Shown here: piece after piece, positions 1-64,000 of the stretch
Layout: every line of letters starts with the position of its first letter
How positions within the stretch are numbered: the first letter of the stretch is position 1
Source of the DNA: Vicinamibacterales bacterium
Lineage (GTDB): Bacteria; Acidobacteriota; Vicinamibacteria; Vicinamibacterales; JAKQTR01
Length of the DNA stretch: 64,000 nt
Direction: 5' to 3'
Assembly (NCBI GenBank): GCA_025456345.1
Contig: JALOKU010000006.1
Location: 1 to 64,000 of the forward strand
The notes under the pieces: generated by a model
Seen by the model: the letters and a program-made list of their open reading frames with translations, nothing else
Told to the model about the DNA's origin: nothing
Databases searched by the model: none
Translations under genes and position numbers: made by a program

Positions 1-575
1 TCCAGGGCCAGGGCCCCGATCACGCGGGCCCGGCCGCCGTCGGCGGCGGTCAGGAGCGACACGACCTGCCACGGCTGGAACACGCGCACGCCGCGGCCGA
101 CGACTTCCTTCGAGAGCGCGTCGACCATCTGCTGCGACGTCCGAGGGCCCGCCGACGTGGCGCGGCCGCGCTCGTCGTGGTCGGTGCGATAGCCCGGGTA
201 TCCGCCGTACCGATCGTGGGGGAACGGCACGCCCGCTTGGACGAGGCGGTAGAACGCCTGGGCCGAGTGCCTGGCTTCGCTGAGCGCGATGTCGCCGTGC
301 ATGCTGCCGCCGGCGAAGAGATCCTCGGCCAGCAGGCGTGCCGAATCCGGCACCCGGCCGTCGAGCGAGAGCTTGTAGTAGGTCTGCTTGTCGGAGCCCG
401 CGTGAGCGGACGTGCCGCCGCCCCAGCTCTCGGTCACAAGCGCGATGTCCGGCTGACCGAAGTCGCCGAGCCAGACCGCGGCGCCCAGGGCGGCCGCGCC
501 GGACCCGATGACGAGCGTGTTGACGCTGTACACCGGCATCGGCGACCCGGCCACCGTCACGCGGTCTTCGATCAT
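1..575 (-). CDS. FAD-dependent oxidoreductase, succinate dehydrogenase/fumarate reductase flavoprotein-like (C-terminus outside window)
   Basis: Reverse-strand reading from ATG at 575 gives MIEDRVTVAGSPMPVYSVNTLVIGSGAAALGAAVWLGDFG..., a GxGxxA dinucleotide-binding motif. Overlaps the upstream gene stop by ATGA. This frame is not in the supplied track. Confidence 0.75.
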   Translation of the reverse strand, partial: MIEDRVTVAGSPMPVYSVNTLVIGSGAAALGAAVWLGDFGQPDIALVTESWGGGTSAHAGSDKQTYYKLSLDGRVPDSARLLAEDLFAGGSMHGDIALSEARHSAQAFYRLVQAGVPFPHDRYGGYPGYRTDHDERGRATSAGPRTSQQMVDALSKEVVGRGVRVFQPWQVVSLLTAADGGRARVIGALAL

Positions 576-1924
576 GGCGGGCTCCCTGCCGCGTTCGTTG
601 CGCGGCGGTGCAGGGCCGAATAGAGCGGGTGGTCGCGCACGGCGCATCCGGCCGTGCTGCCCATGCGCATCAACTCGGTACAGCGCGAGCAGGCGATGCA
701 GCACTTCACCGGATCGAGCGCGCCGCGCGCCATCAGGTCGGCCGGCGCGTCGGGGTACGCGAACATCCCGCGGCCGAGGCCGGCCAGTTGCGCACCGCCG
801 GCCTTCAGGAGAGCCGCGGCCACGGGCGGCCAGAATTGCCGCAGCCACGACAGTCCCGTCGCAACCACGGGCACCGACGGCACCTCGGCCTGGATGGCGG
901 CCCCCAGTGCGAGCAGGCGGGACACGCCGATGAGCGGGTGCTCGGGCGGCGGCGCCGTGCCTGCGACCGGCCGGTCGAACGGCCGGTTGATGTGCGGGCC
1001 GTACGTCGGGATGCCGGCCGTGACATTCAGCAGGGCGCACCCTGCGTCGCGAAGCCTCCTGGCGAGCCCCTTCGGCTCGTCGAGATCGAGGCCGGCGCCG
1101 CCATCGGCCGGCACGCCGAATCCATAGGGGAACGGCACGCCGTCGGTCGCGTTGAGCCTGACGGCAATCGCCAGATCCGGCACCTCCGCGCGCACGGCCG
1201 AGACGATGTCCATCAGCAGCCGGATGCGGTGCTCGAACGGCCCGCCGTAGCGGCTGTTGGTGCGTGTGTGCGCCCCGAGCAGTTCGTGGAGGAGGTAGCC
1301 ATGGCACGCCTTGATATCGACGGCGTCGAATCCCGCCCGGGCCGCCAGCCTGGCGGCGTCCACGAACCGGCTCACGAGTCCGTCAAGCTCCCCATCGGTC
1401 CATGCTGGCAGCGTTTCGCGATCGAGATAGGGATTGTGACACGCCGCGCGGCGCTCGCCGGGAGGGGCCGTCCTGCTGAAGCGGCCCGAGTGAGTCAACT
1501 GCAGAACGAGATAGGGCTCGTGCGCCGGTCCGAAGCGCTGCCGCGCAGCGATTCTCGTGACGCCGACGAGATGGCGGAAGGCGGGCGCGGTCGCCGGCGT
1601 GATGAACAACTGCCTCGGGTTCGCGCGGCCATCCCCGAGGACGCTGGTCGCTTCGAACCAGATCAGGCCCGCCCCTCCGGCGCCGAATCGCTCGTAGCGG
1701 CGCACGGTGAGGTCGGCCGGCGCGCCCTCCGGCGTGCTGTCGCAGCCTTCCATCGGCTGGGCGGCGATCCGGTTCGGCACGCGCCGCCCGCCGACCACGG
1801 TCTCTTCGAACAGCACCCCGATGTCCTGGTCGAAGGGCAGTTCCGCGCCGAGTTCTTCGGCCTTTCGGCGCAGGGCGTCGGCCGTCCTGAACGCGAACCG
1901 GTCGGCCACCGGCTGGCTGTTCAT
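572..1924 (-). CDS. NADH:flavin oxidoreductase / old yellow enzyme family with Fe-S cysteine motif
   Basis: MNSQPVADRF... start within ORF 572..2323; OYE TIM-barrel motifs (AAQPMEGCDS, HSGRFSR, CHGYLLHELL, NSRYGG) and C-terminal KCCIACSRCTELM...C cluster as in 2,4-dienoyl-CoA reductase/TMADH-type enzymes. Confidence 0.88.
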   Translation of the reverse strand: MNSQPVADRFAFRTADALRRKAEELGAELPFDQDIGVLFEETVVGGRRVPNRIAAQPMEGCDSTPEGAPADLTVRRYERFGAGGAGLIWFEATSVLGDGRANPRQLFITPATAPAFRHLVGVTRIAARQRFGPAHEPYLVLQLTHSGRFSRTAPPGERRAACHNPYLDRETLPAWTDGELDGLVSRFVDAARLAARAGFDAVDIKACHGYLLHELLGAHTRTNSRYGGPFEHRIRLLMDIVSAVRAEVPDLAIAVRLNATDGVPFPYGFGVPADGGAGLDLDEPKGLARRLRDAGCALLNVTAGIPTYGPHINRPFDRPVAGTAPPPEHPLIGVSRLLALGAAIQAEVPSVPVVATGLSWLRQFWPPVAAALLKAGGAQLAGLGRGMFAYPDAPADLMARGALDPVKCCIACSRCTELMRMGSTAGCAVRDHPLYSALHRRATNAAGSPP

Positions 1925-2943
1925 GATGACGCCTCCGCGACGGTGGACACCGAGTCGGCCAGTCGTCGAAGCTGGCGAAGGTCGTGGGCGATTCTGGACT
2001 CGCACACGCCGGGCCACTCGGCGCGCTCGAGCGGGCGGCAGCCGGGATTGGCCTGGGCCGTGTCGGCCAGTTCGAGCAACGCCCTCAATTCCGCGCCGGC
2101 CAGATCCGGGAATCGCGACATGAAGGCTGGGTCGTGAATCGGCAGGCGGAAGCGTCCGCCGTGATCCTCCACGGAGAGGTGCACGGGCCGCTCCAGCGCG
2201 CCGAGCAGGCGGATGATGGCGGCAAGATCGATGACGCCCGCGCCGAGGGCCACGGGAAACGTCGCGAGTCCGTCGCGGGAGCTGAGGACGCCGCCGTCTT
2301 TCATGTGCGTGCTGACGACCCACGGCAGCAGCCGCCGGGTTGCCATGATCGGGTGTTCGATCATCGTCATCAGGTTCATCGTATCAAGGCAGATGCCCAG
2401 CCATCCGCCCGGTTCGGCCTCGCACATGTCGAACAGGCGGAGCAGTTCGAACGACGTGAACTCGAAGTGCGTCTCGATGGCGAGCACGGCGCCATGGTCG
2501 CGCCACATCGTCTCCTGGACACGCAGCGCGTCGGCCGTGTCGCGCAGGAGCACCTCGGTGGGAGGGTTCGCGGCGTCCCACCGCATCAGTCCGCCCGAGC
2601 ATGACCGGACGACGGTTGCGCCGATCGCGGCCGCCTCCCGGGCCGCGCCGCGGTTGATCTCGAAGAGGTCCGTCCGCGCCCAGGACGTCATGTCGCGGGG
2701 AATGTGCTGCGCGCCGCCCCATTCGAGATACAGGCCGTGCTCGACCGCGAAGGCGCGGATGGCCTCCAACGACGAGGCATCCATCCGGCCTTGCCATTCG
2801 GGCGCCAGGCCCGAAAACGCCACGCCGTCGGCCCGGTGGGCCAGGGCCCACTCGAGCGTGTCGAGCGGCGACAATCCGAGCGGGAACAGGCCGTAGTTGT
2901 CGAGGCCGACACGCCAGGCGCGCGTGGATGCAGCGCGGCTCAT
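1921..2943 (-). CDS. sugar phosphate isomerase/epimerase-like TIM-barrel protein
   Basis: 340 aa ORF; AP endonuclease 2-like/xylose isomerase-like pattern (DNYGLFPLGLSPLDTLEWA, AIETHFEFTS, GICLDTMN, HMKDG, LSVEDHGG). Confidence 0.8.
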   Translation of the reverse strand: MSRAASTRAWRVGLDNYGLFPLGLSPLDTLEWALAHRADGVAFSGLAPEWQGRMDASSLEAIRAFAVEHGLYLEWGGAQHIPRDMTSWARTDLFEINRGAAREAAAIGATVVRSCSGGLMRWDAANPPTEVLLRDTADALRVQETMWRDHGAVLAIETHFEFTSFELLRLFDMCEAEPGGWLGICLDTMNLMTMIEHPIMATRRLLPWVVSTHMKDGGVLSSRDGLATFPVALGAGVIDLAAIIRLLGALERPVHLSVEDHGGRFRLPIHDPAFMSRFPDLAGAELRALLELADTAQANPGCRPLERAEWPGVCESRIAHDLRQLRRLADSVSTVAEASS

Positions 2944-5048
2944 CGGACCGTCACCATGGCCCAGAGCAGCAGGATCACGACGCCCACGAGCGCCCAGGTG
3001 CCGAAGAAGCCGATGTAGTCGCTCCGGGCCGGCTTCAGGATTTCCCAGTTCCTGCCCTTGAACACCTTGTCAGACTCGAACTGCCCGGGGTTGGCGGCCG
3101 CCGCGGCCAACGCCGCGGCCTCAGCCTCGGGTGTCGCCTGCACCGGCGTGTGGACCTTGGCGAAGAAGCGGTCGAGCGCCGCGCGCGGCTCCGGGCGCGT
3201 GAACCACGAGAACGCCGCCAGCGCCAGGAACGGGAAGAGCGCATCGAAGTAGAAGCGCGCGGCGACCAGTTGCGGTTTGGACCAGCGCGTGAAATCGACG
3301 CCGAACCAGCTCATCACCCACAACTCCGCATGAAATCGCCCGCGCCCTTCCTTCACGGCCTGCGGGTGCTCCGGATCGATCGGCACGACCTTCTCGAAGA
3401 ACACGCCGACCGGCGGCATCGTCTGCGTCCGGGTGACGGAGTCACCCGCGCGCGCCGCGCGGCCCGCGGCCACGTCGTCATGCGTGGCGGGAGCCGTGGA
3501 GGAGACCTCCCGCGGCGCGGTTTCGAGCAGCCACGCCGGGTTCAGGCGCGCCGCGTCGATGCGGGGGAAGGCCGTGGGAATCGCCGCGTAGAGCAGGATG
3601 CAGATGGCCACCTGCCAGATGACCGCCCATCTCGTCACCCGGCGCCACACGAATCCGAGCCAGATCGACGCACCGAAGATCGCCGGCACCGAGATGATGT
3701 ACTGGAAGAGCTCCAGCAGGTTCTCCGCGGTCATGGCCACGAGGATTGCGCCGGCAAGGGTCACCGCGATGACCGCGCGGCCGACCGCCATGTAGTGCCT
3801 GTCGCTTCTGTCCGGGACGAGCGGCTTGTACAGGTTCCTGATGAACAGCGCCGCGTGCGCCACGGCGGACGCGTCCAGCGTCGACATGTTGGCGGCGAGC
3901 ACTCCGACGAGCATCAAGCCGATGGCTCCCGGCGGCAGCAGATCACGCGTCATCACGCCCCAGATGAGATCCGGATCGTGCAGCGTCCCCGCGTAGAGGC
4001 CGATGGCGATGAGCCCGGCGAGCGCCCAGAAGAGCATCAGCACGCGCTTCGCGAACATGCCGCCGATCATGCCGATGCGCGCGGTGAATTCATTGGTGGC
4101 CGAGCCGGCGGTCTGCATGCCCGACACGACGGCGACAATCGAGACGAGGTTCGCGAGCACCATCGCGACGACCGTGTACCAGGCGTACTCGCTGAGTGAC
4201 GCCGAGCCGAACAGGGCGAACATGTGCGCCGGCACCGCGGCGTGCAGCCCCTCGAACCCGCCCAGCTTCGCGAGGCCGACCGGCACGAGGATGACCGAGA
4301 AGATGATGATGAGCACCCCCTGGATGCCGTCGGTGATGGCCGCGGCGCGGAATCCGCCCATCATCGTGTAGGCGCCGACCACGATCGCGTAGACCAGGAA
4401 GAACCAGACCGGGTTGACGTGCGAGACGAAGGAGCGCAGTTCGCCTCGCTGCTGCTTGTGCCGGAGCAGGACCCAGCGCGTCTCCTGCGCGGGCGTGAGG
4501 CCGGCCGGCCGAGCGCCGTCGAGCTGGCGGAACTCCCGGAACTCCTCGATGCTCGCGCGTTCGGCGGGCGTGCACTGCTCGATGGCCTTCGGCGTCATCG
4601 CCACCATCGTCTTGCCCGCGACCAGCATGCCGATGCCCCCGCCGATGAACGCGGAGAGCGCGAGCGTGAAGACGGCGTACGCCGCCGCGAGGAACGGGCT
4701 GCCGAAGCGCTCCGCGTAGTAGTCGCCGATGGTCGTGAGGCGCACCCGGCGGAAGAACATGGTGCTGATCCAGTAGAACGGCGTCAGGAAGAGCACGAGC
4801 GACTGGATCCACATGCCGCCGATGCCTTGCCGGTACACCTCGCGCGACACGGCGACGGCCTGGTCGGCGTTGGTCGAGCAGCCGAAATTCAGGAAGAACT
4901 GATAGACCTTGCCCAGCTTGCGCCCGGCCAGGAAGAAGTCGTCCATGCCCGCGGATGCGCGGCCGACTTTCAGCCCAATCCACACCACTGCCGCCAGGTA
5001 GACGGCGATGATCGCGAGATCGACGGCATGGAGGCCCCAGAGATACAT
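2940..5048 (-). CDS. sodium:solute symporter (SSS) family protein
   Basis: 702 aa polytopic protein, MYLWGLHAVDLAIIAVYLAAVVWIGLKVGRASAGMDDFFLAGRKLG..., TIGDYYAERFGSP, AYTMMGGFRAAAITDGIQG. Confidence 0.9.
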   Translation of the reverse strand: MYLWGLHAVDLAIIAVYLAAVVWIGLKVGRASAGMDDFFLAGRKLGKVYQFFLNFGCSTNADQAVAVSREVYRQGIGGMWIQSLVLFLTPFYWISTMFFRRVRLTTIGDYYAERFGSPFLAAAYAVFTLALSAFIGGGIGMLVAGKTMVAMTPKAIEQCTPAERASIEEFREFRQLDGARPAGLTPAQETRWVLLRHKQQRGELRSFVSHVNPVWFFLVYAIVVGAYTMMGGFRAAAITDGIQGVLIIIFSVILVPVGLAKLGGFEGLHAAVPAHMFALFGSASLSEYAWYTVVAMVLANLVSIVAVVSGMQTAGSATNEFTARIGMIGGMFAKRVLMLFWALAGLIAIGLYAGTLHDPDLIWGVMTRDLLPPGAIGLMLVGVLAANMSTLDASAVAHAALFIRNLYKPLVPDRSDRHYMAVGRAVIAVTLAGAILVAMTAENLLELFQYIISVPAIFGASIWLGFVWRRVTRWAVIWQVAICILLYAAIPTAFPRIDAARLNPAWLLETAPREVSSTAPATHDDVAAGRAARAGDSVTRTQTMPPVGVFFEKVVPIDPEHPQAVKEGRGRFHAELWVMSWFGVDFTRWSKPQLVAARFYFDALFPFLALAAFSWFTRPEPRAALDRFFAKVHTPVQATPEAEAAALAAAAANPGQFESDKVFKGRNWEILKPARSDYIGFFGTWALVGVVILLLWAMVTVR

Positions 5049-5437
5049 GGATCGCGCGCCTCAGCCCCCGTGCCGGGACAGCACGAAGGGCGAGCAGATT
5101 GTGGCAACCGCAGGGAAGGGAGTCAACCGGCGAATCGGCCGGCGAATCGGCCTTGACTTCAACGGCGCGCGGCGCGATTATTCCACCCAGGGAAACCGCC
5201 CCCCACCGACAACCTGCCGCCGCGACGCATCGACGGAGCACGCCATCGCGCCCGTCGTGATCGTACGCCCCCATCGCGCCCCCGCGGTGATCGAGGTCGT
5301 TTCCGCCCGTCAGCTGGGAGGCAGTCGAGGATGCGCAGCCTGCGCTTCCCGCACTCGACGTTCGTGTGACACGTCGTGGGAGTCGCGGAGCTGCGTACGT
5401 TTCGAGCCGAGGTGCAGAATCCCGAAGGAGGTAGTCG

Positions 5438-7555
5438 ATGGTGCGTCTTTCACGGTTGTCACGAGCGGTCCGGCCGCCGATGCCGAGGGTCTGGGCCATC
5501 GCTTCGCTGACCCTGGTGCTGGCGGCTGGCGCGCTTCCCGCACCTGCCGCAGCCCAACCACCCGGAACGATACAGACGGTGGCGGGCACCGGCGTCTGGG
5601 GAAGCAGCGGCGACGGCGGGCCGGCCACTTCGGCACGGATCCAGGAAATCTACGGCATCGCGGTGGACAAGGACGGCAGTCTCTACTTGACGGGGCTCGC
5701 CTCGAACACCGTCCGAAAGGTGACCGCGTCGGACGGCATCATCTCGAGGGTGGCAGGGACCGGCGTTGGCTGGGGATCCACTGGCGACGGCGGGCCGGCC
5801 ACGGCGGCGAACCTGGGCGGTCCGATTCGTGTGGCAGTGGATGCGGATTACAACCTCTACATCTCGGAGTACCTCTACTACAAGATCAGGAAGGTCAGCG
5901 GGGCGTCCGGCCTCATCGGGACGGTGGTGGGAACAGGCATCCCGAACTACAACGGCGAAAACATCCCCGCGGCGACTGCCCAAATCCACGACCCGTGGGG
6001 CATCGCTGTGAGTCCGAACGGGGACTATTATTTCGCGGTGGGCAGCGGCCCACGGATTCGGAAGGTCACAGCGGCGACTGGCCTGATCTCGACCGTGGCC
6101 GGGACTGGCGTCAACGGGGATAGCGGAGACGGCGGGCCGGCGACGTCCGCGCAGTTCATGGACCCGAGGGCCGTCGCACTCGACCCGGCCGGCAACCTCT
6201 TCATTCTGGACTATCGCGCGTGCCGAGTCCGGATGGTCGACGCCGCGACGCAGATCATCACGACAGTAGCCGGGACGGGATCCTGCGGATTCAGCGGCGA
6301 CAGGGGTCCGGCGACCCTGGCGCAATTGAACTGGCCGTATGGCCTCGCGACCGATGCGGCCGGAGACATCTACATCGCCGACACCGACAACCTCCGCATC
6401 CGCCACGTGTCGGCGGCGACGGGCATCATCTCGACCATCGCGGGCGTTGGTTCGTCGGGCAGCGGTGGCGACGCCGGACCGGCCACACTGGCGCAGTTCA
6501 TCAGGCCGGTGGATGTGGCGGTGGACGCCTGGGGAAATGTGTTCGTCGCGGATGCCAGCGACAACCGCATCCGGATGATCACGCCCCGTGACCTCCCGGT
6601 GATCACGTGGGCCAACCCGTCTGCGATCAGTTCGGCCACGCCGCTCGGTGCGGCGCAGTTGAACGCGACGGCGAACGTTCCGGGCACCTTCGTGTACGAC
6701 CCGCCAGCCGGGACGGTGTTGAGCGCCGGCGCGGGGCAGCTACTGTCGGTCACATTCATTCCCGACGACCTGGGCGCTTACGCCCCGGCCCTTGCGACGG
6801 TCGCCATTGACGTCAATGTCGGCCCGGTGAACGGCCCGCCGTACAGGCTGACAATCACCCCGCCGACGGGCGGCAAGGTGCACGGCGCCGGGATCAACTG
6901 CGGCGCGGGCGGCACGGCGTGCACGGTGACGATGCCGGCGGCGATGTCGCTTGGCCTGGAGGCGACGCCGAGCGCCGGGTACACGTTCACGGCGTGGCAG
7001 CGGCACGACGCCGGCGTATTCGCTGGCGCTGAATGGCGCGCGTACCTGCAGCGCCATCTTCACGCCGGCGGGGGGCACATCGGCGTACCAGTTGACCATC
7101 GCGCCGGCGCCGACCGGCGGGGCGGTTAGCGGGCATGGCCTCGCCTGTGGCGCGGGTGGGGTGACGTGCCAGGTGGCATTCGGCAGTGCGACCACGGCCA
7201 CGCTGACCGCCACGCCGAGTTCGGGGTATGCGTTCACGAGTTGGGGCGGGGCGTGCGCGGGCACGGCTCCCACCACCACCGTCCTGGTGGACGCGGCGCG
7301 GACCTGCACGGCGACGTTCGCGGCGACGGGCGGAGGGCCGGTGACGGGCCCGCCGTACACGCTGACGGTGACACCGGCGGCGGGCGGGGTGATTCGGGCC
7401 GCGGGCATCGCCTGCGGCGCGGGCGGCACGGCGGGTACACGTTCACGGCGTGGACCGGGGACTGCAGCGGCACGACGCCGGCATACCCGCTGGCGCTGAA
7501 TGGCGCGCGTACCTGCAGCGCCATCTTCACGCCGTCAGGAGGCGGCGGGCACTAA
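5438..7555 (+). CDS. secreted NHL-repeat protein with C-terminal InlB-B-like repeats; reading frame interrupted twice
   Basis: SD GAAGGAGG then ATG at 5438; signal peptide; repeated GTIQTVAGTGVWGSSGDGGPATSA-type NHL units. Frame changes near 6997 and returns near 7433 (ORFs 5438..7129, 6951..7499, 7166..7555). Confidence 0.8.
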
Positions 7556-7583
7556 CCCCGGAGCTCACGTCGGTTGAGGCGGA

Positions 7584-7613
7584 ATTGGGGTCAGACCCGG
7601 GTCTGACCCCAAT
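7584..7613. repeat. 30-bp perfect palindrome (REP-like or bidirectional terminator)
   Basis: attggggtcagaccc/gggtctgaccccaat between convergent genes. Confidence 0.85.
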
Positions 7614-7620
7614 CCGGTTT

Positions 7621-8904
7621 CTAGACGAGCGGCGTGGTACCCGGGACCGCCACCGGGTCCACCGGGTTCGGCCCGAACGCGTACTGCTTGGGCGACAGAT
7701 CGAGCTTCGACGTATTCATCGCCCACTCCCACGAGAACGCCCGGCCGGTGTAGGCGCTCATGCGGCCCATGATCGCGCACATCGTGCTCTCCGCGATCTG
7801 GCGGCCCTCATTCAGGGGCGCGCCCTTCCTGATCGACGCGATCAGATCGATGTGCTCCTGCACGTAGGGATTGATCTCCTCCGCCTCGAACGTCCAGGGC
7901 GACTGACCGGTGATTCGCGTGGCGCTCGACGTGCTCCACGCGACACCCTTCGTGCCGACGATCCGCTCCTCGACGCGGTCGTGGCAGCCCTTCGTCTGCC
8001 GGCAGGTACTGGCCGCGCGGACGCCGTTCGGGTACTCGAACTCCACGAAGAAGTGGTCGAAGATGTTGCCGTACTCCGGCGCCGTGCGCACCTGCCGTCC
8101 GCCCATGCCCATGACCGTCTTCGGCATCGCGCCCATCGCCCAGTTCACGACGTCGATATTGTGGACGTGCTGCTCGACAATGTGGTCGCCCGAGAGCCAG
8201 CTGAAATACAGCCAGTTCCGGCACTGCCACTCGATCTCGCTCATGTTGGGCTCGCGCAGCTTCACCCACAGGTCGCCCATGTTCCAGTAGCACTGGGCGG
8301 CGACGATGTCGCCAATCTGGCCGTCCTGGATGCGCTTCATCATCTCGAGGTAGCGCTTCTGGTGCCGGCGCTGCGTGCCGGCCACCACGGCGAGTTTCTT
8401 CTGGGCGGCAAGCTCCGCCGTCGCAATCACGGAGCGCACCCCCACCGGGTCGACGGCGACCGGCTTCTCCATGAAGACGTGCTTGCCGGCCTCGATCGCC
8501 GCCTTGAAGTGAATCGGCCGGAACCCGGGCGGCGCGGCCGTGACGATGAGGTTCACCTCGGGGACCGAGAGGACACCCTTGTAGTTGTCGAAGCCCGTGA
8601 AGCGGTTGGCCGCCGGCACCTTGACGCGGCCCGCGAATTCCTTGTTCAGCCGGGCCAGGCAGCTGTCGACGCGGTCTGGCACCAGGTCGCCGAGGGCCAC
8701 GATTTCGACCGCAGGGTCGGCCTTCAGGCAGTCGATGGCAGCGCCCGTACCGCGGCCGCCGCAGCCGATGACGCCCACCTTGAAGCTGTCCGACCCCTGG
8801 GCGAACACGCCGAAACCGGCGGGCAAACTCGCCGCGATCGAAGCCGCGGCTGCCGTCTTGACGAAGTCGCGCCGGGTGACCGACGTCTCATGCTGGTTGC
8901 TCAT
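7621..8904 (-). CDS. Gfo/Idh/MocA family oxidoreductase with Tat-type signal
   Basis: MSNQHETSVTRRDFVKTAAAASIAASLPAGFGVFAQGSDSFKVGVIGCGGRGTG...; EKPVAVDP motif. Confidence 0.9.
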   Translation of the reverse strand: MSNQHETSVTRRDFVKTAAAASIAASLPAGFGVFAQGSDSFKVGVIGCGGRGTGAAIDCLKADPAVEIVALGDLVPDRVDSCLARLNKEFAGRVKVPAANRFTGFDNYKGVLSVPEVNLIVTAAPPGFRPIHFKAAIEAGKHVFMEKPVAVDPVGVRSVIATAELAAQKKLAVVAGTQRRHQKRYLEMMKRIQDGQIGDIVAAQCYWNMGDLWVKLREPNMSEIEWQCRNWLYFSWLSGDHIVEQHVHNIDVVNWAMGAMPKTVMGMGGRQVRTAPEYGNIFDHFFVEFEYPNGVRAASTCRQTKGCHDRVEERIVGTKGVAWSTSSATRITGQSPWTFEAEEINPYVQEHIDLIASIRKGAPLNEGRQIAESTMCAIMGRMSAYTGRAFSWEWAMNTSKLDLSPKQYAFGPNPVDPVAVPGTTPLV

Positions 8905-8914
8905 TCCCTTCCCC

Positions 8915-9847
<933 letters not shown>

Positions 9848-9890
9848 GGGATGCCACCTCCTGCCGCCGCGCGGCGGCGCCGTGTGTCCG

Positions 9891-11252
9891 TCAGCGCGTA
9901 TCGATCGCCAGTACCGTGGCGTGCGGGTCGGGCGTGATGCCGCCCGACTGGACGGTCAAGACGCCGGCCTTCTGGGCGAATTCGAGCGGCCGGTTGCCGG
10001 CGAGCAGCCGGACCGCCCTCACGTTCGCGCCGACGCCAGGCACCGTGAGCGGGCTCTGGGCCGGCCAGTCGAACACGTGCAGGAAGATCGTGCCGTCCTT
10101 CGCCGTCGTGCGCGCGAACGGCAGCTGCTGCAGCGGCCCGTACGTGGTGCCGTAGATCGCCTCGCCGTTCACCTTCAGCCAGGCGCCGATGGCCAGCAGC
10201 CGCTCCTCGAACTCCGGCTGAATCGCGCCTTCGGGCGTCGGCCCGACGTTGAGCAGGAAGTTCCCGCCGCGTGAAGCCACCTCCACAAGTGTGCGAATCA
10301 ACTCCGTCGTCGACTTGAACGCCCGGTCGTTGGCGTTGTACGCCCACGTCTGGTTGATCGTCATGCATGTTTCCCAAGGCTGGAAGGCCTCGGGAGATGG
10401 CGGCTCCGCCGAGAGGCCAGCATCGTCCGGATTCGTCATGCCCACCCGGGCGCCCTTCACCGGAATGCCCTTCGGCAAGCGCTGCTCGGGGGTGACGAAG
10501 TCCGCCGTGAGGCCGACTCGGTTGTTCACGAGCGCCATCGGCTGCAGTTCGCGGATCGTACGGAGGAACCGCGTGCCGTCGTACTTCTCCTGCTGCCCCA
10601 GGCCGTCGAACCAGACGACGAACACGTCGCCGTAGCGGGTCAGCAGTTCGCGAACCTGCAGCTCCATGTACGACAGGTAGAGCGGCCACTCCGGCCGCGC
10701 GGGCTCACCGCGCCAGTTCTCGGAGGACGGGCGGGAGATGTCGCGGAAACCCGGGTGGTTCAGGTCCGGCGGCGAGTAGTAGAAGCCGAGGGGCATCTGG
10801 CCCTCGCGGGCCGCCTGCGCGAGCATCGCGGCGACGTCCTTGCCGTACGGCGTCTTCGTGATCTTGTAGTCGGTGAACGCCGAGTCGAACATGCAGAAGC
10901 CGTCGTGGTGCTTGCTCGTGAGCACCATGTAGCGCTGGCCGGCCGCGCGCGCGAGGCGCACCCAGGCCTTCGGGTCGAACGTCACCGGGTTGAACCGCTG
11001 GGGCAGGGCGCGGTACTCGGCCTCGGTGATGCCGCCGGACTTGGGCGGCGTCATGATCGGCCACGAGGCTTCGACGCTTGCGAGCGAGTAGGGGCCCCAG
11101 TGGATGAACATCCCGAACTTCAGGTCGTTGAAGCGCTTGAGGCGGTCTGCGGCGTCCCTGTCGCCGTCGGCGTAAGCCAGCCCCATGAGGCTCACGGCAG
11201 CGAGCACGGCGAGGGCGGCGCAGCCAGGTCGAAGCAACCGTGTCGCGGTCAT
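9891..11252 (-). CDS. alpha-L-fucosidase, GH29 family
   Basis: DLKFGMFIHWGPYSLASVEASWP, YMVLTSKHHDGFCMFDSAFTDY, GFYYSPPDLNHP, VVWFDG, GGNFLLNVGPTPEGAI are GH29 signatures. Confidence 0.93.
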   Translation of the reverse strand: MTATRLLRPGCAALAVLAAVSLMGLAYADGDRDAADRLKRFNDLKFGMFIHWGPYSLASVEASWPIMTPPKSGGITEAEYRALPQRFNPVTFDPKAWVRLARAAGQRYMVLTSKHHDGFCMFDSAFTDYKITKTPYGKDVAAMLAQAAREGQMPLGFYYSPPDLNHPGFRDISRPSSENWRGEPARPEWPLYLSYMELQVRELLTRYGDVFVVWFDGLGQQEKYDGTRFLRTIRELQPMALVNNRVGLTADFVTPEQRLPKGIPVKGARVGMTNPDDAGLSAEPPSPEAFQPWETCMTINQTWAYNANDRAFKSTTELIRTLVEVASRGGNFLLNVGPTPEGAIQPEFEERLLAIGAWLKVNGEAIYGTTYGPLQQLPFARTTAKDGTIFLHVFDWPAQSPLTVPGVGANVRAVRLLAGNRPLEFAQKAGVLTVQSGGITPDPHATVLAIDTR

Positions 11253-11569
11253 GGTCTCGGGACGCCATTTCGACCCGCCAGGAGGAGGCGCGTCAGATTA
11301 CCGAGCAGTGTACCACCGACGGGCGGAAATCCGGGTCGCCCCGCCCGCGCAACACCGAGCCTGGCGCCATTCTGGCCGGGATGAGGGAAGAGGCCGCGGA
11401 GGACCGGTGCCGGTGTATCGTGGTCACGACAGGAGGCCCGATGACCGACTGGACCAAGGCGTTCCCAGGCGCCGTGGTATCGCGACAGCGCCTGTCAGGG
11501 CCTCGTCGAGCTGTCGCTGGAGATTCCCGAGTCCATGCCGCACTTCGTCAGGGAAGGGTAGGAGCTGCC

Positions 11570-12511
11570 ATGCGACACGCCAGCCCCATTGCCACCACGG
11601 CTATGGCCGTGGCGGTCCTGGCCACTTCCGCCTCGCTCGTCACCACGGGTGCCATCCGCCTGAAAGGCCGCGCGGCACCGCGCACACAGCTTGTCCTTCT
11701 CGGCACGGGCACGCCGAACGCCGATCCCGATCGCTCCGGCCCTGCCGTCGCCATCGTCGTCGACGACGTGCCGTACCTGGTGGACGCCGGCCCGGGCGTG
11801 GTCCGGCGGGCGGCGGCCGCCTCTGCGCGCGGCATCAAGGGTCTCGACCCGAAGCTGCTCCGCACGGCGTTCATCACGCACCTGCATTCGGACCACACCG
11901 CGGGGTATCCCGACCTCGTCTTCACGCCTGCCGTGCTCGAGCGCGACGCGCCGCTCCAGGTGTACGGGCCTCCTGGTATCCGCGTGATGACCGACCACGT
12001 GATGAAGGCGTGGGCCGAGGACGTGGACGTGCGCCTCCGCGATCTCGAACCGGCGAAGCCGGCCGGATACGAAGTCCGCGCGCACGAGGTGAAGCCTGGG
12101 CTGGTCTATAAGGACGCTCGCCTCTCGGTCCACGCGTTCGCGGTTCCCCACGGCGCGTGGAAACGGTCGTTCGCCTACCGCTTCGACACGCCTGACCGCT
12201 CGATCGTCGTCTCGGGCGACAGCGGTCCTTCCGGCCAGCTGGCTTCGGCGTGCAACGGCTGCGACGTCCTCGTGCACGAGGTGTACTCGACGGCCGGCTT
12301 CGTCACGCGCCCGCCCGAATGGCAGCGCTACCATCGCGTGTACCACACCTCGTCTGCCGAGCTGGCCACGCTTGCGGCGAAGGCGCGGCCCGGCCTGCTC
12401 GTCCTGTATCACCAGCTCTTCTGGGGCACGACTGACGAGGCGCTCGTCGCCGAAGTAAAGCGGGGATACGCGGGGAAGGTGGTCTCGGGGCGCGACCTCG
12501 ACGTGTTCTGA
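11570..12511 (+). CDS. secreted MBL-fold metallohydrolase
   Basis: Signal peptide after ATG at 11570; FITHLHSDHTAGYPDL, VVSGDSGPS, LVLYHQLFWG metallo-beta-lactamase motifs. Confidence 0.88.
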   Translation: MRHASPIATTAMAVAVLATSASLVTTGAIRLKGRAAPRTQLVLLGTGTPNADPDRSGPAVAIVVDDVPYLVDAGPGVVRRAAAASARGIKGLDPKLLRTAFITHLHSDHTAGYPDLVFTPAVLERDAPLQVYGPPGIRVMTDHVMKAWAEDVDVRLRDLEPAKPAGYEVRAHEVKPGLVYKDARLSVHAFAVPHGAWKRSFAYRFDTPDRSIVVSGDSGPSGQLASACNGCDVLVHEVYSTAGFVTRPPEWQRYHRVYHTSSAELATLAAKARPGLLVLYHQLFWGTTDEALVAEVKRGYAGKVVSGRDLDVF

Positions 12512-12522
12512 CCGAGGACCGC

Positions 12523-12648
12523 CTACGGCGAGAGGATGTGCAGTCCCGGGAAGTAGCTGCGGTAACGTCCGGGATCTCTGGTGAGCAGTGTGAGCCCCTC
12601 AATGGCGGCGTGAGCCCCGATGTAGAAGTCGGGCAGCGGCGACGTGTC
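12523..12648 (-). pseudogene. C-terminal remnant of a VapC-like PIN-domain toxin
   Basis: Reverse-strand translation LPDFYIGAHAAIEGLTLLTRDPGRYRSYFPGLHILSP* resembles the VapC C-terminus; no N-terminal part upstream. Confidence 0.7.
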
Positions 12649-12677
12649 GGCCGCTCGGGGCGAACCGGCCCCGCAGC

Positions 12678-13109
12678 TCAGAAGATCCGGCTCGACACCT
12701 GGTAGCTGAGAAAGGCCACGGTAGCCGTGAGGACGGTGCCCCAGGCCAGGTCGACGACGGTGACCAGCACGGGCCAGTCCTTCATGGTGGCCTGGTTGGT
12801 GAGGTCGTACGTGGCGTAGGCGATGAAGCCGAAGGCCGCGCCGTAGGCGAGCGCCCGAGCCGCGCTGCCGGCTTCGAACGCCGGCTTGATGGCGAAGAAC
12901 ACGATGCCGGCGATGTAGACGGCGTAGAAGAGGAGGGCCGCGCCCCAGTTCACGTCCGGGCTCAACAGGTGCCCGATGTGCTGCCGGTAGAAGTTCTTTG
13001 CGACCACGCCCAGCCAGACGAGATCGATGGCGAAGAAGATGAGCATCGTGATGGCATACGTGCCCATCGCGCGCCCGATTCCGAGGCTGGCCGCGGCATC
13101 TGCCGGCAT
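12678..13109 (-). CDS. DUF2177-family membrane protein
   Basis: MPADAAASLGIGRAMGTYAITMLIFFAIDLVWLGVVAKNFYRQHIGHLLSPDVNWGAALLFYAVYIAGIVFFAI...; TAATG junction with upstream gene. Confidence 0.8.
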   Translation of the reverse strand: MPADAAASLGIGRAMGTYAITMLIFFAIDLVWLGVVAKNFYRQHIGHLLSPDVNWGAALLFYAVYIAGIVFFAIKPAFEAGSAARALAYGAAFGFIAYATYDLTNQATMKDWPVLVTVVDLAWGTVLTATVAFLSYQVSSRIF

Positions 13110-13486
13110 TACTTCACCCTCTTCATCACCCAGGGCAGCTCCACCGTCTGGCCGCCCATGTCGGTGCGGGCCACGCCGTTGATGGTGTCGCCGTCGAGCT
13201 TCCCGGCCATGTTGTAGGTCATCGTCCCGCCGGACGGCCGGTCGCGGACGAGGTCGAACGCAAGGTCGCTGCCGCTCACCGTGCCGTTGGTGATCTGGAG
13301 CGTGCGGCCGCCGTCCAGCGTGAACGTGCCCGTGAGCTTGCCGCCGTCGGCCTTCAGGTCGACCTGGCCGGCCACCTGGCCCATCTGGCTGTCCATGGTG
13401 AACGTCCACTTGCCGTCGGCAGGCGACTGAGCCGCGGCGACGGCGGTGAAGGCGACGAAAAGCGCGAACGTGATGGCCTGGCGCAT
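13109..13486 (-). CDS. small secreted beta-rich protein of unknown function
   Basis: Signal peptide MRQAITFALFVAFTAVAAAQ followed by 105 aa DGKWTFTMDSQMGQVAGQVDLKADGGKLTGTF... Confidence 0.75.
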   Translation of the reverse strand: MRQAITFALFVAFTAVAAAQSPADGKWTFTMDSQMGQVAGQVDLKADGGKLTGTFTLDGGRTLQITNGTVSGSDLAFDLVRDRPSGGTMTYNMAGKLDGDTINGVARTDMGGQTVELPWVMKRVK

Positions 13487-13669
13487 CTGACCTCCTGGGT
13501 GCCCTGATAACAAGCGGACCGCCGGCGGTCTGCGCCGCTCAGCACGGGGCTCCGGCCGGGACCCGTGTAGGACGCGGGTTGCCGGGAGAAGGATTCATGG
13601 TTCTGGGTTAGGATGGCCCTGCTGCCGACCGCCCCCTGGAGAGGTGCCGTGGCCAACCGACATACGCCC

Positions 13670-14983
13670 ATGGATGCCGACGCCGTGACCCGCGCGCTGG
13701 AGCGCTCCGGGATTCAGAGCATTTCTCAACTGTCGATTCGGGAAATCAAGAAGCTCGTCGACACGATCGAAGGCGAGACCGGGCAGCGGTACATCCGCAT
13801 GGAGATGGGCATTCCGGGCCTGCCGCCGCATCCGATCGCCGTCAATGCCCAGATCGAAGCCCTCAAGCGCGGCGTTGCCGCCGTGTACCCGGACATCCAG
13901 GGCATCCCGCCGCTGAAGCGCGAGATCTCGCGCTTCGTGAAGAACTTCCTCGACGTCACGGTGGACCCGGAGCATTGCCTGCCGACGGTCGGTTCGATGA
14001 TGGGCGCGATGGCCTGCTTCCTGACCATCAACCGCATGTACGCCAACCGGGAGGGCACGCTGTTCATCGACCCCGGGTTCCCGGTGCAGAAACTGCAGTG
14101 CCGGGTCCTGGGCCACGACTTCATGACCTTCGACGTTTACGACCACCGGGGCCCCAAGCTGCGCGACAAGCTCCGCAGCTACCTCGATACCGGCAAGGTC
14201 TCTTCCATCCTCTACTCCAACCCGAACAACCCTGCCTGGATCTGCCTCACCGAGGACGAACTCGAGATTATCGCCAGGCTGGCCGACGAGTACGACGCCG
14301 TGGTCATCGAGGACCTGGCGTACTTCGGCATGGATTTCCGGCGGGATTACTCCCGACCGGGCGTGGCGCCGTTCCAGCCGTCGGTCGCGCGCCACACCGA
14401 CAACTTCGTGCTCCTGATTTCCAGCTCCAAGGTGTTCAGCTACGCGGGCGAGCGGATTGGCATGCTCGTGGTCTCGGACGCGCTCTGGAACAAGCGCGCG
14501 CCGGACCTCATGCGGTACTATCCGTCCGACCTGCTCGGCTATGCGATGGTCTTCGGCGCGATCTACGCCCTGTCATCGGGAACCTCGCACTCGGCGCAGT
14601 ACGCGCTGGCGGCGGTGCTGAAAGCGGTGAACGACGGCGAATTGAACTTCGTAGAGGGCGTGCGCGAGTACGGCGAGAAGGCGCACATCATGAAGCGGAT
14701 GTTCACCGACAACGGCTTCCGGATCGTGTACGACACGGACCTCGACGCCCCGATTGCCGACGGGTTCTACTTCACCTTCGCCTATCCCGGCCTGACGGGG
14801 GAAGAACTGCTCCGGGAACTGCTGTACTACGGCGTCAGCGCGATCGCCCTGGGCACGACGGGCAGCGAGCGCACCGAGGGGCTTCGCGCGTGCACGTCGC
14901 TCATCCAGCGCTCCGAGTTCCCCGTGCTCGGCGAACGCCTCGCCTTGTTTCACCGCGACCACCAGGCGACGCCGGGCGCGTAG
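13670..14983 (+). CDS. class I/II PLP-dependent aminotransferase
   Basis: MDADAVTRALERSG...; NPNNPAWICL, VVIEDLAYFGMDF, LLISSSKVFSYAGERIG (Schiff-base Lys). Start could be 13613. Confidence 0.88.
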   Translation: MDADAVTRALERSGIQSISQLSIREIKKLVDTIEGETGQRYIRMEMGIPGLPPHPIAVNAQIEALKRGVAAVYPDIQGIPPLKREISRFVKNFLDVTVDPEHCLPTVGSMMGAMACFLTINRMYANREGTLFIDPGFPVQKLQCRVLGHDFMTFDVYDHRGPKLRDKLRSYLDTGKVSSILYSNPNNPAWICLTEDELEIIARLADEYDAVVIEDLAYFGMDFRRDYSRPGVAPFQPSVARHTDNFVLLISSSKVFSYAGERIGMLVVSDALWNKRAPDLMRYYPSDLLGYAMVFGAIYALSSGTSHSAQYALAAVLKAVNDGELNFVEGVREYGEKAHIMKRMFTDNGFRIVYDTDLDAPIADGFYFTFAYPGLTGEELLRELLYYGVSAIALGTTGSERTEGLRACTSLIQRSEFPVLGERLALFHRDHQATPGA

Positions 14984-15030
14984 ACAGGCGGTTCGCCGGC
15001 GTCCCCCGCGATCAACGGGTGCACGATGAG

Positions 15031-16143
15031 TCAGTCGGAGGCCGCCAGGGCACGGAAGGCCCGCCCGATGGCGTCGATCTTTTCCGGGCTCTTGCGCAGG
15101 CCGCCCCACGCAAAGACCATGACGCCGGTCGCCGGCGCGCGGGCGCCTCGGCGCAGCACCTCGTCGATCTGGCGGACCGGCACCGGCTCACCCCAGTCCG
15201 AGATCTGCACGATGGGCCAGATGCGCAGGCGTTCGCCGGGCACACCCCTGATGCCGAGGTAGCTGCCGAGCCAGGCCACCTGGCGTGAGATCCACGCCGG
15301 GTCGCCGGCATGTCCGAATCGCGCGTGGTACGGCATCGGGCTGAACACATCGATGTAGGCGGCCTGGGCCTTCAGGTCGATGGCCAGCTTGTCGATGCGG
15401 GCGCCGCCGAAATCGTCGTCGCTCCACGGGTTGTGGAACGTGCCGAGCAGCGCACCCGGACGCGTCGCGTCTCTGATGTCGCGGAACTCCCGCACCCAGT
15501 CGGTGAAGACCTTCAGCCGCCAGCGCACCCAGGCGCTGCGGTGCGTCGAGAGCAACAGCGCCGCGCGCTCCGGCGTGGACACCTGCGGCAGCGTGATGGC
15601 GGCGTCTGCCTGGAACCGGCGCAGGCACCGGTCGCAGAAACAGGTGTCCGGCATGTTCGGCTCGGCCTGCTCCCAACTCGCGTGGCTGTGGTGGTAGTCG
15701 AGCCAGACGCCGTCGATGGCGAACGTCTCGAGCAGCGCGCGAAAGGCCCGCATCCGCCCGGCGCGATAGCCTTCGTGCGTTGGACAGATGCCCTGCCATC
15801 CGTCCGGCGCGGGCGACACCCGCCCGTCGGTGCCGACGGGGGCGGCATCCGGATGGGCCTTCAGGTACTCGGCCACGTGCAGGGTGTTGAACTCCGCGTA
15901 CGCCTGCACCTGCTGCGCCCGCAACCAGGCCAGGCGCTCCGCGGTGTAGCTGCCCGAGCCGAGCCAGACCGCGTCAACCCCGAACTCCTTGAGGCTGCGC
16001 CCGCTGTCGACGATTTCCTGGGGGATGCCGCCGTAGATGCCACGTACGGGCACGAGTGGCGCGTCCGCCCGCACCGGCGCACGCCCCGTTGCGCCGCCGA
16101 GTGCCAGCACGAGCATGAGATTCAGACATCCACGTAGATGCAT
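15031..16143 (-). CDS. secreted glycoside hydrolase-like TIM-barrel protein
   Basis: Signal peptide MHLRGCLNLMLVLALGGATGRAPVRA; ETFAIDGVWLDYHHSHASW, CFCDRCLRRFQ, FSPMPYHARFG. Confidence 0.7.
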   Translation of the reverse strand: MHLRGCLNLMLVLALGGATGRAPVRADAPLVPVRGIYGGIPQEIVDSGRSLKEFGVDAVWLGSGSYTAERLAWLRAQQVQAYAEFNTLHVAEYLKAHPDAAPVGTDGRVSPAPDGWQGICPTHEGYRAGRMRAFRALLETFAIDGVWLDYHHSHASWEQAEPNMPDTCFCDRCLRRFQADAAITLPQVSTPERAALLLSTHRSAWVRWRLKVFTDWVREFRDIRDATRPGALLGTFHNPWSDDDFGGARIDKLAIDLKAQAAYIDVFSPMPYHARFGHAGDPAWISRQVAWLGSYLGIRGVPGERLRIWPIVQISDWGEPVPVRQIDEVLRRGARAPATGVMVFAWGGLRKSPEKIDAIGRAFRALAASD

Positions 16144-16202
16144 ACGCTGGTCCTCCTGCGCCGGGCACACACCACCACTCTCCACCTGGAGCCGACGAAC
16201 GC

Positions 16203-16613
16203 GTGGCAAGGCGATTCTACTCTCCGGCTGGGTTGACGGGCGCCGTGCTGATCCCCGTCGTGGGCGTAGCGGGCCTTGTCGCGCACATCGAATCCAGCGC
16301 CCACTCGGGTGCGCTCGCGGCCCAGCGCGAGTTCGGCGGGGACCGCGTCGAAGCCCTCGTTCAGATCGTCCAGTCAGACCACCGCACCTTGCGAGAGCGG
16401 AATCGCGCCGTCTGGGCGCTCGGACGGCTGCGCGACAAGCGCGGCCTTCCGGTGCTGCTGAAGTACGACACCGGCGGCGAGTGCGATCACGCCCGATTCC
16501 TGTGCCAGCAGGAATTGAGCAAAGCGATCGACCTCTGCGACGGGACCGCGGGCGGACCGGCCTGGCTGCAGGGAGCGATGGCTCGGCTCAGCCGATGGTC
16601 CGTCCGAGTGTGA
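16203..16613 (+). CDS. hypothetical membrane-anchored protein with HEAT-like segment
   Basis: 136 aa; N-terminal TM segment and RNRAVWALGRLRDKRGLPVLLKYDTGG HEAT-like unit. Confidence 0.55.
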   Translation: MARRFYSPAGLTGAVLIPVVGVAGLVAHIESSAHSGALAAQREFGGDRVEALVQIVQSDHRTLRERNRAVWALGRLRDKRGLPVLLKYDTGGECDHARFLCQQELSKAIDLCDGTAGGPAWLQGAMARLSRWSVRV

Positions 16614-16736
16614 GACTGACGCGGCCGTTGCACCTCGCTCCCCGCAGTTCCTGGTGCGCAAGGCCAAGCGGAATACCTGCACTGAGCCTCCCGCTGCCCG
16701 AGTGTCCTGTCGAGTGCCTGTCAGCCTTCGCTGAAG

Positions 16737-16994
16737 TCCGCCTTCGCCACGCTTCGGGCCGACACGTTCCTCGCGTGGCTTCGGCGGGACAGCTTTCGCT
16801 GGTGCCCACGGGCTTGCCCAGCCGAAGCTCCCCGAGGTAAGCGGCAAGCCGGAGGGGAGCGAGAGCGGTCCGCCTTCGCTGTGGTCCGGATGGCGGCTCT
16901 CCTCCCACAGCTTCGGCGGGACAGCCTTCGCTGGTTCCCACGGGCTTGCCCAGCCGAAGCTCCCCGAGGAAAGCGGCAAGCCGGAGGGGAGCGA
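16737..16994. repeat. tandem direct repeat, period 132 bp, two copies, adjacent to tRNA 3' end
   Basis: gcttcggcgggacag..ttcgctgg.tcccacgggcttgcccagccgaagctccccgagg.aagcggcaagccggaggggagcga at ~16778 and ~16910; tccgccttcgc at 16737 and 16869. Confidence 0.85.
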
Positions 16995-16998
16995 AGGC

Positions 16999-17087
16999 TG
17001 GTGCCGGAGGAGGGAATCGAACCCACACGGGGGGTGAACCCCACGGGATTTTGAGTCCCGCGCGTCTGCCAGTTTCGCCACTCCGGC
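16999..17087 (-). tRNA. tRNA-Leu(CAA), CCA encoded
   Basis: GCCGGAGTGGCGAAACTGGCAGACGCGCGGGACTCAAAATCCCGTGGGG...GGGTTCGATTCCCTCCTCCGGCACCA; acceptor GCCGGAG/CTCCGGC, anticodon loop CTCAAAA. Confidence 0.93.
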
Positions 17088-17162
17088 ACGTCAGGATGGG
17101 CGGGCGGCAGTCGAATGCCGAGTATAACATGCAGGTCCCGCGGCGCCGGGAGCCGCCCGCGC

Positions 17163-19370
17163 TCAGAACCGCAAGTTCGCCGTGAGGATCGCGCTGATGC
17201 CAGGCGCCGGAACGGCCCGTGGATCAGTGCTCCCGGGATAGGATTGATCGAGCATGTTCCGGACGTTGAAATTGAGGTCGATCCACGCCGCAAGCGTGGC
17301 GCCGGCGATCGCATCCACGACGGTATACCCGGGCATGCGGACCTCGGTCGGGCCTGGCCTGTCGTCGACGTCGTAGAACGAGCCCCGCAGCATCACGAAT
17401 CCCTTCGCCGTGACCGGCCTCCGCAGCCCGAGCGTGAAGGTCGCCGGCGGCATGTCGTCCAGCGCGGCGTCATCGTCGAGGGCGATGCCGCGCGTCAGCG
17501 TGGCGGTCGATTCGAGCGAGAGCAGCCACCCCAGCTGCGCCTGGACTTCCAGCTCCAGCCCGCGGATCCGGGCCTCGCCGCGGTTGCGGTAGAAGAAGAA
17601 ATCGGTCGCCGTCTGGTAGCGCTCGATCAGGTCCTTGATGTTGTACTGGAACCCGAAGAAGCCCAGGCGGATGCGGGGGGCCGTGTAACGCACCCCCAGG
17701 TCGAACTGCACGCTGCGCTCGGGTTTGAGGTCGGGATTGCCGGTGATGAAGCCCCGGCCGGTCGGCCCGCGATAGTAGCGATCGGACACGGTGGCGTCAC
17801 GGAACCCGCTGCCGGCCTGGGCAACGAAGGACACCCCGGCCCAGGGCCCGACCGTCAGCGACCCGCTGCCCGAGAGGGCGCCGTTCGAGGTCTCGTGATC
17901 GCCGAAGTAGCCGCCGCTGTTGCGGCTGGTCACGTAGTCGCCGCGGATGCCGGCGGCGACGGTGGCCTTCGGGGTGAGGGCCGCCTCGATGGAGGCGAAG
18001 GCGCCCGTGCCATTCCGCCGCGCCTGCTCGATCGACTCGCTGAAGACCTCGCTCGCCACGCTGCCGTCGAGCGCGTAGTTGGTCACCGTGTCGGTGGCGT
18101 GCACGTTGAAGCGCCCGTTGAGGTCGATGCCCATCTCGACCCGTGCGCGCGCGAACAGGCGCTCGGCGGAGGTGCGGACCTGGAAGTCGTCCGCATTGTA
18201 GTCAGCCTGCTCCAGGGTCCGCCCGCGCGTGGCTGTGGCGAAGCGGTCCTGGTTGGTCACCTGACGGTAGCGGCCGACGAAGGTGTTGATCGTGACGCGC
18301 TCGAACCCGCCGACCTGCCGCAGGTCGTAGGCCGAGGTGAAGCGGTGGGAATCTTCGATGGGGTAGTAGAACCGGACGGTCGCGGAGTTGTTCCGCGGCC
18401 GGCCGATGTCGCGGCCGAAATCGCTCTGCCAGCTCGCGCCGAGAAGGCCCTTCCCGAGTTCGTAGTCCCCCCTGGCGAGGAACCCCCGATCGGTGGCCCC
18501 GGAGTTGAACACGTCACCCTGCGGGCTCCGGTAGTCGTCGAAATACCGGTAGTGAGCCTGCAGCGCCACGCCGCCCTTGCCCAGGCCTTTTGAGATCTCC
18601 GCCCCGGCGCGCGCTTGAGGCGAGCCGGCCCCCAGCGCGCCCACCACGCGCCCGGCCAGCGGGGAGGCGGGATCGATACGCCGCGTGCGCGCGTAGATGA
18701 CGCCGCCGAATGCGTCCGAGCCGTAGGCCACCGAGCCTGGCCCGCGCGCAATTTCGATCGCATCGAGCACGAACGGATCGAGGAACGTCGCGCTCGGGCC
18801 GACACGGCGGTCGCTGGTCACGCGGGCGCCGTCGAGCAGGATGAGCGTCCGCCCGCGGGCGAGGCCCCGAATGGCGGGCACGGCGGCATGGCCTTCCGAC
18901 ACGGTCGATACGCCGGCCACCGTTTCCAGGGCCTGCGTCAGATTCGCCGGTTGGCGGCCCTGAATCTCCCTCGACGGCAGCAGCGTCGTGGCGTTGGCCA
19001 TCGTCGCTTCGATGTCGGGGGCGGTTCCAGCCGTGACGGTCACGGTTTCGTCCACCAGCGGAGAGATCCGGACCTCGAGCAGGCCGTCGGCCGGGACCTT
19101 CTCCACCAGGACCGGCTTCGTGAACCGCTCGCCGGGCAGGATGACCAGCACTTCAAACGGGGGCGTCAGGTCGGGTTTCCAGGAGAAGCGGCCTTCAGCG
19201 TCCGTGTAAACGGACCCCGGCCGGCCGAGTATCGTCACCTCCACCTTGGCGAGCGGAGTGCCGGTTCGTTCGTCGATGACGACGCCTTCTGTGGCAAACG
19301 CGTCAGCACCAATCAGGAGACCGGCCACGCAAAGTAACGCGCTGGCCCACGGCGACCCGCTCAAACGCAT
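17163..19370 (-). CDS. TonB-dependent receptor with N-terminal carboxypeptidase-regulatory-like domain
   Basis: Signal peptide; GVVIDERTGTPLAKVEVTILGRPGSVYTDAEGRF; plug domain AIRGLARGRTLILLDGARV, GPGSVAYGSDAFGGVI; C-terminal aromatic ANLRF. Confidence 0.92.
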   Translation of the reverse strand: MRLSGSPWASALLCVAGLLIGADAFATEGVVIDERTGTPLAKVEVTILGRPGSVYTDAEGRFSWKPDLTPPFEVLVILPGERFTKPVLVEKVPADGLLEVRISPLVDETVTVTAGTAPDIEATMANATTLLPSREIQGRQPANLTQALETVAGVSTVSEGHAAVPAIRGLARGRTLILLDGARVTSDRRVGPSATFLDPFVLDAIEIARGPGSVAYGSDAFGGVIYARTRRIDPASPLAGRVVGALGAGSPQARAGAEISKGLGKGGVALQAHYRYFDDYRSPQGDVFNSGATDRGFLARGDYELGKGLLGASWQSDFGRDIGRPRNNSATVRFYYPIEDSHRFTSAYDLRQVGGFERVTINTFVGRYRQVTNQDRFATATRGRTLEQADYNADDFQVRTSAERLFARARVEMGIDLNGRFNVHATDTVTNYALDGSVASEVFSESIEQARRNGTGAFASIEAALTPKATVAAGIRGDYVTSRNSGGYFGDHETSNGALSGSGSLTVGPWAGVSFVAQAGSGFRDATVSDRYYRGPTGRGFITGNPDLKPERSVQFDLGVRYTAPRIRLGFFGFQYNIKDLIERYQTATDFFFYRNRGEARIRGLELEVQAQLGWLLSLESTATLTRGIALDDDAALDDMPPATFTLGLRRPVTAKGFVMLRGSFYDVDDRPGPTEVRMPGYTVVDAIAGATLAAWIDLNFNVRNMLDQSYPGSTDPRAVPAPGISAILTANLRF

Positions 19371-19664
19371 GATCACGACCTCGACGGAGGGGGAACAGGA
19401 GGCTCCGAGGCACACTACCACGGCCGCCTGGAGTTTGTTTACCGGCGGAAGACGTCGCCCGAAGGCCGCCGTCGGATGCGCAGGGCTTCAGGGTGCCTCG
19501 GCGGTCCACGTCGTCTGCACGCCGGTACAACGTCTGGCTCTGCAAGAACTTGGCGTGCCTTCGCCAGTCACCCGTGGAAGACCGGGGGACGGTGGCTGAT
19601 GCCGACCAGACGTTGGCAAAAGCGAACAAAAAACGAAATACGCGAGAAACACGTGTGATTTCGA

Positions 19665-19693
19665 TTGATTTCTTTAGAAAATCGGGCTACAAT
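19665..19693 (+). promoter_or_regulatory. sigma70-like promoter upstream of carD
   Basis: TTGATT (19665-19670), 17-nt spacer, TACAAT (19688-19693) in a locally AT-rich stretch. Confidence 0.65.
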
Positions 19694-19761
19694 GTCAATG
19701 TTGTAGGTGCCTCCGGCCCTCCGACCTTTCGAACACACCACGAGAAAGTGAGGGGACCTCT

Positions 19762-20334
19762 GTGACATTCCAGATCGGCGACAAGGTCATTTACCCTAAT
19801 CACGGACTTGGCATTGTCGAGCGCATCGAAGAGAAGACCATCCTCGGGACCACCTGCGGTTTCTACCACCTCCGCATTGCCGCCAACGACACGACGGTGC
19901 TCGTACCGCTGGCCAATGTGGACGGCGTAGGGCTTCGCCGGGCGATTGACGATGGGGAAGTGGACAGGCTCTTCAAGCTGCTCGGCGACGGCAAGATCGA
20001 CAGCCAGCAGAACTGGAAGGGCCGCTTCAAGGACAACTCCGAGAAGATGCGGACAGGGTCGATCTACGACGTGGCCGACGTGCTGAAGAGCCTCACGCTG
20101 CTCAGCAAGTCGAAGAGCCTGTCGTTCCGCGAGAAGCGCATGCTGGATCGCGCGCGGTTCCTCATCATCACCGAGGTCGCGGAGGTCACCAGCCGTGTCG
20201 CGACGTCGGTCGAGGGGATTCTCGACCAGGCGCTGTCCAAGTGCATCGCGGCCCGCAGCCGCAATATCGAGAAGGCCAAGGCCGTGAAGGCTCCCATCAA
20301 GCTGGCGGTGGCGAAGCGCGCCAAGGCGTCCTAG
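19762..20334 (+). CDS. carD: CarD/CdnL-family transcriptional regulator
   Basis: GTG start; MTFQIGDKVIYPNHGLGIVERIEEKTILGTTCGFYHLRI... CarD_CdnL_TRCF domain. Confidence 0.93.
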   Translation: MTFQIGDKVIYPNHGLGIVERIEEKTILGTTCGFYHLRIAANDTTVLVPLANVDGVGLRRAIDDGEVDRLFKLLGDGKIDSQQNWKGRFKDNSEKMRTGSIYDVADVLKSLTLLSKSKSLSFREKRMLDRARFLIITEVAEVTSRVATSVEGILDQALSKCIAARSRNIEKAKAVKAPIKLAVAKRAKAS

Positions 20335-20360
20335 TTCCGCTGGTCCGTCGAACGCCGCAG

Positions 20361-20395
20361 GGCCCGACCCGGCATGGCCGGGCCGGGCCTTTTCC
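20361..20395 (+). terminator. rho-independent terminator after carD
   Basis: ggcccgacccggc-atg-gccgggccgggcc followed by ttttcctttat; 13-bp stem with one mismatch. Confidence 0.8.
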
Positions 20396-20409
20396 TTTAT
20401 GATGCGAAC

Positions 20410-23181
20410 ATGGAGCTTCTTGCCGGCCTGGGGCGCACCCTGGGGTTCTCGTTCGCGGCGGGCATCAACCTTTACGCCACCGTCGCCCTTCTCGGGCTGG
20501 CGTCCCGCTTCGGCTGGGTCGCGCTGCCTGCGCAGTTCAAGGCGTTCGACCAGGACTGGGTGATCTACACCGCCATCGTTCTTTACGCCGTCGAGTTCCT
20601 CGCCGACAAGATCCCCTGGGTCGATACGATCTGGGACACCCTGCACACCGTCATCCGCCCGATCGGAGGCGCGCTGATTGCGATCACGACGCTCGGGGAG
20701 GCGTCGCCCACGGTGACCGGCCTGACGGCGCTGCTCGGCGGCGTGGTGGCCGGCAGCTCCCACATCACGAAGGCCGGCACGCGCGTGGTGGCCAACACCA
20801 GCCCGGAGCCGTTCAGCAACTGGCTGCTCAGCCTCGGGGAAGACGTCTTCGTCGTGGGACTGGGGTTGGTGGCCCTCAAGTACCCGGTGGCGGCCCTCAT
20901 CGTCGTCATCGTGCTGCTGGGCTTCATCGCTCTGTTCGCGGCCGTCATCGTCCGCGCGTTCACGCGGCGGTTCCGGCGCCCGTCGGTGGCCGCGTCGAAC
21001 ATCGCCGCCTGCACGCTGGTCGCCCTCGCGCTGGGCGCGTCGCCGGTGATCCTGGCCCAGTCCGGGCCGCCCCCGCAGCCCGGCGGTGCCGCGCAGGCGC
21101 CGGCCGGCCAGCAACAGCCCCCGCCGCAGGAGCAGCGCCCCGTCTTCCGGGGCGGGGCGAACTTCGTCCGCGTCGATGTCTTCGCGACCAAAAACGGCGT
21201 GCCCGTGGAGGACCTCAAGGCGGAGGACTTCGACATCGCCGAAGACGGCGACGCGCAGAAGGTCGAGACGTTCGAGTTCGTGAAGATCCAGACCGGCGGC
21301 GACCCGATTACCCGGGTTGAGCCGCGCACGGTGCGTGAGTCGCGAGAGATGGTCGCTGACCCGCGTGCCCGCGTGTTCGTGCTGTTTCTCGACACCTACC
21401 ACGTCGGGCAGGGGTCGGCGGTCAACATCCGGCGTCCGCTCATCAACATGCTGAACCGGCTGGCGGGGCCCGAGGACCTCATCGCGCTCATGACGCCCGA
21501 TATGGCCGCCAGCGACATCACCTTCACGCGCCGGACGGACAAGATCGCCGACCTCATCGATCGCGCCGGCTTCTGGGGACAGCGCAACGAGCTCGTCAAG
21601 AAGGACCCGATCGATCAGATGTACGAGCAGTGCTACCCGCCGGAGGCCGGCTCGGGCCGGGCGACGTCGGTGATCGCGGAAGAGATGATCCAGCGGCGGC
21701 GCGAGAAGGCCACCCTCGACGCCCTCGAGGAACTGGTGTTCTACCTGGGCGGTCTCCGCGAGGAGCGGAAAGGCATCCTGCTCGTGAGCGAAGGATGGCT
21801 GCTGTTCCGCCCGAACCGGTCCCTGGCGGAGATGGGTGGCACGCCTCAGCGGCCGGGCGTCTACGTGGGACCCGACGGCCGCATCGCGACGTCCGACCCG
21901 CGGCGGGCCGCCGGCATGGACAGGAGCCGTTGCGATCAGGACCGCCTGGCGCTGGCGGGTATCGACGACTCGCGCCGCTACCTGGACATCCTCCGCGTGG
22001 CCAATCGATCGAACGCGAGCTTCTATCCGATCGAGCCCCGCGGCCTCGTGGTGTTCGACACCGACCTCGGGCCCAACCCGCCGCCGCCGATCAACGTCGA
22101 CTTCGACATGCTCCGTCAACGCCATGACACGCTGAAGACGGCGGCGCTCAACACCGACGGCATCGCCGTCATGGATTCGAACGACATCAATGCGGGACTC
22201 CAGCGCGTGGTGTCCGACCTGTCCTCGTACTATCTCCTCGGCTACTCCTCGACCAACGCGAAAGCCGATGGCCGCTACCGCACAATCAGGGTGCGCGTGA
22301 AACGGCCCGGCATCGAGGTGCGCGCGCGCAAGGGCTACCAGGCGCCGACCGCGGAAGAGGTGGCGAAGCGCGCCGCGCTGGCGACGGCGTTGCCTTCGGC
22401 TGATCCCGAAGCCGCGGCCATCGGCAAGGCCGTCGCCTCGCTCGAAGGCGTCAGGGCGAGCGCCGCATTCCGCCTGACGGTCAATGCTGGCTGGTGGATG
22501 CCGGCCGGGGAGCCGGTGAAGGGGGCGCCGCAGGGGGCCGAGCCGGCGCTGTGGATCCTGGGCGAGGTGGATCCGAAGGCCCGGGGAGGCGAGGACTGGG
22601 TCAACGGCGGCGAGGCGGACATCGCGCTGACCACCGAGGGCGGCACCACCGTTGTCCGCTACACCGTCCCGGTGCCGGCGGGCACCACGCGGTTCCAGTC
22701 ACGGTTCCCGCGCTCCGCCGACGATGTGTGGCTCGATCCCGGCACCTACGTGCTGCGCGTGCGCGCGAAGCCGGCGGGGGGTGGGATTCCCACCACCGAC
22801 ACCTCGCGCGTCAGCGTGCCGGCTCCGCCCGGCACCGCGAAGCTGGTCATGGGACAGCCGTTCTACGCGCGGCGTCTCGGCGGCCCGAACTCCGATGAAC
22901 TGCCGACGGCCGACCCGCGGTTCCGGCGCACCGAGCGGCTGATCGTGCAGGCGTCGGCCTCCATGGCGCCCGACGCGGTCACCGCCGAACTGCTCGACCG
23001 CAGCGGCAAGGTGCTCTCCCTGCCGGTTGCCGCCTCGATTGTCGACAAGGACTCCGTGCGGTGGGCCCGCGCGGAACTGGTCCTGGCGCCGCTCGCGGCC
23101 GGCGACTACCTGCTGCGCCTCTCGTCGAAGCGCGGGGAGGAACAGATCGTGACGCTGGCGCCGTTCAGGATCATTCCCTGA
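20410..23181 (+). CDS. fusion ORF: N-terminal DUF4126-like membrane domain plus TIGR03436-like VWA domain
   Basis: MELLAGLGRTLGFSFAAGINLYATVALLGLASRFGW... (DUF4126-like, ~190 aa) continues in frame to signal-like ASNIAACTLVALALGASPVILAQ then VFVLFLDTYHVGQGSAVNIRRPL, SSYYLLGYSSTNAKADGRYRTIRVRVKR. Confidence 0.82.
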   Translation: MELLAGLGRTLGFSFAAGINLYATVALLGLASRFGWVALPAQFKAFDQDWVIYTAIVLYAVEFLADKIPWVDTIWDTLHTVIRPIGGALIAITTLGEASPTVTGLTALLGGVVAGSSHITKAGTRVVANTSPEPFSNWLLSLGEDVFVVGLGLVALKYPVAALIVVIVLLGFIALFAAVIVRAFTRRFRRPSVAASNIAACTLVALALGASPVILAQSGPPPQPGGAAQAPAGQQQPPPQEQRPVFRGGANFVRVDVFATKNGVPVEDLKAEDFDIAEDGDAQKVETFEFVKIQTGGDPITRVEPRTVRESREMVADPRARVFVLFLDTYHVGQGSAVNIRRPLINMLNRLAGPEDLIALMTPDMAASDITFTRRTDKIADLIDRAGFWGQRNELVKKDPIDQMYEQCYPPEAGSGRATSVIAEEMIQRRREKATLDALEELVFYLGGLREERKGILLVSEGWLLFRPNRSLAEMGGTPQRPGVYVGPDGRIATSDPRRAAGMDRSRCDQDRLALAGIDDSRRYLDILRVANRSNASFYPIEPRGLVVFDTDLGPNPPPPINVDFDMLRQRHDTLKTAALNTDGIAVMDSNDINAGLQRVVSDLSSYYLLGYSSTNAKADGRYRTIRVRVKRPGIEVRARKGYQAPTAEEVAKRAALATALPSADPEAAAIGKAVASLEGVRASAAFRLTVNAGWWMPAGEPVKGAPQGAEPALWILGEVDPKARGGEDWVNGGEADIALTTEGGTTVVRYTVPVPAGTTRFQSRFPRSADDVWLDPGTYVLRVRAKPAGGGIPTTDTSRVSVPAPPGTAKLVMGQPFYARRLGGPNSDELPTADPRFRRTERLIVQASASMAPDAVTAELLDRSGKVLSLPVAASIVDKDSVRWARAELVLAPLAAGDYLLRLSSKRGEEQIVTLAPFRIIP

Positions 23182-23187
23182 TTGGGA

Positions 23188-23300
23188 AGGGGCTAGGGAC
23201 TAGGCGCTAGGGGCTAGTCAGTCAACGAGTCACACTCCTCCGCGCACCACGCGGCGGCAGCCGCGCCCGACCAGCGCCCAGCGCCTAGTCCCTAGCCCCT
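23188..23300. repeat. 113-bp element with 21-bp perfect terminal inverted repeats
   Basis: aggggctagggactaggcgct (23188-23208) and agcgcctagtccctagcccct (23280-23300). Confidence 0.85.
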
Positions 23301-25410
23301 ACATGACCGCCGTGGGCGGCGCGGGCTCGTCGGCGGCCCCAGCCTTCCGCAGCGGCACCGCGATCAGGTACCACACCAATACGGCCGCCGCCACGATCGA
23401 AAGCCACGGCACCAGGCTCGCCAGCGCATCGCTCGCGAAGAAATCGTTCCACTGCCAGAACTGGTGCGACGTCCGCGCGTAGACCACGCCGGCGATGAGC
23501 AGGCCCACCAGCGCTTCACCGGCGATCAGGCCCGACGCCGCCAGCACGCCGGCGTTTTCGACGCGGGCCTTCTGCGCGGCATTGTACCCGCGCTTGTCGC
23601 GGATCTTGTCGACCACGCCGCGGATGACGCCGCCGCAGAAGATCGCGAACGTCGTGCCGAGCGGCAGGTACATGCCCACCGAGAAGAGCATGGGGCTCCG
23701 CACCTTGATCAGGATGAGCGAGATGCCCATGGCGATGCCGACGAAGACCAGCGGCCACGCCATTTCGCCGCCGACGATGCCCTGGGAGAGGGCCGCCATG
23801 AGCCCGGCCTGCGGCGCGCTGTAGGTCTTGCCCCCGAAGCCGCCCGCGGCGCCGAACTGCGCCAGGTCGGAGTTGTGCATCATGTAGAGCGGGAAGAACA
23901 TCACCAGGCCCGCCACCACGACACCGAAGATGTCGCCCACCTGCATCTTCCAGGGCGTTCCTCCCAGGATATGGCCGACCTTCAGGTCCTGGAGCATCTC
24001 GCCGGCGACGGCCGCCGACACGCAGCCCACGGCCGCGACGCCGAGCACCGCCACGACCCCTTCCTTCCCCGTCGCCCCGATGACCACCATCGTCAGCGCG
24101 GCGATGATCGTCGTGGCCAGCGTGAGGCCCGACAGCGGGTTGTTCGACGACCCGATCAACCCGACCAGGTTGCCGGAGACCGCCGCGAAGAAGAAGCCGG
24201 TGACGATCATCACGACCGCCGCGGTGGCCGCCGCCCCGATCGCCCCCGTGAAGTAGTAGTAGAGCGTCACCATCAGGACGAAGATGGCCAGGATGCCCAC
24301 GCCGACCACCCTGAGCGACAGATCCATCTCGGTCCGCTTGGTGGTGGCCGCCGCGGTGGCCGACTTCCGCACGTCGGCGACGCTGCGCTTGAGGCCCCCG
24401 ATCAGGTTGGCACGCATGCGATACAACGTGTACGTGGCGCCCACGAGCATGCCGCCCACCGCGATGGGCCGGACGATGAACTTCCAGAGCGAGACCACCA
24501 TGGCCGCCCAGGCCGCCTCCTCGTTCCCGCCGTTGGCCGCCATGAAGCCGTCGATGAGCTCCGGACCGAGAAAGAAGACGAGCAGTGGCACGAACAGGCC
24601 CCACGCCAGGAGGCCCCCGGCGAAGTTCAGCGCTCCGAGCTGGGGCCCGATGATGTAGCCGACGCCCAGGTAAGCCGGCGTCACATCAGGCGCCGAGAAC
24701 GTCGTGATCCCGCCGGCCGTGATCTTCGGCGAGTCGTCCCTGAGGCCCAGGCGGACGAAGCTCTCGCGCAACCGGCCGACGTGCAGGCTGAACTCGTTCT
24801 GGTCGCGGAAGAGGCCGAAGCCGGCGCTGGAGACGATCCGGATGAGGGCGCCGACCCCCATGGCGCGGAACAGCTGCAGCGCGGCCTCCGAACCCTTCTG
24901 GCCGGCCTTGTGAATCTCGCTGGCCGCAACCGACTCGGGGAACTGCAGCGACGGATCCTCGACCATGACCCGGCGCAGGATCGTGACGAACATGATCCCG
25001 AGCAGCCCGCCCAGGATCATCAGCGACGACGACACCAGGTACTCGTGCCACATGTTCGCGGCGTCGAACTTCCAGAGATTGAGGATGACAAATGCCGGAA
25101 TCGTGAAAATCGCGCCCGCGGCCACCGACTCGCCGATCGAGCCGACAGTCCGGGCGAAGTTCTCCTCCAGGATCGTGCTGCCCTTGAACAGCCGCAGCAC
25201 GGCCATCCCGATGACGGCGGCGGGATAGGTCGCGGCGATGGTCATGCCGGCGCGCAGGCCCAGGTACGCGTTGGCCGCGCCGAGGACGACGCACATGACC
25301 AGGCCGAGGATGAGGGCCCTCACCGTGAATTCGCGTTGGTCGGACGAATCGGGCACGTAGGGCACGTGGCCGCCGCCCGCGGATGGCGTGGACGCGGAGG
25401 TCTGCTTCAT
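23299..25410 (-). CDS. OPT-family oligopeptide transporter
   Basis: ~700 aa polytopic; VRALILGLVMCVVLGAANAYLGLRAGMTIAATYPAAVIGMAVLR, SSNNPLSGLTLATT. Confidence 0.92.
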   Translation of the reverse strand: MKQTSASTPSAGGGHVPYVPDSSDQREFTVRALILGLVMCVVLGAANAYLGLRAGMTIAATYPAAVIGMAVLRLFKGSTILEENFARTVGSIGESVAAGAIFTIPAFVILNLWKFDAANMWHEYLVSSSLMILGGLLGIMFVTILRRVMVEDPSLQFPESVAASEIHKAGQKGSEAALQLFRAMGVGALIRIVSSAGFGLFRDQNEFSLHVGRLRESFVRLGLRDDSPKITAGGITTFSAPDVTPAYLGVGYIIGPQLGALNFAGGLLAWGLFVPLLVFFLGPELIDGFMAANGGNEEAAWAAMVVSLWKFIVRPIAVGGMLVGATYTLYRMRANLIGGLKRSVADVRKSATAAATTKRTEMDLSLRVVGVGILAIFVLMVTLYYYFTGAIGAAATAAVVMIVTGFFFAAVSGNLVGLIGSSNNPLSGLTLATTIIAALTMVVIGATGKEGVVAVLGVAAVGCVSAAVAGEMLQDLKVGHILGGTPWKMQVGDIFGVVVAGLVMFFPLYMMHNSDLAQFGAAGGFGGKTYSAPQAGLMAALSQGIVGGEMAWPLVFVGIAMGISLILIKVRSPMLFSVGMYLPLGTTFAIFCGGVIRGVVDKIRDKRGYNAAQKARVENAGVLAASGLIAGEALVGLLIAGVVYARTSHQFWQWNDFFASDALASLVPWLSIVAAAVLVWYLIAVPLRKAGAADEPAPPTAVM

Positions 25411-25524
25411 AGCGGCGGATCTTACACGACCGCGGCGGCGGCCGTCCATGCCGCCCTGCGCATCCGGGATAGAATGCGGGCCTCGTATGCGGACACCTCA
25501 CTTCACGCCGATCCCGGTCGCCTG

Positions 25525-26991
25525 ATGGTCGCCGCGACCGGCCGCACGCTTCGCAACGCGGGCTGGCTCGCCGCCCAGCGCGTCCTGCACGTGGCCGGGG
25601 CCGCGCTGTTCGCCGTCATCGTGCCGCGGCTGCTCGGGCCAGCCGGCTTCGGCCGCTATGCGCTGCTCGTGTCCGTGTCGATGTGGTTCTCGCTGCTCAG
25701 CGGCCTGGGCGCCGTTTCGATCATGACGCGCAGCGTGCCCCGGCTGGCCGCCGCCGGCGACCAGCTCGGCCTGCGCCGGCTGGCCAGCAGCCTCCTGGCG
25801 CTGCGCGCCCTCACCGGGGCCGCCTCGGCGGCCGGCTACGTCCTGGTTGCGGTGCTGCTGCTCGGTGAGCCCGACCTGGTGGCCGTCGGGCTGGTGGCAG
25901 CCACGGTGGCCCTGCGGGCCGTGGGCAATCTCGGCTTCGCGCTGCTGCTGGGCCTCAACGAAGCGGCCCGCTGGGGGATGGGCGATCTCGCGCGCCGCTG
26001 GCTCACGCTGCCCCTGGTGCCCGCGGGCTATCTCGCGGCAGGCCTTCGCGGCGCGTGCGGGGGCCTCCTCGCCGGCGAGGTGCTGGTGCTCGCGCTCGGC
26101 CTCTGGTGGGCGAGGCCCTATCTGGGCCGGGAGTTCCTCGACCTCAGCCGCCGCCACCTCTCGCCCATCCTGCGCGTCGGCGGGCTGTTCGCCGTAGGCA
26201 ACCTGCTGCTGGCGCTCACGCAGCGCACCGGCGAGGCATTGGTGCGGGTCTCGACGGGGAGCTACGAGGAGGTCGGCTACTTCGGCGCCGCCTACGCGAT
26301 CTACCAGACCATCGCGCACGGTTACTGGCAGGTCGTGGTCTCGCTGGCGCCTCACCTCATCGTCGAACTCGAGCATGGCCGCCGCGACGTCGTGGCCCGC
26401 TGGCTCGAGCGGCTGCTGGCGTATGCGGTGGCGGCGGCCGTGCTGTCGCTCGCCGGCGCGGTGCTGGTGGGCCAGGACCTGGTCACGCTCGTGCTCGGCC
26501 GCGACTACGCGGCGGTCGCGTTCAACATCGTGCCGTTGACCGCCACGCTGGTGGCGCTCGCGGCCGGCCACGTGGCCAGGCTACTCGCCCTCACGCTCGA
26601 CCGGCCCCGCGTCATCATCGCGGCCGCCGGGCTCGAACTCGCCGCGTTCTGGGCCGTCGGCTTTCCCGTCGCCGCGCGTCTGGGCAGCCTGGGCGCGTGC
26701 CTGGCGACCGTGCCCGCGGCGTTCCTCTACGCGTGGTACCTCACCGCGAAGGTCAGGCCGGCGCTGCCGTATGCGCTCACAGCCGCCCGGCGCGCCCTGT
26801 TGTCAGCCGGCGTGTTCGTGCCGCTCGTCCTCCTGCGGGGCCGGTGGGAGCTCAACGCCCTCCTGTTCGCGGCCGGGGCGATCGCGTATGTGTTCGTGCT
26901 CACGCGAGCGCGGGTGGTGTCGGCCGGCGACCTGGCCGAACTGCGCCGCGCGCTGGGCGGCTCGGCCTCCGCGCCGGCGCCGGGCGCGTGA
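25525..26991 (+). CDS. oligosaccharide flippase / polysaccharide biosynthesis membrane protein (MOP superfamily)
   Basis: RTLRNAGWLAAQRVLHVAGAALFAVIVPRLLGPAGFGRYALLVSVS..., ~12 TM segments. Confidence 0.85.
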   Translation: MVAATGRTLRNAGWLAAQRVLHVAGAALFAVIVPRLLGPAGFGRYALLVSVSMWFSLLSGLGAVSIMTRSVPRLAAAGDQLGLRRLASSLLALRALTGAASAAGYVLVAVLLLGEPDLVAVGLVAATVALRAVGNLGFALLLGLNEAARWGMGDLARRWLTLPLVPAGYLAAGLRGACGGLLAGEVLVLALGLWWARPYLGREFLDLSRRHLSPILRVGGLFAVGNLLLALTQRTGEALVRVSTGSYEEVGYFGAAYAIYQTIAHGYWQVVVSLAPHLIVELEHGRRDVVARWLERLLAYAVAAAVLSLAGAVLVGQDLVTLVLGRDYAAVAFNIVPLTATLVALAAGHVARLLALTLDRPRVIIAAAGLELAAFWAVGFPVAARLGSLGACLATVPAAFLYAWYLTAKVRPALPYALTAARRALLSAGVFVPLVLLRGRWELNALLFAAGAIAYVFVLTRARVVSAGDLAELRRALGGSASAPAPGA

Positions 26992-27131
26992 GCCGCAGAG
27001 GAGGCGCCGCCGAGCCCGTTGCGCCCGGCCGCCCGGCTGTGAGTACGATACCCTCGACCTTCAGGCCTGCCCGCCACTGCCGGCAGGCCACGGAACCGTC
27101 TTTCGAGAACGCCCGGAGGCGTGGTGGGACG

Positions 27132-27644
27132 ATGACACACACACGAGCACGCAAGGCGTCGGCTGGGGCCTCGCGCGTCCTGTCGCACGTGGACCCGGAC
27201 GGCCGCGTGAGGATGGTCGATGTGACCGGGAAGCCCGGCACGGCGCGTGAAGCCGTGGCGCGGGGAGTTGTCCACCTCGCGCCCGCGACCATCCGCCTGA
27301 TCCGGTCGGGCCGCATTGCGAAGGGGGATCCCTTGCAGACGGCACGCCTGGCCGGCATCATGGCGGCGAAGAAGACCGCCGAGATCATCCCGCTGTGCCA
27401 CCCGCTGGCCCTCAGCCACTGCGACGTGGCGATCACGCCCAGGCGACAGGGCTACGAGATTGAAGCGCGCGTGCGCACCACGGGACCGACGGGCGTCGAA
27501 ATGGAGGCCCTCACCGCGGTGGCGGCTGCCGGCCTGACCATTTACGACATGGTCAAGGCGGTCGATCGCGCCGTCGTCATCGGCGACATCCGGCTGATTG
27601 AAAAGCGCGGCGGCCGGTCCGGCACGTGGCGGCGCGCGACGTGA
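27132..27644 (+). CDS. moaC: cyclic pyranopterin monophosphate synthase MoaC
   Basis: LSHVDPDGRVRMVDVTGKPGTAREAVARG, AGIMAAKKTAEIIPLCHPLALSHCDV, TGVEMEALTAVAAAGLTIYDMVKAVD. Confidence 0.96.
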   Translation: MTHTRARKASAGASRVLSHVDPDGRVRMVDVTGKPGTAREAVARGVVHLAPATIRLIRSGRIAKGDPLQTARLAGIMAAKKTAEIIPLCHPLALSHCDVAITPRRQGYEIEARVRTTGPTGVEMEALTAVAAAGLTIYDMVKAVDRAVVIGDIRLIEKRGGRSGTWRRAT

Positions 27645-27658
27645 AAGGAGGCGGTTTC

Positions 27659-28690
27659 ATGACCCGTTCTCGCGACCGCATGCAGTCGCCGCACGCAGGT
27701 CATGAAGCCGGTCCTTTGGACATTCTCGTCGCGATCTTCAGCGACACAGAGGCGTGGACGATTCCGCGAGCCCGTGTGGACGATCTACGCCGCCGGTTTC
27801 CGGATCTGAGGTTCCTGCACGCCGAGAACGACGAGGAGATGGTGCGCCTCATCCCGACGGCCGAGGTCGGGTTCACCTCCAGGCTGACTGAGCGGGCGTT
27901 CGAGGCCGCGCCCGCCCTGCGCTGGGTCCACAGCCCGGCCGCGGGCGTCGGCAGCATGCTGTTTCCGGCCATGACGGCCAGCCGCGTCGTGATCAGCAAC
28001 TCCCGGGGCATGAACGCCGCGGCGGTAGCCGAGCACGCGCTGATGCTGATGCTGGCGGCCCTGCGGCGCCTGCCGGAGGCGCTGCGCGCGCAGTCGGAAC
28101 GGCGGTGGATCGCCAACGATCTCTCGGGGCTGCCCTCCCTCCGCGGGCGCGCGCTGCTTGTCGCCGGTCTCGGCGCCATCGGGTGCGAGCTGGCCAGGAT
28201 GGCGTCAGGCCTGGGCATGCGCGTTGTCGGCACGAGGCGAGAAACCGGCGAACCGCTGCCCGACGGCGTCGCCGAGGCGCACCGCCCGTCGGCGCTGCCG
28301 GCCCTGCTTCCCCGCGCCGACGTCGTGGTGCTCGCGGCGCCGCTCACCTCCGGGACCCGCGGCATGATCGGCGCGGCGGAGCTGGCGCTGATGAAGCCAT
28401 CGGCGTGGCTGGTCAACGTGGCGCGCGGGAAGCTCGTCGACCAGCCGGCCCTCATCCAGGCGCTGGAGCGCGGGGCGATTGCCGGCGCCGCCCTGGACGT
28501 CTTCGAGCACGAACCCCTGCCGGCGGCGAGCCCGCTGTGGTCGATGCCCAACGTCATCGTCACGCCGCACGTCGCCGGCTTTCGCGACGACTACTGGGAG
28601 GCGGCCACCGAGCTGTTCGCGGCAAGTCTCTGCCGCTATCTCGCCGGCGAAGCCGTGGCGAACATCGTCGATAAACGGGCGGGATACTGA
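27659..28690 (+). CDS. D-2-hydroxyacid dehydrogenase, NAD-binding
   Basis: GRALLVAGLGAIGCELARMASGLGMRVVGTRR, NVARGKLVDQPALIQALERGAIAGAALDVFEHEPLP. Confidence 0.92.
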   Translation: MTRSRDRMQSPHAGHEAGPLDILVAIFSDTEAWTIPRARVDDLRRRFPDLRFLHAENDEEMVRLIPTAEVGFTSRLTERAFEAAPALRWVHSPAAGVGSMLFPAMTASRVVISNSRGMNAAAVAEHALMLMLAALRRLPEALRAQSERRWIANDLSGLPSLRGRALLVAGLGAIGCELARMASGLGMRVVGTRRETGEPLPDGVAEAHRPSALPALLPRADVVVLAAPLTSGTRGMIGAAELALMKPSAWLVNVARGKLVDQPALIQALERGAIAGAALDVFEHEPLPAASPLWSMPNVIVTPHVAGFRDDYWEAATELFAASLCRYLAGEAVANIVDKRAGY

Positions 28691-28784
28691 CCCGACTGGC
28701 GATCAGGGCGGTCGAAAGGGCGTGTGCCGGCGATTCGGGCGTTGACGCTGGACGGGAAGTGGTTTACGGTAAACACGCTTGCGC

Positions 28785-30638
28785 ATGACTGTCCCCGAAC
28801 CCGATACCGCCCCGGTCGCCACGCTCGCCGAACTGCCGCTCTATCTGGCCGGCCGGTTCGATCGGCCGGTCCTGCTCCGGCGCTGTGTGGCCGAGGGGTT
28901 CGAGGAGTTCTCCACCCGCGAGTTCGTCGACCAGACCCGGGCGCTGAGCCTCGGGCTCCGCCAGTTCGGCATCGGGTCAGGAGACCGCGTCGGCCTCGTC
29001 TGCGAGAGCCGTCCCGAGTGGTCGATCGCCGACCTCGCGATCCTCACGGCCGGGGCCGTCAACGTTCCGGTCTACCCGACGCTGTCGGCCACGCAGACAC
29101 GCTTCATCCTCCACGACGCCGGCGTCAAGGTGGTGGTCGTCTCGGACGACATCCAACTCGCGAAGATTCTCGGACTGGCCCCGGAACTGCCGGCCCTGAC
29201 GACGGTGATCGTGGTGGTGCCCGCCGCCGCTCCAGGCGTCAGGCCGGCCGGCGGGCCGGCAGTCCATGCCCTGCGGGACGTGGTCGCCGAGGGCCGGGCG
29301 CGTGTGGCCGCCGACGCCTCTCTCGTGCGGCAGTACGAAGCGCAGGCACGGCGGGTCGGCGCGGGCGACGTCGCCACGATCATCTACACGTCGGGGACAA
29401 CGGGCCACCCCAAGGGCGTGGTGCTCACGCACCGGAACATCCTCTCGAACCTCATGGCGGTGAACGCCGTCGTGCAGATCCGCGGGGACGATGAGCCGCT
29501 CTCGTTCCTGCCGTTGAGCCACGTGTTCGAGCGGCTGGCGCTCTACCTGTTCCTCGTGCTCGGCTGCCAGGTGAGCTTCGCCGAATCGCTGCAGACCGTG
29601 TCGCGGGACCTGGTGCGGGTGCGGCCGACAATCATGACCGGGGTCCCGCGCGTGTTCGAGAAGTTCCATCACGCGGTACTCGACGCGCTGGCCAGCGCGC
29701 CGGCTGCCCGGAAGGCCTTGTTCCACTGGGCGCTGCGAGTCGGGTCGGCGGTTGCGGGCGCGCGGCTGGCCCGGAAGCGGCCGCCGATGTGGGCCGCGCT
29801 CCAGCGGCCGTTGGCAGACGCCCTCGTGCTCAGCAAGATCCGGGCGCGCATCGGAGGCCGCCTGCGGCTGATGGTGTCGGGAAGCGCGCCGCTGGCCCAC
29901 ACGACCGGGGAGTTCCTCTTCGCGGTGGGATTGCCGATCAGCGAGGCCTACGGCCTCACGGAGAGTTCGCCCGGCATCACGGCCAACCCTCCCGGCGCCG
30001 TCCGCCTGGGCACGGTCGGCATCCCGGTTCCCGGCGTCGAGGTCCGGATCGCAGACGACGGCGAGGTGTTGGCGCGTGGGCCCAACATCATGCAGGGCTA
30101 CTTCAACCGTCCCGCGGAAACGGCGGCGGCCCTGCGCGACGGGTGGCTGCACACCGGCGACATCGGCCACCTCGACGCCGACGGCTACCTGACGATCACG
30201 GATCGCAAAAAGGACCTCATCGTCACGTCGGGCGGCAAGAACATCGCGCCGGCCCCGATTGAGCTGCGGCTCAAGGAAAGCCCGCTCGTCTCGGAGGCGG
30301 TGCTCGTCGGCGACCGGCGCAAGTTCCCGGCCGCGCTGATCATCCCGGACTTCGTGATGCTCGAGGAGCATCTGCGGGAGGCGGGTGCCCCGTCAGGGTC
30401 GCGCGAGGAGTTGACGGCCCGCGCCGACGTCCAGGCGATCTACCAGGCCATCCTCGACGAGATCAACGTCAACCTGGCCCAGTTCGAGAAGATCAAGCAG
30501 TTCGCGCTCCTGCCCAAGGAGATGACGATCGAAGGCGGCGAGCTGACGCCGACGATGAAGATCCGGCGGAGGGTCGTCGAGCAGCACTGGGCGCCGGTCA
30601 TCGAGCAACTCTACGCCCGCGAGCCCGCCTCCCTTTAG
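28785..30638 (+). CDS. long-chain acyl-CoA synthetase / AMP-dependent ligase
   Basis: TIIYTSGTTGHPKGVVLTHRN, EAYGLTESSPGI, DGWLHTGDIGHLDADGYLTITDRKKDLIVTSGGKNI. Confidence 0.94.
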   Translation: MTVPEPDTAPVATLAELPLYLAGRFDRPVLLRRCVAEGFEEFSTREFVDQTRALSLGLRQFGIGSGDRVGLVCESRPEWSIADLAILTAGAVNVPVYPTLSATQTRFILHDAGVKVVVVSDDIQLAKILGLAPELPALTTVIVVVPAAAPGVRPAGGPAVHALRDVVAEGRARVAADASLVRQYEAQARRVGAGDVATIIYTSGTTGHPKGVVLTHRNILSNLMAVNAVVQIRGDDEPLSFLPLSHVFERLALYLFLVLGCQVSFAESLQTVSRDLVRVRPTIMTGVPRVFEKFHHAVLDALASAPAARKALFHWALRVGSAVAGARLARKRPPMWAALQRPLADALVLSKIRARIGGRLRLMVSGSAPLAHTTGEFLFAVGLPISEAYGLTESSPGITANPPGAVRLGTVGIPVPGVEVRIADDGEVLARGPNIMQGYFNRPAETAAALRDGWLHTGDIGHLDADGYLTITDRKKDLIVTSGGKNIAPAPIELRLKESPLVSEAVLVGDRRKFPAALIIPDFVMLEEHLREAGAPSGSREELTARADVQAIYQAILDEINVNLAQFEKIKQFALLPKEMTIEGGELTPTMKIRRRVVEQHWAPVIEQLYAREPASL

Positions 30639-31213
30639 AAGAGCTTGGCCTCCGGAATCGGCCACCACCGCACCTGCACGCGGCCGATGATGTACCGCTT
30701 CGGCACCATGCCCCAGTGGCGGCTGTCGGAGCTGTTGTTCCGGTGGTCGCCCATGACGAAGTAGTAACCCTCGGGGATGACCTGGGGTCCCCAGTCGTCG
30801 TGGCTCCGGAACTCGGGCGAGACGTAGCTGTCGTCGAGCGGCAGGTCGTTGACCAGGACACGGCCGTCGGTGATCTTCACGATGTCGCCTTCTTCGGCGA
30901 TGACCCGCTTCACGAACGACTTGTCCGGGTTGAGGGGGTAGTAGAGCATCACGATGTCGCCCCGTCCCGGCGAGCTGAGCTTGTAGACCGCCTTGTTCAC
31001 GATGAGGCGGTCCTGGTCCTGCAGCGTGGGCGCCATGCTCTGGCCCTCGACCCGGGCCACCTGGAAGCCGAACGTCACGATGAGAGTGGCGTACACGGCG
31101 GCCGCGCCGAGCGTGCGCACCCAGGCCACCAGTTCAGCGCGGACAATCGCCCAGCGGCGCGAGGACCTGGACGCGCGCGGCGCCGGGGCCACCGGGGCGT
31201 TGGCGTGCGCCAT
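30635..31213 (-). CDS. lepB: signal peptidase I
   Basis: VEGQSMAPTLQDQDRLIVNK (catalytic Ser box), DIVMLYYPLNPDKSFVKRVIAEEGD (Lys box), GYYFVMGDHRNNSSDSRHWGMV. Confidence 0.95.
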   Translation of the reverse strand: MAHANAPVAPAPRASRSSRRWAIVRAELVAWVRTLGAAAVYATLIVTFGFQVARVEGQSMAPTLQDQDRLIVNKAVYKLSSPGRGDIVMLYYPLNPDKSFVKRVIAEEGDIVKITDGRVLVNDLPLDDSYVSPEFRSHDDWGPQVIPEGYYFVMGDHRNNSSDSRHWGMVPKRYIIGRVQVRWWPIPEAKLF

Positions 31214-31272
31214 CTGGTCGCCGTACGGCCTGGCGAATCCGCTTTCGGGGAGGATGGGAAGACTGCCGGGAT

Positions 31273-32049
31273 CTACAGCTTCAGGTAGTCCCGGAGCCGC
31301 TTGGTCTGGGATCGGCTCACCGGGATCTCCGTGCCTTTCCCGTCCTTCATCCTGAGCATGTAGTTCCGGCTGAACCAAGGGACTATCTCCTTGATCTTGC
31401 TGATGTTCACGAGGTGCGAGCGGTGGACGCGCCAGAACAGGTCCGGGTCCAGCCGGGCCTGCAACTCGTCGAGCGTACGGTAGTTTGACGTTCCGGCCAG
31501 TTGCGCGGTTGCCACTGCAATTGTATCCCCGTCCACCGAGGCGTGGATCACGTCGTCGGCCTGGACGAGCAGGAACCGGTCGCCGACCTTGATCGCCAGC
31601 TGATCGCGGCGGCGCGTGCGGTCCGCCAGCATCCGCACCAGGTGATCGATCCGCTCGTCTCGCGGCTGGTCGAGCGACAGGCGCCGGCGCACCCGCTCCA
31701 GCGCCTGCTCGAGACGCCGCTGTTCGACGGGCTTCAGCAGGTAGTCGACCGCGTTGACATCGAAGGCCTCGACGGCGTACTGGTCGTAAGCGGTGACGAA
31801 GACGACCCAGGGCGCGGCGGACCCGGTCTGGGCGAGGAGGTTCGCGACCTCGAAGCCGGTGAGGCCCGGCATCTGGATGTCGAGGAACGCCACCTGGGGC
31901 GCGAGCGTGCCGATGACCTCGAGGGCGCTGACGCCGTTGTCGGCCTGGCCGACAACCTTGACGCCTTCGACCTGGCCGAGCAGGAAGCAGAGTTCCTCGC
32001 GGGCCGGCTGCTCGTCGTCGACCACCACCGCACGAAGTTCGGCGCTCAT
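31273..32049 (-). CDS. LytTR-family response regulator
   Basis: AVVVDDEQPAREELCFLL receiver domain; C-terminal LDPDLFWRVHRSHLVNISKIKEIVPWFSRNYMLRM LytTR domain. Confidence 0.94.
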   Translation of the reverse strand: MSAELRAVVVDDEQPAREELCFLLGQVEGVKVVGQADNGVSALEVIGTLAPQVAFLDIQMPGLTGFEVANLLAQTGSAAPWVVFVTAYDQYAVEAFDVNAVDYLLKPVEQRRLEQALERVRRRLSLDQPRDERIDHLVRMLADRTRRRDQLAIKVGDRFLLVQADDVIHASVDGDTIAVATAQLAGTSNYRTLDELQARLDPDLFWRVHRSHLVNISKIKEIVPWFSRNYMLRMKDGKGTEIPVSRSQTKRLRDYLKL

Positions 32050-33383
32050 GCGGACGCCCCGTTGACGGAGGCGAGATCGGGAACCTCGATGCGCGCCACC
32101 GTGCCGCGGCCGGGCTCGCTCGTCAGATGGAGGACGGCCAGTTCGCCGTAGATCACCCGCAGGCGCTCGCCGACGTTGCGCAGGCCGATCCCGCTGCCGC
32201 CGCCGTCCGCGCCGCCGAACACCTGGTCGAGCCGTTCGCCGGTCATGCCCAGACCATTATCCTCCACTTCGATGATCGTCCGGCCGTGCTCGCGGAAGCT
32301 GCGCATGATGATCCGCCCGCCGCCGACCTTGGGGGCGATCCCGTGTTTGATGGAGTTCTCGACCAGCGGCTGCAGGATCATGCTGGGGACCACGCCGTCG
32401 AGGGTGTCGGGGCTGAACGCCCGTTCGATCCGGAGCTGGGGCCCGAACCGCACCGCCTCGATGTCCAGGTACTCGTCCACCGAAGCCAGCTCCTCCCGCA
32501 GCGAGGCGAAGGGCTCGCTGTGGCGCAGCCGCCGGCGCAGCATGCTCGAGAGTTTGAGGATGAGCGTGCGCGCCGCCTCGGGCTTGGTCCGGACCAGCGA
32601 CGAGATCGAGGCGAGCGTGTTGAAGAGGAAATGCGGGTTGATCTGGTTGGTGAGGGCGTCGATCCGGGCCTTCATGAGCAGCTTCTCCTGCTCGCGGACC
32701 CGGTGCTCGATGCGGGCGTCGTTCCAGATCTTGATCGGGGCGGCGATGCAGAGAATCGTCCCGAGGTAGACCATCACCGTCTGGAACGGCGTCGTTGGCT
32801 CGAGCGCGTAAATCCGCGCCGGCCACCGGTGGTCGATCATGAGCTGAAGCAGCTGCAGCGCCATCGGCGCCGAGAGCAGGACAATCTGCCAGTCGATCTC
32901 GAAGCGCCGGAAGACCCGCCAGACGTAACGGGGCACGTCGCCGAGCACGAACGGCGAGAAACGCCAGATCGCTTCCTTGGGGCAGGCCTCCCGGATGCCG
33001 CCGGCTGCGAAGCCGCAGCCGACCGCGAAGGGCAGCGCCGCCCATTCGCGGGCGAACATCGCGGGCGTGCCCAGCATGGCCCCGACCAGCGCCCCGCCCC
33101 AGGGGCCGGTGACGAGCCCGGCCAGGAACGCCCCTTCCAGCGTGATGTCGAGCCCGTTGTACTGCAGGAGCAGGCGCGCCACGACGCCCGCCGTCAGGAG
33201 CAGGCCGAAGGTGAAGGCGAAGAAGAACTTCATCGGCCAGCCGCGCCGCTCGTGGATCAGGAGGTCGCGGAACCGATGGTAGCGGACCACCATGACCGCC
33301 AGGAGCGACACGGCGGCGATGCGGACGATGAGGGTGACCAGCAGCAGCTGCTGCTGGTCCAGGGTTGCGCCGGACTGGCCCAC
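32046..33383 (-). CDS. LytS-like sensor histidine kinase
   Basis: INPHFLFNTLASISSLVRTKPEAARTLI (His_kinase), VPSMILQPLVENSIKHGIAPK; GTG start at 33383 likely; ATGA overlap with the regulator. Confidence 0.92.
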   Translation of the reverse strand: MGQSGATLDQQQLLLVTLIVRIAAVSLLAVMVVRYHRFRDLLIHERRGWPMKFFFAFTFGLLLTAGVVARLLLQYNGLDITLEGAFLAGLVTGPWGGALVGAMLGTPAMFAREWAALPFAVGCGFAAGGIREACPKEAIWRFSPFVLGDVPRYVWRVFRRFEIDWQIVLLSAPMALQLLQLMIDHRWPARIYALEPTTPFQTVMVYLGTILCIAAPIKIWNDARIEHRVREQEKLLMKARIDALTNQINPHFLFNTLASISSLVRTKPEAARTLILKLSSMLRRRLRHSEPFASLREELASVDEYLDIEAVRFGPQLRIERAFSPDTLDGVVPSMILQPLVENSIKHGIAPKVGGGRIIMRSFREHGRTIIEVEDNGLGMTGERLDQVFGGADGGGSGIGLRNVGERLRVIYGELAVLHLTSEPGRGTVARIEVPDLASVNGASA

Positions 33384-33517
33384 GGCACGACTATAGCGGC
33401 CGGTCTGGAAGCCTGTCAAACCGCTGAAGATGAACGTGTTATGATGACCCGGACAGTGACAGCAAGGCTGACGGGGGCCTTCTTCTGGGCGCCGCTTGCG
33501 GTGCGGAGGCATGCCGG

Positions 33518-33955
33518 ATGATTCGTCCTTTTCTTCTCGGGTTCGCTACGACGCTTCGGCACTTCTTCAAGAAACCCATCACGGTCAATTACCCGGCGCA
33601 GAAGGTGCCCGTCTTTCCGAAATACCGCGGCAAGCAGGTGCTGATGCGCGACGAGGACGGCCTCGAGAAGTGCGTGGCCTGCGGCCTCTGCTCGGTGGCC
33701 TGCCCGGCGGATGCGATCTACCTCGAGGCGGCGGAAAACGACGGCTCGGTCGCCGCCGGCCCGCGCTACGCGAAGACCTACCAGATCCACAAGACGCGCT
33801 GCATTTTCTGCGGGTACTGCGAGGAGGCCTGCCCGGTGGCGGCCATCTTCATGGGCAAGGACTACGAACTCGCGGTCTACAGCAACAAGGACTTCATCTG
33901 GGACAAGCAGGACCTGCTCGTCCCCGCTCAGCCGGCCGCTGCTGGCGGCCGCTGA
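33518..33955 (+). CDS. nuoI: NADH-quinone oxidoreductase subunit I-like 2[4Fe-4S] protein
   Basis: KCVACGLCSVACPADAIYLEAAEN and RCIFCGYCEEACPVAAIFMGKDYELA; no other nuo genes nearby. Confidence 0.88.
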   Translation: MIRPFLLGFATTLRHFFKKPITVNYPAQKVPVFPKYRGKQVLMRDEDGLEKCVACGLCSVACPADAIYLEAAENDGSVAAGPRYAKTYQIHKTRCIFCGYCEEACPVAAIFMGKDYELAVYSNKDFIWDKQDLLVPAQPAAAGGR

Positions 33956-33969
33956 CGCGCCAGACGCCG

Positions 33970-34674
33970 ATGAAGCTCGGGGCCCTGGGAGACGTCCACG
34001 GCGACTTCGCGTCACTGCGGGCAATCATGGCCAGGCACCCCGACGTCGAGTGCTGGGTCACGGTCGGCGACCTGGCCGACGATCGCGGCGCCTATGAAGC
34101 GCCGCCCGCCCTGCTGCACTGGATCAAGGGCAACAACGACAACCTCGAAGTGATCGCCGAGCTCGGAGACAGCCGGCGGCGAATCCCCAACCTGCGCTAC
34201 CTCCCGAACGGCGTGCCCCTGAGACTCGGGTCCTTGTCGGTGGTGGGCCTTGGCGGCACCTTCGCGCCGACATGGTACGAGCGCCTGCCGGGCGACCTGC
34301 CGAGGCCGATCCTCGGGCCGCCAGCGCCAGGGGAGTTTCCCCGCCTGGCGCGCGACGACAAGCGGCGCCATTTTCTGCGCGTTGAGGTCGACGCCTGCAA
34401 GCGCCTGCGGAACATCGACCTGTTCATGTCGCACGAGGCCGCCCGCCCTTTCTTGATGGAGGTGCGCGGCAGAAGGCAGGACGTGGGGAAGACGCCGATC
34501 AACGAAGTGCTCGCGGTCCTGCGCCCGCGGATGCACCTGTCGGGGCACCATCACGTGTACAGCGACGACGTCCGGCAGGGCGTGCGCTCGATTGGCCTGG
34601 GCCCGGTTGGCGAGTCGTACCTGTTGATTGAGACCGCCACCTGGCAGTACGAGCGGCTGGAGACCATAAGATGA
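33970..34674 (+). CDS. metallophosphoesterase
   Basis: MKLGALGDVHGDFASLRAIM, VGDLADD, IKGNNDN, HLSGHHHVY. Confidence 0.87.
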   Translation: MKLGALGDVHGDFASLRAIMARHPDVECWVTVGDLADDRGAYEAPPALLHWIKGNNDNLEVIAELGDSRRRIPNLRYLPNGVPLRLGSLSVVGLGGTFAPTWYERLPGDLPRPILGPPAPGEFPRLARDDKRRHFLRVEVDACKRLRNIDLFMSHEAARPFLMEVRGRRQDVGKTPINEVLAVLRPRMHLSGHHHVYSDDVRQGVRSIGLGPVGESYLLIETATWQYERLETIR

Positions 34675-35390
34675 AGCTGATTCGCACGTCGAGCTCGGAG
34701 TGGCGGGAGCACCTGGTGTTTCTCGGCGCGCTGATGCGGAACCCCCGCAACGTCGGGGCGATCGCGCCCAGTTCCGCCCTGCTCGCCAGGCATGTCGCCA
34801 GGCACGTGACGCCAGGATCCCGGGTGGTTGAACTCGGACCTGGCACGGGCGTTGTGACTCGGGAACTTCTCGTCAGAAAGGGCGAGTCGGGTACGCTGCT
34901 GGCCGTGGACACCGACCGCACCTTCGTCGACCGGATTCGGCGCGCCTGGCCTGAAGTCGACTGCGTGTGCGCATCGGCGGAGACGCTTCCGCTGCTGGCG
35001 GCAGAACGCGGCTGGGCCGAGGTCGACCACATCGTCTGCGGCCTGCCCTTCGCCGTGCTGCCCGCGGCCACGACCACGCTCATCGTCGACGGAGTGGAGA
35101 AGCTGCTGCGGAGCGGCGGCACCTTCACGACGTTTCAGTACGCCCACACCTTCCGTCTTCCGCCAGCCGCGTCGTTCCGCCGTCAAATGAGCGCGCACCT
35201 CTGCTGCCTGCCCACGTCCCAGCTCGTCGTGCGGAACGTGCCGCCCGCCATCGTGCTCACCTGGCACCGCCGCGTGTCCCCCGGAGGCGCCTCCAATCGG
35301 GACCAGGTCCTGTGGGCGACGAATTCGGGACCAGGTCCCGCTGGTGGTACGCGGAGAATGCACGCCGGCCTGCCTCGAGTGCGCGGATAG
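34671..35390 (+). CDS. class I SAM-dependent methyltransferase (phospholipid N-methyltransferase/rRNA methylase-like)
   Basis: NPRNVGAIAPSSALLARHVARHV, VVELGPGTGVVTREL; ATGA overlap with the upstream gene; last ~40 aa read into a repeat element. Confidence 0.83.
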   Translation: MKLIRTSSSEWREHLVFLGALMRNPRNVGAIAPSSALLARHVARHVTPGSRVVELGPGTGVVTRELLVRKGESGTLLAVDTDRTFVDRIRRAWPEVDCVCASAETLPLLAAERGWAEVDHIVCGLPFAVLPAATTTLIVDGVEKLLRSGGTFTTFQYAHTFRLPPAASFRRQMSAHLCCLPTSQLVVRNVPPAIVLTWHRRVSPGGASNRDQVLWATNSGPGPAGGTRRMHAGLPRVRG

Positions 35391-35513
35391 TGAACATCGG
35401 AGTGCCGTCGCGCGCTGGACTGGCCACAACAGCCTCCATGAGTTCGCGGAAATCGCCTGCGGACCTGCCTGCGGACCTGTCCCTGGCTGGCCGCGGGTCT
35501 GGACCTGGTCTCG
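35297..35513. mobile_element. decayed repeat element with REP-like gggaccaggtcc ends
   Basis: tcgggaccaggtcc at 35297 and 35325; inverted ggacctggtctcg at 35501-35513; minus strand encodes an orphan fragment FRELMEAVVASPARDGTPMFTIRALEAGRRAFSAYHQRDLVPNSSPTG. Confidence 0.5.
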
Positions 35514-36653
35514 CTAGGGCGACGTGAGGAGATAGCGGGCGGCGACAGAGGCGCCGTCGGTGCGAGGCTTCTCCGGGGGGGCAGGGCAGGCGAGCAGGGC
35601 GTCGAGGTGATCCTGCCAGCGGCCCTCGTACAGGTCGTCGCGGGGCATGAACCGGCATTTCACGAACTTCGGCATGGCCTCCACGAGCACGTCGTACTCG
35701 GCGAAGCGGCCGCGGTCGGTGTACAGGATGGCAGCGCCGTTCGCGAGGCACTCGGCGATGATGCCGTAGCCGGGCTTGGTGACGACGACGTCGGCCGCGC
35801 GGACGAGGTCTTCGTACCGGAGCCCTGCCGCGTAGACGGCCGCATCCTCCAGTATGCGCACGCCGGGAGGTGGCGCGCCGACCGCCTCGAGGGCGTGCGC
35901 GGTGGTCACCACGCTCCAGCCATCCAGCCGGCCGAGCGGCTCGAGCGCCAGGCCGCTGATTCCGAGCCCGCCGAACGACGCGAGCGCCATGCGATTCGCG
36001 TGCGGCACGCCGATGGCGTCGCGCACCTCCCCGGCGGACCGGGTGGAGTGCCGCGCCACGAACGGCACGTCGATGATGGGGGAGTTCCACTCTGCGAATC
36101 CGCCCCACATCGGCAGCCGCAGCGCGAGCGACGCGTGCCCGTAAGCGCGGCGGATGCGGGGCACCAGGTCAGGCCATGAGGCCACCGCGTCGCGGTACCC
36201 TTCGTAGATCCAGTCCCACGTGAAGTTGCCCATCCCGACGGCGGGCAGCCCGGCCAGGTGCGCGGCACGGAACGCCAGCGGCGGGATGTCGCCGACCACC
36301 AACGTCGCGCCGCGCTGCCGCAGGAACGCGGCCTCCGCCTCCGCCCTGCGGTCGAGGTCGGCCGCGAAGCGGGCCGCCTCGTCGATCGTGCGCCGCTCGT
36401 CGAGATGCAGGCTGTCGCGCTGGACCACGCCGGTGTCGCACACCAGCTCGTGGAACTCGATAGGTCCTTTGACGGTGACGTCGAACAGCCACCGCGCGGC
36501 GGACGTGCGGACCACGATCTGGGCCGACGCGTCGGCCGCCAGCGTGGCGTTGATGACTTCGATACAGCGGGAGGCGTGGCCGAACGCATGGCCGGAGATG
36601 TAGAAGACGATGACGTGCCGGGACCGTGACGGCCGCCCGCGCCCGCCCGTCAC
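35514..36653 (-). CDS. glycosyltransferase (GT28/MurG-like fold, similar to L-arabinokinase N-terminal region)
   Basis: [63 protein letters not shown]. Confidence 0.78.
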
Positions 36654-39127
36654 GGCTGCGGTGCGCCGGGCCCGCGCACCGCGACAGGCGTCGGCTCCTC
36701 GACGCCGGCGGGTTCGATCGCGCCTTCGGTTGCTGTCGCCGGCGACGTCTCGGCCGCCGGCGGCGGCGCCTCGGACGGCGGCAGGGCGAGGGCGAGCACC
36801 TCGTCAATCGTCCTGACGGGCACAAACGTCATCTCCGCGCGCACGTCGTCGGGAAGCTCGGGGATGTCGACCGCGTTGCGCTCGGGCAGCACGAACGTCG
36901 TGATGCCGTAGCGGCGGGCGGCCAGCACCTTCTCGCGGATGCCGCCAACGGGCAGCACGGCGCCGCTCAGCGTGATCTCGCCGGTCATCGCGAGATCCGA
37001 CCGCACGGGCTGCTTGCGGATCGCCGACAGGATGGCGGTGGCCATGGTGACGCCGGCCGACGGGCCGTCCTTGGGAATGGCGCCGGCCGGCACGTGCACG
37101 TGCAGGTCGTGCTTCTTGAACAGGTCGGCGGGCAGCCCCAGCTCGGCCGCCGCCGAGCGCAGGTGGCTGACGGCGGCCCTGGCGGACTCCTGCATCACGT
37201 TGCCGAGGTGGCCCGTCAGCGTGATCTGCCCATGGCCCGAGGGCAGCAGGCTGGCCTCGATGAACAACGCGTCGCCGCCGCTCTCGGTCCACGCGACGCC
37301 CGTCGCCACGCCGGGCCGCGACGTCCGGAACTGCACGTCGCGACGGAACCGGGGCGGCCCGAGGTACGGCTGCAGGTCACTGTCGTCGACGGTCGCCACT
37401 ACCTGGTCCGGAGCGAGGGCCGATGCGTCGGTCACCGAGGTCGCCACCCGGGCCGCGACTTTCCTCGCGATGGTGCCGAGCTGGCGCTCGAGGTTCCGCA
37501 CGCCGGCCTCCCGCGTGTACTCGCCGATCAGCCGCCCGAGCGCGGCGGGCGTGATGCCGACGGCGGCGGCCGGCAGGCCGTGCTCCGACATCTGGCGCGG
37601 GATGAGGAACCGGCGCGCGATCTGCTGCTTCTCGAGGTCGGTGTAACCCGCCAGCTCGATGATCTCCATGCGATCGAGCAGCGCGCGGTGCACGGTGCCG
37701 AGCTGGTTCGCGTTGGCGATGAACAGGACGCGCGACAGGTCGCACGGCACCTCGAGGTAGTGGTCCCGGAAGCTGTAGTTCTGCGCCGGGTCGAGCACCT
37801 CGAGCAGGGCGGCGGAAGGGTCGCCCTGGTAGCCGGCGCTCACCTTGTCGATCTCGTCGAGCATCAGCACGGGGTTGGCCGCGCCGGCCTGCTTCAGCGC
37901 CTGGACGATTCGACCGGGGATCGCGCCGATGTAGGTGCGGCGGTGCCCCCGGATCTCGGCCTCATCGCGCACGCCGCCGAGGGCGATCCGCACGAACTTG
38001 CGGTTCATCGCGCGCGCAATCGACTGGCCGAGCGAAGTCTTGCCGACGCCGGGCGGGCCGACGAAGCAGAGAATCGGCCCCTTCATGTCGCCCTTGAGCT
38101 TCCGCACCGCCAGGTACTCGACGATCCGGTCCTTGACGCGGTCGAGGTCGTAGTGGTCCTCGTCAAGGACGCGGCGCGCCTCGACCAGGTCCAGCCGGTC
38201 GTCGGTGGACACCGACCACGGCATCTCGAGCAGCCAGTCGAGGTACGTCCGGATCATCTGATACTCGGGCGACGCCGGCGTGGTCCGTTCCAGGCGCCGC
38301 GCCTCACGGTCGGCGACCTTGCGGACCTGCTCGGGCAGGTTCGCCTGCTCGATGCGCTCGGCCAGTTCGCGCGAATCGGCGCCTTCGGTGTCGCCCAGCT
38401 CCTCGCGGATCGCTTTCAACTGCTGGCGCAGGTAGTATTCCCGCTGCGCCTCGCTCATGTCCTGCTGGGCCTCGGACTCGATCTTGCCCTTCAGCTCGAG
38501 CAGCGTCACTTCGCGCGACAGCGCCGTGGCGACGGCCTGCAGCTTCTTCACCAGCCGCTCTTCCTCGAGCAGCTGCTGCTTGTCCTCGCCCTTCATGTCG
38601 AGCATGCTCGCGATGACATAGCAGAGCCGCAGCGGCTGATCGATGCCGGCCACCAGCGCCTTGAGGTCCTGCGGCAGGCCGCTCGCGAACGACAGCGCCC
38701 GGTCGCTCAGATCGCGCAGCCGCTGGACGTACGCCTCCACTTCGATCTCGCGCGTCTCGTCGTCGGGATAAACGTCGGCGGCGGCGTCCAGCACGTTGCC
38801 CGACCGCGACACGTCGGTGATCCGCGCGCGGACCAGGCCCTCGACGACGATCTGGATCGCGGCCGGCCCTTTCGCCATCTGCCGGATGACGCCGACGGTG
38901 CCGATGCCGCGGATCGCGTCCGGCCCGGGGTCGTCGACCTCACCCGTCTGCTGCACCAGGAGCACGAGGCGGTCGCCGCCGAGCGCGCGATGCACCGAGT
39001 CGACCGACACCGGCCGGTTCACGGCAAGCGGCTGAAGCGTGAGCGGGAAGACCACCGTGCCGCGAAGAGGGATGATCGGCAGGCGGGCTGGCAGCGGAGG
39101 AAGCGGCGTCGTGGCAAGTTCCGGCAT
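36650..39127 (-). CDS. lon: ATP-dependent protease La
   Basis: [22 protein letters not shown]-domain, [24 protein letters not shown] Walker [20 protein letters not shown] catalytic Ser. Confidence 0.97.
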
Positions 39128-39208
39128 GGCGATGGGCGCCCCGGCGCCCGCAATCCCTCATAGAGACGCCCGCGGCCGGCCGGAGGGTTCCGGCCGGCCG
39201 CGGAGCGG

Positions 39209-40444
39209 CTATTTCGCCTCGGCGGCCTTGCGCCGGAACAGGGCGGTCACCGTCGCCGGATTGCCGCCGCGCGACACGACGAACACGCCGTCGTCGGCCC
39301 ACCGCTTCTCCGCGAGCAGGCGGTTGAGCGTCTCGCGATCCTTGAGCGGCGTGCCGTCCATCGACTGCAGCACGTCGCCCACCTGGAATCCCGCCAGGCC
39401 GGCCACCGAGGTCTTCGGGACGTCAATGACTTCGAGGGGGAACTCACCCTTGCCGTCGCGGGTCGACAGGCCGAGCGACGGGTAGAGCGAGTCGCTTTCC
39501 GGGGGCAGGCCCCACACGTAGTCGGCATAGGAGGCCTGCACGGCGACCTGGGGCTTCCCCTTGGCGTCGGCGACCGGCACCGGGACAATCGACGCCATCT
39601 TGCCGTCAAACCACAGCGCGGCCTGGCGCTGCACGCCGAGGTTGTAGGCGACATGGCCCGATCCGATGAGCACCACCATGATGGCCTTCGGCCCGCCGAA
39701 CCGCTTCAGGGCCTGGACGGCGTTGTAGCCCATCGAGGCGTCCCAGGTGCACTGTGCGGCGAACATGCCGTCGAACATCTGGGCGCTCATCGTGTGCATC
39801 ATGCTCTCTTCGCCGGCGAAGAATGCGCGGAAGAGCGTCTTGTGGTCCTCGTTGCTGGTGTCGATCTTCGGCGGGATGCGGGAGGCCTCCTCCGGCGTCA
39901 GGTTCTGGAGGCCCTTCTTGCGGACCGCCGACACCACCTCGCGGGGCGTGTTGACGCCGAACATCCTGATGCCGTTCTGGCGCGCGAACAGGAAGATGTC
40001 GCGGTAGTAGTGCCAGTGGTAGCCCCAGTTCTTGTACCAGCGGGACTTCGCGACGAAGTCGTCCTCGCTGGCCGCCCCGCTGTTCCACATGTCGAGCGAC
40101 GCCTGCTCGGTGTAGGGATACATCTCGAGGCCGATGAGCACCTCGCGCCCGCGCTTGTGGAGCTCGCGGATGACCTGGAGCTGCACGCGGTGGAACGCGA
40201 TGTCCGTGTGGCTTTCCCCGACGAACAGCACCCTGACATCGTCAAGCTTCGCGGCCAGTTCGCCGGTGGTGAGCGTCGTGCCGGCCGTGGTGTCGGTGAT
40301 GCCGTCAAGAACGATGGCCGCCTCGCGGTCGCGCCTGGCGGGGTCGCCAATCTTCAGCTTCCACGCCGACTCCTGCGCACGCCCTGCTGACGGCACCGCA
40401 AGGGCCAGGGCCACGAGCATGGCAACAAGCGTCGATCGAGTCAT
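39209..40444 (-). CDS. ChaN-family lipoprotein-like protein with C-terminal PDZ domain
   Basis: VRVLFVGESHTDIAFHRVQLQVIRELHKRGREVLIGLEMYPYTEQ; C-terminal GFQVGDVLQSMDGTPLKDRETLNRLL PDZ. Confidence 0.87.
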   Translation of the reverse strand: MTRSTLVAMLVALALAVPSAGRAQESAWKLKIGDPARRDREAAIVLDGITDTTAGTTLTTGELAAKLDDVRVLFVGESHTDIAFHRVQLQVIRELHKRGREVLIGLEMYPYTEQASLDMWNSGAASEDDFVAKSRWYKNWGYHWHYYRDIFLFARQNGIRMFGVNTPREVVSAVRKKGLQNLTPEEASRIPPKIDTSNEDHKTLFRAFFAGEESMMHTMSAQMFDGMFAAQCTWDASMGYNAVQALKRFGGPKAIMVVLIGSGHVAYNLGVQRQAALWFDGKMASIVPVPVADAKGKPQVAVQASYADYVWGLPPESDSLYPSLGLSTRDGKGEFPLEVIDVPKTSVAGLAGFQVGDVLQSMDGTPLKDRETLNRLLAEKRWADDGVFVVSRGGNPATVTALFRRKAAEAK

Positions 40445-40490
40445 TCCGGTTCCTCCAGCCTTCCATTGTACTGCCGGACGGCATGCCCGT

Positions 40491-43400
40491 TCAGCGCTCG
40501 GCCAGCGTGACGTCCACCTTGATGTCTTCGGCGCCCCGGCGCAGCAGCACCGAGACGCGCTGACCTGGCGAGAGCCCGCGGAGCAGGTTCGAGTACTCCT
40601 GCAGGTTCCCGACGGCCGCGTCGTTGATGCGCAGGATGACATCGCCTTCCCGGATGCCCGCCTTCTCCGCGGGGGAATCCGGCACCAGGCCCGTGACCTT
40701 GACGCCAGGGCCCGGGAACGCGAAGTCCGGCACCGTGCCGAGCGACGCCCTGCGGCCTTGGCTCGCCGCAGCCGCCGACGGAGCTGACGCAGCACCCGGA
40801 GTTGGCGGCGAAGGCGGCCTGATGGTATTCGTCAGCGGTTCCGGCCGCTCGGCCAGGTACGCGATGCCTTCCCGCACGAAGGCCGCGACCCTGGCGAGGC
40901 CGGCCACGTCGATCTTGTCGGCGGTATCGGACGGGCGATGGTAGTCGGCGTGAGCCGCCGTGAAGATCTGCACGGCCGGCACGTTCTGTTCGGTGAAGCT
41001 CACCTGGTCCGACGATTCGAGCGACTCGGGCACGCTGCGGCTCTCGACACCCGTCACGAACGAGGCGCCGCGGAAAATGTGCGGCCACTCGGTAGCGGTG
41101 CCCGTCCCGAGGGCGGTGATCTTCTGCGCCCCGAGGCGGCCGACGGTATCCAGGTTGATCATGCCTTCCGTTTTCGCAATCGGGCGGACCGGATGCGCCA
41201 CGTAGTACTTGGACCCCAGGCGGCCGGCCTCTTCTCCTGTGAAGGCGATGAACAGGACGGATCGCGGCGGCCGCTCGCCGGCCGCGACGACGCGGGCGAG
41301 CTCGAGCAGCACGGCGACGCCGCTCGCGTTGTCGTCGGCGCCCGGGTGCACCTTGCCCTCGTCGCCGGCGTGGACGTCCGGCCACCCGGTCCCCAGGTGA
41401 TCGAGGTGCGCGCCGAGCACGGCGCTCTGATCCCTGAACGCATCGTTCGAGCCCGGCAGGATGCCGATGATGTTGGCCGCCTCGGCGGGCCCGCCGCCCG
41501 GTCCCTTCGGCACGGTGAAGCGCTGGAAGTACGTGCCGCCGTCGCCGCCGGGCATCAGCCCGTACGCCTTGAACCGATCGGCCACGTACTGGGCCGCCTT
41601 GTCGAGGCCAGGGCTCCCGAGTCCGCGCCCCTTCAGGTCAGGTGAGGCGAGGAACTCGACGTGTTCCCGCAGCGTCTGCTGCGAAAAGACCGGTGGAAGC
41701 TCAGCGAGCGCCGGCCGGCCGTCCGCGGGCAGGGGCGCGAGCTTGCCGGCTCGCTGGCCTTCCGGACGCAGGTCAACGCCGAGCGGCGAGTCGGATTGCT
41801 GCCACTGGCCCTTGATGATGTTGGCCGGCTCGTCGCCCTGGAAGCCCAGGTACGAGTACTTCCCGTAGTGGGGGAGCTTGCGTCCGAGGCCGGGGAGCGC
41901 CGCCGCCGGATCGGCGACGAGCCAGCCGACGGCCTTCTCGACGTTGGCCGGGTGGCGGAACGTGGCCACCAGCGTGTGGTTCGCGAGCGGCATCTTCTCG
42001 CCGTCGACCTCGACGCCGGCGGCGTCGACGTGCAGTCCGGGACGTGAGCCGAACAGCGCGGCCGCCATACGGTTGGTGCGGCCGATGATCCACGCGGCGC
42101 GGTCGGCCGGCAGGGCCTTCAGTTCCGTGTCGAGCACCACGGTGATCCGATGCGCCTCGCTCTGCCAACCCTTCAACAACTCGCGATACGCGGCGATGGC
42201 CGCCGCTCCGGCATCGGACGGCAGCACGGCGAGAATCGACGGCTCGCCGAAGATCTGGCCGATCGACGGCGGCGTTTCACGCGGGTCGAGGCGGCGGAAC
42301 ACGTCGAAGTAGGGATCGACCCACAGCGCGAGCGGCCGGCTGTCGGTGACGAGGGTGAACGGCTGCTCGGCTGTCTCAAGGCGAACCGTCGCGGCCGTGA
42401 CGCCGCGCTCGGTCTGGACGACAACGGGAACGTCGGCCGCGAAGGGCTCACCCCCCGGCGACTGGCGGAGTACGCCGTTGACGGCGAACCGCGCGCCGTC
42501 CTGCCTGACGCCCGACGGCCCCGCCTGCACCCCGACGACCGCCGCGCCTGTCCGCGTGACGAGGTCGTCGAAGATCCACCCGAGCGGCTTTCCGCTGACC
42601 GCCTCCGCTGTGCGCTGGATGTCGCGGAACGACGCGCGCTGGCCCTTGAAGTCCCTGTAGAACCGGGCAAGGGTCTGGCGGAACGCCTCGTCGCCGATGT
42701 GGAGGCGGAGGGCATGATAGCCCATCAGCGCCTTGCCGTAGCCGACGGCCTCGGTGGCCGCACTGGAGCGCTCGCGGAACTCGGCGAGCGGGAAATCGCG
42801 GCCCGTGCGCACGTAGTCGCGGTACTTCTGGAGCGTCGCGCGCCGGTACTCGGCGGCGGCCCCGCGCTGCTCCTGGATCAGGTGGTCGGCGAGGTAGGCA
42901 GTGAGGCCCTCGCACCAGTTCCCGGTGCCGTAGTCCACGAACACGGAGTTGCCCCACCAGTTGTGCAGGATTTCGTGGGGGTACGACGAGTTGATGATGA
43001 AGGGGAACCGGATGACCTGCGGGCCGAGCAGCGTGAAGGTCGGCATCCCGTAGCCGGTTTCCCAGAAGTTCTCGACCAGCGCGAACTTCCCGTAGGGGTA
43101 TGGGCCGATCAGGCTCCGGTACATCTCGACGTACTGGGCCGTCGCCGCGAGGTACTTGCCGGCGAGCGACGAGTCGGGCTCGTGCAGGTAGACCAGCGTC
43201 TCGATCGCCCCGGCGCTGTCCCTGAACTGGTGGAGCGGGCCGCCGACCAGGTAGATCTCGTCCATCGGTCCGCCGGAGTTCCAACGCGCCTTGCCGTCCG
43301 CGCCGCGGGACGTGCCGTTGCCCTGGCTGACGACGTGCCAGGACTCCGGCGCGGCCGCCGTCACGTCGAAGGTGAGCAGGTCGGGACCGAATCGCGGGTG

Positions 43401-43901
43401 CCACACCGTCGAGCCCGCCATGTAGACGCCCTCAGGGCCGATGATCCCGGTGGTGTCGCGGAACCCGCGCGTGTACTCTTCCTTCGGATCCGAGAGCGGC
43501 CTGTTGATGACGCCCTCGTAGGCGAGCGTCAGCGACGGGGCTCCGCCCGCCGGCGCGATTCGATAGGCCTTGAGGGAGACGCCTGACCACCCGTCGAGGC
43601 CCAATTCGCGCAGCGCACCAGCGAGGGGCACTTCCGCGATCGGCGGTTCGGCGCGGGTGATGGTCAGCGCGGCGTTGAGTACGAACGTGCGGGCGCCGGC
43701 TGGGGCCCCGCCCGGCCACGTCACCTCGTCAATCGCCGCCAGGCGATGCCTGGCGGGATCGAGGCGAACATCGAGGCGATGATGCGGGCCGGACGCGGGC
43801 GCCGCGGCGGCGGTCCGGGCAGAAGCGGACGCGGTGGCGAGCAGGGCAGCGGCGAGGCAGGCGGCGAAACGGATGATCATGCGGTGTCCTGTAGGCATGG
43901 G
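40491..43901 (-). CDS. multidomain secreted peptidase: M1-like gluzincin + M28 + PDZ
   Basis: SSYPHEILHNWWGNS...NWCEGLTAYLAD; LGAHLDHLG...HPGADDNASGVAVLLELARV, FTGEEAGRLGS, HRPSDTADKID; C-terminal GIREGDVILRINDAAVGNLQEYSNLL. Confidence 0.9.
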   Translation of the reverse strand, partial: PMPTGHRMIIRFAACLAAALLATASASARTAAAAPASGPHHRLDVRLDPARHRLAAIDEVTWPGGAPAGARTFVLNAALTITRAEPPIAEVPLAGALRELGLDGWSGVSLKAYRIAPAGGAPSLTLAYEGVINRPLSDPKEEYTRGFRDTTGIIGPEGVYMAGSTVWHPRFGPDLLTFDVTAAAPESWHVVSQGNGTSRGADGKARWNSGGPMDEIYLVGGPLHQFRDSAGAIETLVYLHEPDSSLAGKYLAATAQYVEMYRSLIGPYPYGKFALVENFWETGYGMPTFTLLGPQVIRFPFIINSSYPHEILHNWWGNSVFVDYGTGNWCEGLTAYLADHLIQEQRGAAAEYRRATLQKYRDYVRTGRDFPLAEFRERSSAATEAVGYGKALMGYHALRLHIGDEAFRQTLARFYRDFKGQRASFRDIQRTAEAVSGKPLGWIFDDLVTRTGAAVVGVQAGPSGVRQDGARFAVNGVLRQSPGGEPFAADVPVVVQTERGVTAATVRLETAEQPFTLVTDSRPLALWVDPYFDVFRRLDPRETPPSIGQIFGEPSILAVLPSDAGAAAIAAYRELLKGWQSEAHRITVVLDTELKALPADRAAWIIGRTNRMAAALFGSRPGLHVDAAGVEVDGEKMPLANHTLVATFRHPANVEKAVGWLVADPAAALPGLGRKLPHYGKYSYLGFQGDEPANIIKGQWQQSDSPLGVDLRPEGQRAGKLAPLPADGRPALAELPPVFSQQTLREHVEFLASPDLKGRGLGSPGLDKAAQYVADRFKAYGLMPGGDGGTYFQRFTVPKGPGGGPAEAANIIGILPGSNDAFRDQSAVLGAHLDHLGTGWPDVHAGDEGKVHPGADDNASGVAVLLELARVVAAGERPPRSVLFIAFTGEEAGRLGSKYYVAHPVRPIAKTEGMINLDTVGRLGAQKITALGTGTATEWPHIFRGASFVTGVESRSVPESLESSDQVSFTEQNVPAVQIFTAAHADYHRPSDTADKIDVAGLARVAAFVREGIAYLAERPEPLTNTIRPPSPPTPGAASAPSAAAASQGRRASLGTVPDFAFPGPGVKVTGLVPDSPAEKAGIREGDVILRINDAAVGNLQEYSNLLRGLSPGQRVSVLLRRGAEDIKVDVTLAER

Positions 43902-43981
43902 CGCTCCTTTCATCCTAGCGGAAAGCCGCCGCCGCGTGCTGGCCCGGCCCGGGTGTTATACTCCCCGGCGGTTCACACCCT

Positions 43982-45427
43982 ATGGACTCCCGCCCGCCGT
44001 TGCCGGACGCGCCGCCTGAACGACTGCCCGGCTGGATCCGGGCCGCGGACGCGCTCACGGTCGCGGTCGCCGGCGCGGGGCTGCTGGTGGCCGGGTTCGG
44101 CGGGTTCCGCCTGCACGTGCTCGGCGGCCGCGTTTCGATCACCTCGGGGGGCCGCATCCTCGTGGCGGCCATCGCGCTCCTCCTCATCCGGCATGCCATC
44201 AGGCGGGATCAGCCGCTCTACCTGCGGGCGTGGAGGGGCGTCGCGCGATGGTGGGCCGCCGACGGCGTGCGCACCGTCACGCCGCTCTGGGCCGCGTCGA
44301 GGCTGGGGGTGCTGCTCGTCGGGTTCCTCGCCGTGGGGACGTTCGGCTATCGAGACGGCGGCGCGCCATTCAGACTGTACGAGAACGAGTTGCTCAACCT
44401 GCCCGCCCGCTACGATGCGGGGTGGTACCTCGGGATCGCCACCGACGGCTACAAGTGGGATCCCGCCGTCACCAGCCACCAGAACATCGCCTTCATGCCG
44501 GCGCTGCCGATGCTGATGCGTTTCGGAGGGCGGCTGATCGGCGGGCACCCCCTCTGGGCCGGGCAGTTGCTCGTCCTCGGCGCGTGCTTGTGGGCGTTTG
44601 TCTACGTGTTCCGGCTCGCCCGGTCCGCCCTGGGCGACGCCGACCAGGCGGCGTGGGCCGTGGCGCTGCTGGCGGCGTACCCCTTTGCCGTCTTCTACGG
44701 GGCGGTCTACACGGAGTCGATCTTTCTCCTGTGCGCGGCAGGGGCGTTCTACCACGTCGGGCGACAGCAGTACCTGCGCACCGCGGCGTTCGCGCTGCTG
44801 TGCGGGTTCGCGCGGCCCAACGGGTTCCTGCTCGCTGTTCCCATCGCGCTGGTGGCCCTCTGGCCGGCCCTGGTGGCGGCGTGGCGGGACGCGGGGAGCG
44901 GCCACGGCGCGCCGCTGTCGCGCGCCATACGCGCGTCTCTGCCGGCGATCGCGGCGGCGTCGGCAGCCGTCCTCGGAGTGCTGGTGTTTTCCGCGTTCAT
45001 CTACTCGATGACGGGGCGCCCGTTCGCCTGGCTGGAGGCCCACGCGGCCTGGGGGCGCACCTTCGGCGCCTGGGTGTCTCAGGGGCCGTTCCAGGAGCTG
45101 GGGCGCGGCGGGCTCTACGGATACACGCGATCGCAGCCGATCGACGCGGTGAACCTCGTGGCGGTCCTCTTCGCCCTCGCCGCAATCTGGCCGGTGACGC
45201 GGCGGTTCGGCGTGCCCTACGGCGTGTTCATCGCCGTCAACGTGATCCCGCCGCTCACCACCGGCGGCCTGTTGTCGATCGGGCGCGTCACGGCAGGGAT
45301 GTTTCCTCTGTTCTTCTGGCTCGCCGCGGTCATTCCCGCACGCCACCGCGCCGCGTGGCTGACGGCGTTTGCGCTGCTCCAGGGCTGGGGCGCGGCGCTC
45401 TTCTACACCTGGCGGGAGTTCATCTAG
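43982..45427 (+). CDS. PIG-V-like mannosyltransferase / polytopic glycosyltransferase
   Basis: ARYDAGWYLGIATDGYKWDP, NIAFMPALPMLMRFGG, AYPFAVFYGAVYTESIFLLCAAGAFYHVGRQ, FARPNGFLLAVPIAL. Confidence 0.82.
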   Translation: MDSRPPLPDAPPERLPGWIRAADALTVAVAGAGLLVAGFGGFRLHVLGGRVSITSGGRILVAAIALLLIRHAIRRDQPLYLRAWRGVARWWAADGVRTVTPLWAASRLGVLLVGFLAVGTFGYRDGGAPFRLYENELLNLPARYDAGWYLGIATDGYKWDPAVTSHQNIAFMPALPMLMRFGGRLIGGHPLWAGQLLVLGACLWAFVYVFRLARSALGDADQAAWAVALLAAYPFAVFYGAVYTESIFLLCAAGAFYHVGRQQYLRTAAFALLCGFARPNGFLLAVPIALVALWPALVAAWRDAGSGHGAPLSRAIRASLPAIAAASAAVLGVLVFSAFIYSMTGRPFAWLEAHAAWGRTFGAWVSQGPFQELGRGGLYGYTRSQPIDAVNLVAVLFALAAIWPVTRRFGVPYGVFIAVNVIPPLTTGGLLSIGRVTAGMFPLFFWLAAVIPARHRAAWLTAFALLQGWGAALFYTWREFI

Positions 45428-45990
45428 TCCCACCATTCGACGCGCATCCGTTCGGGCCTCCTGAGCAGCACGCTGCCCAGCGCGCCAGCCGATGCGCCTG
45501 CGGCCACGCTGATCGCCATCGCTGCCGGCGCCGCCGATGCGGACCACGTCAGCATCGACCACCCGGCCGCCGCCTGCAGCACCGCCCAGAGCCCGAACAC
45601 CACCCACGCCGGGACTTCCGCCACCTCGATCCCGATGACGGTCGGCACGAGCGTGAGGATGCGCGCATGCGGGAACATCATCGCGTACGCGGCGATCATG
45701 CCGGCGGTGGCGCCGCCGGCGGCCGGGATCAGGTCGACGCCGCAGCCGGCGGCCGCGGGGGCGGCAAGCGCTGCAGCGGTGCACGCGGCCGCGAATGCCG
45801 CGAAGCGGGCGTGGCCGAAGCGGTCTTCGAGGGTGCCCCCCGTGAGCCACAGCACCATGGCATGCGACAGCCAGGGCAGCCACCACTCGCGCACGGCGGG
45901 CCAGGCGAAGGCCGCCCCGAGCGCGGCCAGCAGCGCCACCGTCACGCCAGGGGCCGTCCGCGAGGGAATGACATCCCGCACCGGGATCAT
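45424..45990 (-). CDS. rhomboid-like membrane protein, predicted catalytically inactive
   Basis: LSHAMVLWLTGGTLEDRFGHARFAAFAAACTAAALAAPAA...IPAAGGATAGMIAAYAMMFPHARI matches the rhomboid core but lacks GxSG Ser and the TM6 His. Confidence 0.72.
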   Translation of the reverse strand: MIPVRDVIPSRTAPGVTVALLAALGAAFAWPAVREWWLPWLSHAMVLWLTGGTLEDRFGHARFAAFAAACTAAALAAPAAAGCGVDLIPAAGGATAGMIAAYAMMFPHARILTLVPTVIGIEVAEVPAWVVFGLWAVLQAAAGWSMLTWSASAAPAAMAISVAAGASAGALGSVLLRRPERMRVEWWD

Positions 45991-46029
45991 GGCCGCAAGT
46001 ATATAATCGAACAATTCGGGGCACAGGAC

Positions 46030-46314
46030 GTGACGTGTCAACATTGCGGTACCGAGATCTCGGATAAGGCAATCGTCTGTTTCCGCTGCGGCCAGTCCAC
46101 GTCGGCGCCGTCGGCCGCGCGGCCGGATGCCCGCCGCCGCCCGGCCGCGCAGCCGCTGTGGCTGGCGCTGACCGCGCTGCTCGTGCTGGTGGCGGGCGGG
46201 CTGTACATGGCGAGGGCGGCGTCGGGCCAGCTCCCCGCGTCCGTGTCCTACACGGTGGCCGCCCTGGCGGCCGTCGTGCTGGTCTGGCGCATCCTGAAGC
46301 GAAGGCGTACATGA
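46030..46314 (+). CDS. small zinc-ribbon protein with two TM segments
   Basis: GTG start; VTCQHCGTEISDKAIVCFRCGQST then two hydrophobic segments; ATGA junction with next gene. Confidence 0.72.
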   Translation: MTCQHCGTEISDKAIVCFRCGQSTSAPSAARPDARRRPAAQPLWLALTALLVLVAGGLYMARAASGQLPASVSYTVAALAAVVLVWRILKRRRT

Positions 46315-47915
46315 ACAATCCGCGGCTCGTCATGTCCCGCCCCGGCGGGAATACCGAGAGAATTGAGCTGGATCAGGAGATCACCACGCTGGGCCGGCGC
46401 AGCGAATGCACCGTGCGCCTCTCCGGCACCGATGTGTCCCGGGACCACGCGGACATCACCTCCGAGGCCAGGGGCTTCGTGCTGCGCGACAAGGGGTCCA
46501 GGTTCGGCACCTTCGTCAACGGCCAGCAGGTGACCGAGCACGTGCTGGCGAACAAGGACCAGATCCGCCTCGGGCAGAGCTCCGAGTGCGAAATGGTGTT
46601 CCTCGTGGGCGGTGCCTCCTCGGGCACGGTCTCGGTGGCGACCTCCGGCGACTTCCGTCAGATCGCGACGCTGCTCGAGAGCCTGCGGGCCCTCGGCTCG
46701 GGCCGCGTCCTCGACGACGTGCTGACGATGGTGATCGACTCCGCCCTGGAGGTGACCGGCGCCGAGCGGGGGTTCATCATGCTGGCCGGTGCCGACAGCG
46801 TCCTCGACTTCAAGGTGGGGCGCGGGCGCGGGCGCGTGACGCTGCCCGGCCGCACCTTCGAGACGTCCCGCAAGATCCCCGACGAGGTCTTCGCGACCGG
46901 CGAAGCCCGCATCATGGACTTCGCCGACGCCATGCAGGCGCAGGCCCACACCGCGACCATGGTCCTCGGCATCCGCCATGTGCTGTGCGTGCCGCTCGTG
47001 CTCGTGCGGTACGTCGAGGTGGCCGAAGCCGACAGCGGCGAGAAGCGCATCGGCGTGCTGTATCTCGACAGCCGCGAGAGCGGCGTGCTCAAGTCCCCGG
47101 CCACGCGCGGCGCGCTCGAGACGCTGGCCGGCCAGGCCGCGGTGGCCATCGAGAACGCGAGGCTGTACCGCGAAGCGACCGAGAAGGCGCGACTCGAGCA
47201 GGAGTTGCGGATCGCAGCGGAAATCCAGCAGGCCCTGATGCCGCCTGCCGAGCACGAGGGCTCCTATTTCGACGTGGCCGGAGCCACCGTGCCCTGCCGC
47301 GCCATCGGCGGGGACTTCTTCGACTACCTCGAGCTCAGCGACAGTTCCGTCGGCCTCGCGCTGGGCGACGTGTCCGGGAAGGGGGCGCCGGCCGCGCTGC
47401 TCACCGCCGCAGTCCAGGGCATGTTCACCGTCGAGGCGGCCAACGAGGCCGGACCGGCAGCGACCATCGCGACGATTAACCGCGGGTTGAAGCAGCGGAA
47501 CATCGAGTCGAAGTTCGTCACGATGTTCTTCGGCGTGCTGTCGGCTGACGGCACGCTGGTCTACTGCAACGGCGGGCACAACGCGCCCGTGCTGCTCCGC
47601 CGCGGCTCGGCGTCGCGCCTCGAGACGGGCGGCATGATTCTCGGCATGTTCGACTTCGCCTCCTACGATCAGGAGACGCTGAAGCTCGAACCCGGCGACA
47701 CCCTCGTCGTGTTCAGCGACGGCATCTCGGAGGCGCAGGACCCCGCCGGCGAGGAATACGGAGACGACCGGCTGATCGCCTGCCTGGAGGCCAGCCGCGG
47801 CGCGGCGCCGGCGGCGATGCGCGAAGCCCTGCTGGGGTCGGCAAGGACCTTCGCGGCCGGCGCGATGCAGAGCGACGACATGACGGTGCTCATCGTCCGC
47901 TATGGGCGTGCCTGA
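46311..47915 (+). CDS. FHA-GAF-PP2C (SpoIIE) serine phosphatase
   Basis: FHA TLGRRSECTVRLSGTDVSRDHADI; GAF GVLYLDSRESG..LAGQAAVAIENARLY; SpoIIE AAEIQQALMPP, AIGGDFFDYLEL, GLALGDVSGKGAPAALL. Confidence 0.94.
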   Translation: MNNPRLVMSRPGGNTERIELDQEITTLGRRSECTVRLSGTDVSRDHADITSEARGFVLRDKGSRFGTFVNGQQVTEHVLANKDQIRLGQSSECEMVFLVGGASSGTVSVATSGDFRQIATLLESLRALGSGRVLDDVLTMVIDSALEVTGAERGFIMLAGADSVLDFKVGRGRGRVTLPGRTFETSRKIPDEVFATGEARIMDFADAMQAQAHTATMVLGIRHVLCVPLVLVRYVEVAEADSGEKRIGVLYLDSRESGVLKSPATRGALETLAGQAAVAIENARLYREATEKARLEQELRIAAEIQQALMPPAEHEGSYFDVAGATVPCRAIGGDFFDYLELSDSSVGLALGDVSGKGAPAALLTAAVQGMFTVEAANEAGPAATIATINRGLKQRNIESKFVTMFFGVLSADGTLVYCNGGHNAPVLLRRGSASRLETGGMILGMFDFASYDQETLKLEPGDTLVVFSDGISEAQDPAGEEYGDDRLIACLEASRGAAPAAMREALLGSARTFAAGAMQSDDMTVLIVRYGRA

Positions 47916-48225
47916 TCACGAGGGCCGCGGCCTCGGCCGCGCGGCGCTGCTTGCGTGGGCGGCCTGCGCGGTCGTCGTCTGGAACGTCGTCTTCGACGCC
48001 GGCGTGATCCGGGCCGGGCGCGAGTACCTCACGCTCCAGGCCCTGCATCAGCAGGGCGCGGGCCCCGCGGTCACCATCCGCCGGGTGATGGAGCCTGGCG
48101 TGAGACGGGCCGCCCGCACGGCAACCGCGTCGGGCGGGGCCGTCGGCGCCGCGGGCATCCTCGTGGCCTGGCTGGCGGCTCGGCAGCGCGTGGGCCGGCG
48201 GTCAGCGGCCGGCGGTTCCCAGTAG
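47902..48225 (+). CDS. small membrane protein of unknown function
   Basis: 107 aa with two hydrophobic segments; overlaps end of the phosphatase gene. Confidence 0.6.
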   Translation: MGVPDHEGRGLGRAALLAWAACAVVVWNVVFDAGVIRAGREYLTLQALHQQGAGPAVTIRRVMEPGVRRAARTATASGGAVGAAGILVAWLAARQRVGRRSAAGGSQ

Positions 48226-49128
48226 GCGGCTCTCGATCTTCGGCAGCGCGGCCGTCAGGACGCGTCCCACCACCTCCATGCTGCGGGCGCTCACCTTGTC
48301 GAGGGTGTCCTCGGCGGTGTGCCAGGGCGGGTACTCGAGGTCGATGATGTCCACCGCCGGCACGCCCGCCTTGAGGAACGGGACGTGGTCGTCTTCGACG
48401 GCGAACGATTCGTCCACGAAGGTGGAGCCGTAGCCGAGGGCCTTGGCGGCCGACCAGATCGCGTCGGTGAGCCACGCGGTCGATGCGGTCTCGCGTTTGA
48501 CCACCAGGTCGCGGTCCCCGATCATATCCACCAGGATCATCGCCTTGATGCGGGCGAGGTCGCCCGTGCGCTTCGCTTGCTGGACGTAGTGGCGGCTGCC
48601 GTAGGTGTTGTCCTCGCCGAGGTACCAGTCGATGAATGCCTCTTCGCCGTCGAGGAAGAGCAGTTCGATGGTGAACGGGTTCTTGCGCGCCTTCAGCACG
48701 CGCGCCATCTCGATCAGGAACGCCGTGCTCGAGCCCGCGTCGTTGGCGCCGACGAACCGGAACTGCCTGAAGAGCTTCGTGTCGTAGTGGCCGGCCAGGA
48801 TGATGCGCTCCGGGCGGGCGCCGGGAATCGTGGCGCGGACATTCACCATCTTCACCGGGCCGATGGGCGTCTTCGCCTCGAAGGCCTGCTCGGCCACCGG
48901 CACGCCGATCGCCGCCATTTGCGCCTTGATGTAGCCGCGCGTCTCGCCGGCGGCCGCTGAGCCCGGGGGCCTGGGGCCGAAGCCGACCACCGCGCGCAGG
49001 TGCTCCATCGCGCGGCCGCCGTCAAACGCCGGCGGATCGGCGGCGAAGGTGGCTGGCGCGCACGCCAGCACGGCGGCCATCAAGGCGAGCGCCGCGACGA
49101 GACGGCTTCCGAGGCTGCTGTCGATCAC
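48202..49128 (-). CDS. M28-family peptidase / glutaminyl-peptide cyclotransferase-like
   Basis: ILAGHYDTKLFRQFRFVGANDAGSSTAFLIEMARVL, LLFLDGEEAFIDW, YGSRHYVQ, AVDIIDLEYPPWHTAEDTLDKVS. Confidence 0.88.
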   Translation of the reverse strand: MIDSSLGSRLVAALALMAAVLACAPATFAADPPAFDGGRAMEHLRAVVGFGPRPPGSAAAGETRGYIKAQMAAIGVPVAEQAFEAKTPIGPVKMVNVRATIPGARPERIILAGHYDTKLFRQFRFVGANDAGSSTAFLIEMARVLKARKNPFTIELLFLDGEEAFIDWYLGEDNTYGSRHYVQQAKRTGDLARIKAMILVDMIGDRDLVVKRETASTAWLTDAIWSAAKALGYGSTFVDESFAVEDDHVPFLKAGVPAVDIIDLEYPPWHTAEDTLDKVSARSMEVVGRVLTAALPKIESRLLGTAGR

Positions 49129-49233
49129 GAGTAGCTCCTGCGGGTGGGCCCGCTGGCGCCGTCGGCCCTGCCGGGAGTGGAGGGACGCGGCGCGCCGGCT
49201 CCCCGCGCGATGGGGGCAGTATACCGTGGGGCG

Positions 49234-50769
49234 TTATCCGCCCGCTCGCCCCGCGGCCACCGTTATCGTCCCGCCGAGCATGGCCTCGAGCGGCCCGGCG
49301 TTGCGCTGTGCGGCCCAGCGTTCCAGTTCGAGATCTCCCCGGCCTGCCGCGCGAAGGGTCCAGTGGCGGCCCCTGCGCCGGAGCGTGACGTGATCGACCA
49401 ACTGCGCCCGGCTGCGATCGAGGCTCTCGGCCACGCGCAGCATGGCCGCTAGCCAGCGCACGGCCCGGCGGCTGGCGCGCGGCAGGTCCGCGAACGCCTC
49501 GTGGCCCTTCCGCGGAGCCCCGTTGCGGTGGTAGCGGGTGATGAGCGCCATGACGTCGATCTCGTCCGGCTCGAACCCGCGGAGATCGCCGTGCTTCACC
49601 AGGTAGTACGAATGGCGGTGATGGCGTTCGTAGCTGATGTGTTCGCCGGCGTCGTGCAGGAGGGCGGCGAAGTCGAGCCACTCGCGGGCCCGGTCGTCGA
49701 GCCCGTGCGCCGGGCGCGTTTCGTCGAAGATCCCCAGCGCCAGGCGCGCGACCTGCGCGGCGTGATCGGCCGCGTAGTTGCATCGCAGGGCCAGCTCGAT
49801 CACGCTCCGGCGCCGGACGTCCGGGTAGCGCTCGACGCGCTCGATGCGGACCAGGTTGCGGCGGATGTAGTCGAGCACCGCGCCCTCGCGCAGCGAGAGC
49901 TCGCACAGCGTGAGCTCGTCGGCGCCCAGCTGGCGGAGGATGGTGTCGAGGAGCACGGCGCCGGGCACAATCAGATCGGCGCGCCTGGCGTCGAGGCCCG
50001 GCAGCTTGAGGCGGTCCGCGAGGCTCATCGAGGCGACCTGGCTGCGGATGTGCCTGATGGCCTTCGCGCTCACGCGGCGGTGGTGAATCGTGACGTCGCT
50101 CGGCACCTGCAGCGCGAGCGACCCGAGCGCGAGCGCGGTGCCGGACGTGCCGATGACGCGCGCGTAGCCGGCCCGGGCGATCCTGCGCGCATAGTCGCCG
50201 AGCTCGTGGCGGATGTGGCGCACCAGGCGGCGCTCGTCGCCGCCGGTGATCGGGTCGCTCTGCACGAAGCGCTCGCCGAGCCTGAGCGCGCCCAGCCGGA
50301 AGCTGTTCGCCTGCTGGACCCCGGCCGCGGTGCCGAGGGTGATCTCCGTGCTGCCGCCGCCGATGTCGATGACCACCGCCGCCCCGGTCCCGACGTCGAT
50401 GCCGTGCACCGCCGCCCGGTGGATGAGCGAGGCCTCCTCGGCCCCCGTGATGACGCGGGCGTGGATCCCCGTCCGCTCGGCGACCAGCGCCAGGAAGTCG
50501 CCGCCGTTGGGCGCCTCCCGGACGGCGCTGGTGGCCACGGCCACGATGTCGTCCACCTGGCGCGAATCGGCCAACCGCTTGAACCGGGCGAGCGTCTGCA
50601 GCGCCGTCGTCATCGCGCCTTCGCCGAGCGGGCGGCCCTCGAGGCCGCCGGCCCCCAGGCGCACCATGTCCTTCTCGCGGCCGATCACCTCGAAGGCGCC
50701 GTCCGCCGCGACGCGGACGAGAATCATGTGGAGCGAATTCGTGCCGATGTCGATGGCCGCAAGGTGCAT
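49234..50769 (-). CDS. ppx: Ppx/GppA-family exopolyphosphatase with HD-like C-terminus
   Basis: MHLAAIDIGTNSLHMILV, VATSAVREAPNGGDFL, VIDIGGGSTEITLG, LLHDAGEHISYERHHRHSYYLVKHGDLRGF. Confidence 0.93.
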   Translation of the reverse strand: MHLAAIDIGTNSLHMILVRVAADGAFEVIGREKDMVRLGAGGLEGRPLGEGAMTTALQTLARFKRLADSRQVDDIVAVATSAVREAPNGGDFLALVAERTGIHARVITGAEEASLIHRAAVHGIDVGTGAAVVIDIGGGSTEITLGTAAGVQQANSFRLGALRLGERFVQSDPITGGDERRLVRHIRHELGDYARRIARAGYARVIGTSGTALALGSLALQVPSDVTIHHRRVSAKAIRHIRSQVASMSLADRLKLPGLDARRADLIVPGAVLLDTILRQLGADELTLCELSLREGAVLDYIRRNLVRIERVERYPDVRRRSVIELALRCNYAADHAAQVARLALGIFDETRPAHGLDDRAREWLDFAALLHDAGEHISYERHHRHSYYLVKHGDLRGFEPDEIDVMALITRYHRNGAPRKGHEAFADLPRASRRAVRWLAAMLRVAESLDRSRAQLVDHVTLRRRGRHWTLRAAGRGDLELERWAAQRNAGPLEAMLGGTITVAAGRAGG

Positions 50770-50779
50770 AGGCGCGGGA

Positions 50780-52030
50780 TCAGTATACCGGCCTCGCCCC
50801 CGGCTTGAAGCGCCGGGCCTCCCACCGCACGAACTCACCGCGGATGCGCGTGAAGGCCAGCACCTCCTCGGCACCGGCATCGAACTCGGCGTTGGTGAAC
50901 GGCTTGACCGGGTCGGCGAGCATCGCGGGCCGGACAAGATCCAGCAGGCGCGACGCTTCGCGCTCGAGCCAGCCTGGCGCCGCCTGCCCGGCCCCTGCCG
51001 CGCCGTCTGCCTGGTCGAAGAGGTTCGCTGCCGCGACGAGCGTGTCGTAGTAGAGCCGCGTCAGCGACGGCACCGTCAGGGCGCGGCGCATCAGGACGTT
51101 CTCGGCGTGCCAGGCGTGCAACGGGTAGTCGGCTGCGGCCAGCGCAAGGGATGCGTCCCAGGGAACGAACCGGTGCGGTGCGCGCTGGCCCGACCGATAG
51201 AGGAAGTGGTTGTTCATGCCCACCCCGCCAAGCAGGCCGTCAGGTTCCGCGACGGCGGCCTGCGCCGCCGTCAGGCGCATGAAGGCCTCCAGATCGACGT
51301 GGGGCGAAACGGCCGCAGCGAAGTCCTCGTCCGGCGCCTCATTGACGGCGCGGACCATCGCTTCCACCGGCAGATAGAGCGAGCCATCGGACTCGGTCTC
51401 CCGCGTCTTCGGTTCGTAGATCGCGGCATACGGGGCGAGATCCGTGCCGAGGTACTCGAAGTAGTAATTCGAGACGCGCCTGTACTCGAACAGGTAGCCG
51501 CTGGACTCTCCGAACGCTCTGGCCAGGAACGGCTCGTCGATCTCCTCCACGGCGAGATAGTAGCCGGCGTACTGGTTGTTGATGTAGAGCGCCACCGGTG
51601 CGATGCGGGAGGCCGGCAGGCCCAGTGTGCGGTATACCTTCAACGCCAGCAGTTCCCGCAGGCCCGAGGCGTCCTGCCACACGTTGTTGAACGACAGCGC
51701 CGTGAGCCCGAGGAACGTGCGCCCCGCCGCGTACCGGTCGAAGTCGACGCGCAACGCCGGCTTGACGCCAGCGCGGGAGGCCGTCCCCTTCCTGCGGATG
51801 GCCACGTTGGTCACGGTGATGCCGTTCCACTTCATGTTCGCCGGGTAGTAGTCGCTCGATTCGGGGAGGGCGCGCAGCCAGTACCAATCCCTCGTGTTCA
51901 CGTAGAGATCGATCCGCTGCAGGGCCTGGTCGTTGAACAGGTCCGCGGAAGTCTGCGCGGCGGCCTCGCGCGTGTCCGCGCACAGCGCGGCCAGCAGCAA
52001 CGCACCGGCAAGGAGCCGACGGGCGGCCAT
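50780..52030 (-). CDS. CotH kinase-family protein
   Basis: RIDLYVNTRDWYWLRALPESSDYYPANMKWNG..VAIRRKGTASR, KPALRVDFDRYAAGRTFLGLTALSFNN, PVALYINNQYAGYYLAVEEIDEPFLAR, GMNNHFLY. Confidence 0.88.
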   Translation of the reverse strand: MAARRLLAGALLLAALCADTREAAAQTSADLFNDQALQRIDLYVNTRDWYWLRALPESSDYYPANMKWNGITVTNVAIRRKGTASRAGVKPALRVDFDRYAAGRTFLGLTALSFNNVWQDASGLRELLALKVYRTLGLPASRIAPVALYINNQYAGYYLAVEEIDEPFLARAFGESSGYLFEYRRVSNYYFEYLGTDLAPYAAIYEPKTRETESDGSLYLPVEAMVRAVNEAPDEDFAAAVSPHVDLEAFMRLTAAQAAVAEPDGLLGGVGMNNHFLYRSGQRAPHRFVPWDASLALAAADYPLHAWHAENVLMRRALTVPSLTRLYYDTLVAAANLFDQADGAAGAGQAAPGWLEREASRLLDLVRPAMLADPVKPFTNAEFDAGAEEVLAFTRIRGEFVRWEARRFKPGARPVY

Positions 52031-52041
52031 GGAACACCTCC

Positions 52042-53460
52042 CTAGAAACCGATCTGGAACATCGTCACCATCGTCCGGAGCGAGGAGGCGCCCGGCGCGG
52101 GCCCAAGCAGGGCGTCGTCGAGGGTTTCACTGATGACGTTGAACCGCAGTTTTGCCCAGCGGTTCACGTACCAGTTCACGCCAAGCGTCCATGCGCTGTC
52201 GGCGTTGCCGGCGATGTGGGCCGCTCGCGGGCTGCGCGACGGCGGCTCGGCGGGGGCCCCGGCGCTCTCGAAGCTCAGCCTTTCGTAGCGCGCGGCCACC
52301 TCGATGGCGCCAAACCCGCCCTGCAGGAGCGGGCGCTTCGGATTGACGCCGCCGTCACGGTTCTCGCCGGTGATGACCCAGGTGCCGGCGACGTACCAGC
52401 CGCGGCCTTCGATCTCGGGCAGGTCGGGGTCGACTTGCGTCTCGTTCCCGACGCCTTGCCCCTCCCGCGCGTCCCGCGACACGATGTACTCGGCGGCCAG
52501 GAAGGCCGGGCCAATCGCCCAGCTGACCTCGAGGCCGAGCCGGGTTCGCGGGCCCTTGGTGTAGTACTGCCGGTCGAAGAACTCCCCGCCGAAGACCGTG
52601 TCGCCCTGCAGGTGGTTCCGGCCTTCGGGCACGAGGGCGTGGGTGTAGGCGCCGCCGACTTCGAGATTGTTGTACCTGCCCGGCAGCGACGTGAGGCGCA
52701 AGGGCGCCACCGTCGCCCGGGCCGCCCACGATCGGCCCTGCTCCTGCGGCTGCTCGCCGGGCACCATGTCCATGGATTCGAGATCCGGCGGCTGGTCGCC
52801 GTCGTCTTCGAACATGCCCACCGCGTAGCGGATCACGCGTTTGAAGGGGCGTCCGTGAGCCATGACGCCGACCGAGCGCCCCGGCGTGAGCGCGTCGCTC
52901 ACGCGCGACCGGTACACGAAATCAAGGGTCCGCGGCCCCGTGAGCCGCTCGTAGCCGAACGGGATTTTGAACTTCCCGCCCTGGATTTGCGCGTACGCGA
53001 GCGGCCGCACGTTGACGTACAGGTCGCGCCACACACCGTCGGGTTCCCACCCGTAGGTGGCCTCGTACTCGACGTACTGGGTGACCGATCCCTGGACGCC
53101 GAGCCGGCGCCGGCCCCATTCGAAGGATGTCCCATCGCCGGTGTCGTCGGGATCGTGGGACTCCACGGCGCCTTCCAGAAGGGCCTTCCCGTCGAGCTGG
53201 AACCAGTCGCCGTAGCGGAGGCTCGGGCGGTTGTCCCACACGAAGCCGTCCTTCTTGGCGGCGGGGGGGGAGGGCCGCGTGTCGCCGATGCTGCTCACCG
53301 AGACCGGCTGGAGGCGGGGCCAGGAGCCGGGCGCGGGCTGGAGGCCGAAGCCGGGTGCCGGGAAGGCGCCGCTCTGGGCCGCCGCCGGCGCTGCGCTGAA
53401 CAGCGCGGCCACAAGGGCGCCGATGACCGCGTACGAGGCCCGCATGTCGAGGCCCTCCAT
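52042..53460 (-). CDS. OprO/OprP-like (phosphate-selective) porin
   Basis: Signal peptide; FQLDGKALLEGAVESHD, FEWGRRRLGVQGSVTQYVEYEATYGWE, KFKIPFGYERLTGPRTLDFVYRS; C-terminal TMFQIGF. Confidence 0.85.
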   Translation of the reverse strand: MEGLDMRASYAVIGALVAALFSAAPAAAQSGAFPAPGFGLQPAPGSWPRLQPVSVSSIGDTRPSPPAAKKDGFVWDNRPSLRYGDWFQLDGKALLEGAVESHDPDDTGDGTSFEWGRRRLGVQGSVTQYVEYEATYGWEPDGVWRDLYVNVRPLAYAQIQGGKFKIPFGYERLTGPRTLDFVYRSRVSDALTPGRSVGVMAHGRPFKRVIRYAVGMFEDDGDQPPDLESMDMVPGEQPQEQGRSWAARATVAPLRLTSLPGRYNNLEVGGAYTHALVPEGRNHLQGDTVFGGEFFDRQYYTKGPRTRLGLEVSWAIGPAFLAAEYIVSRDAREGQGVGNETQVDPDLPEIEGRGWYVAGTWVITGENRDGGVNPKRPLLQGGFGAIEVAARYERLSFESAGAPAEPPSRSPRAAHIAGNADSAWTLGVNWYVNRWAKLRFNVISETLDDALLGPAPGASSLRTMVTMFQIGF

Positions 53461-53482
53461 CGCGAGGCGACCGGCCCGGGAA

Positions 53483-54598
53483 TCACTCGCTCTTCCGCGG
53501 CAACTCCCAGGAGACCGACTGGACGCTTGCCTTGCCGCCCGCCATCAGCTGCTCGCTCAGGTTCTCGAGCGACTGATCGGCGTCGAGCAATGTGTAGTAC
53601 CGCACCGACAGCGACTTGCCCTGAGACACCTCGCGCGGCTCGAAGATCACGTGGTTCCGGGCGAAGACGCCCTGGACGTGGGCCGTCGGGAACTCGCGCC
53701 CTTCGGCTTCGACTTCGGCCATCATCGCGCGCGGGCGCTTGGCACCGAGGCGGTTCAACAGTACCAGACAGAGGCACAGGAAGAGGGTGCCGAGGCCGGC
53801 GACCCCAAACAGGCCGACGCCGGCCGACATCCCCAGCCCCATCAGCAGGAACAGGATCGTGATGTCCTTGGGATCCTCGACCGGCGTCCGGAACCGGATG
53901 ATGCTCGCCGCTCCGGCGATGCCAAACGCCCGCGCGATGCTCCCGCCGATGATGATCATCATCAGCGCGCCGGAGACGCAGAGCAGCACCTGTGCCTGCT
54001 CCATCGCCTGCGTCTGCGGCCGCTCCCGGCGGTACCGGCGATGCACGGAGGTGACAATCACGCCGATGGCCGTGGCGAGCACCAGCTTCGCCAGCTCGAC
54101 AAACGGCTGCCACCATTCAAGGCGTTCGGCGTCCGCCGCCGTGGGAACTCCGGGCAGCTGCTGGCCCGGCCCCGACAGGACGGGCAGGAGCCACGCGCCG
54201 GCCAAGGCCAGCACGACCAGCACCAGGGCGCCGACCGCGAACGGGGCGGAACCGCGCCAGTCCCGCCGCTTCGTGACGGCCAGCTCGAGGCGGTCGTAAA
54301 TCGTGAAGACGGTATCGAGCTGAGCGACGTGAAGCGTCGCGAGCACGCCAGGCGTCGGGGCCACCAGCTTGAAGCTGCCTTCCAGGCGTTGCGCCGACGT
54401 CAGCCCCCGCACCAGGGCCCGGATGCCCGCGCTGTCCACGTTGGTGACGTCCCGAAGATCGGCGACGAGGTGGCGGTACCCGGACTTGTAGATGGCCTGG
54501 ATGCTGGATTCGAACTCTTCGGCCGATCCGCCCGCCACGAGCGGCCCGCTCGGCGACAGGATGAGCGCGTCTCCCTCGGCCCTGGTGGGAACTGGCAT
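53483..54598 (-). CDS. STAS domain fused to DUF4956 membrane domain
   Basis: N-terminal ALILSPSGPLVAGGSAEEFESSIQAIYKSGYRHLVADLRDVTNVDSAGIRALVRG (STAS), then TM region GGSIARAFGIAGAASIIRFRTPVEDPKDITILFLLMGLGMSAGVG (DUF4956). Confidence 0.88.
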   Translation of the reverse strand: MPVPTRAEGDALILSPSGPLVAGGSAEEFESSIQAIYKSGYRHLVADLRDVTNVDSAGIRALVRGLTSAQRLEGSFKLVAPTPGVLATLHVAQLDTVFTIYDRLELAVTKRRDWRGSAPFAVGALVLVVLALAGAWLLPVLSGPGQQLPGVPTAADAERLEWWQPFVELAKLVLATAIGVIVTSVHRRYRRERPQTQAMEQAQVLLCVSGALMMIIIGGSIARAFGIAGAASIIRFRTPVEDPKDITILFLLMGLGMSAGVGLFGVAGLGTLFLCLCLVLLNRLGAKRPRAMMAEVEAEGREFPTAHVQGVFARNHVIFEPREVSQGKSLSVRYYTLLDADQSLENLSEQLMAGGKASVQSVSWELPRKSE

Positions 54599-54621
54599 CC
54601 CGCACTCCCGTCCGTGCCTGA

Positions 54622-54648
54622 GCCCGTCTGGCCGGCGGCCAGACGGGC
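54622..54648. promoter_or_regulatory. perfect 12-bp-stem hairpin upstream of STAS-DUF4956
   Basis: gcccgtctggcc-ggc-ggccagacgggc, ending 24 nt upstream of the minus-strand start. Confidence 0.6.
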
Positions 54649-54752
54649 GGCACCCTGACTCCTAATGGGTATAGCGTAATAGGTGACCGAAAACTAGCAC
54701 AGGTGCCGACCGGGTGGCAATCGACGGTCCGTTTGCGCGTAGAATCTGCCGC

Positions 54753-55661
54753 GTGCGAGCCTCCGCCCGACTCCGCTCGCTCGCCAGGCTGGCGGCGGCC
54801 GCCGCCGTCGTCGTGTCCTCGGCCCGGTGCGGAGCAACGCCCGACCCCGGCACGGGGCCGACCCCGCCCGTCAACTCCAACGAGCCGGTGCTCGTCGGGG
54901 CCGGCGATATCGCGATGTGCCCGCTGGGCGCCCAGAGCGCCACGGCGCTGCTGCTCGACCAGATCGGAGGGACGGTCTTCACAACCGGTGACAACGTCTA
55001 CGAAGGGCCCACGCTGGCGAAGTACACCGAGTGCTACGGACCGGCATGGGGCCGGCACCTCGGCCGCACGCGACCGTCCCCCGGCAACCACGACTACGAT
55101 CCACCCGGGCCCGCGGCGTACTTCACCTATTTCGGCGTAGCGGCTGGCGACGCGGGGCTCGGGTACTACAGCTACGACATCGCCACGTGGCACGTCATCT
55201 CGCTGAACAGCATGGTGGGGATGCGGCCAGGATCGGACCAGCATGCCTGGCTGCAGTCCGATCTGGCCGCCAACCCGGTGCGCTGCACGGTGGCGTACTT
55301 CCACCATCCGCTCTTCAGTTCGGCGCAGCACGGCCCGACCGCTGCCGTGCGCGACCTGTGGCGCCTGCTGTACGACAACGGCGTCGACGTCGTCCTTAAC
55401 GGGCACGATCACGTGTACGAGCGATTCGCGCCCCAGGACCCCAATGGCAAGGCCGACGCGGCGCGCGGCATCCGCCAGTTCACGGTGGGCACAGGCGGCG
55501 CAACGCTGTACGGTTTCGGGATACCGGCGCCGAACAGCGAGACCAGGGCCAGCGTGCACGGCGTCCTGAAGCTGTATCTGCAGGCGTCGGGCTATGCGTG
55601 GGAGTTCATCCCGGTGGCGGGCCAATCCTACAGGGACGGTGGCGCGGGTCCCTGCCATTGA
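54753..55661 (+). CDS. exported metallophosphoesterase (purple acid phosphatase-like)
   Basis: Hydrophobic N-terminus then VLVGAGDIAMCPLG, TTGDNVYEGP, SPGNHDY, YFHHPLFSS, NGHDHVYERFAPQDPNG. GTG at 54753 preferred; ORF opens at 54714. Confidence 0.85.
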   Translation: MRASARLRSLARLAAAAAVVVSSARCGATPDPGTGPTPPVNSNEPVLVGAGDIAMCPLGAQSATALLLDQIGGTVFTTGDNVYEGPTLAKYTECYGPAWGRHLGRTRPSPGNHDYDPPGPAAYFTYFGVAAGDAGLGYYSYDIATWHVISLNSMVGMRPGSDQHAWLQSDLAANPVRCTVAYFHHPLFSSAQHGPTAAVRDLWRLLYDNGVDVVLNGHDHVYERFAPQDPNGKADAARGIRQFTVGTGGATLYGFGIPAPNSETRASVHGVLKLYLQASGYAWEFIPVAGQSYRDGGAGPCH

Positions 55662-55719
55662 TCCGCACACCGGGTCCGGTTCTGATCCGCCCGGGCCTGC
55701 GTCCGCGTACAATCTGGAC

Positions 55720-56667
55720 ATGCGGACGCTCGCCCATCCTCGCACGCTCGCCCGGCGTCCCGTGCGCGCGCTGCTCGCCCAGTGGCCGCGGGCCGTGGCC
55801 GGCGAGGTCGAGGGCATCCACCAGGCGAGAGTGGCGAGCCGGAGGCTCCGCGAACTGGTGCCGGCCGTGGCGCGTGCCGCCGACGCGAGGGAAGCCCGCG
55901 CGCTCCGGCGCGGGTTCCGCGCCGTGACCCGGCTGCTCGGGCGGAGCCGCGAACTCGACGTGGCCCTGGAGACGCTGCAGGCGATTGAGGCACGCGCGCC
56001 GGACCGCGCCGTGGCGGTGGCGGCTGTGCGTGCCCACGTCGCGCGCGAACGGGCCGAGGCCGGGCAGGAGGTGCGCGCCCACCGCGCGGGCGCCGGCGTG
56101 GACGACCTGGCGGCCGGCGCGCTCGCGCTTGCCGGGCGAAGCGAGTCTCCCGCCGCGATCCGCGCGTGTGCGCGCCGCGTGGCGGCCCGCCTGGGCAGGC
56201 GGGCCACGGAACTCGAACACGCCGTGGTCGGCGCCGGCTTCATCTTCGCGCCGGGACCGCTGCACGGCGTGCGGATCGCGTTGAAGAAGTTCCGCTATGC
56301 GCTCGAGGTGGCGGAGCGGCTGGGGCGGTTCAGGCTGGCCGGGTCCATGCGGCGGCTGAAACACCTGCAGGACCTGCTCGGCGACCTGCACGACCTGCAG
56401 GTGCTCGGCGGGATGGCTCGCGACGTGATGGTGCAGGCGCGCGCGTCGCGGCGTGCCGGACTCGAGTCGCTCGTCGGCGGCATCGACGACGAGATACGCG
56501 CGCTGCACAGCCAGTTCCTCGCCGAGCGCGAGAGCATCGTCGCCCTGCTCGCCCGTTCCACCGGCGTGCGGCGGGCCCTGGTCAGCCTGCCGCCGCCGAA
56601 CCAGCCTGCGCCGCGGTGGTCGCCGGTGCGGGCCCGTGCCCTGTCCCCGACCTTGGAGGATCGCTGA
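55720..56667 (+). CDS. CHAD-domain protein
   Basis: IHQARVASRRLRELVPAVARA, SRELDVALE, LHGVRIALKKFRYALEVAERL, RLKHLQDLLGDLHDLQVL. Confidence 0.93.
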   Translation: MRTLAHPRTLARRPVRALLAQWPRAVAGEVEGIHQARVASRRLRELVPAVARAADAREARALRRGFRAVTRLLGRSRELDVALETLQAIEARAPDRAVAVAAVRAHVARERAEAGQEVRAHRAGAGVDDLAAGALALAGRSESPAAIRACARRVAARLGRRATELEHAVVGAGFIFAPGPLHGVRIALKKFRYALEVAERLGRFRLAGSMRRLKHLQDLLGDLHDLQVLGGMARDVMVQARASRRAGLESLVGGIDDEIRALHSQFLAERESIVALLARSTGVRRALVSLPPPNQPAPRWSPVRARALSPTLEDR

Positions 56668-57170
56668 TGGCTTCGTACCTGATCTACCTGGTGCGTCATG
56701 GCGTGGCCGCCGAACAGGGCCCCGAATTCCCGAATGACGATGATCGCCCGCTCACCAGCGAGGGGATCGAGCGCCTGCGGGTGGAGGTGCTGGGGTTGCG
56801 TGAACTGCAGGTGCGCCTCGACCGCGTGCTGACAAGCCCGCTCGTCCGCGCGGGGCAGACGGCGGAGATCCTCGCGGCAGGTGTCGGGTGCCCGGCCCCG
56901 ATGGTCACCGTCGACGCGCTGCGTCCCGGAGGGCGCTACGACGCGCTGATGGCGGCGCTGGGACGCCTCGGCAACGACCGCGCCGTCGCGCTGGTCGGCC
57001 ACATGCCGTCGATCGGCGAGATCGCCGCCAGGCTGATCGGGGCGAAGCAGCCCCTGGCCTTCAAGAAGGGCGGGATCTGCTGCGTCGAGACCGACGGGCT
57101 GCCGCCCGCCGGGGACGGCCAGCTGCGGTGGTTCCTGCCGCCGCGCGCGTTGCGCGCGCTCGGGCACTAG
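56667..57170 (+). CDS. sixA: phosphohistidine phosphatase SixA-like
   Basis: LIYLVRHGVAAEQG, RPLTSEGIERLR, VLTSPLVRAGQTAEIL, VALVGHMPSIGEI; TGATG junction with CHAD gene. Confidence 0.92.
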   Translation: MASYLIYLVRHGVAAEQGPEFPNDDDRPLTSEGIERLRVEVLGLRELQVRLDRVLTSPLVRAGQTAEILAAGVGCPAPMVTVDALRPGGRYDALMAALGRLGNDRAVALVGHMPSIGEIAARLIGAKQPLAFKKGGICCVETDGLPPAGDGQLRWFLPPRALRALGH

Positions 57171-57332
57171 TGTCCCGAGTCAGAGATTCGCCGACATATT
57201 CCGGGCGGGGCATCCCGCCTCGCGGCGTTGCTCTTCCCTCGCATATTCCCGATATTCTCGGTCATCGCGCCTGGCGATCCGGGCGCCGCGCTCCGGACTA
57301 TGTGTCACCGAACCTCTGACTCGGGACACTAG
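57167..57332. mobile_element. 166-bp MITE-like element with 19-bp perfect terminal inverted repeats
   Basis: ctagtgtcccgagtcagag (57167-57185) and ctctgactcgggacactag (57314-57332); no ORF inside. Confidence 0.75.
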
Positions 57333-57353
57333 CCCCGGACCGCGTGACGGACC

Positions 57354-58622
57354 CTAGACGATCGTGCCGTCGGGCACCACCGCGCCCTTCGGCACGATGA
57401 TGATGCCGCTGCGGATGTAGTAGTTCTCGCCGTCCGCTTCCTGTACGCCGCGCTCGTTCACCAGGCGCACCCCGCGGCCGATCCGGGCGTTCTTGTCGAC
57501 GATCACCCTGTCGAGCGTCGAGTCCATGCCGATCCCGAGCGGCACGGAACGGTCGCCTTCCGACTCCTCGTCGACGTCGTAGTAGTCGGCGCCGAGCAGC
57601 ACCGACCGCCTGACGGTGGTGCGCTCGTCGATGCGCGTCCTGATGCCGACAATCGACGTCTCCACCCGGCAGCGGTTGATGTAGCTGCCTTCGGCCACCA
57701 TCGAATAGCTGACGGAGCTGTCGATGAAGCGCGACGCGGGAAGGAACCGGGGCCGCGTGAAGATCGGGTGCTTCGGATCGTAGAACCGGAACGGCGGATG
57801 GTCGCGCGTCAACAGCATGTTCGCGTCGTAGAACGAATCCACCGTCCCGACGTCCGCCCAGTACCCGTTGTAGAGGTAGGCGTTCACGCGGTGCTGGCCG
57901 AGCGCGGCCGGGATGATCTCGCGGCCGAAGTCGGTGGCGTCGGCCTTGGCGAGGACGTCGAGCAGGACGTCGCGGGAAAAGACGTAGATGCCCATCGAGG
58001 CCACGAACGGCTTCTCGTCCGAATGCCCGGCGAAGGCCGATCCGTCCGGGATGCTCCGGCCGATCTTCGCGAGGCGCTCCGCGTCGGGCTTCTCCTCGAA
58101 TCCGGCGATCTGCCCCTGTCGATCGAAGAGGAAGATGCCCATTTCCGACGCCGACGAGGTCGGGACCGGCTGTGCGGCGATGGTGATGTCGGCGTTGCGT
58201 TCGACGTGTGAGTCGATCACCTCCGCGAAGTCCATCCGATAGAGGTGGTCGCCGGCGAGGACGAGGAAGTAGTCCGCGCGGTAGCCGGAGAAGTGGCGCG
58301 CGGCCTGGCGTACCGCGTCGGCCGTGCCCTGGAACCAGTTGGGGTTGTCGGGCGTCTGCTCGGCGGCGAGGATGTCCACGAACCCGCCCGAGAACAGGTC
58401 CATCCGGTACGTCTGCGAGACGTGCCGGTTGAGCGAGGCCGAGTTGAACTGCGTGAGGATGAACATCCGGCGCAGCCCGGCGTGCAGACAGTTGCTGATC
58501 GGGATGTCAATCAGCCTGTACTTGCCGCCAATCGGCACCGCGGGTTTGGAGCGCATGAGCGTGAGCGGGAAGAGCCGGTTCCCGCGTCCGCCCCCGAGAA
58601 TGATGGCGAGGACGTCCTGCAT
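57354..58622 (-). CDS. glgC: glucose-1-phosphate adenylyltransferase
   Basis: [86 protein letters not shown]. Confidence 0.96.
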
Positions 58623-58735
58623 GGGCAATAGGGTAGGCGAACCGGCAGGCGGCCGCAAGCCGAAAGGGGTGTGCTGAAAGGGGTGTGCATGAACGGCGCG
58701 TGCCGGCGGGGGCGGCCTGGCGGCGGTGGGGCCGT

Positions 58736-60499
58736 CTACCGCACGGGAAGCGTCACGCTGAACAGGGCGCCTCCGGCCTTGCGGTTTTCCGCTTTCACGT
58801 CGCCGCCGAGGATTTCGACCAGGTGCTTCACGATGGAGAGCCCGAGTCCCGTCCCGCCCGACTCGCGCGAGCGCGCCTTGTCGACGCGATAGAAGCGCTC
58901 GAAGATCCTGGACAGGTCGGCCTCGGGGATGCCCGGGCCTTCGTCCCCCACCGTCAACACGAACGCCCCGCCTGCGCGCCGTGACGCGAGTGTGATCGTC
59001 GTTGACGGCGGCGCGTACGCGATGGCGTTCTCGACGAGATTGCGCAGCGCGTCGTGGAGCTTGGCGGTGTCGACCCGCAGGGTTCGTGCCGCCGGCTCGA
59101 TGTCGGTGACAACGCGCTGGCCCTTCGCCTCCAGGGCGCCTTCGAGTTCGGTCGTGACGTCGGCGAACAGCGTCTCGACGTCCGTCTGCGAGGACGCCAC
59201 CGGCTCCTGGCCGGCCTCGAGGCGCGCCAGCCGCAGCAGGTCCCGCACGAGCCGCTCCATGCGGTTCGCCTGGCGCGCGATGATCTCGAGGAAGCGGGCG
59301 GCCTCCTCGGGTTCCGGCGGCACGTCGTCCTGGAGCGCTTCGACGTAGCCCTGGATCGCCGTGAGCGGCGTGCGCAGTTCGTGCGAGACGTTGGCGACGA
59401 AGTCGCGTCTCATGCGATCGGCGTGGCGCAGGTCGGTGATGTCGTGCAGGACCAGCACGGCCCCCGGGGCGCCCTCGGTGGTCACCGGGGCCGCCCGCGC
59501 GACCACCGTGCGGTTCGGATCGCGCAGGGGCGAGAACTCGATGCCGTCGGGTGTCTGCCCGGCGAGGGCGCGCCCGAGCATCGCGCCGATGTCGGGGTGC
59601 CGCACCCCGTCCGTGTAGTGCCCGCCCGGCACCAGTCCGTCCGGCTGCGCCATGCGGCGGGCGGCGTCATTGGCGAGCATGACGCGGCCGTCGGGGTTGA
59701 CGACAACCACGCCCTCGAGCATGCCCGCCAGGATGGCTTCCATCCGCGCCCGGTCCAGGGACAGCTCCCGCATCCTCCGGCCCAGTTCGCGGGCCGTGTC
59801 GTCGAGGACGCGCGCCACCGTGCCGAGCTCGTCACCGCCCTGGTCCCGCGCCGGGGCCGAGAAGTCCCCGGCGGCGTACCGGCGCGCCACCGCGGCGATG
59901 GCGTCCACCCGCCGCGCGAGCAGCACCGAGGAGAGCCAGGCCAGGCCGAGGGCGCAGCCCAGCGCCACCGCCAGTGCCACCAGAAGGCTCCGGCGCACGG
60001 CGCGGAACTGCGCGTCGACATCCGTGAGCGGCAGCGCGAGCCGCACGATCTCCACATGCGGGTGTGCGACCGTCAGGGCGACATAAAGCAGATCCGTCTC
60101 CAGCGTCGCGCTGAAACGCCGGACGACGCCCATGCCGGTCTGCCGGGCCGCGATGACCTCCGGCCGCGTGCCGTGGTTGTCGAGCGTTTCGAGTGCGGCC
60201 AGATCCTCCGCGGAGTCGCCGACGACGCGGCCATCCGCGGCGATGAGGGTGACGCGCGCGGCGGTGAAGCCGCCGATCTCGTCGGCCTCTCGATCCAGGG
60301 CGGCGACCGAGCCGTCCGTCTGGCGCTCCCGGAGGAGCGCGGCGGCCAGCCGGGTCTCGGCGATGAGATTGCGCTCGATGGCCATGATGAGCTGGGCGCG
60401 CATCGGCATCGCGATGAGCACCGCGGCGAGCAGGAGCGCGACGGCCGACACGCCGAAGACCGCGAGCAGGGTGCGCCCGCGCAGCCCGCCGAAGGTCAT
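58736..60499 (-). CDS. phoR: PhoR-like sensor histidine kinase (HAMP-PAS-HisKA-HATPase)
   Basis: RDFVANVSHELRTPLTAIQGYVEAL, LHDALRNLVENAIAYAPP, FERFYRVDKARSRESGGTGLGLSIVKHLVEILGG. Confidence 0.88.
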   Translation of the reverse strand: MTFGGLRGRTLLAVFGVSAVALLLAAVLIAMPMRAQLIMAIERNLIAETRLAAALLRERQTDGSVAALDREADEIGGFTAARVTLIAADGRVVGDSAEDLAALETLDNHGTRPEVIAARQTGMGVVRRFSATLETDLLYVALTVAHPHVEIVRLALPLTDVDAQFRAVRRSLLVALAVALGCALGLAWLSSVLLARRVDAIAAVARRYAAGDFSAPARDQGGDELGTVARVLDDTARELGRRMRELSLDRARMEAILAGMLEGVVVVNPDGRVMLANDAARRMAQPDGLVPGGHYTDGVRHPDIGAMLGRALAGQTPDGIEFSPLRDPNRTVVARAAPVTTEGAPGAVLVLHDITDLRHADRMRRDFVANVSHELRTPLTAIQGYVEALQDDVPPEPEEAARFLEIIARQANRMERLVRDLLRLARLEAGQEPVASSQTDVETLFADVTTELEGALEAKGQRVVTDIEPAARTLRVDTAKLHDALRNLVENAIAYAPPSTTITLASRRAGGAFVLTVGDEGPGIPEADLSRIFERFYRVDKARSRESGGTGLGLSIVKHLVEILGGDVKAENRKAGGALFSVTLPVR

Positions 60500-61197
60500 C
60501 GCCGCTCGCCCCTCGGCGCTTCGATCAGGCGGTATCCGAACTGCTTGACGGTGTCGATCGCCGCGCCGAGCACCGGGATCTTCTCGCGCAGCCGGCGCAC
60601 GTGGACGTCCACGGTCCGCGTGCCGCCGGTGTAGCGGTAGCCCCAGACGTCCGTGAGGAGCAGGTCGCGCGAGAGGACGCGGCCGCGGTGCTGCATCAGG
60701 TATTCGAGGAGCAGGAACTCCTTGGCCGTCAGCCGCACGGGCTGGCCGGCGGCGGTCACCAGGTGCCGCTCCCGATCGAGTTCGATCGGGCCGAAGGACA
60801 GCACGGCGTTCCCGGACTCGGCCCACCGCTGGGCGCGCCGCAGCAGGGCCCCGACTCGCGCGACGAGCTCGCTCGGGCTGAAGGGCTTGGTGACGTAGTC
60901 GTCGGCGCCCAGCTCGAGGCCGACGATGCGGTCGGACTCCTCGCTGCGGGCGGTGAGCATGATGATCGGCAGCGCGCGCGTCTCGGGCGCGCGGCGCAGC
61001 GCGCGGCACACCTCGAGGCCGTCGATGCTGGGCAGCATGAGGTCGAGGATGACCAGATCCGGCACGCGGGCGCGCACGAACACCAGGGCCTCCCGGCCGT
61101 CTCCGAGCGCGTCGGTGACGTGCCCGGCGCGCGTCAGGTACCGCTGAAGCAGTTCGGCGATGTCGCGGTCGTCTTCGACAATCAGGATGTGGCTCAT
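60496..61197 (-). CDS. phoB: PhoB-like OmpR-family response regulator
   Basis: MSHILIVEDDRDIAELLQRYLTRAG, LMLPSIDGLEVCRALR, winged-helix DVWGYRYTGGTRTVDVHVRRLREKI. Confidence 0.9.
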   Translation of the reverse strand: MSHILIVEDDRDIAELLQRYLTRAGHVTDALGDGREALVFVRARVPDLVILDLMLPSIDGLEVCRALRRAPETRALPIIMLTARSEESDRIVGLELGADDYVTKPFSPSELVARVGALLRRAQRWAESGNAVLSFGPIELDRERHLVTAAGQPVRLTAKEFLLLEYLMQHRGRVLSRDLLLTDVWGYRYTGGTRTVDVHVRRLREKIPVLGAAIDTVKQFGYRLIEAPRGERR

Positions 61198-61249
61198 TTG
61201 CCGGCCCCCTCGATCGTAGCCCAGCCGGGACGTGCGGCGAACAGGTTCG

Positions 61250-61268
61250 GTGTTACGTCTGTGTTACG
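61250..61268. promoter_or_regulatory. Pho-box-like direct repeat with 11-bp period
   Basis: gtgttacg-tct-gtgttacg at 61250-61257 and 61261-61268, between divergent phoB and the DUF47-PiT genes. Confidence 0.5.
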
Positions 61269-61342
61269 GGTGGGCCGGCCGGCGGCTCCTGCAGAGGGTT
61301 TCTGATAACATCTGAGCGTTTTGGGCCCGAAGGGAGCAGGAC

Positions 61343-61963
61343 GTGGCGAAATTCCGGCTGATTCCGCGAGAAGAGAAGTTCTACCAGGATTTCCTGGCGA
61401 TGGCCGATCACATCTGTGAGGCGGCCCGGGCCCTCGAGGAGATGGTGTCCTCCAACCCGCCCGACGCGGCGAAGACGGAGAGCATCAAGGAGCTGGAGCA
61501 CCGGTGCGACTTCCTGACCCACGAGATCATCCAGCGGCTCCATCGCACGTTCGTGACGCCGATTGACCGCGAGGACATCCACGAGCTGGCCAAGGCCATG
61601 GACGACGTGATGGACGCCATCGACGCCTCGGCGCACCTCTTTGCGCAGTACCGGATCGAGACGGTCCGCGACGGGGCCCGCAAGTTCTGCCACATCACGG
61701 TCAGCGCCACCGAGCAGATCAGGAGCGCGCTCACCCACATGGAGAAGCGCGAGAGCGTGACGCCGTCGGTCGTGGAAGTCAACCGCCTCGAGAACGAGGC
61801 CGATCGCCTGCATCAGGAGGTGATCACCTGCCTGTTCGACGAGGAGAAGGACCCGATCGCGATCATGAAGTGGAAGGAGATCTTCGACTACCTCGAGGCC
61901 ACCGTCGACTCGATCGAGGACGTCTCGGACGTCATCCAGGGCGTCGTCCTGAAACACGCCTGA
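61343..61963 (+). CDS. DUF47-family PhoU-like protein
   Basis: GTG start; MAKFRLIPREEKFYQDFLAMADHICEAARALEEMV, IQRLHRTFVTPIDREDIHELAKAMDDVMDAID. Confidence 0.94.
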   Translation: MAKFRLIPREEKFYQDFLAMADHICEAARALEEMVSSNPPDAAKTESIKELEHRCDFLTHEIIQRLHRTFVTPIDREDIHELAKAMDDVMDAIDASAHLFAQYRIETVRDGARKFCHITVSATEQIRSALTHMEKRESVTPSVVEVNRLENEADRLHQEVITCLFDEEKDPIAIMKWKEIFDYLEATVDSIEDVSDVIQGVVLKHA

Positions 61964-61970
61964 GACGGCC

Positions 61971-62972
61971 ATGGAATTCGCCGTCGTCGTCCTGCTCATC
62001 ACCGCGGCGCTGGTCTTCGATTACATCAACGGCTTCCACGACGCGGCCAACTCCATCGCCACCGTTGTGTCCACGCGCGTGCTCTCTCCCGGCAAGGCCG
62101 TGATCTGGGCGGCCTTCTTCAACTTCGCCGCGTTCTTCGCGTTCGGCACGGCGGTGGCGAAGACCGTCGGCTCGGGTATGATCGACATCCACGTCGTCAC
62201 CTTCGCCGTCATCTTCGCGGGCCTCTTCGGGGCCATCGTCTGGGACCTGATCACCTGGCACTACGGCCTGCCGACCAGTTCCTCCCACGCGCTCATCGGC
62301 GGCTACGCGGGCGCCGCCATCGCCGAAGCCGGCTGGGGAGCCATCATCCCGTCCGGCTGGACCAAGACGCTGTTGTTCATCGTGGTGTCGCCGGTGATCG
62401 GCCTGATTGCCGGCCTCGTCCTGATGGTGGCCATCTACTGGGTGTTCCAGGCCACGACACCGACGCGGGTCGACCACTGGTTCCGTAAGCTTCAACTCGT
62501 CTCGGCGGCGTTGTTCAGTCTGAACCACGGGGCGAACGATGCCCAGAAGACGATGGGCATCATGGCCGGAGTGCTCGCGACGGCCGGGTACATGGACAAG
62601 GACCACTTCGTCATCCCGACCTGGGTGGTCCTCGCGGCGTATAGCGCCATCGGTCTGGGGACGCTGTCCGGCGGGTGGCGGATCATCCACACGATGGGAT
62701 CGCGGATCACCAAGCTGCAGCCCGTCCACGGCTTTGCGGCGGAAACCGGCGCGGCCGGCGCGGTGTTCGTGGCCACCAGTCTGGGCGTGCCCGTGAGCAC
62801 CACCCACGCGATCACCGGTGCCATCGTCGGCGTCGGCTCGACGCGGCGCCTCTCGGCCGTCCGCTGGGGCGTGGCTGGCCGGATCGTCTGGGCGTGGGTG
62901 CTCACGATCCCCGCGGCCGGGGCGCTCGGCGCGGGGATGGGGCTGCTCTTGAGGGCCTTCGGGATCCGGTAG
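61971..62972 (+). CDS. pit: inorganic phosphate transporter, PiT family (copy 1)
   Basis: FDYINGFHDAANSIATVVSTRVLSPGKAVIWAAFFNF, GLPTSSSHALIGGYAGAAI, FSLNHGANDAQKTMGIMAGVL. Confidence 0.95.
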   Translation: MEFAVVVLLITAALVFDYINGFHDAANSIATVVSTRVLSPGKAVIWAAFFNFAAFFAFGTAVAKTVGSGMIDIHVVTFAVIFAGLFGAIVWDLITWHYGLPTSSSHALIGGYAGAAIAEAGWGAIIPSGWTKTLLFIVVSPVIGLIAGLVLMVAIYWVFQATTPTRVDHWFRKLQLVSAALFSLNHGANDAQKTMGIMAGVLATAGYMDKDHFVIPTWVVLAAYSAIGLGTLSGGWRIIHTMGSRITKLQPVHGFAAETGAAGAVFVATSLGVPVSTTHAITGAIVGVGSTRRLSAVRWGVAGRIVWAWVLTIPAAGALGAGMGLLLRAFGIR

Positions 62973-63002
62973 GCCGACAGGCCCGCCAGCACCACAGAAC
63001 CA

Positions 63003-64000
63003 TGGAACTCGCCATCGTCATCACGCTCATCGCCGTCGCGTTGATTTTCGACTACATCAACGGGTTTCACGATGCCGCGAACTCCATCGCGACGGTCGTG
63101 TCCACCCGCGTGCTGTCGCCCGGGCAGGCGGTGGTCTGGGCCGCCTTCTTCAATTTCGTGGCGGCGTTCGGCTTCGGCACCGCGGTGGCGAAGACCATCG
63201 GCTCAGGGATGATCGACATCAACGTCGTCACCTTCGCGGTGATCTTCTCGGGCCTGTTCGGGGCCATTACGTGGGACCTCATCACGTGGTACTTCGGCCT
63301 GCCGACCAGTTCGTCGCACGCGCTGATCGGGGGTTACGCCGGCGCAGCCATCGCGAAGGCGGGCTTCTCGGCCATCATCCCGGCGGGGTGGACGAAGACG
63401 CTGATCTTCATCGTGCTGTCCCCCCTGATCGGGCTGGGGTTCGGGCTCGGCCTCATGGTGGCCATCTACTGGCTGTTCCGGCGCACGACGCCGACCCGCG
63501 TCGATCACTGGTTCCGGAAGCTGCAGCTCGTCTCCGCGGCCTTGTTCAGCCTGAACCACGGCGCGAACGACGCCCAGAAGACGATGGGCATCATCGCGGG
63601 CGTGCTGTTCACCGTGCCCGCCTATCGCGCCCTCGTGACCGACGCGGCGGGCACGATGATGATCCCCTTCTGGATCGTGCTGCTCGCGCACGCCGCCATC
63701 GGCCTCGGCACGCTCTCGGGCGGCTGGCGCATCATCCACACGATGGGGTCGCGCATTACGAAACTGCAACCCGTGCACGGCTTCGCGGCCGAGACCGGGG
63801 CGGCCGGGGCGGTGTTCCTGGCAACCGTGCTGGGCGTTCCCGTCAGCACGACGCACGCGATCACCGGCTCCATCGTTGGCGTCGGCGCGACCAGGCGTCT
63901 TTCGGCGGTTCGGTGGGGTGTCGCGGGACGGATCGTGTGGGCGTGGGTCCTCACCATCCCCGCGGCTGCGGCGCTCGGCATGGGCATGCAGCTGGCGCTC
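63003..64000 (+). CDS. pit: inorganic phosphate transporter, PiT family (copy 2, truncated by window end)
   Basis: ATG at 63003; MELAIVITLIAVALIFDYINGFHDAANSIATVVSTRVLSPGQAVVWAAFFNFVAAFGFGTAVAKTIGSGMIDINVV...; open to the window end. Confidence 0.93.

Follow-up and report, generated by a model that had tools for sequence, protein, structure and literature searches.

The propeller gene and its InlB-type repeats

The 64 kb window (the whole stretch of DNA that we analyzed) carries at positions 5438-7555 a gene whose product has an NHL beta-propeller and, C-terminal to it, three divergent InlB B-repeats (PF18998), arranged in the order A-B-C. Surrounding genes encode a sodium:solute symporter, a Gfo/Idh/MocA oxidoreductase, a TIM-barrel protein and an alpha-L-fucosidase. 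The protein is predicted to be secreted, based on a signal-peptide-like start that was judged by eye. Between the propeller and repeat A is an Ig-like linker, also recognized by eye. The features of the gene as assembled are as follows:

5438..7129, + strand: open frame as assembled, 563 aa, ending with 44 out-of-frame residues and the stop codon TAG at 7127-7129
6842..7073, + strand: copy A of the InlB-type repeat; compared with copy C, 11 nt are absent at 6997/6998
7021..7067, + strand: 47-nt exact direct repeat, copy within A, the longest in the window
7086..7331, + strand: InlB-type repeat copy B, complete and open in the shifted frame, profile positions 1-82
7356..7540, + strand: copy C of the InlB-type repeat; compared with copy A, 58 nt are absent at 7433/7434
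7488..7534, + strand: 47-nt exact direct repeat, copy within C, the longest in the window
7553..7555, + strand: stop codon that closes the last frame segment, presumed end of the gene, from the sequence and the reading of ORFs

The propeller consists of six NHL/teneurin-type repeats that are spaced 171-174 nt apart, are 61-72% alike and are all in frame. Several consecutive repeats score above the cut-off, and the matches to PF25021 (teneurin-type NHL; E 1.3e-31, 110.3 bits vs. a cut-off of 27.1) and to PF01436 (NHL; E 1.5e-16, 59.9 bits vs. a cut-off of 20) are both significant. In this respect the gene resembles known NHL-repeat beta-propellers and has nothing unusual.

All three copies in the tail match the PF18998 model (divergent InlB B-repeat, Flg_new_2). 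The match within the open frame 5438..7129 has an E value of 7e-4, and the frame segment at 6951-7496 scores 39.8 bits, vs. a curated cut-off of 23.6. Copy B matches with an E value of 4.4e-10 and copy A reaches the cut-off together with its neighbours in frame. Copy C alone is below the cut-off (19.6 bits) because of its gap. As in relatives, the copies are neighbours at the C-terminus of a secreted protein; unlike the intact copies of relatives, copies A and C are each broken by a gap that disrupts the frame.

Just 3' of the stop codon of the gene is a 30-nt perfect palindrome (7584-7613) with the core GGGGTCAGACCCGGGTCTGACCCC. The core or a one-base variant of it occurs in 20 places in the genome; the reversed pattern, used as a control, occurs in none. 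The palindrome looks like a REP-type interspersed palindrome. A literature search on it returned no paper.

Gaps and reading frames in copies A and C

Copies A and C belong to one repeat subtype. The first-pass annotation had described them as near-identical, which holds for their 3' halves (96.7% identity over 92 nt) and does not extend to their 5' halves (82% over 77 nt). It had also placed an 11-nt gap in A and a 58-nt gap in C, and both were found where it located them. The counterpart in copy C of the 11 nt absent from A is accggggactg (7454-7464), and the 58 nt absent from C correspond to 6920-6977 in copy A. Thus, the piece that each copy is missing is indeed present in the other. Exact A/C matches of 19-22 nt bracket each gap. 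The junctions show microhomology of only 1-2 nt and contain no N, and the edge of the 58-nt gap can be slid by ~2 nt.

Eight exact direct repeats in the window are 19 nt or longer, and A and C share four of them, among which is the longest of all (47 nt). The location of the gaps is not due to chance, as it is A and C that hold these repeats. GC content peaks over the repeats, and the tail of the gene is GC-rich (72-76%). General indel noise was considered as a source of the gaps and was rejected in view of the mostly long open frames elsewhere in the window.

The frame was followed across the tail using a profile built from complete repeat copies. The head of A matches in frame 1 (frames are 0-based), the tail of A, the whole of B and the head of C match in frame 2, and the tail of C matches in frame 1. 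The ORFs 6951..7499 and 7166..7555 reported previously both exist. The accompanying claim that the frame is broken and then restored is correct in that the frame changes at both gaps, but the restoration exists only on paper. Translation from 5438 stops at the in-frame TAG at 7127-7129, between the two breaks, and because this stop precedes the second gap, that gap cannot rescue the product. Two frame-breaking gaps sum to a multiple of 3 with a probability of 1/2 by chance, and the restoration of the frame carries no meaning. The 1.1 kb propeller part has no stop and no shift, and copy B is fully open in its own frame.

Related genes in the assembly and in other genomes

Two other genes with PF18998 tails were found in the same assembly. 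A paralogue on contig C202 has the same A-B-C tail, with a 42-nt exact repeat shared by its copies A and C. A 59-nt stretch of its copy C has no counterpart in its copy A, and the repeats of this paralogue are in a different frame from its NHL/Ig part, with the change of frame at the 59-nt gap. The position of this break within the repeat differs from that in the window gene. The third gene, on contig C198, is cut inside a repeat by the end of the contig. Thus, all three of the PF18998-tailed genes found in the assembly are damaged. The three gaps of the window gene and the C202 paralogue all lie in A or C copies, an outcome with a chance of about 1% under an even distribution of gaps along the two genes (a rough estimate).

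PF18998 is present in 30 of the 120 genomes searched, including the source genome. Adjacent repeat pairs in the other genomes share a frame in 36 of 37 cases, the exception being a pair that spans 285 N (G084:C73), and all 36 pairs in relatives that have no intervening run of N are in frame. When the fetched loci were rescanned with our own profile, frame changes between neighbouring copies were found in the window alone. The first-pass annotation had called for a comparison with orthologues; in the relatives compared, the repeat pairs are in frame and none has such a break. Repeats of the same family are therefore damaged in this assembly and intact in relatives, with the proviso that the C202 break lies upstream of the first repeat match, at a junction that was not uniformly compared in relatives.

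In the exceptional locus (L097), the run of 285 N lies inside InlB-type repeats at 316-600 and is possibly a scaffold gap or a masked stretch. Another locus (L050, G108:C60, 214-1734) is a tandem array of consecutive 258-nt InlB-type units, most of them 99-100% identical and all in frame. The array is a clear-cut example of whole units having been added recently in the InlB-type repeat family. An NHL gene that appeared to contain two internal stops (G000:C92) proved to be one intact frame of 634 codons, the end of which the alignment had overrun.

In the sister species G002, the flanking genes are adjacent, with ~140 nt between them, and the NHL-InlB gene and the palindrome (window 5051-7639) are absent. 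Thus, the gene is accessory. The comparison within the genus comprises three genomes: an orthologue at the same site is absent from G002, and G001 gives only short, weak matches. No second genome of the species was found among these three genomes or in a scan of named contigs, which may not cover the source genome and gave distant homologues only.

Explanations for the gaps

We consider that both gaps are probably errors of the draft assembly that are tied to the repeats. This reading is favored because the genome is a draft, the gaps fall in the strongest exact duplication of the window, the genes on C202 and C198 are also damaged, and the frames are intact in relatives. The assembly is in 253 contigs and 90.84% complete, and it is in near-identical repeats that the reading frame breaks. 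That the less similar NHL repeats of the gene (61-72% alike) have kept their frame also counts for an artefact. We infer that the assembly was made from short reads and that the organism itself has the missing bases. An assembler or gap-filler may have failed to separate the two copies and dropped one piece of each. In the organism, the gene would then probably be one open frame encoding a secreted NHL propeller and three InlB-type repeats, with A and C near-identical in part. An overlap of 1-2 nt with no N is atypical of a plain de Bruijn assembler, however, and would have to be explained by gap-filling or chimeric reads.

A precedent for errors in GC-rich repetitive genes comes from the corrected genome of M. 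tuberculosis Erdman, where differences between assemblies, many judged to be likely errors, cluster in the repetitive pe_pgrs genes and include frameshifts (PMC12817950). In that study, reads from several sources permitted a check, whereas the window is known from its assembly alone. The papers returned by our literature search deal with repeat misassembly and InlB repeats in general, and none concerns this NHL-InlB gene.

A true and recent pseudogenization is a less likely explanation, but one that deserves consideration. Two real short deletions would cut the product down to a propeller that lacks a complete tail, and the C202 paralogue would carry a similar deletion. This fits the sequence as assembled, and short repeats generally raise the likelihood of deletion. 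The gene is accessory, with its flanking genes adjacent in G002, so that genuine decay would be tolerated, which also weighs against an assembly error. On the other hand, the damage in the window gene and its C202 paralogue is confined to the near-identical copies, while the propeller and copy B are open, and no relative shows such a break. Deletion between copies would also be expected to take whole units, not parts of one. Hairpin-driven deletion was rejected as a mechanism: the single strands near the gaps were not predicted, with DNA parameters, to fold more strongly than dinucleotide shuffles (z from -0.05 to -0.97).

The first-pass annotation had offered two readings, an assembly artefact in the repeats, which we favor, and recombination or phase variation, which the data do not support, as the gaps lie inside units and a recombinase is absent from the ten nearby genes scanned. 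In the second of these, recombination between A and C would toggle the surface protein between a form with the tail and one that lacks it. The near-identical 3' halves of the two copies point to past gene conversion or duplication, and each copy retains the piece that the other lacks. A crossover, however, changes whole units in frame, as in the G108:C60 array, and gene conversion copies sequence but does not delete it. We found neither a whole-unit change nor an inverted segment with a recombinase. Slippage would require a homopolymer or short tract at the break, and direct reading revealed no homopolymer or simple-sequence tract at 6990-7005 or 7425-7440. As a single assembly shows only one state, and given the points above, a switch of this kind appears very improbable.

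There is similarly little chance that the repeat tails are true hot spots of deletion in this lineage, with two paralogues having independently lost ~58-59 nt within a near-identical repeat and tailed and tail-less propellers coexisting in the population. If the gaps were true in both paralogues, they would indicate that a deletion process specific to the repeats acts on a family of secreted proteins in the lineage. Programmed ribosomal frameshifting at both places, which would join the frames and would agree with the continued coding potential in the shifted frame (copy B), can be practically dismissed, as the change of frame stems from the loss of codons within the conserved cores of the repeats, inspection by eye of 6990-7005 showed no slippery heptamer, folding near the gaps is ordinary, and the C202 paralogue breaks elsewhere in the repeat.

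The main lesson is one of caution: where a draft genome shows frame breaks in a near-identical, GC-rich repeat tail, they should not be taken for pseudogenes or switches unless the reads have been inspected.

Elsewhere in the window, two 127-nt direct repeats that are 84% identical and 132 nt apart (16736-16994) lie directly downstream of a tRNA-Leu(caa) gene on the minus strand (16999-17087).
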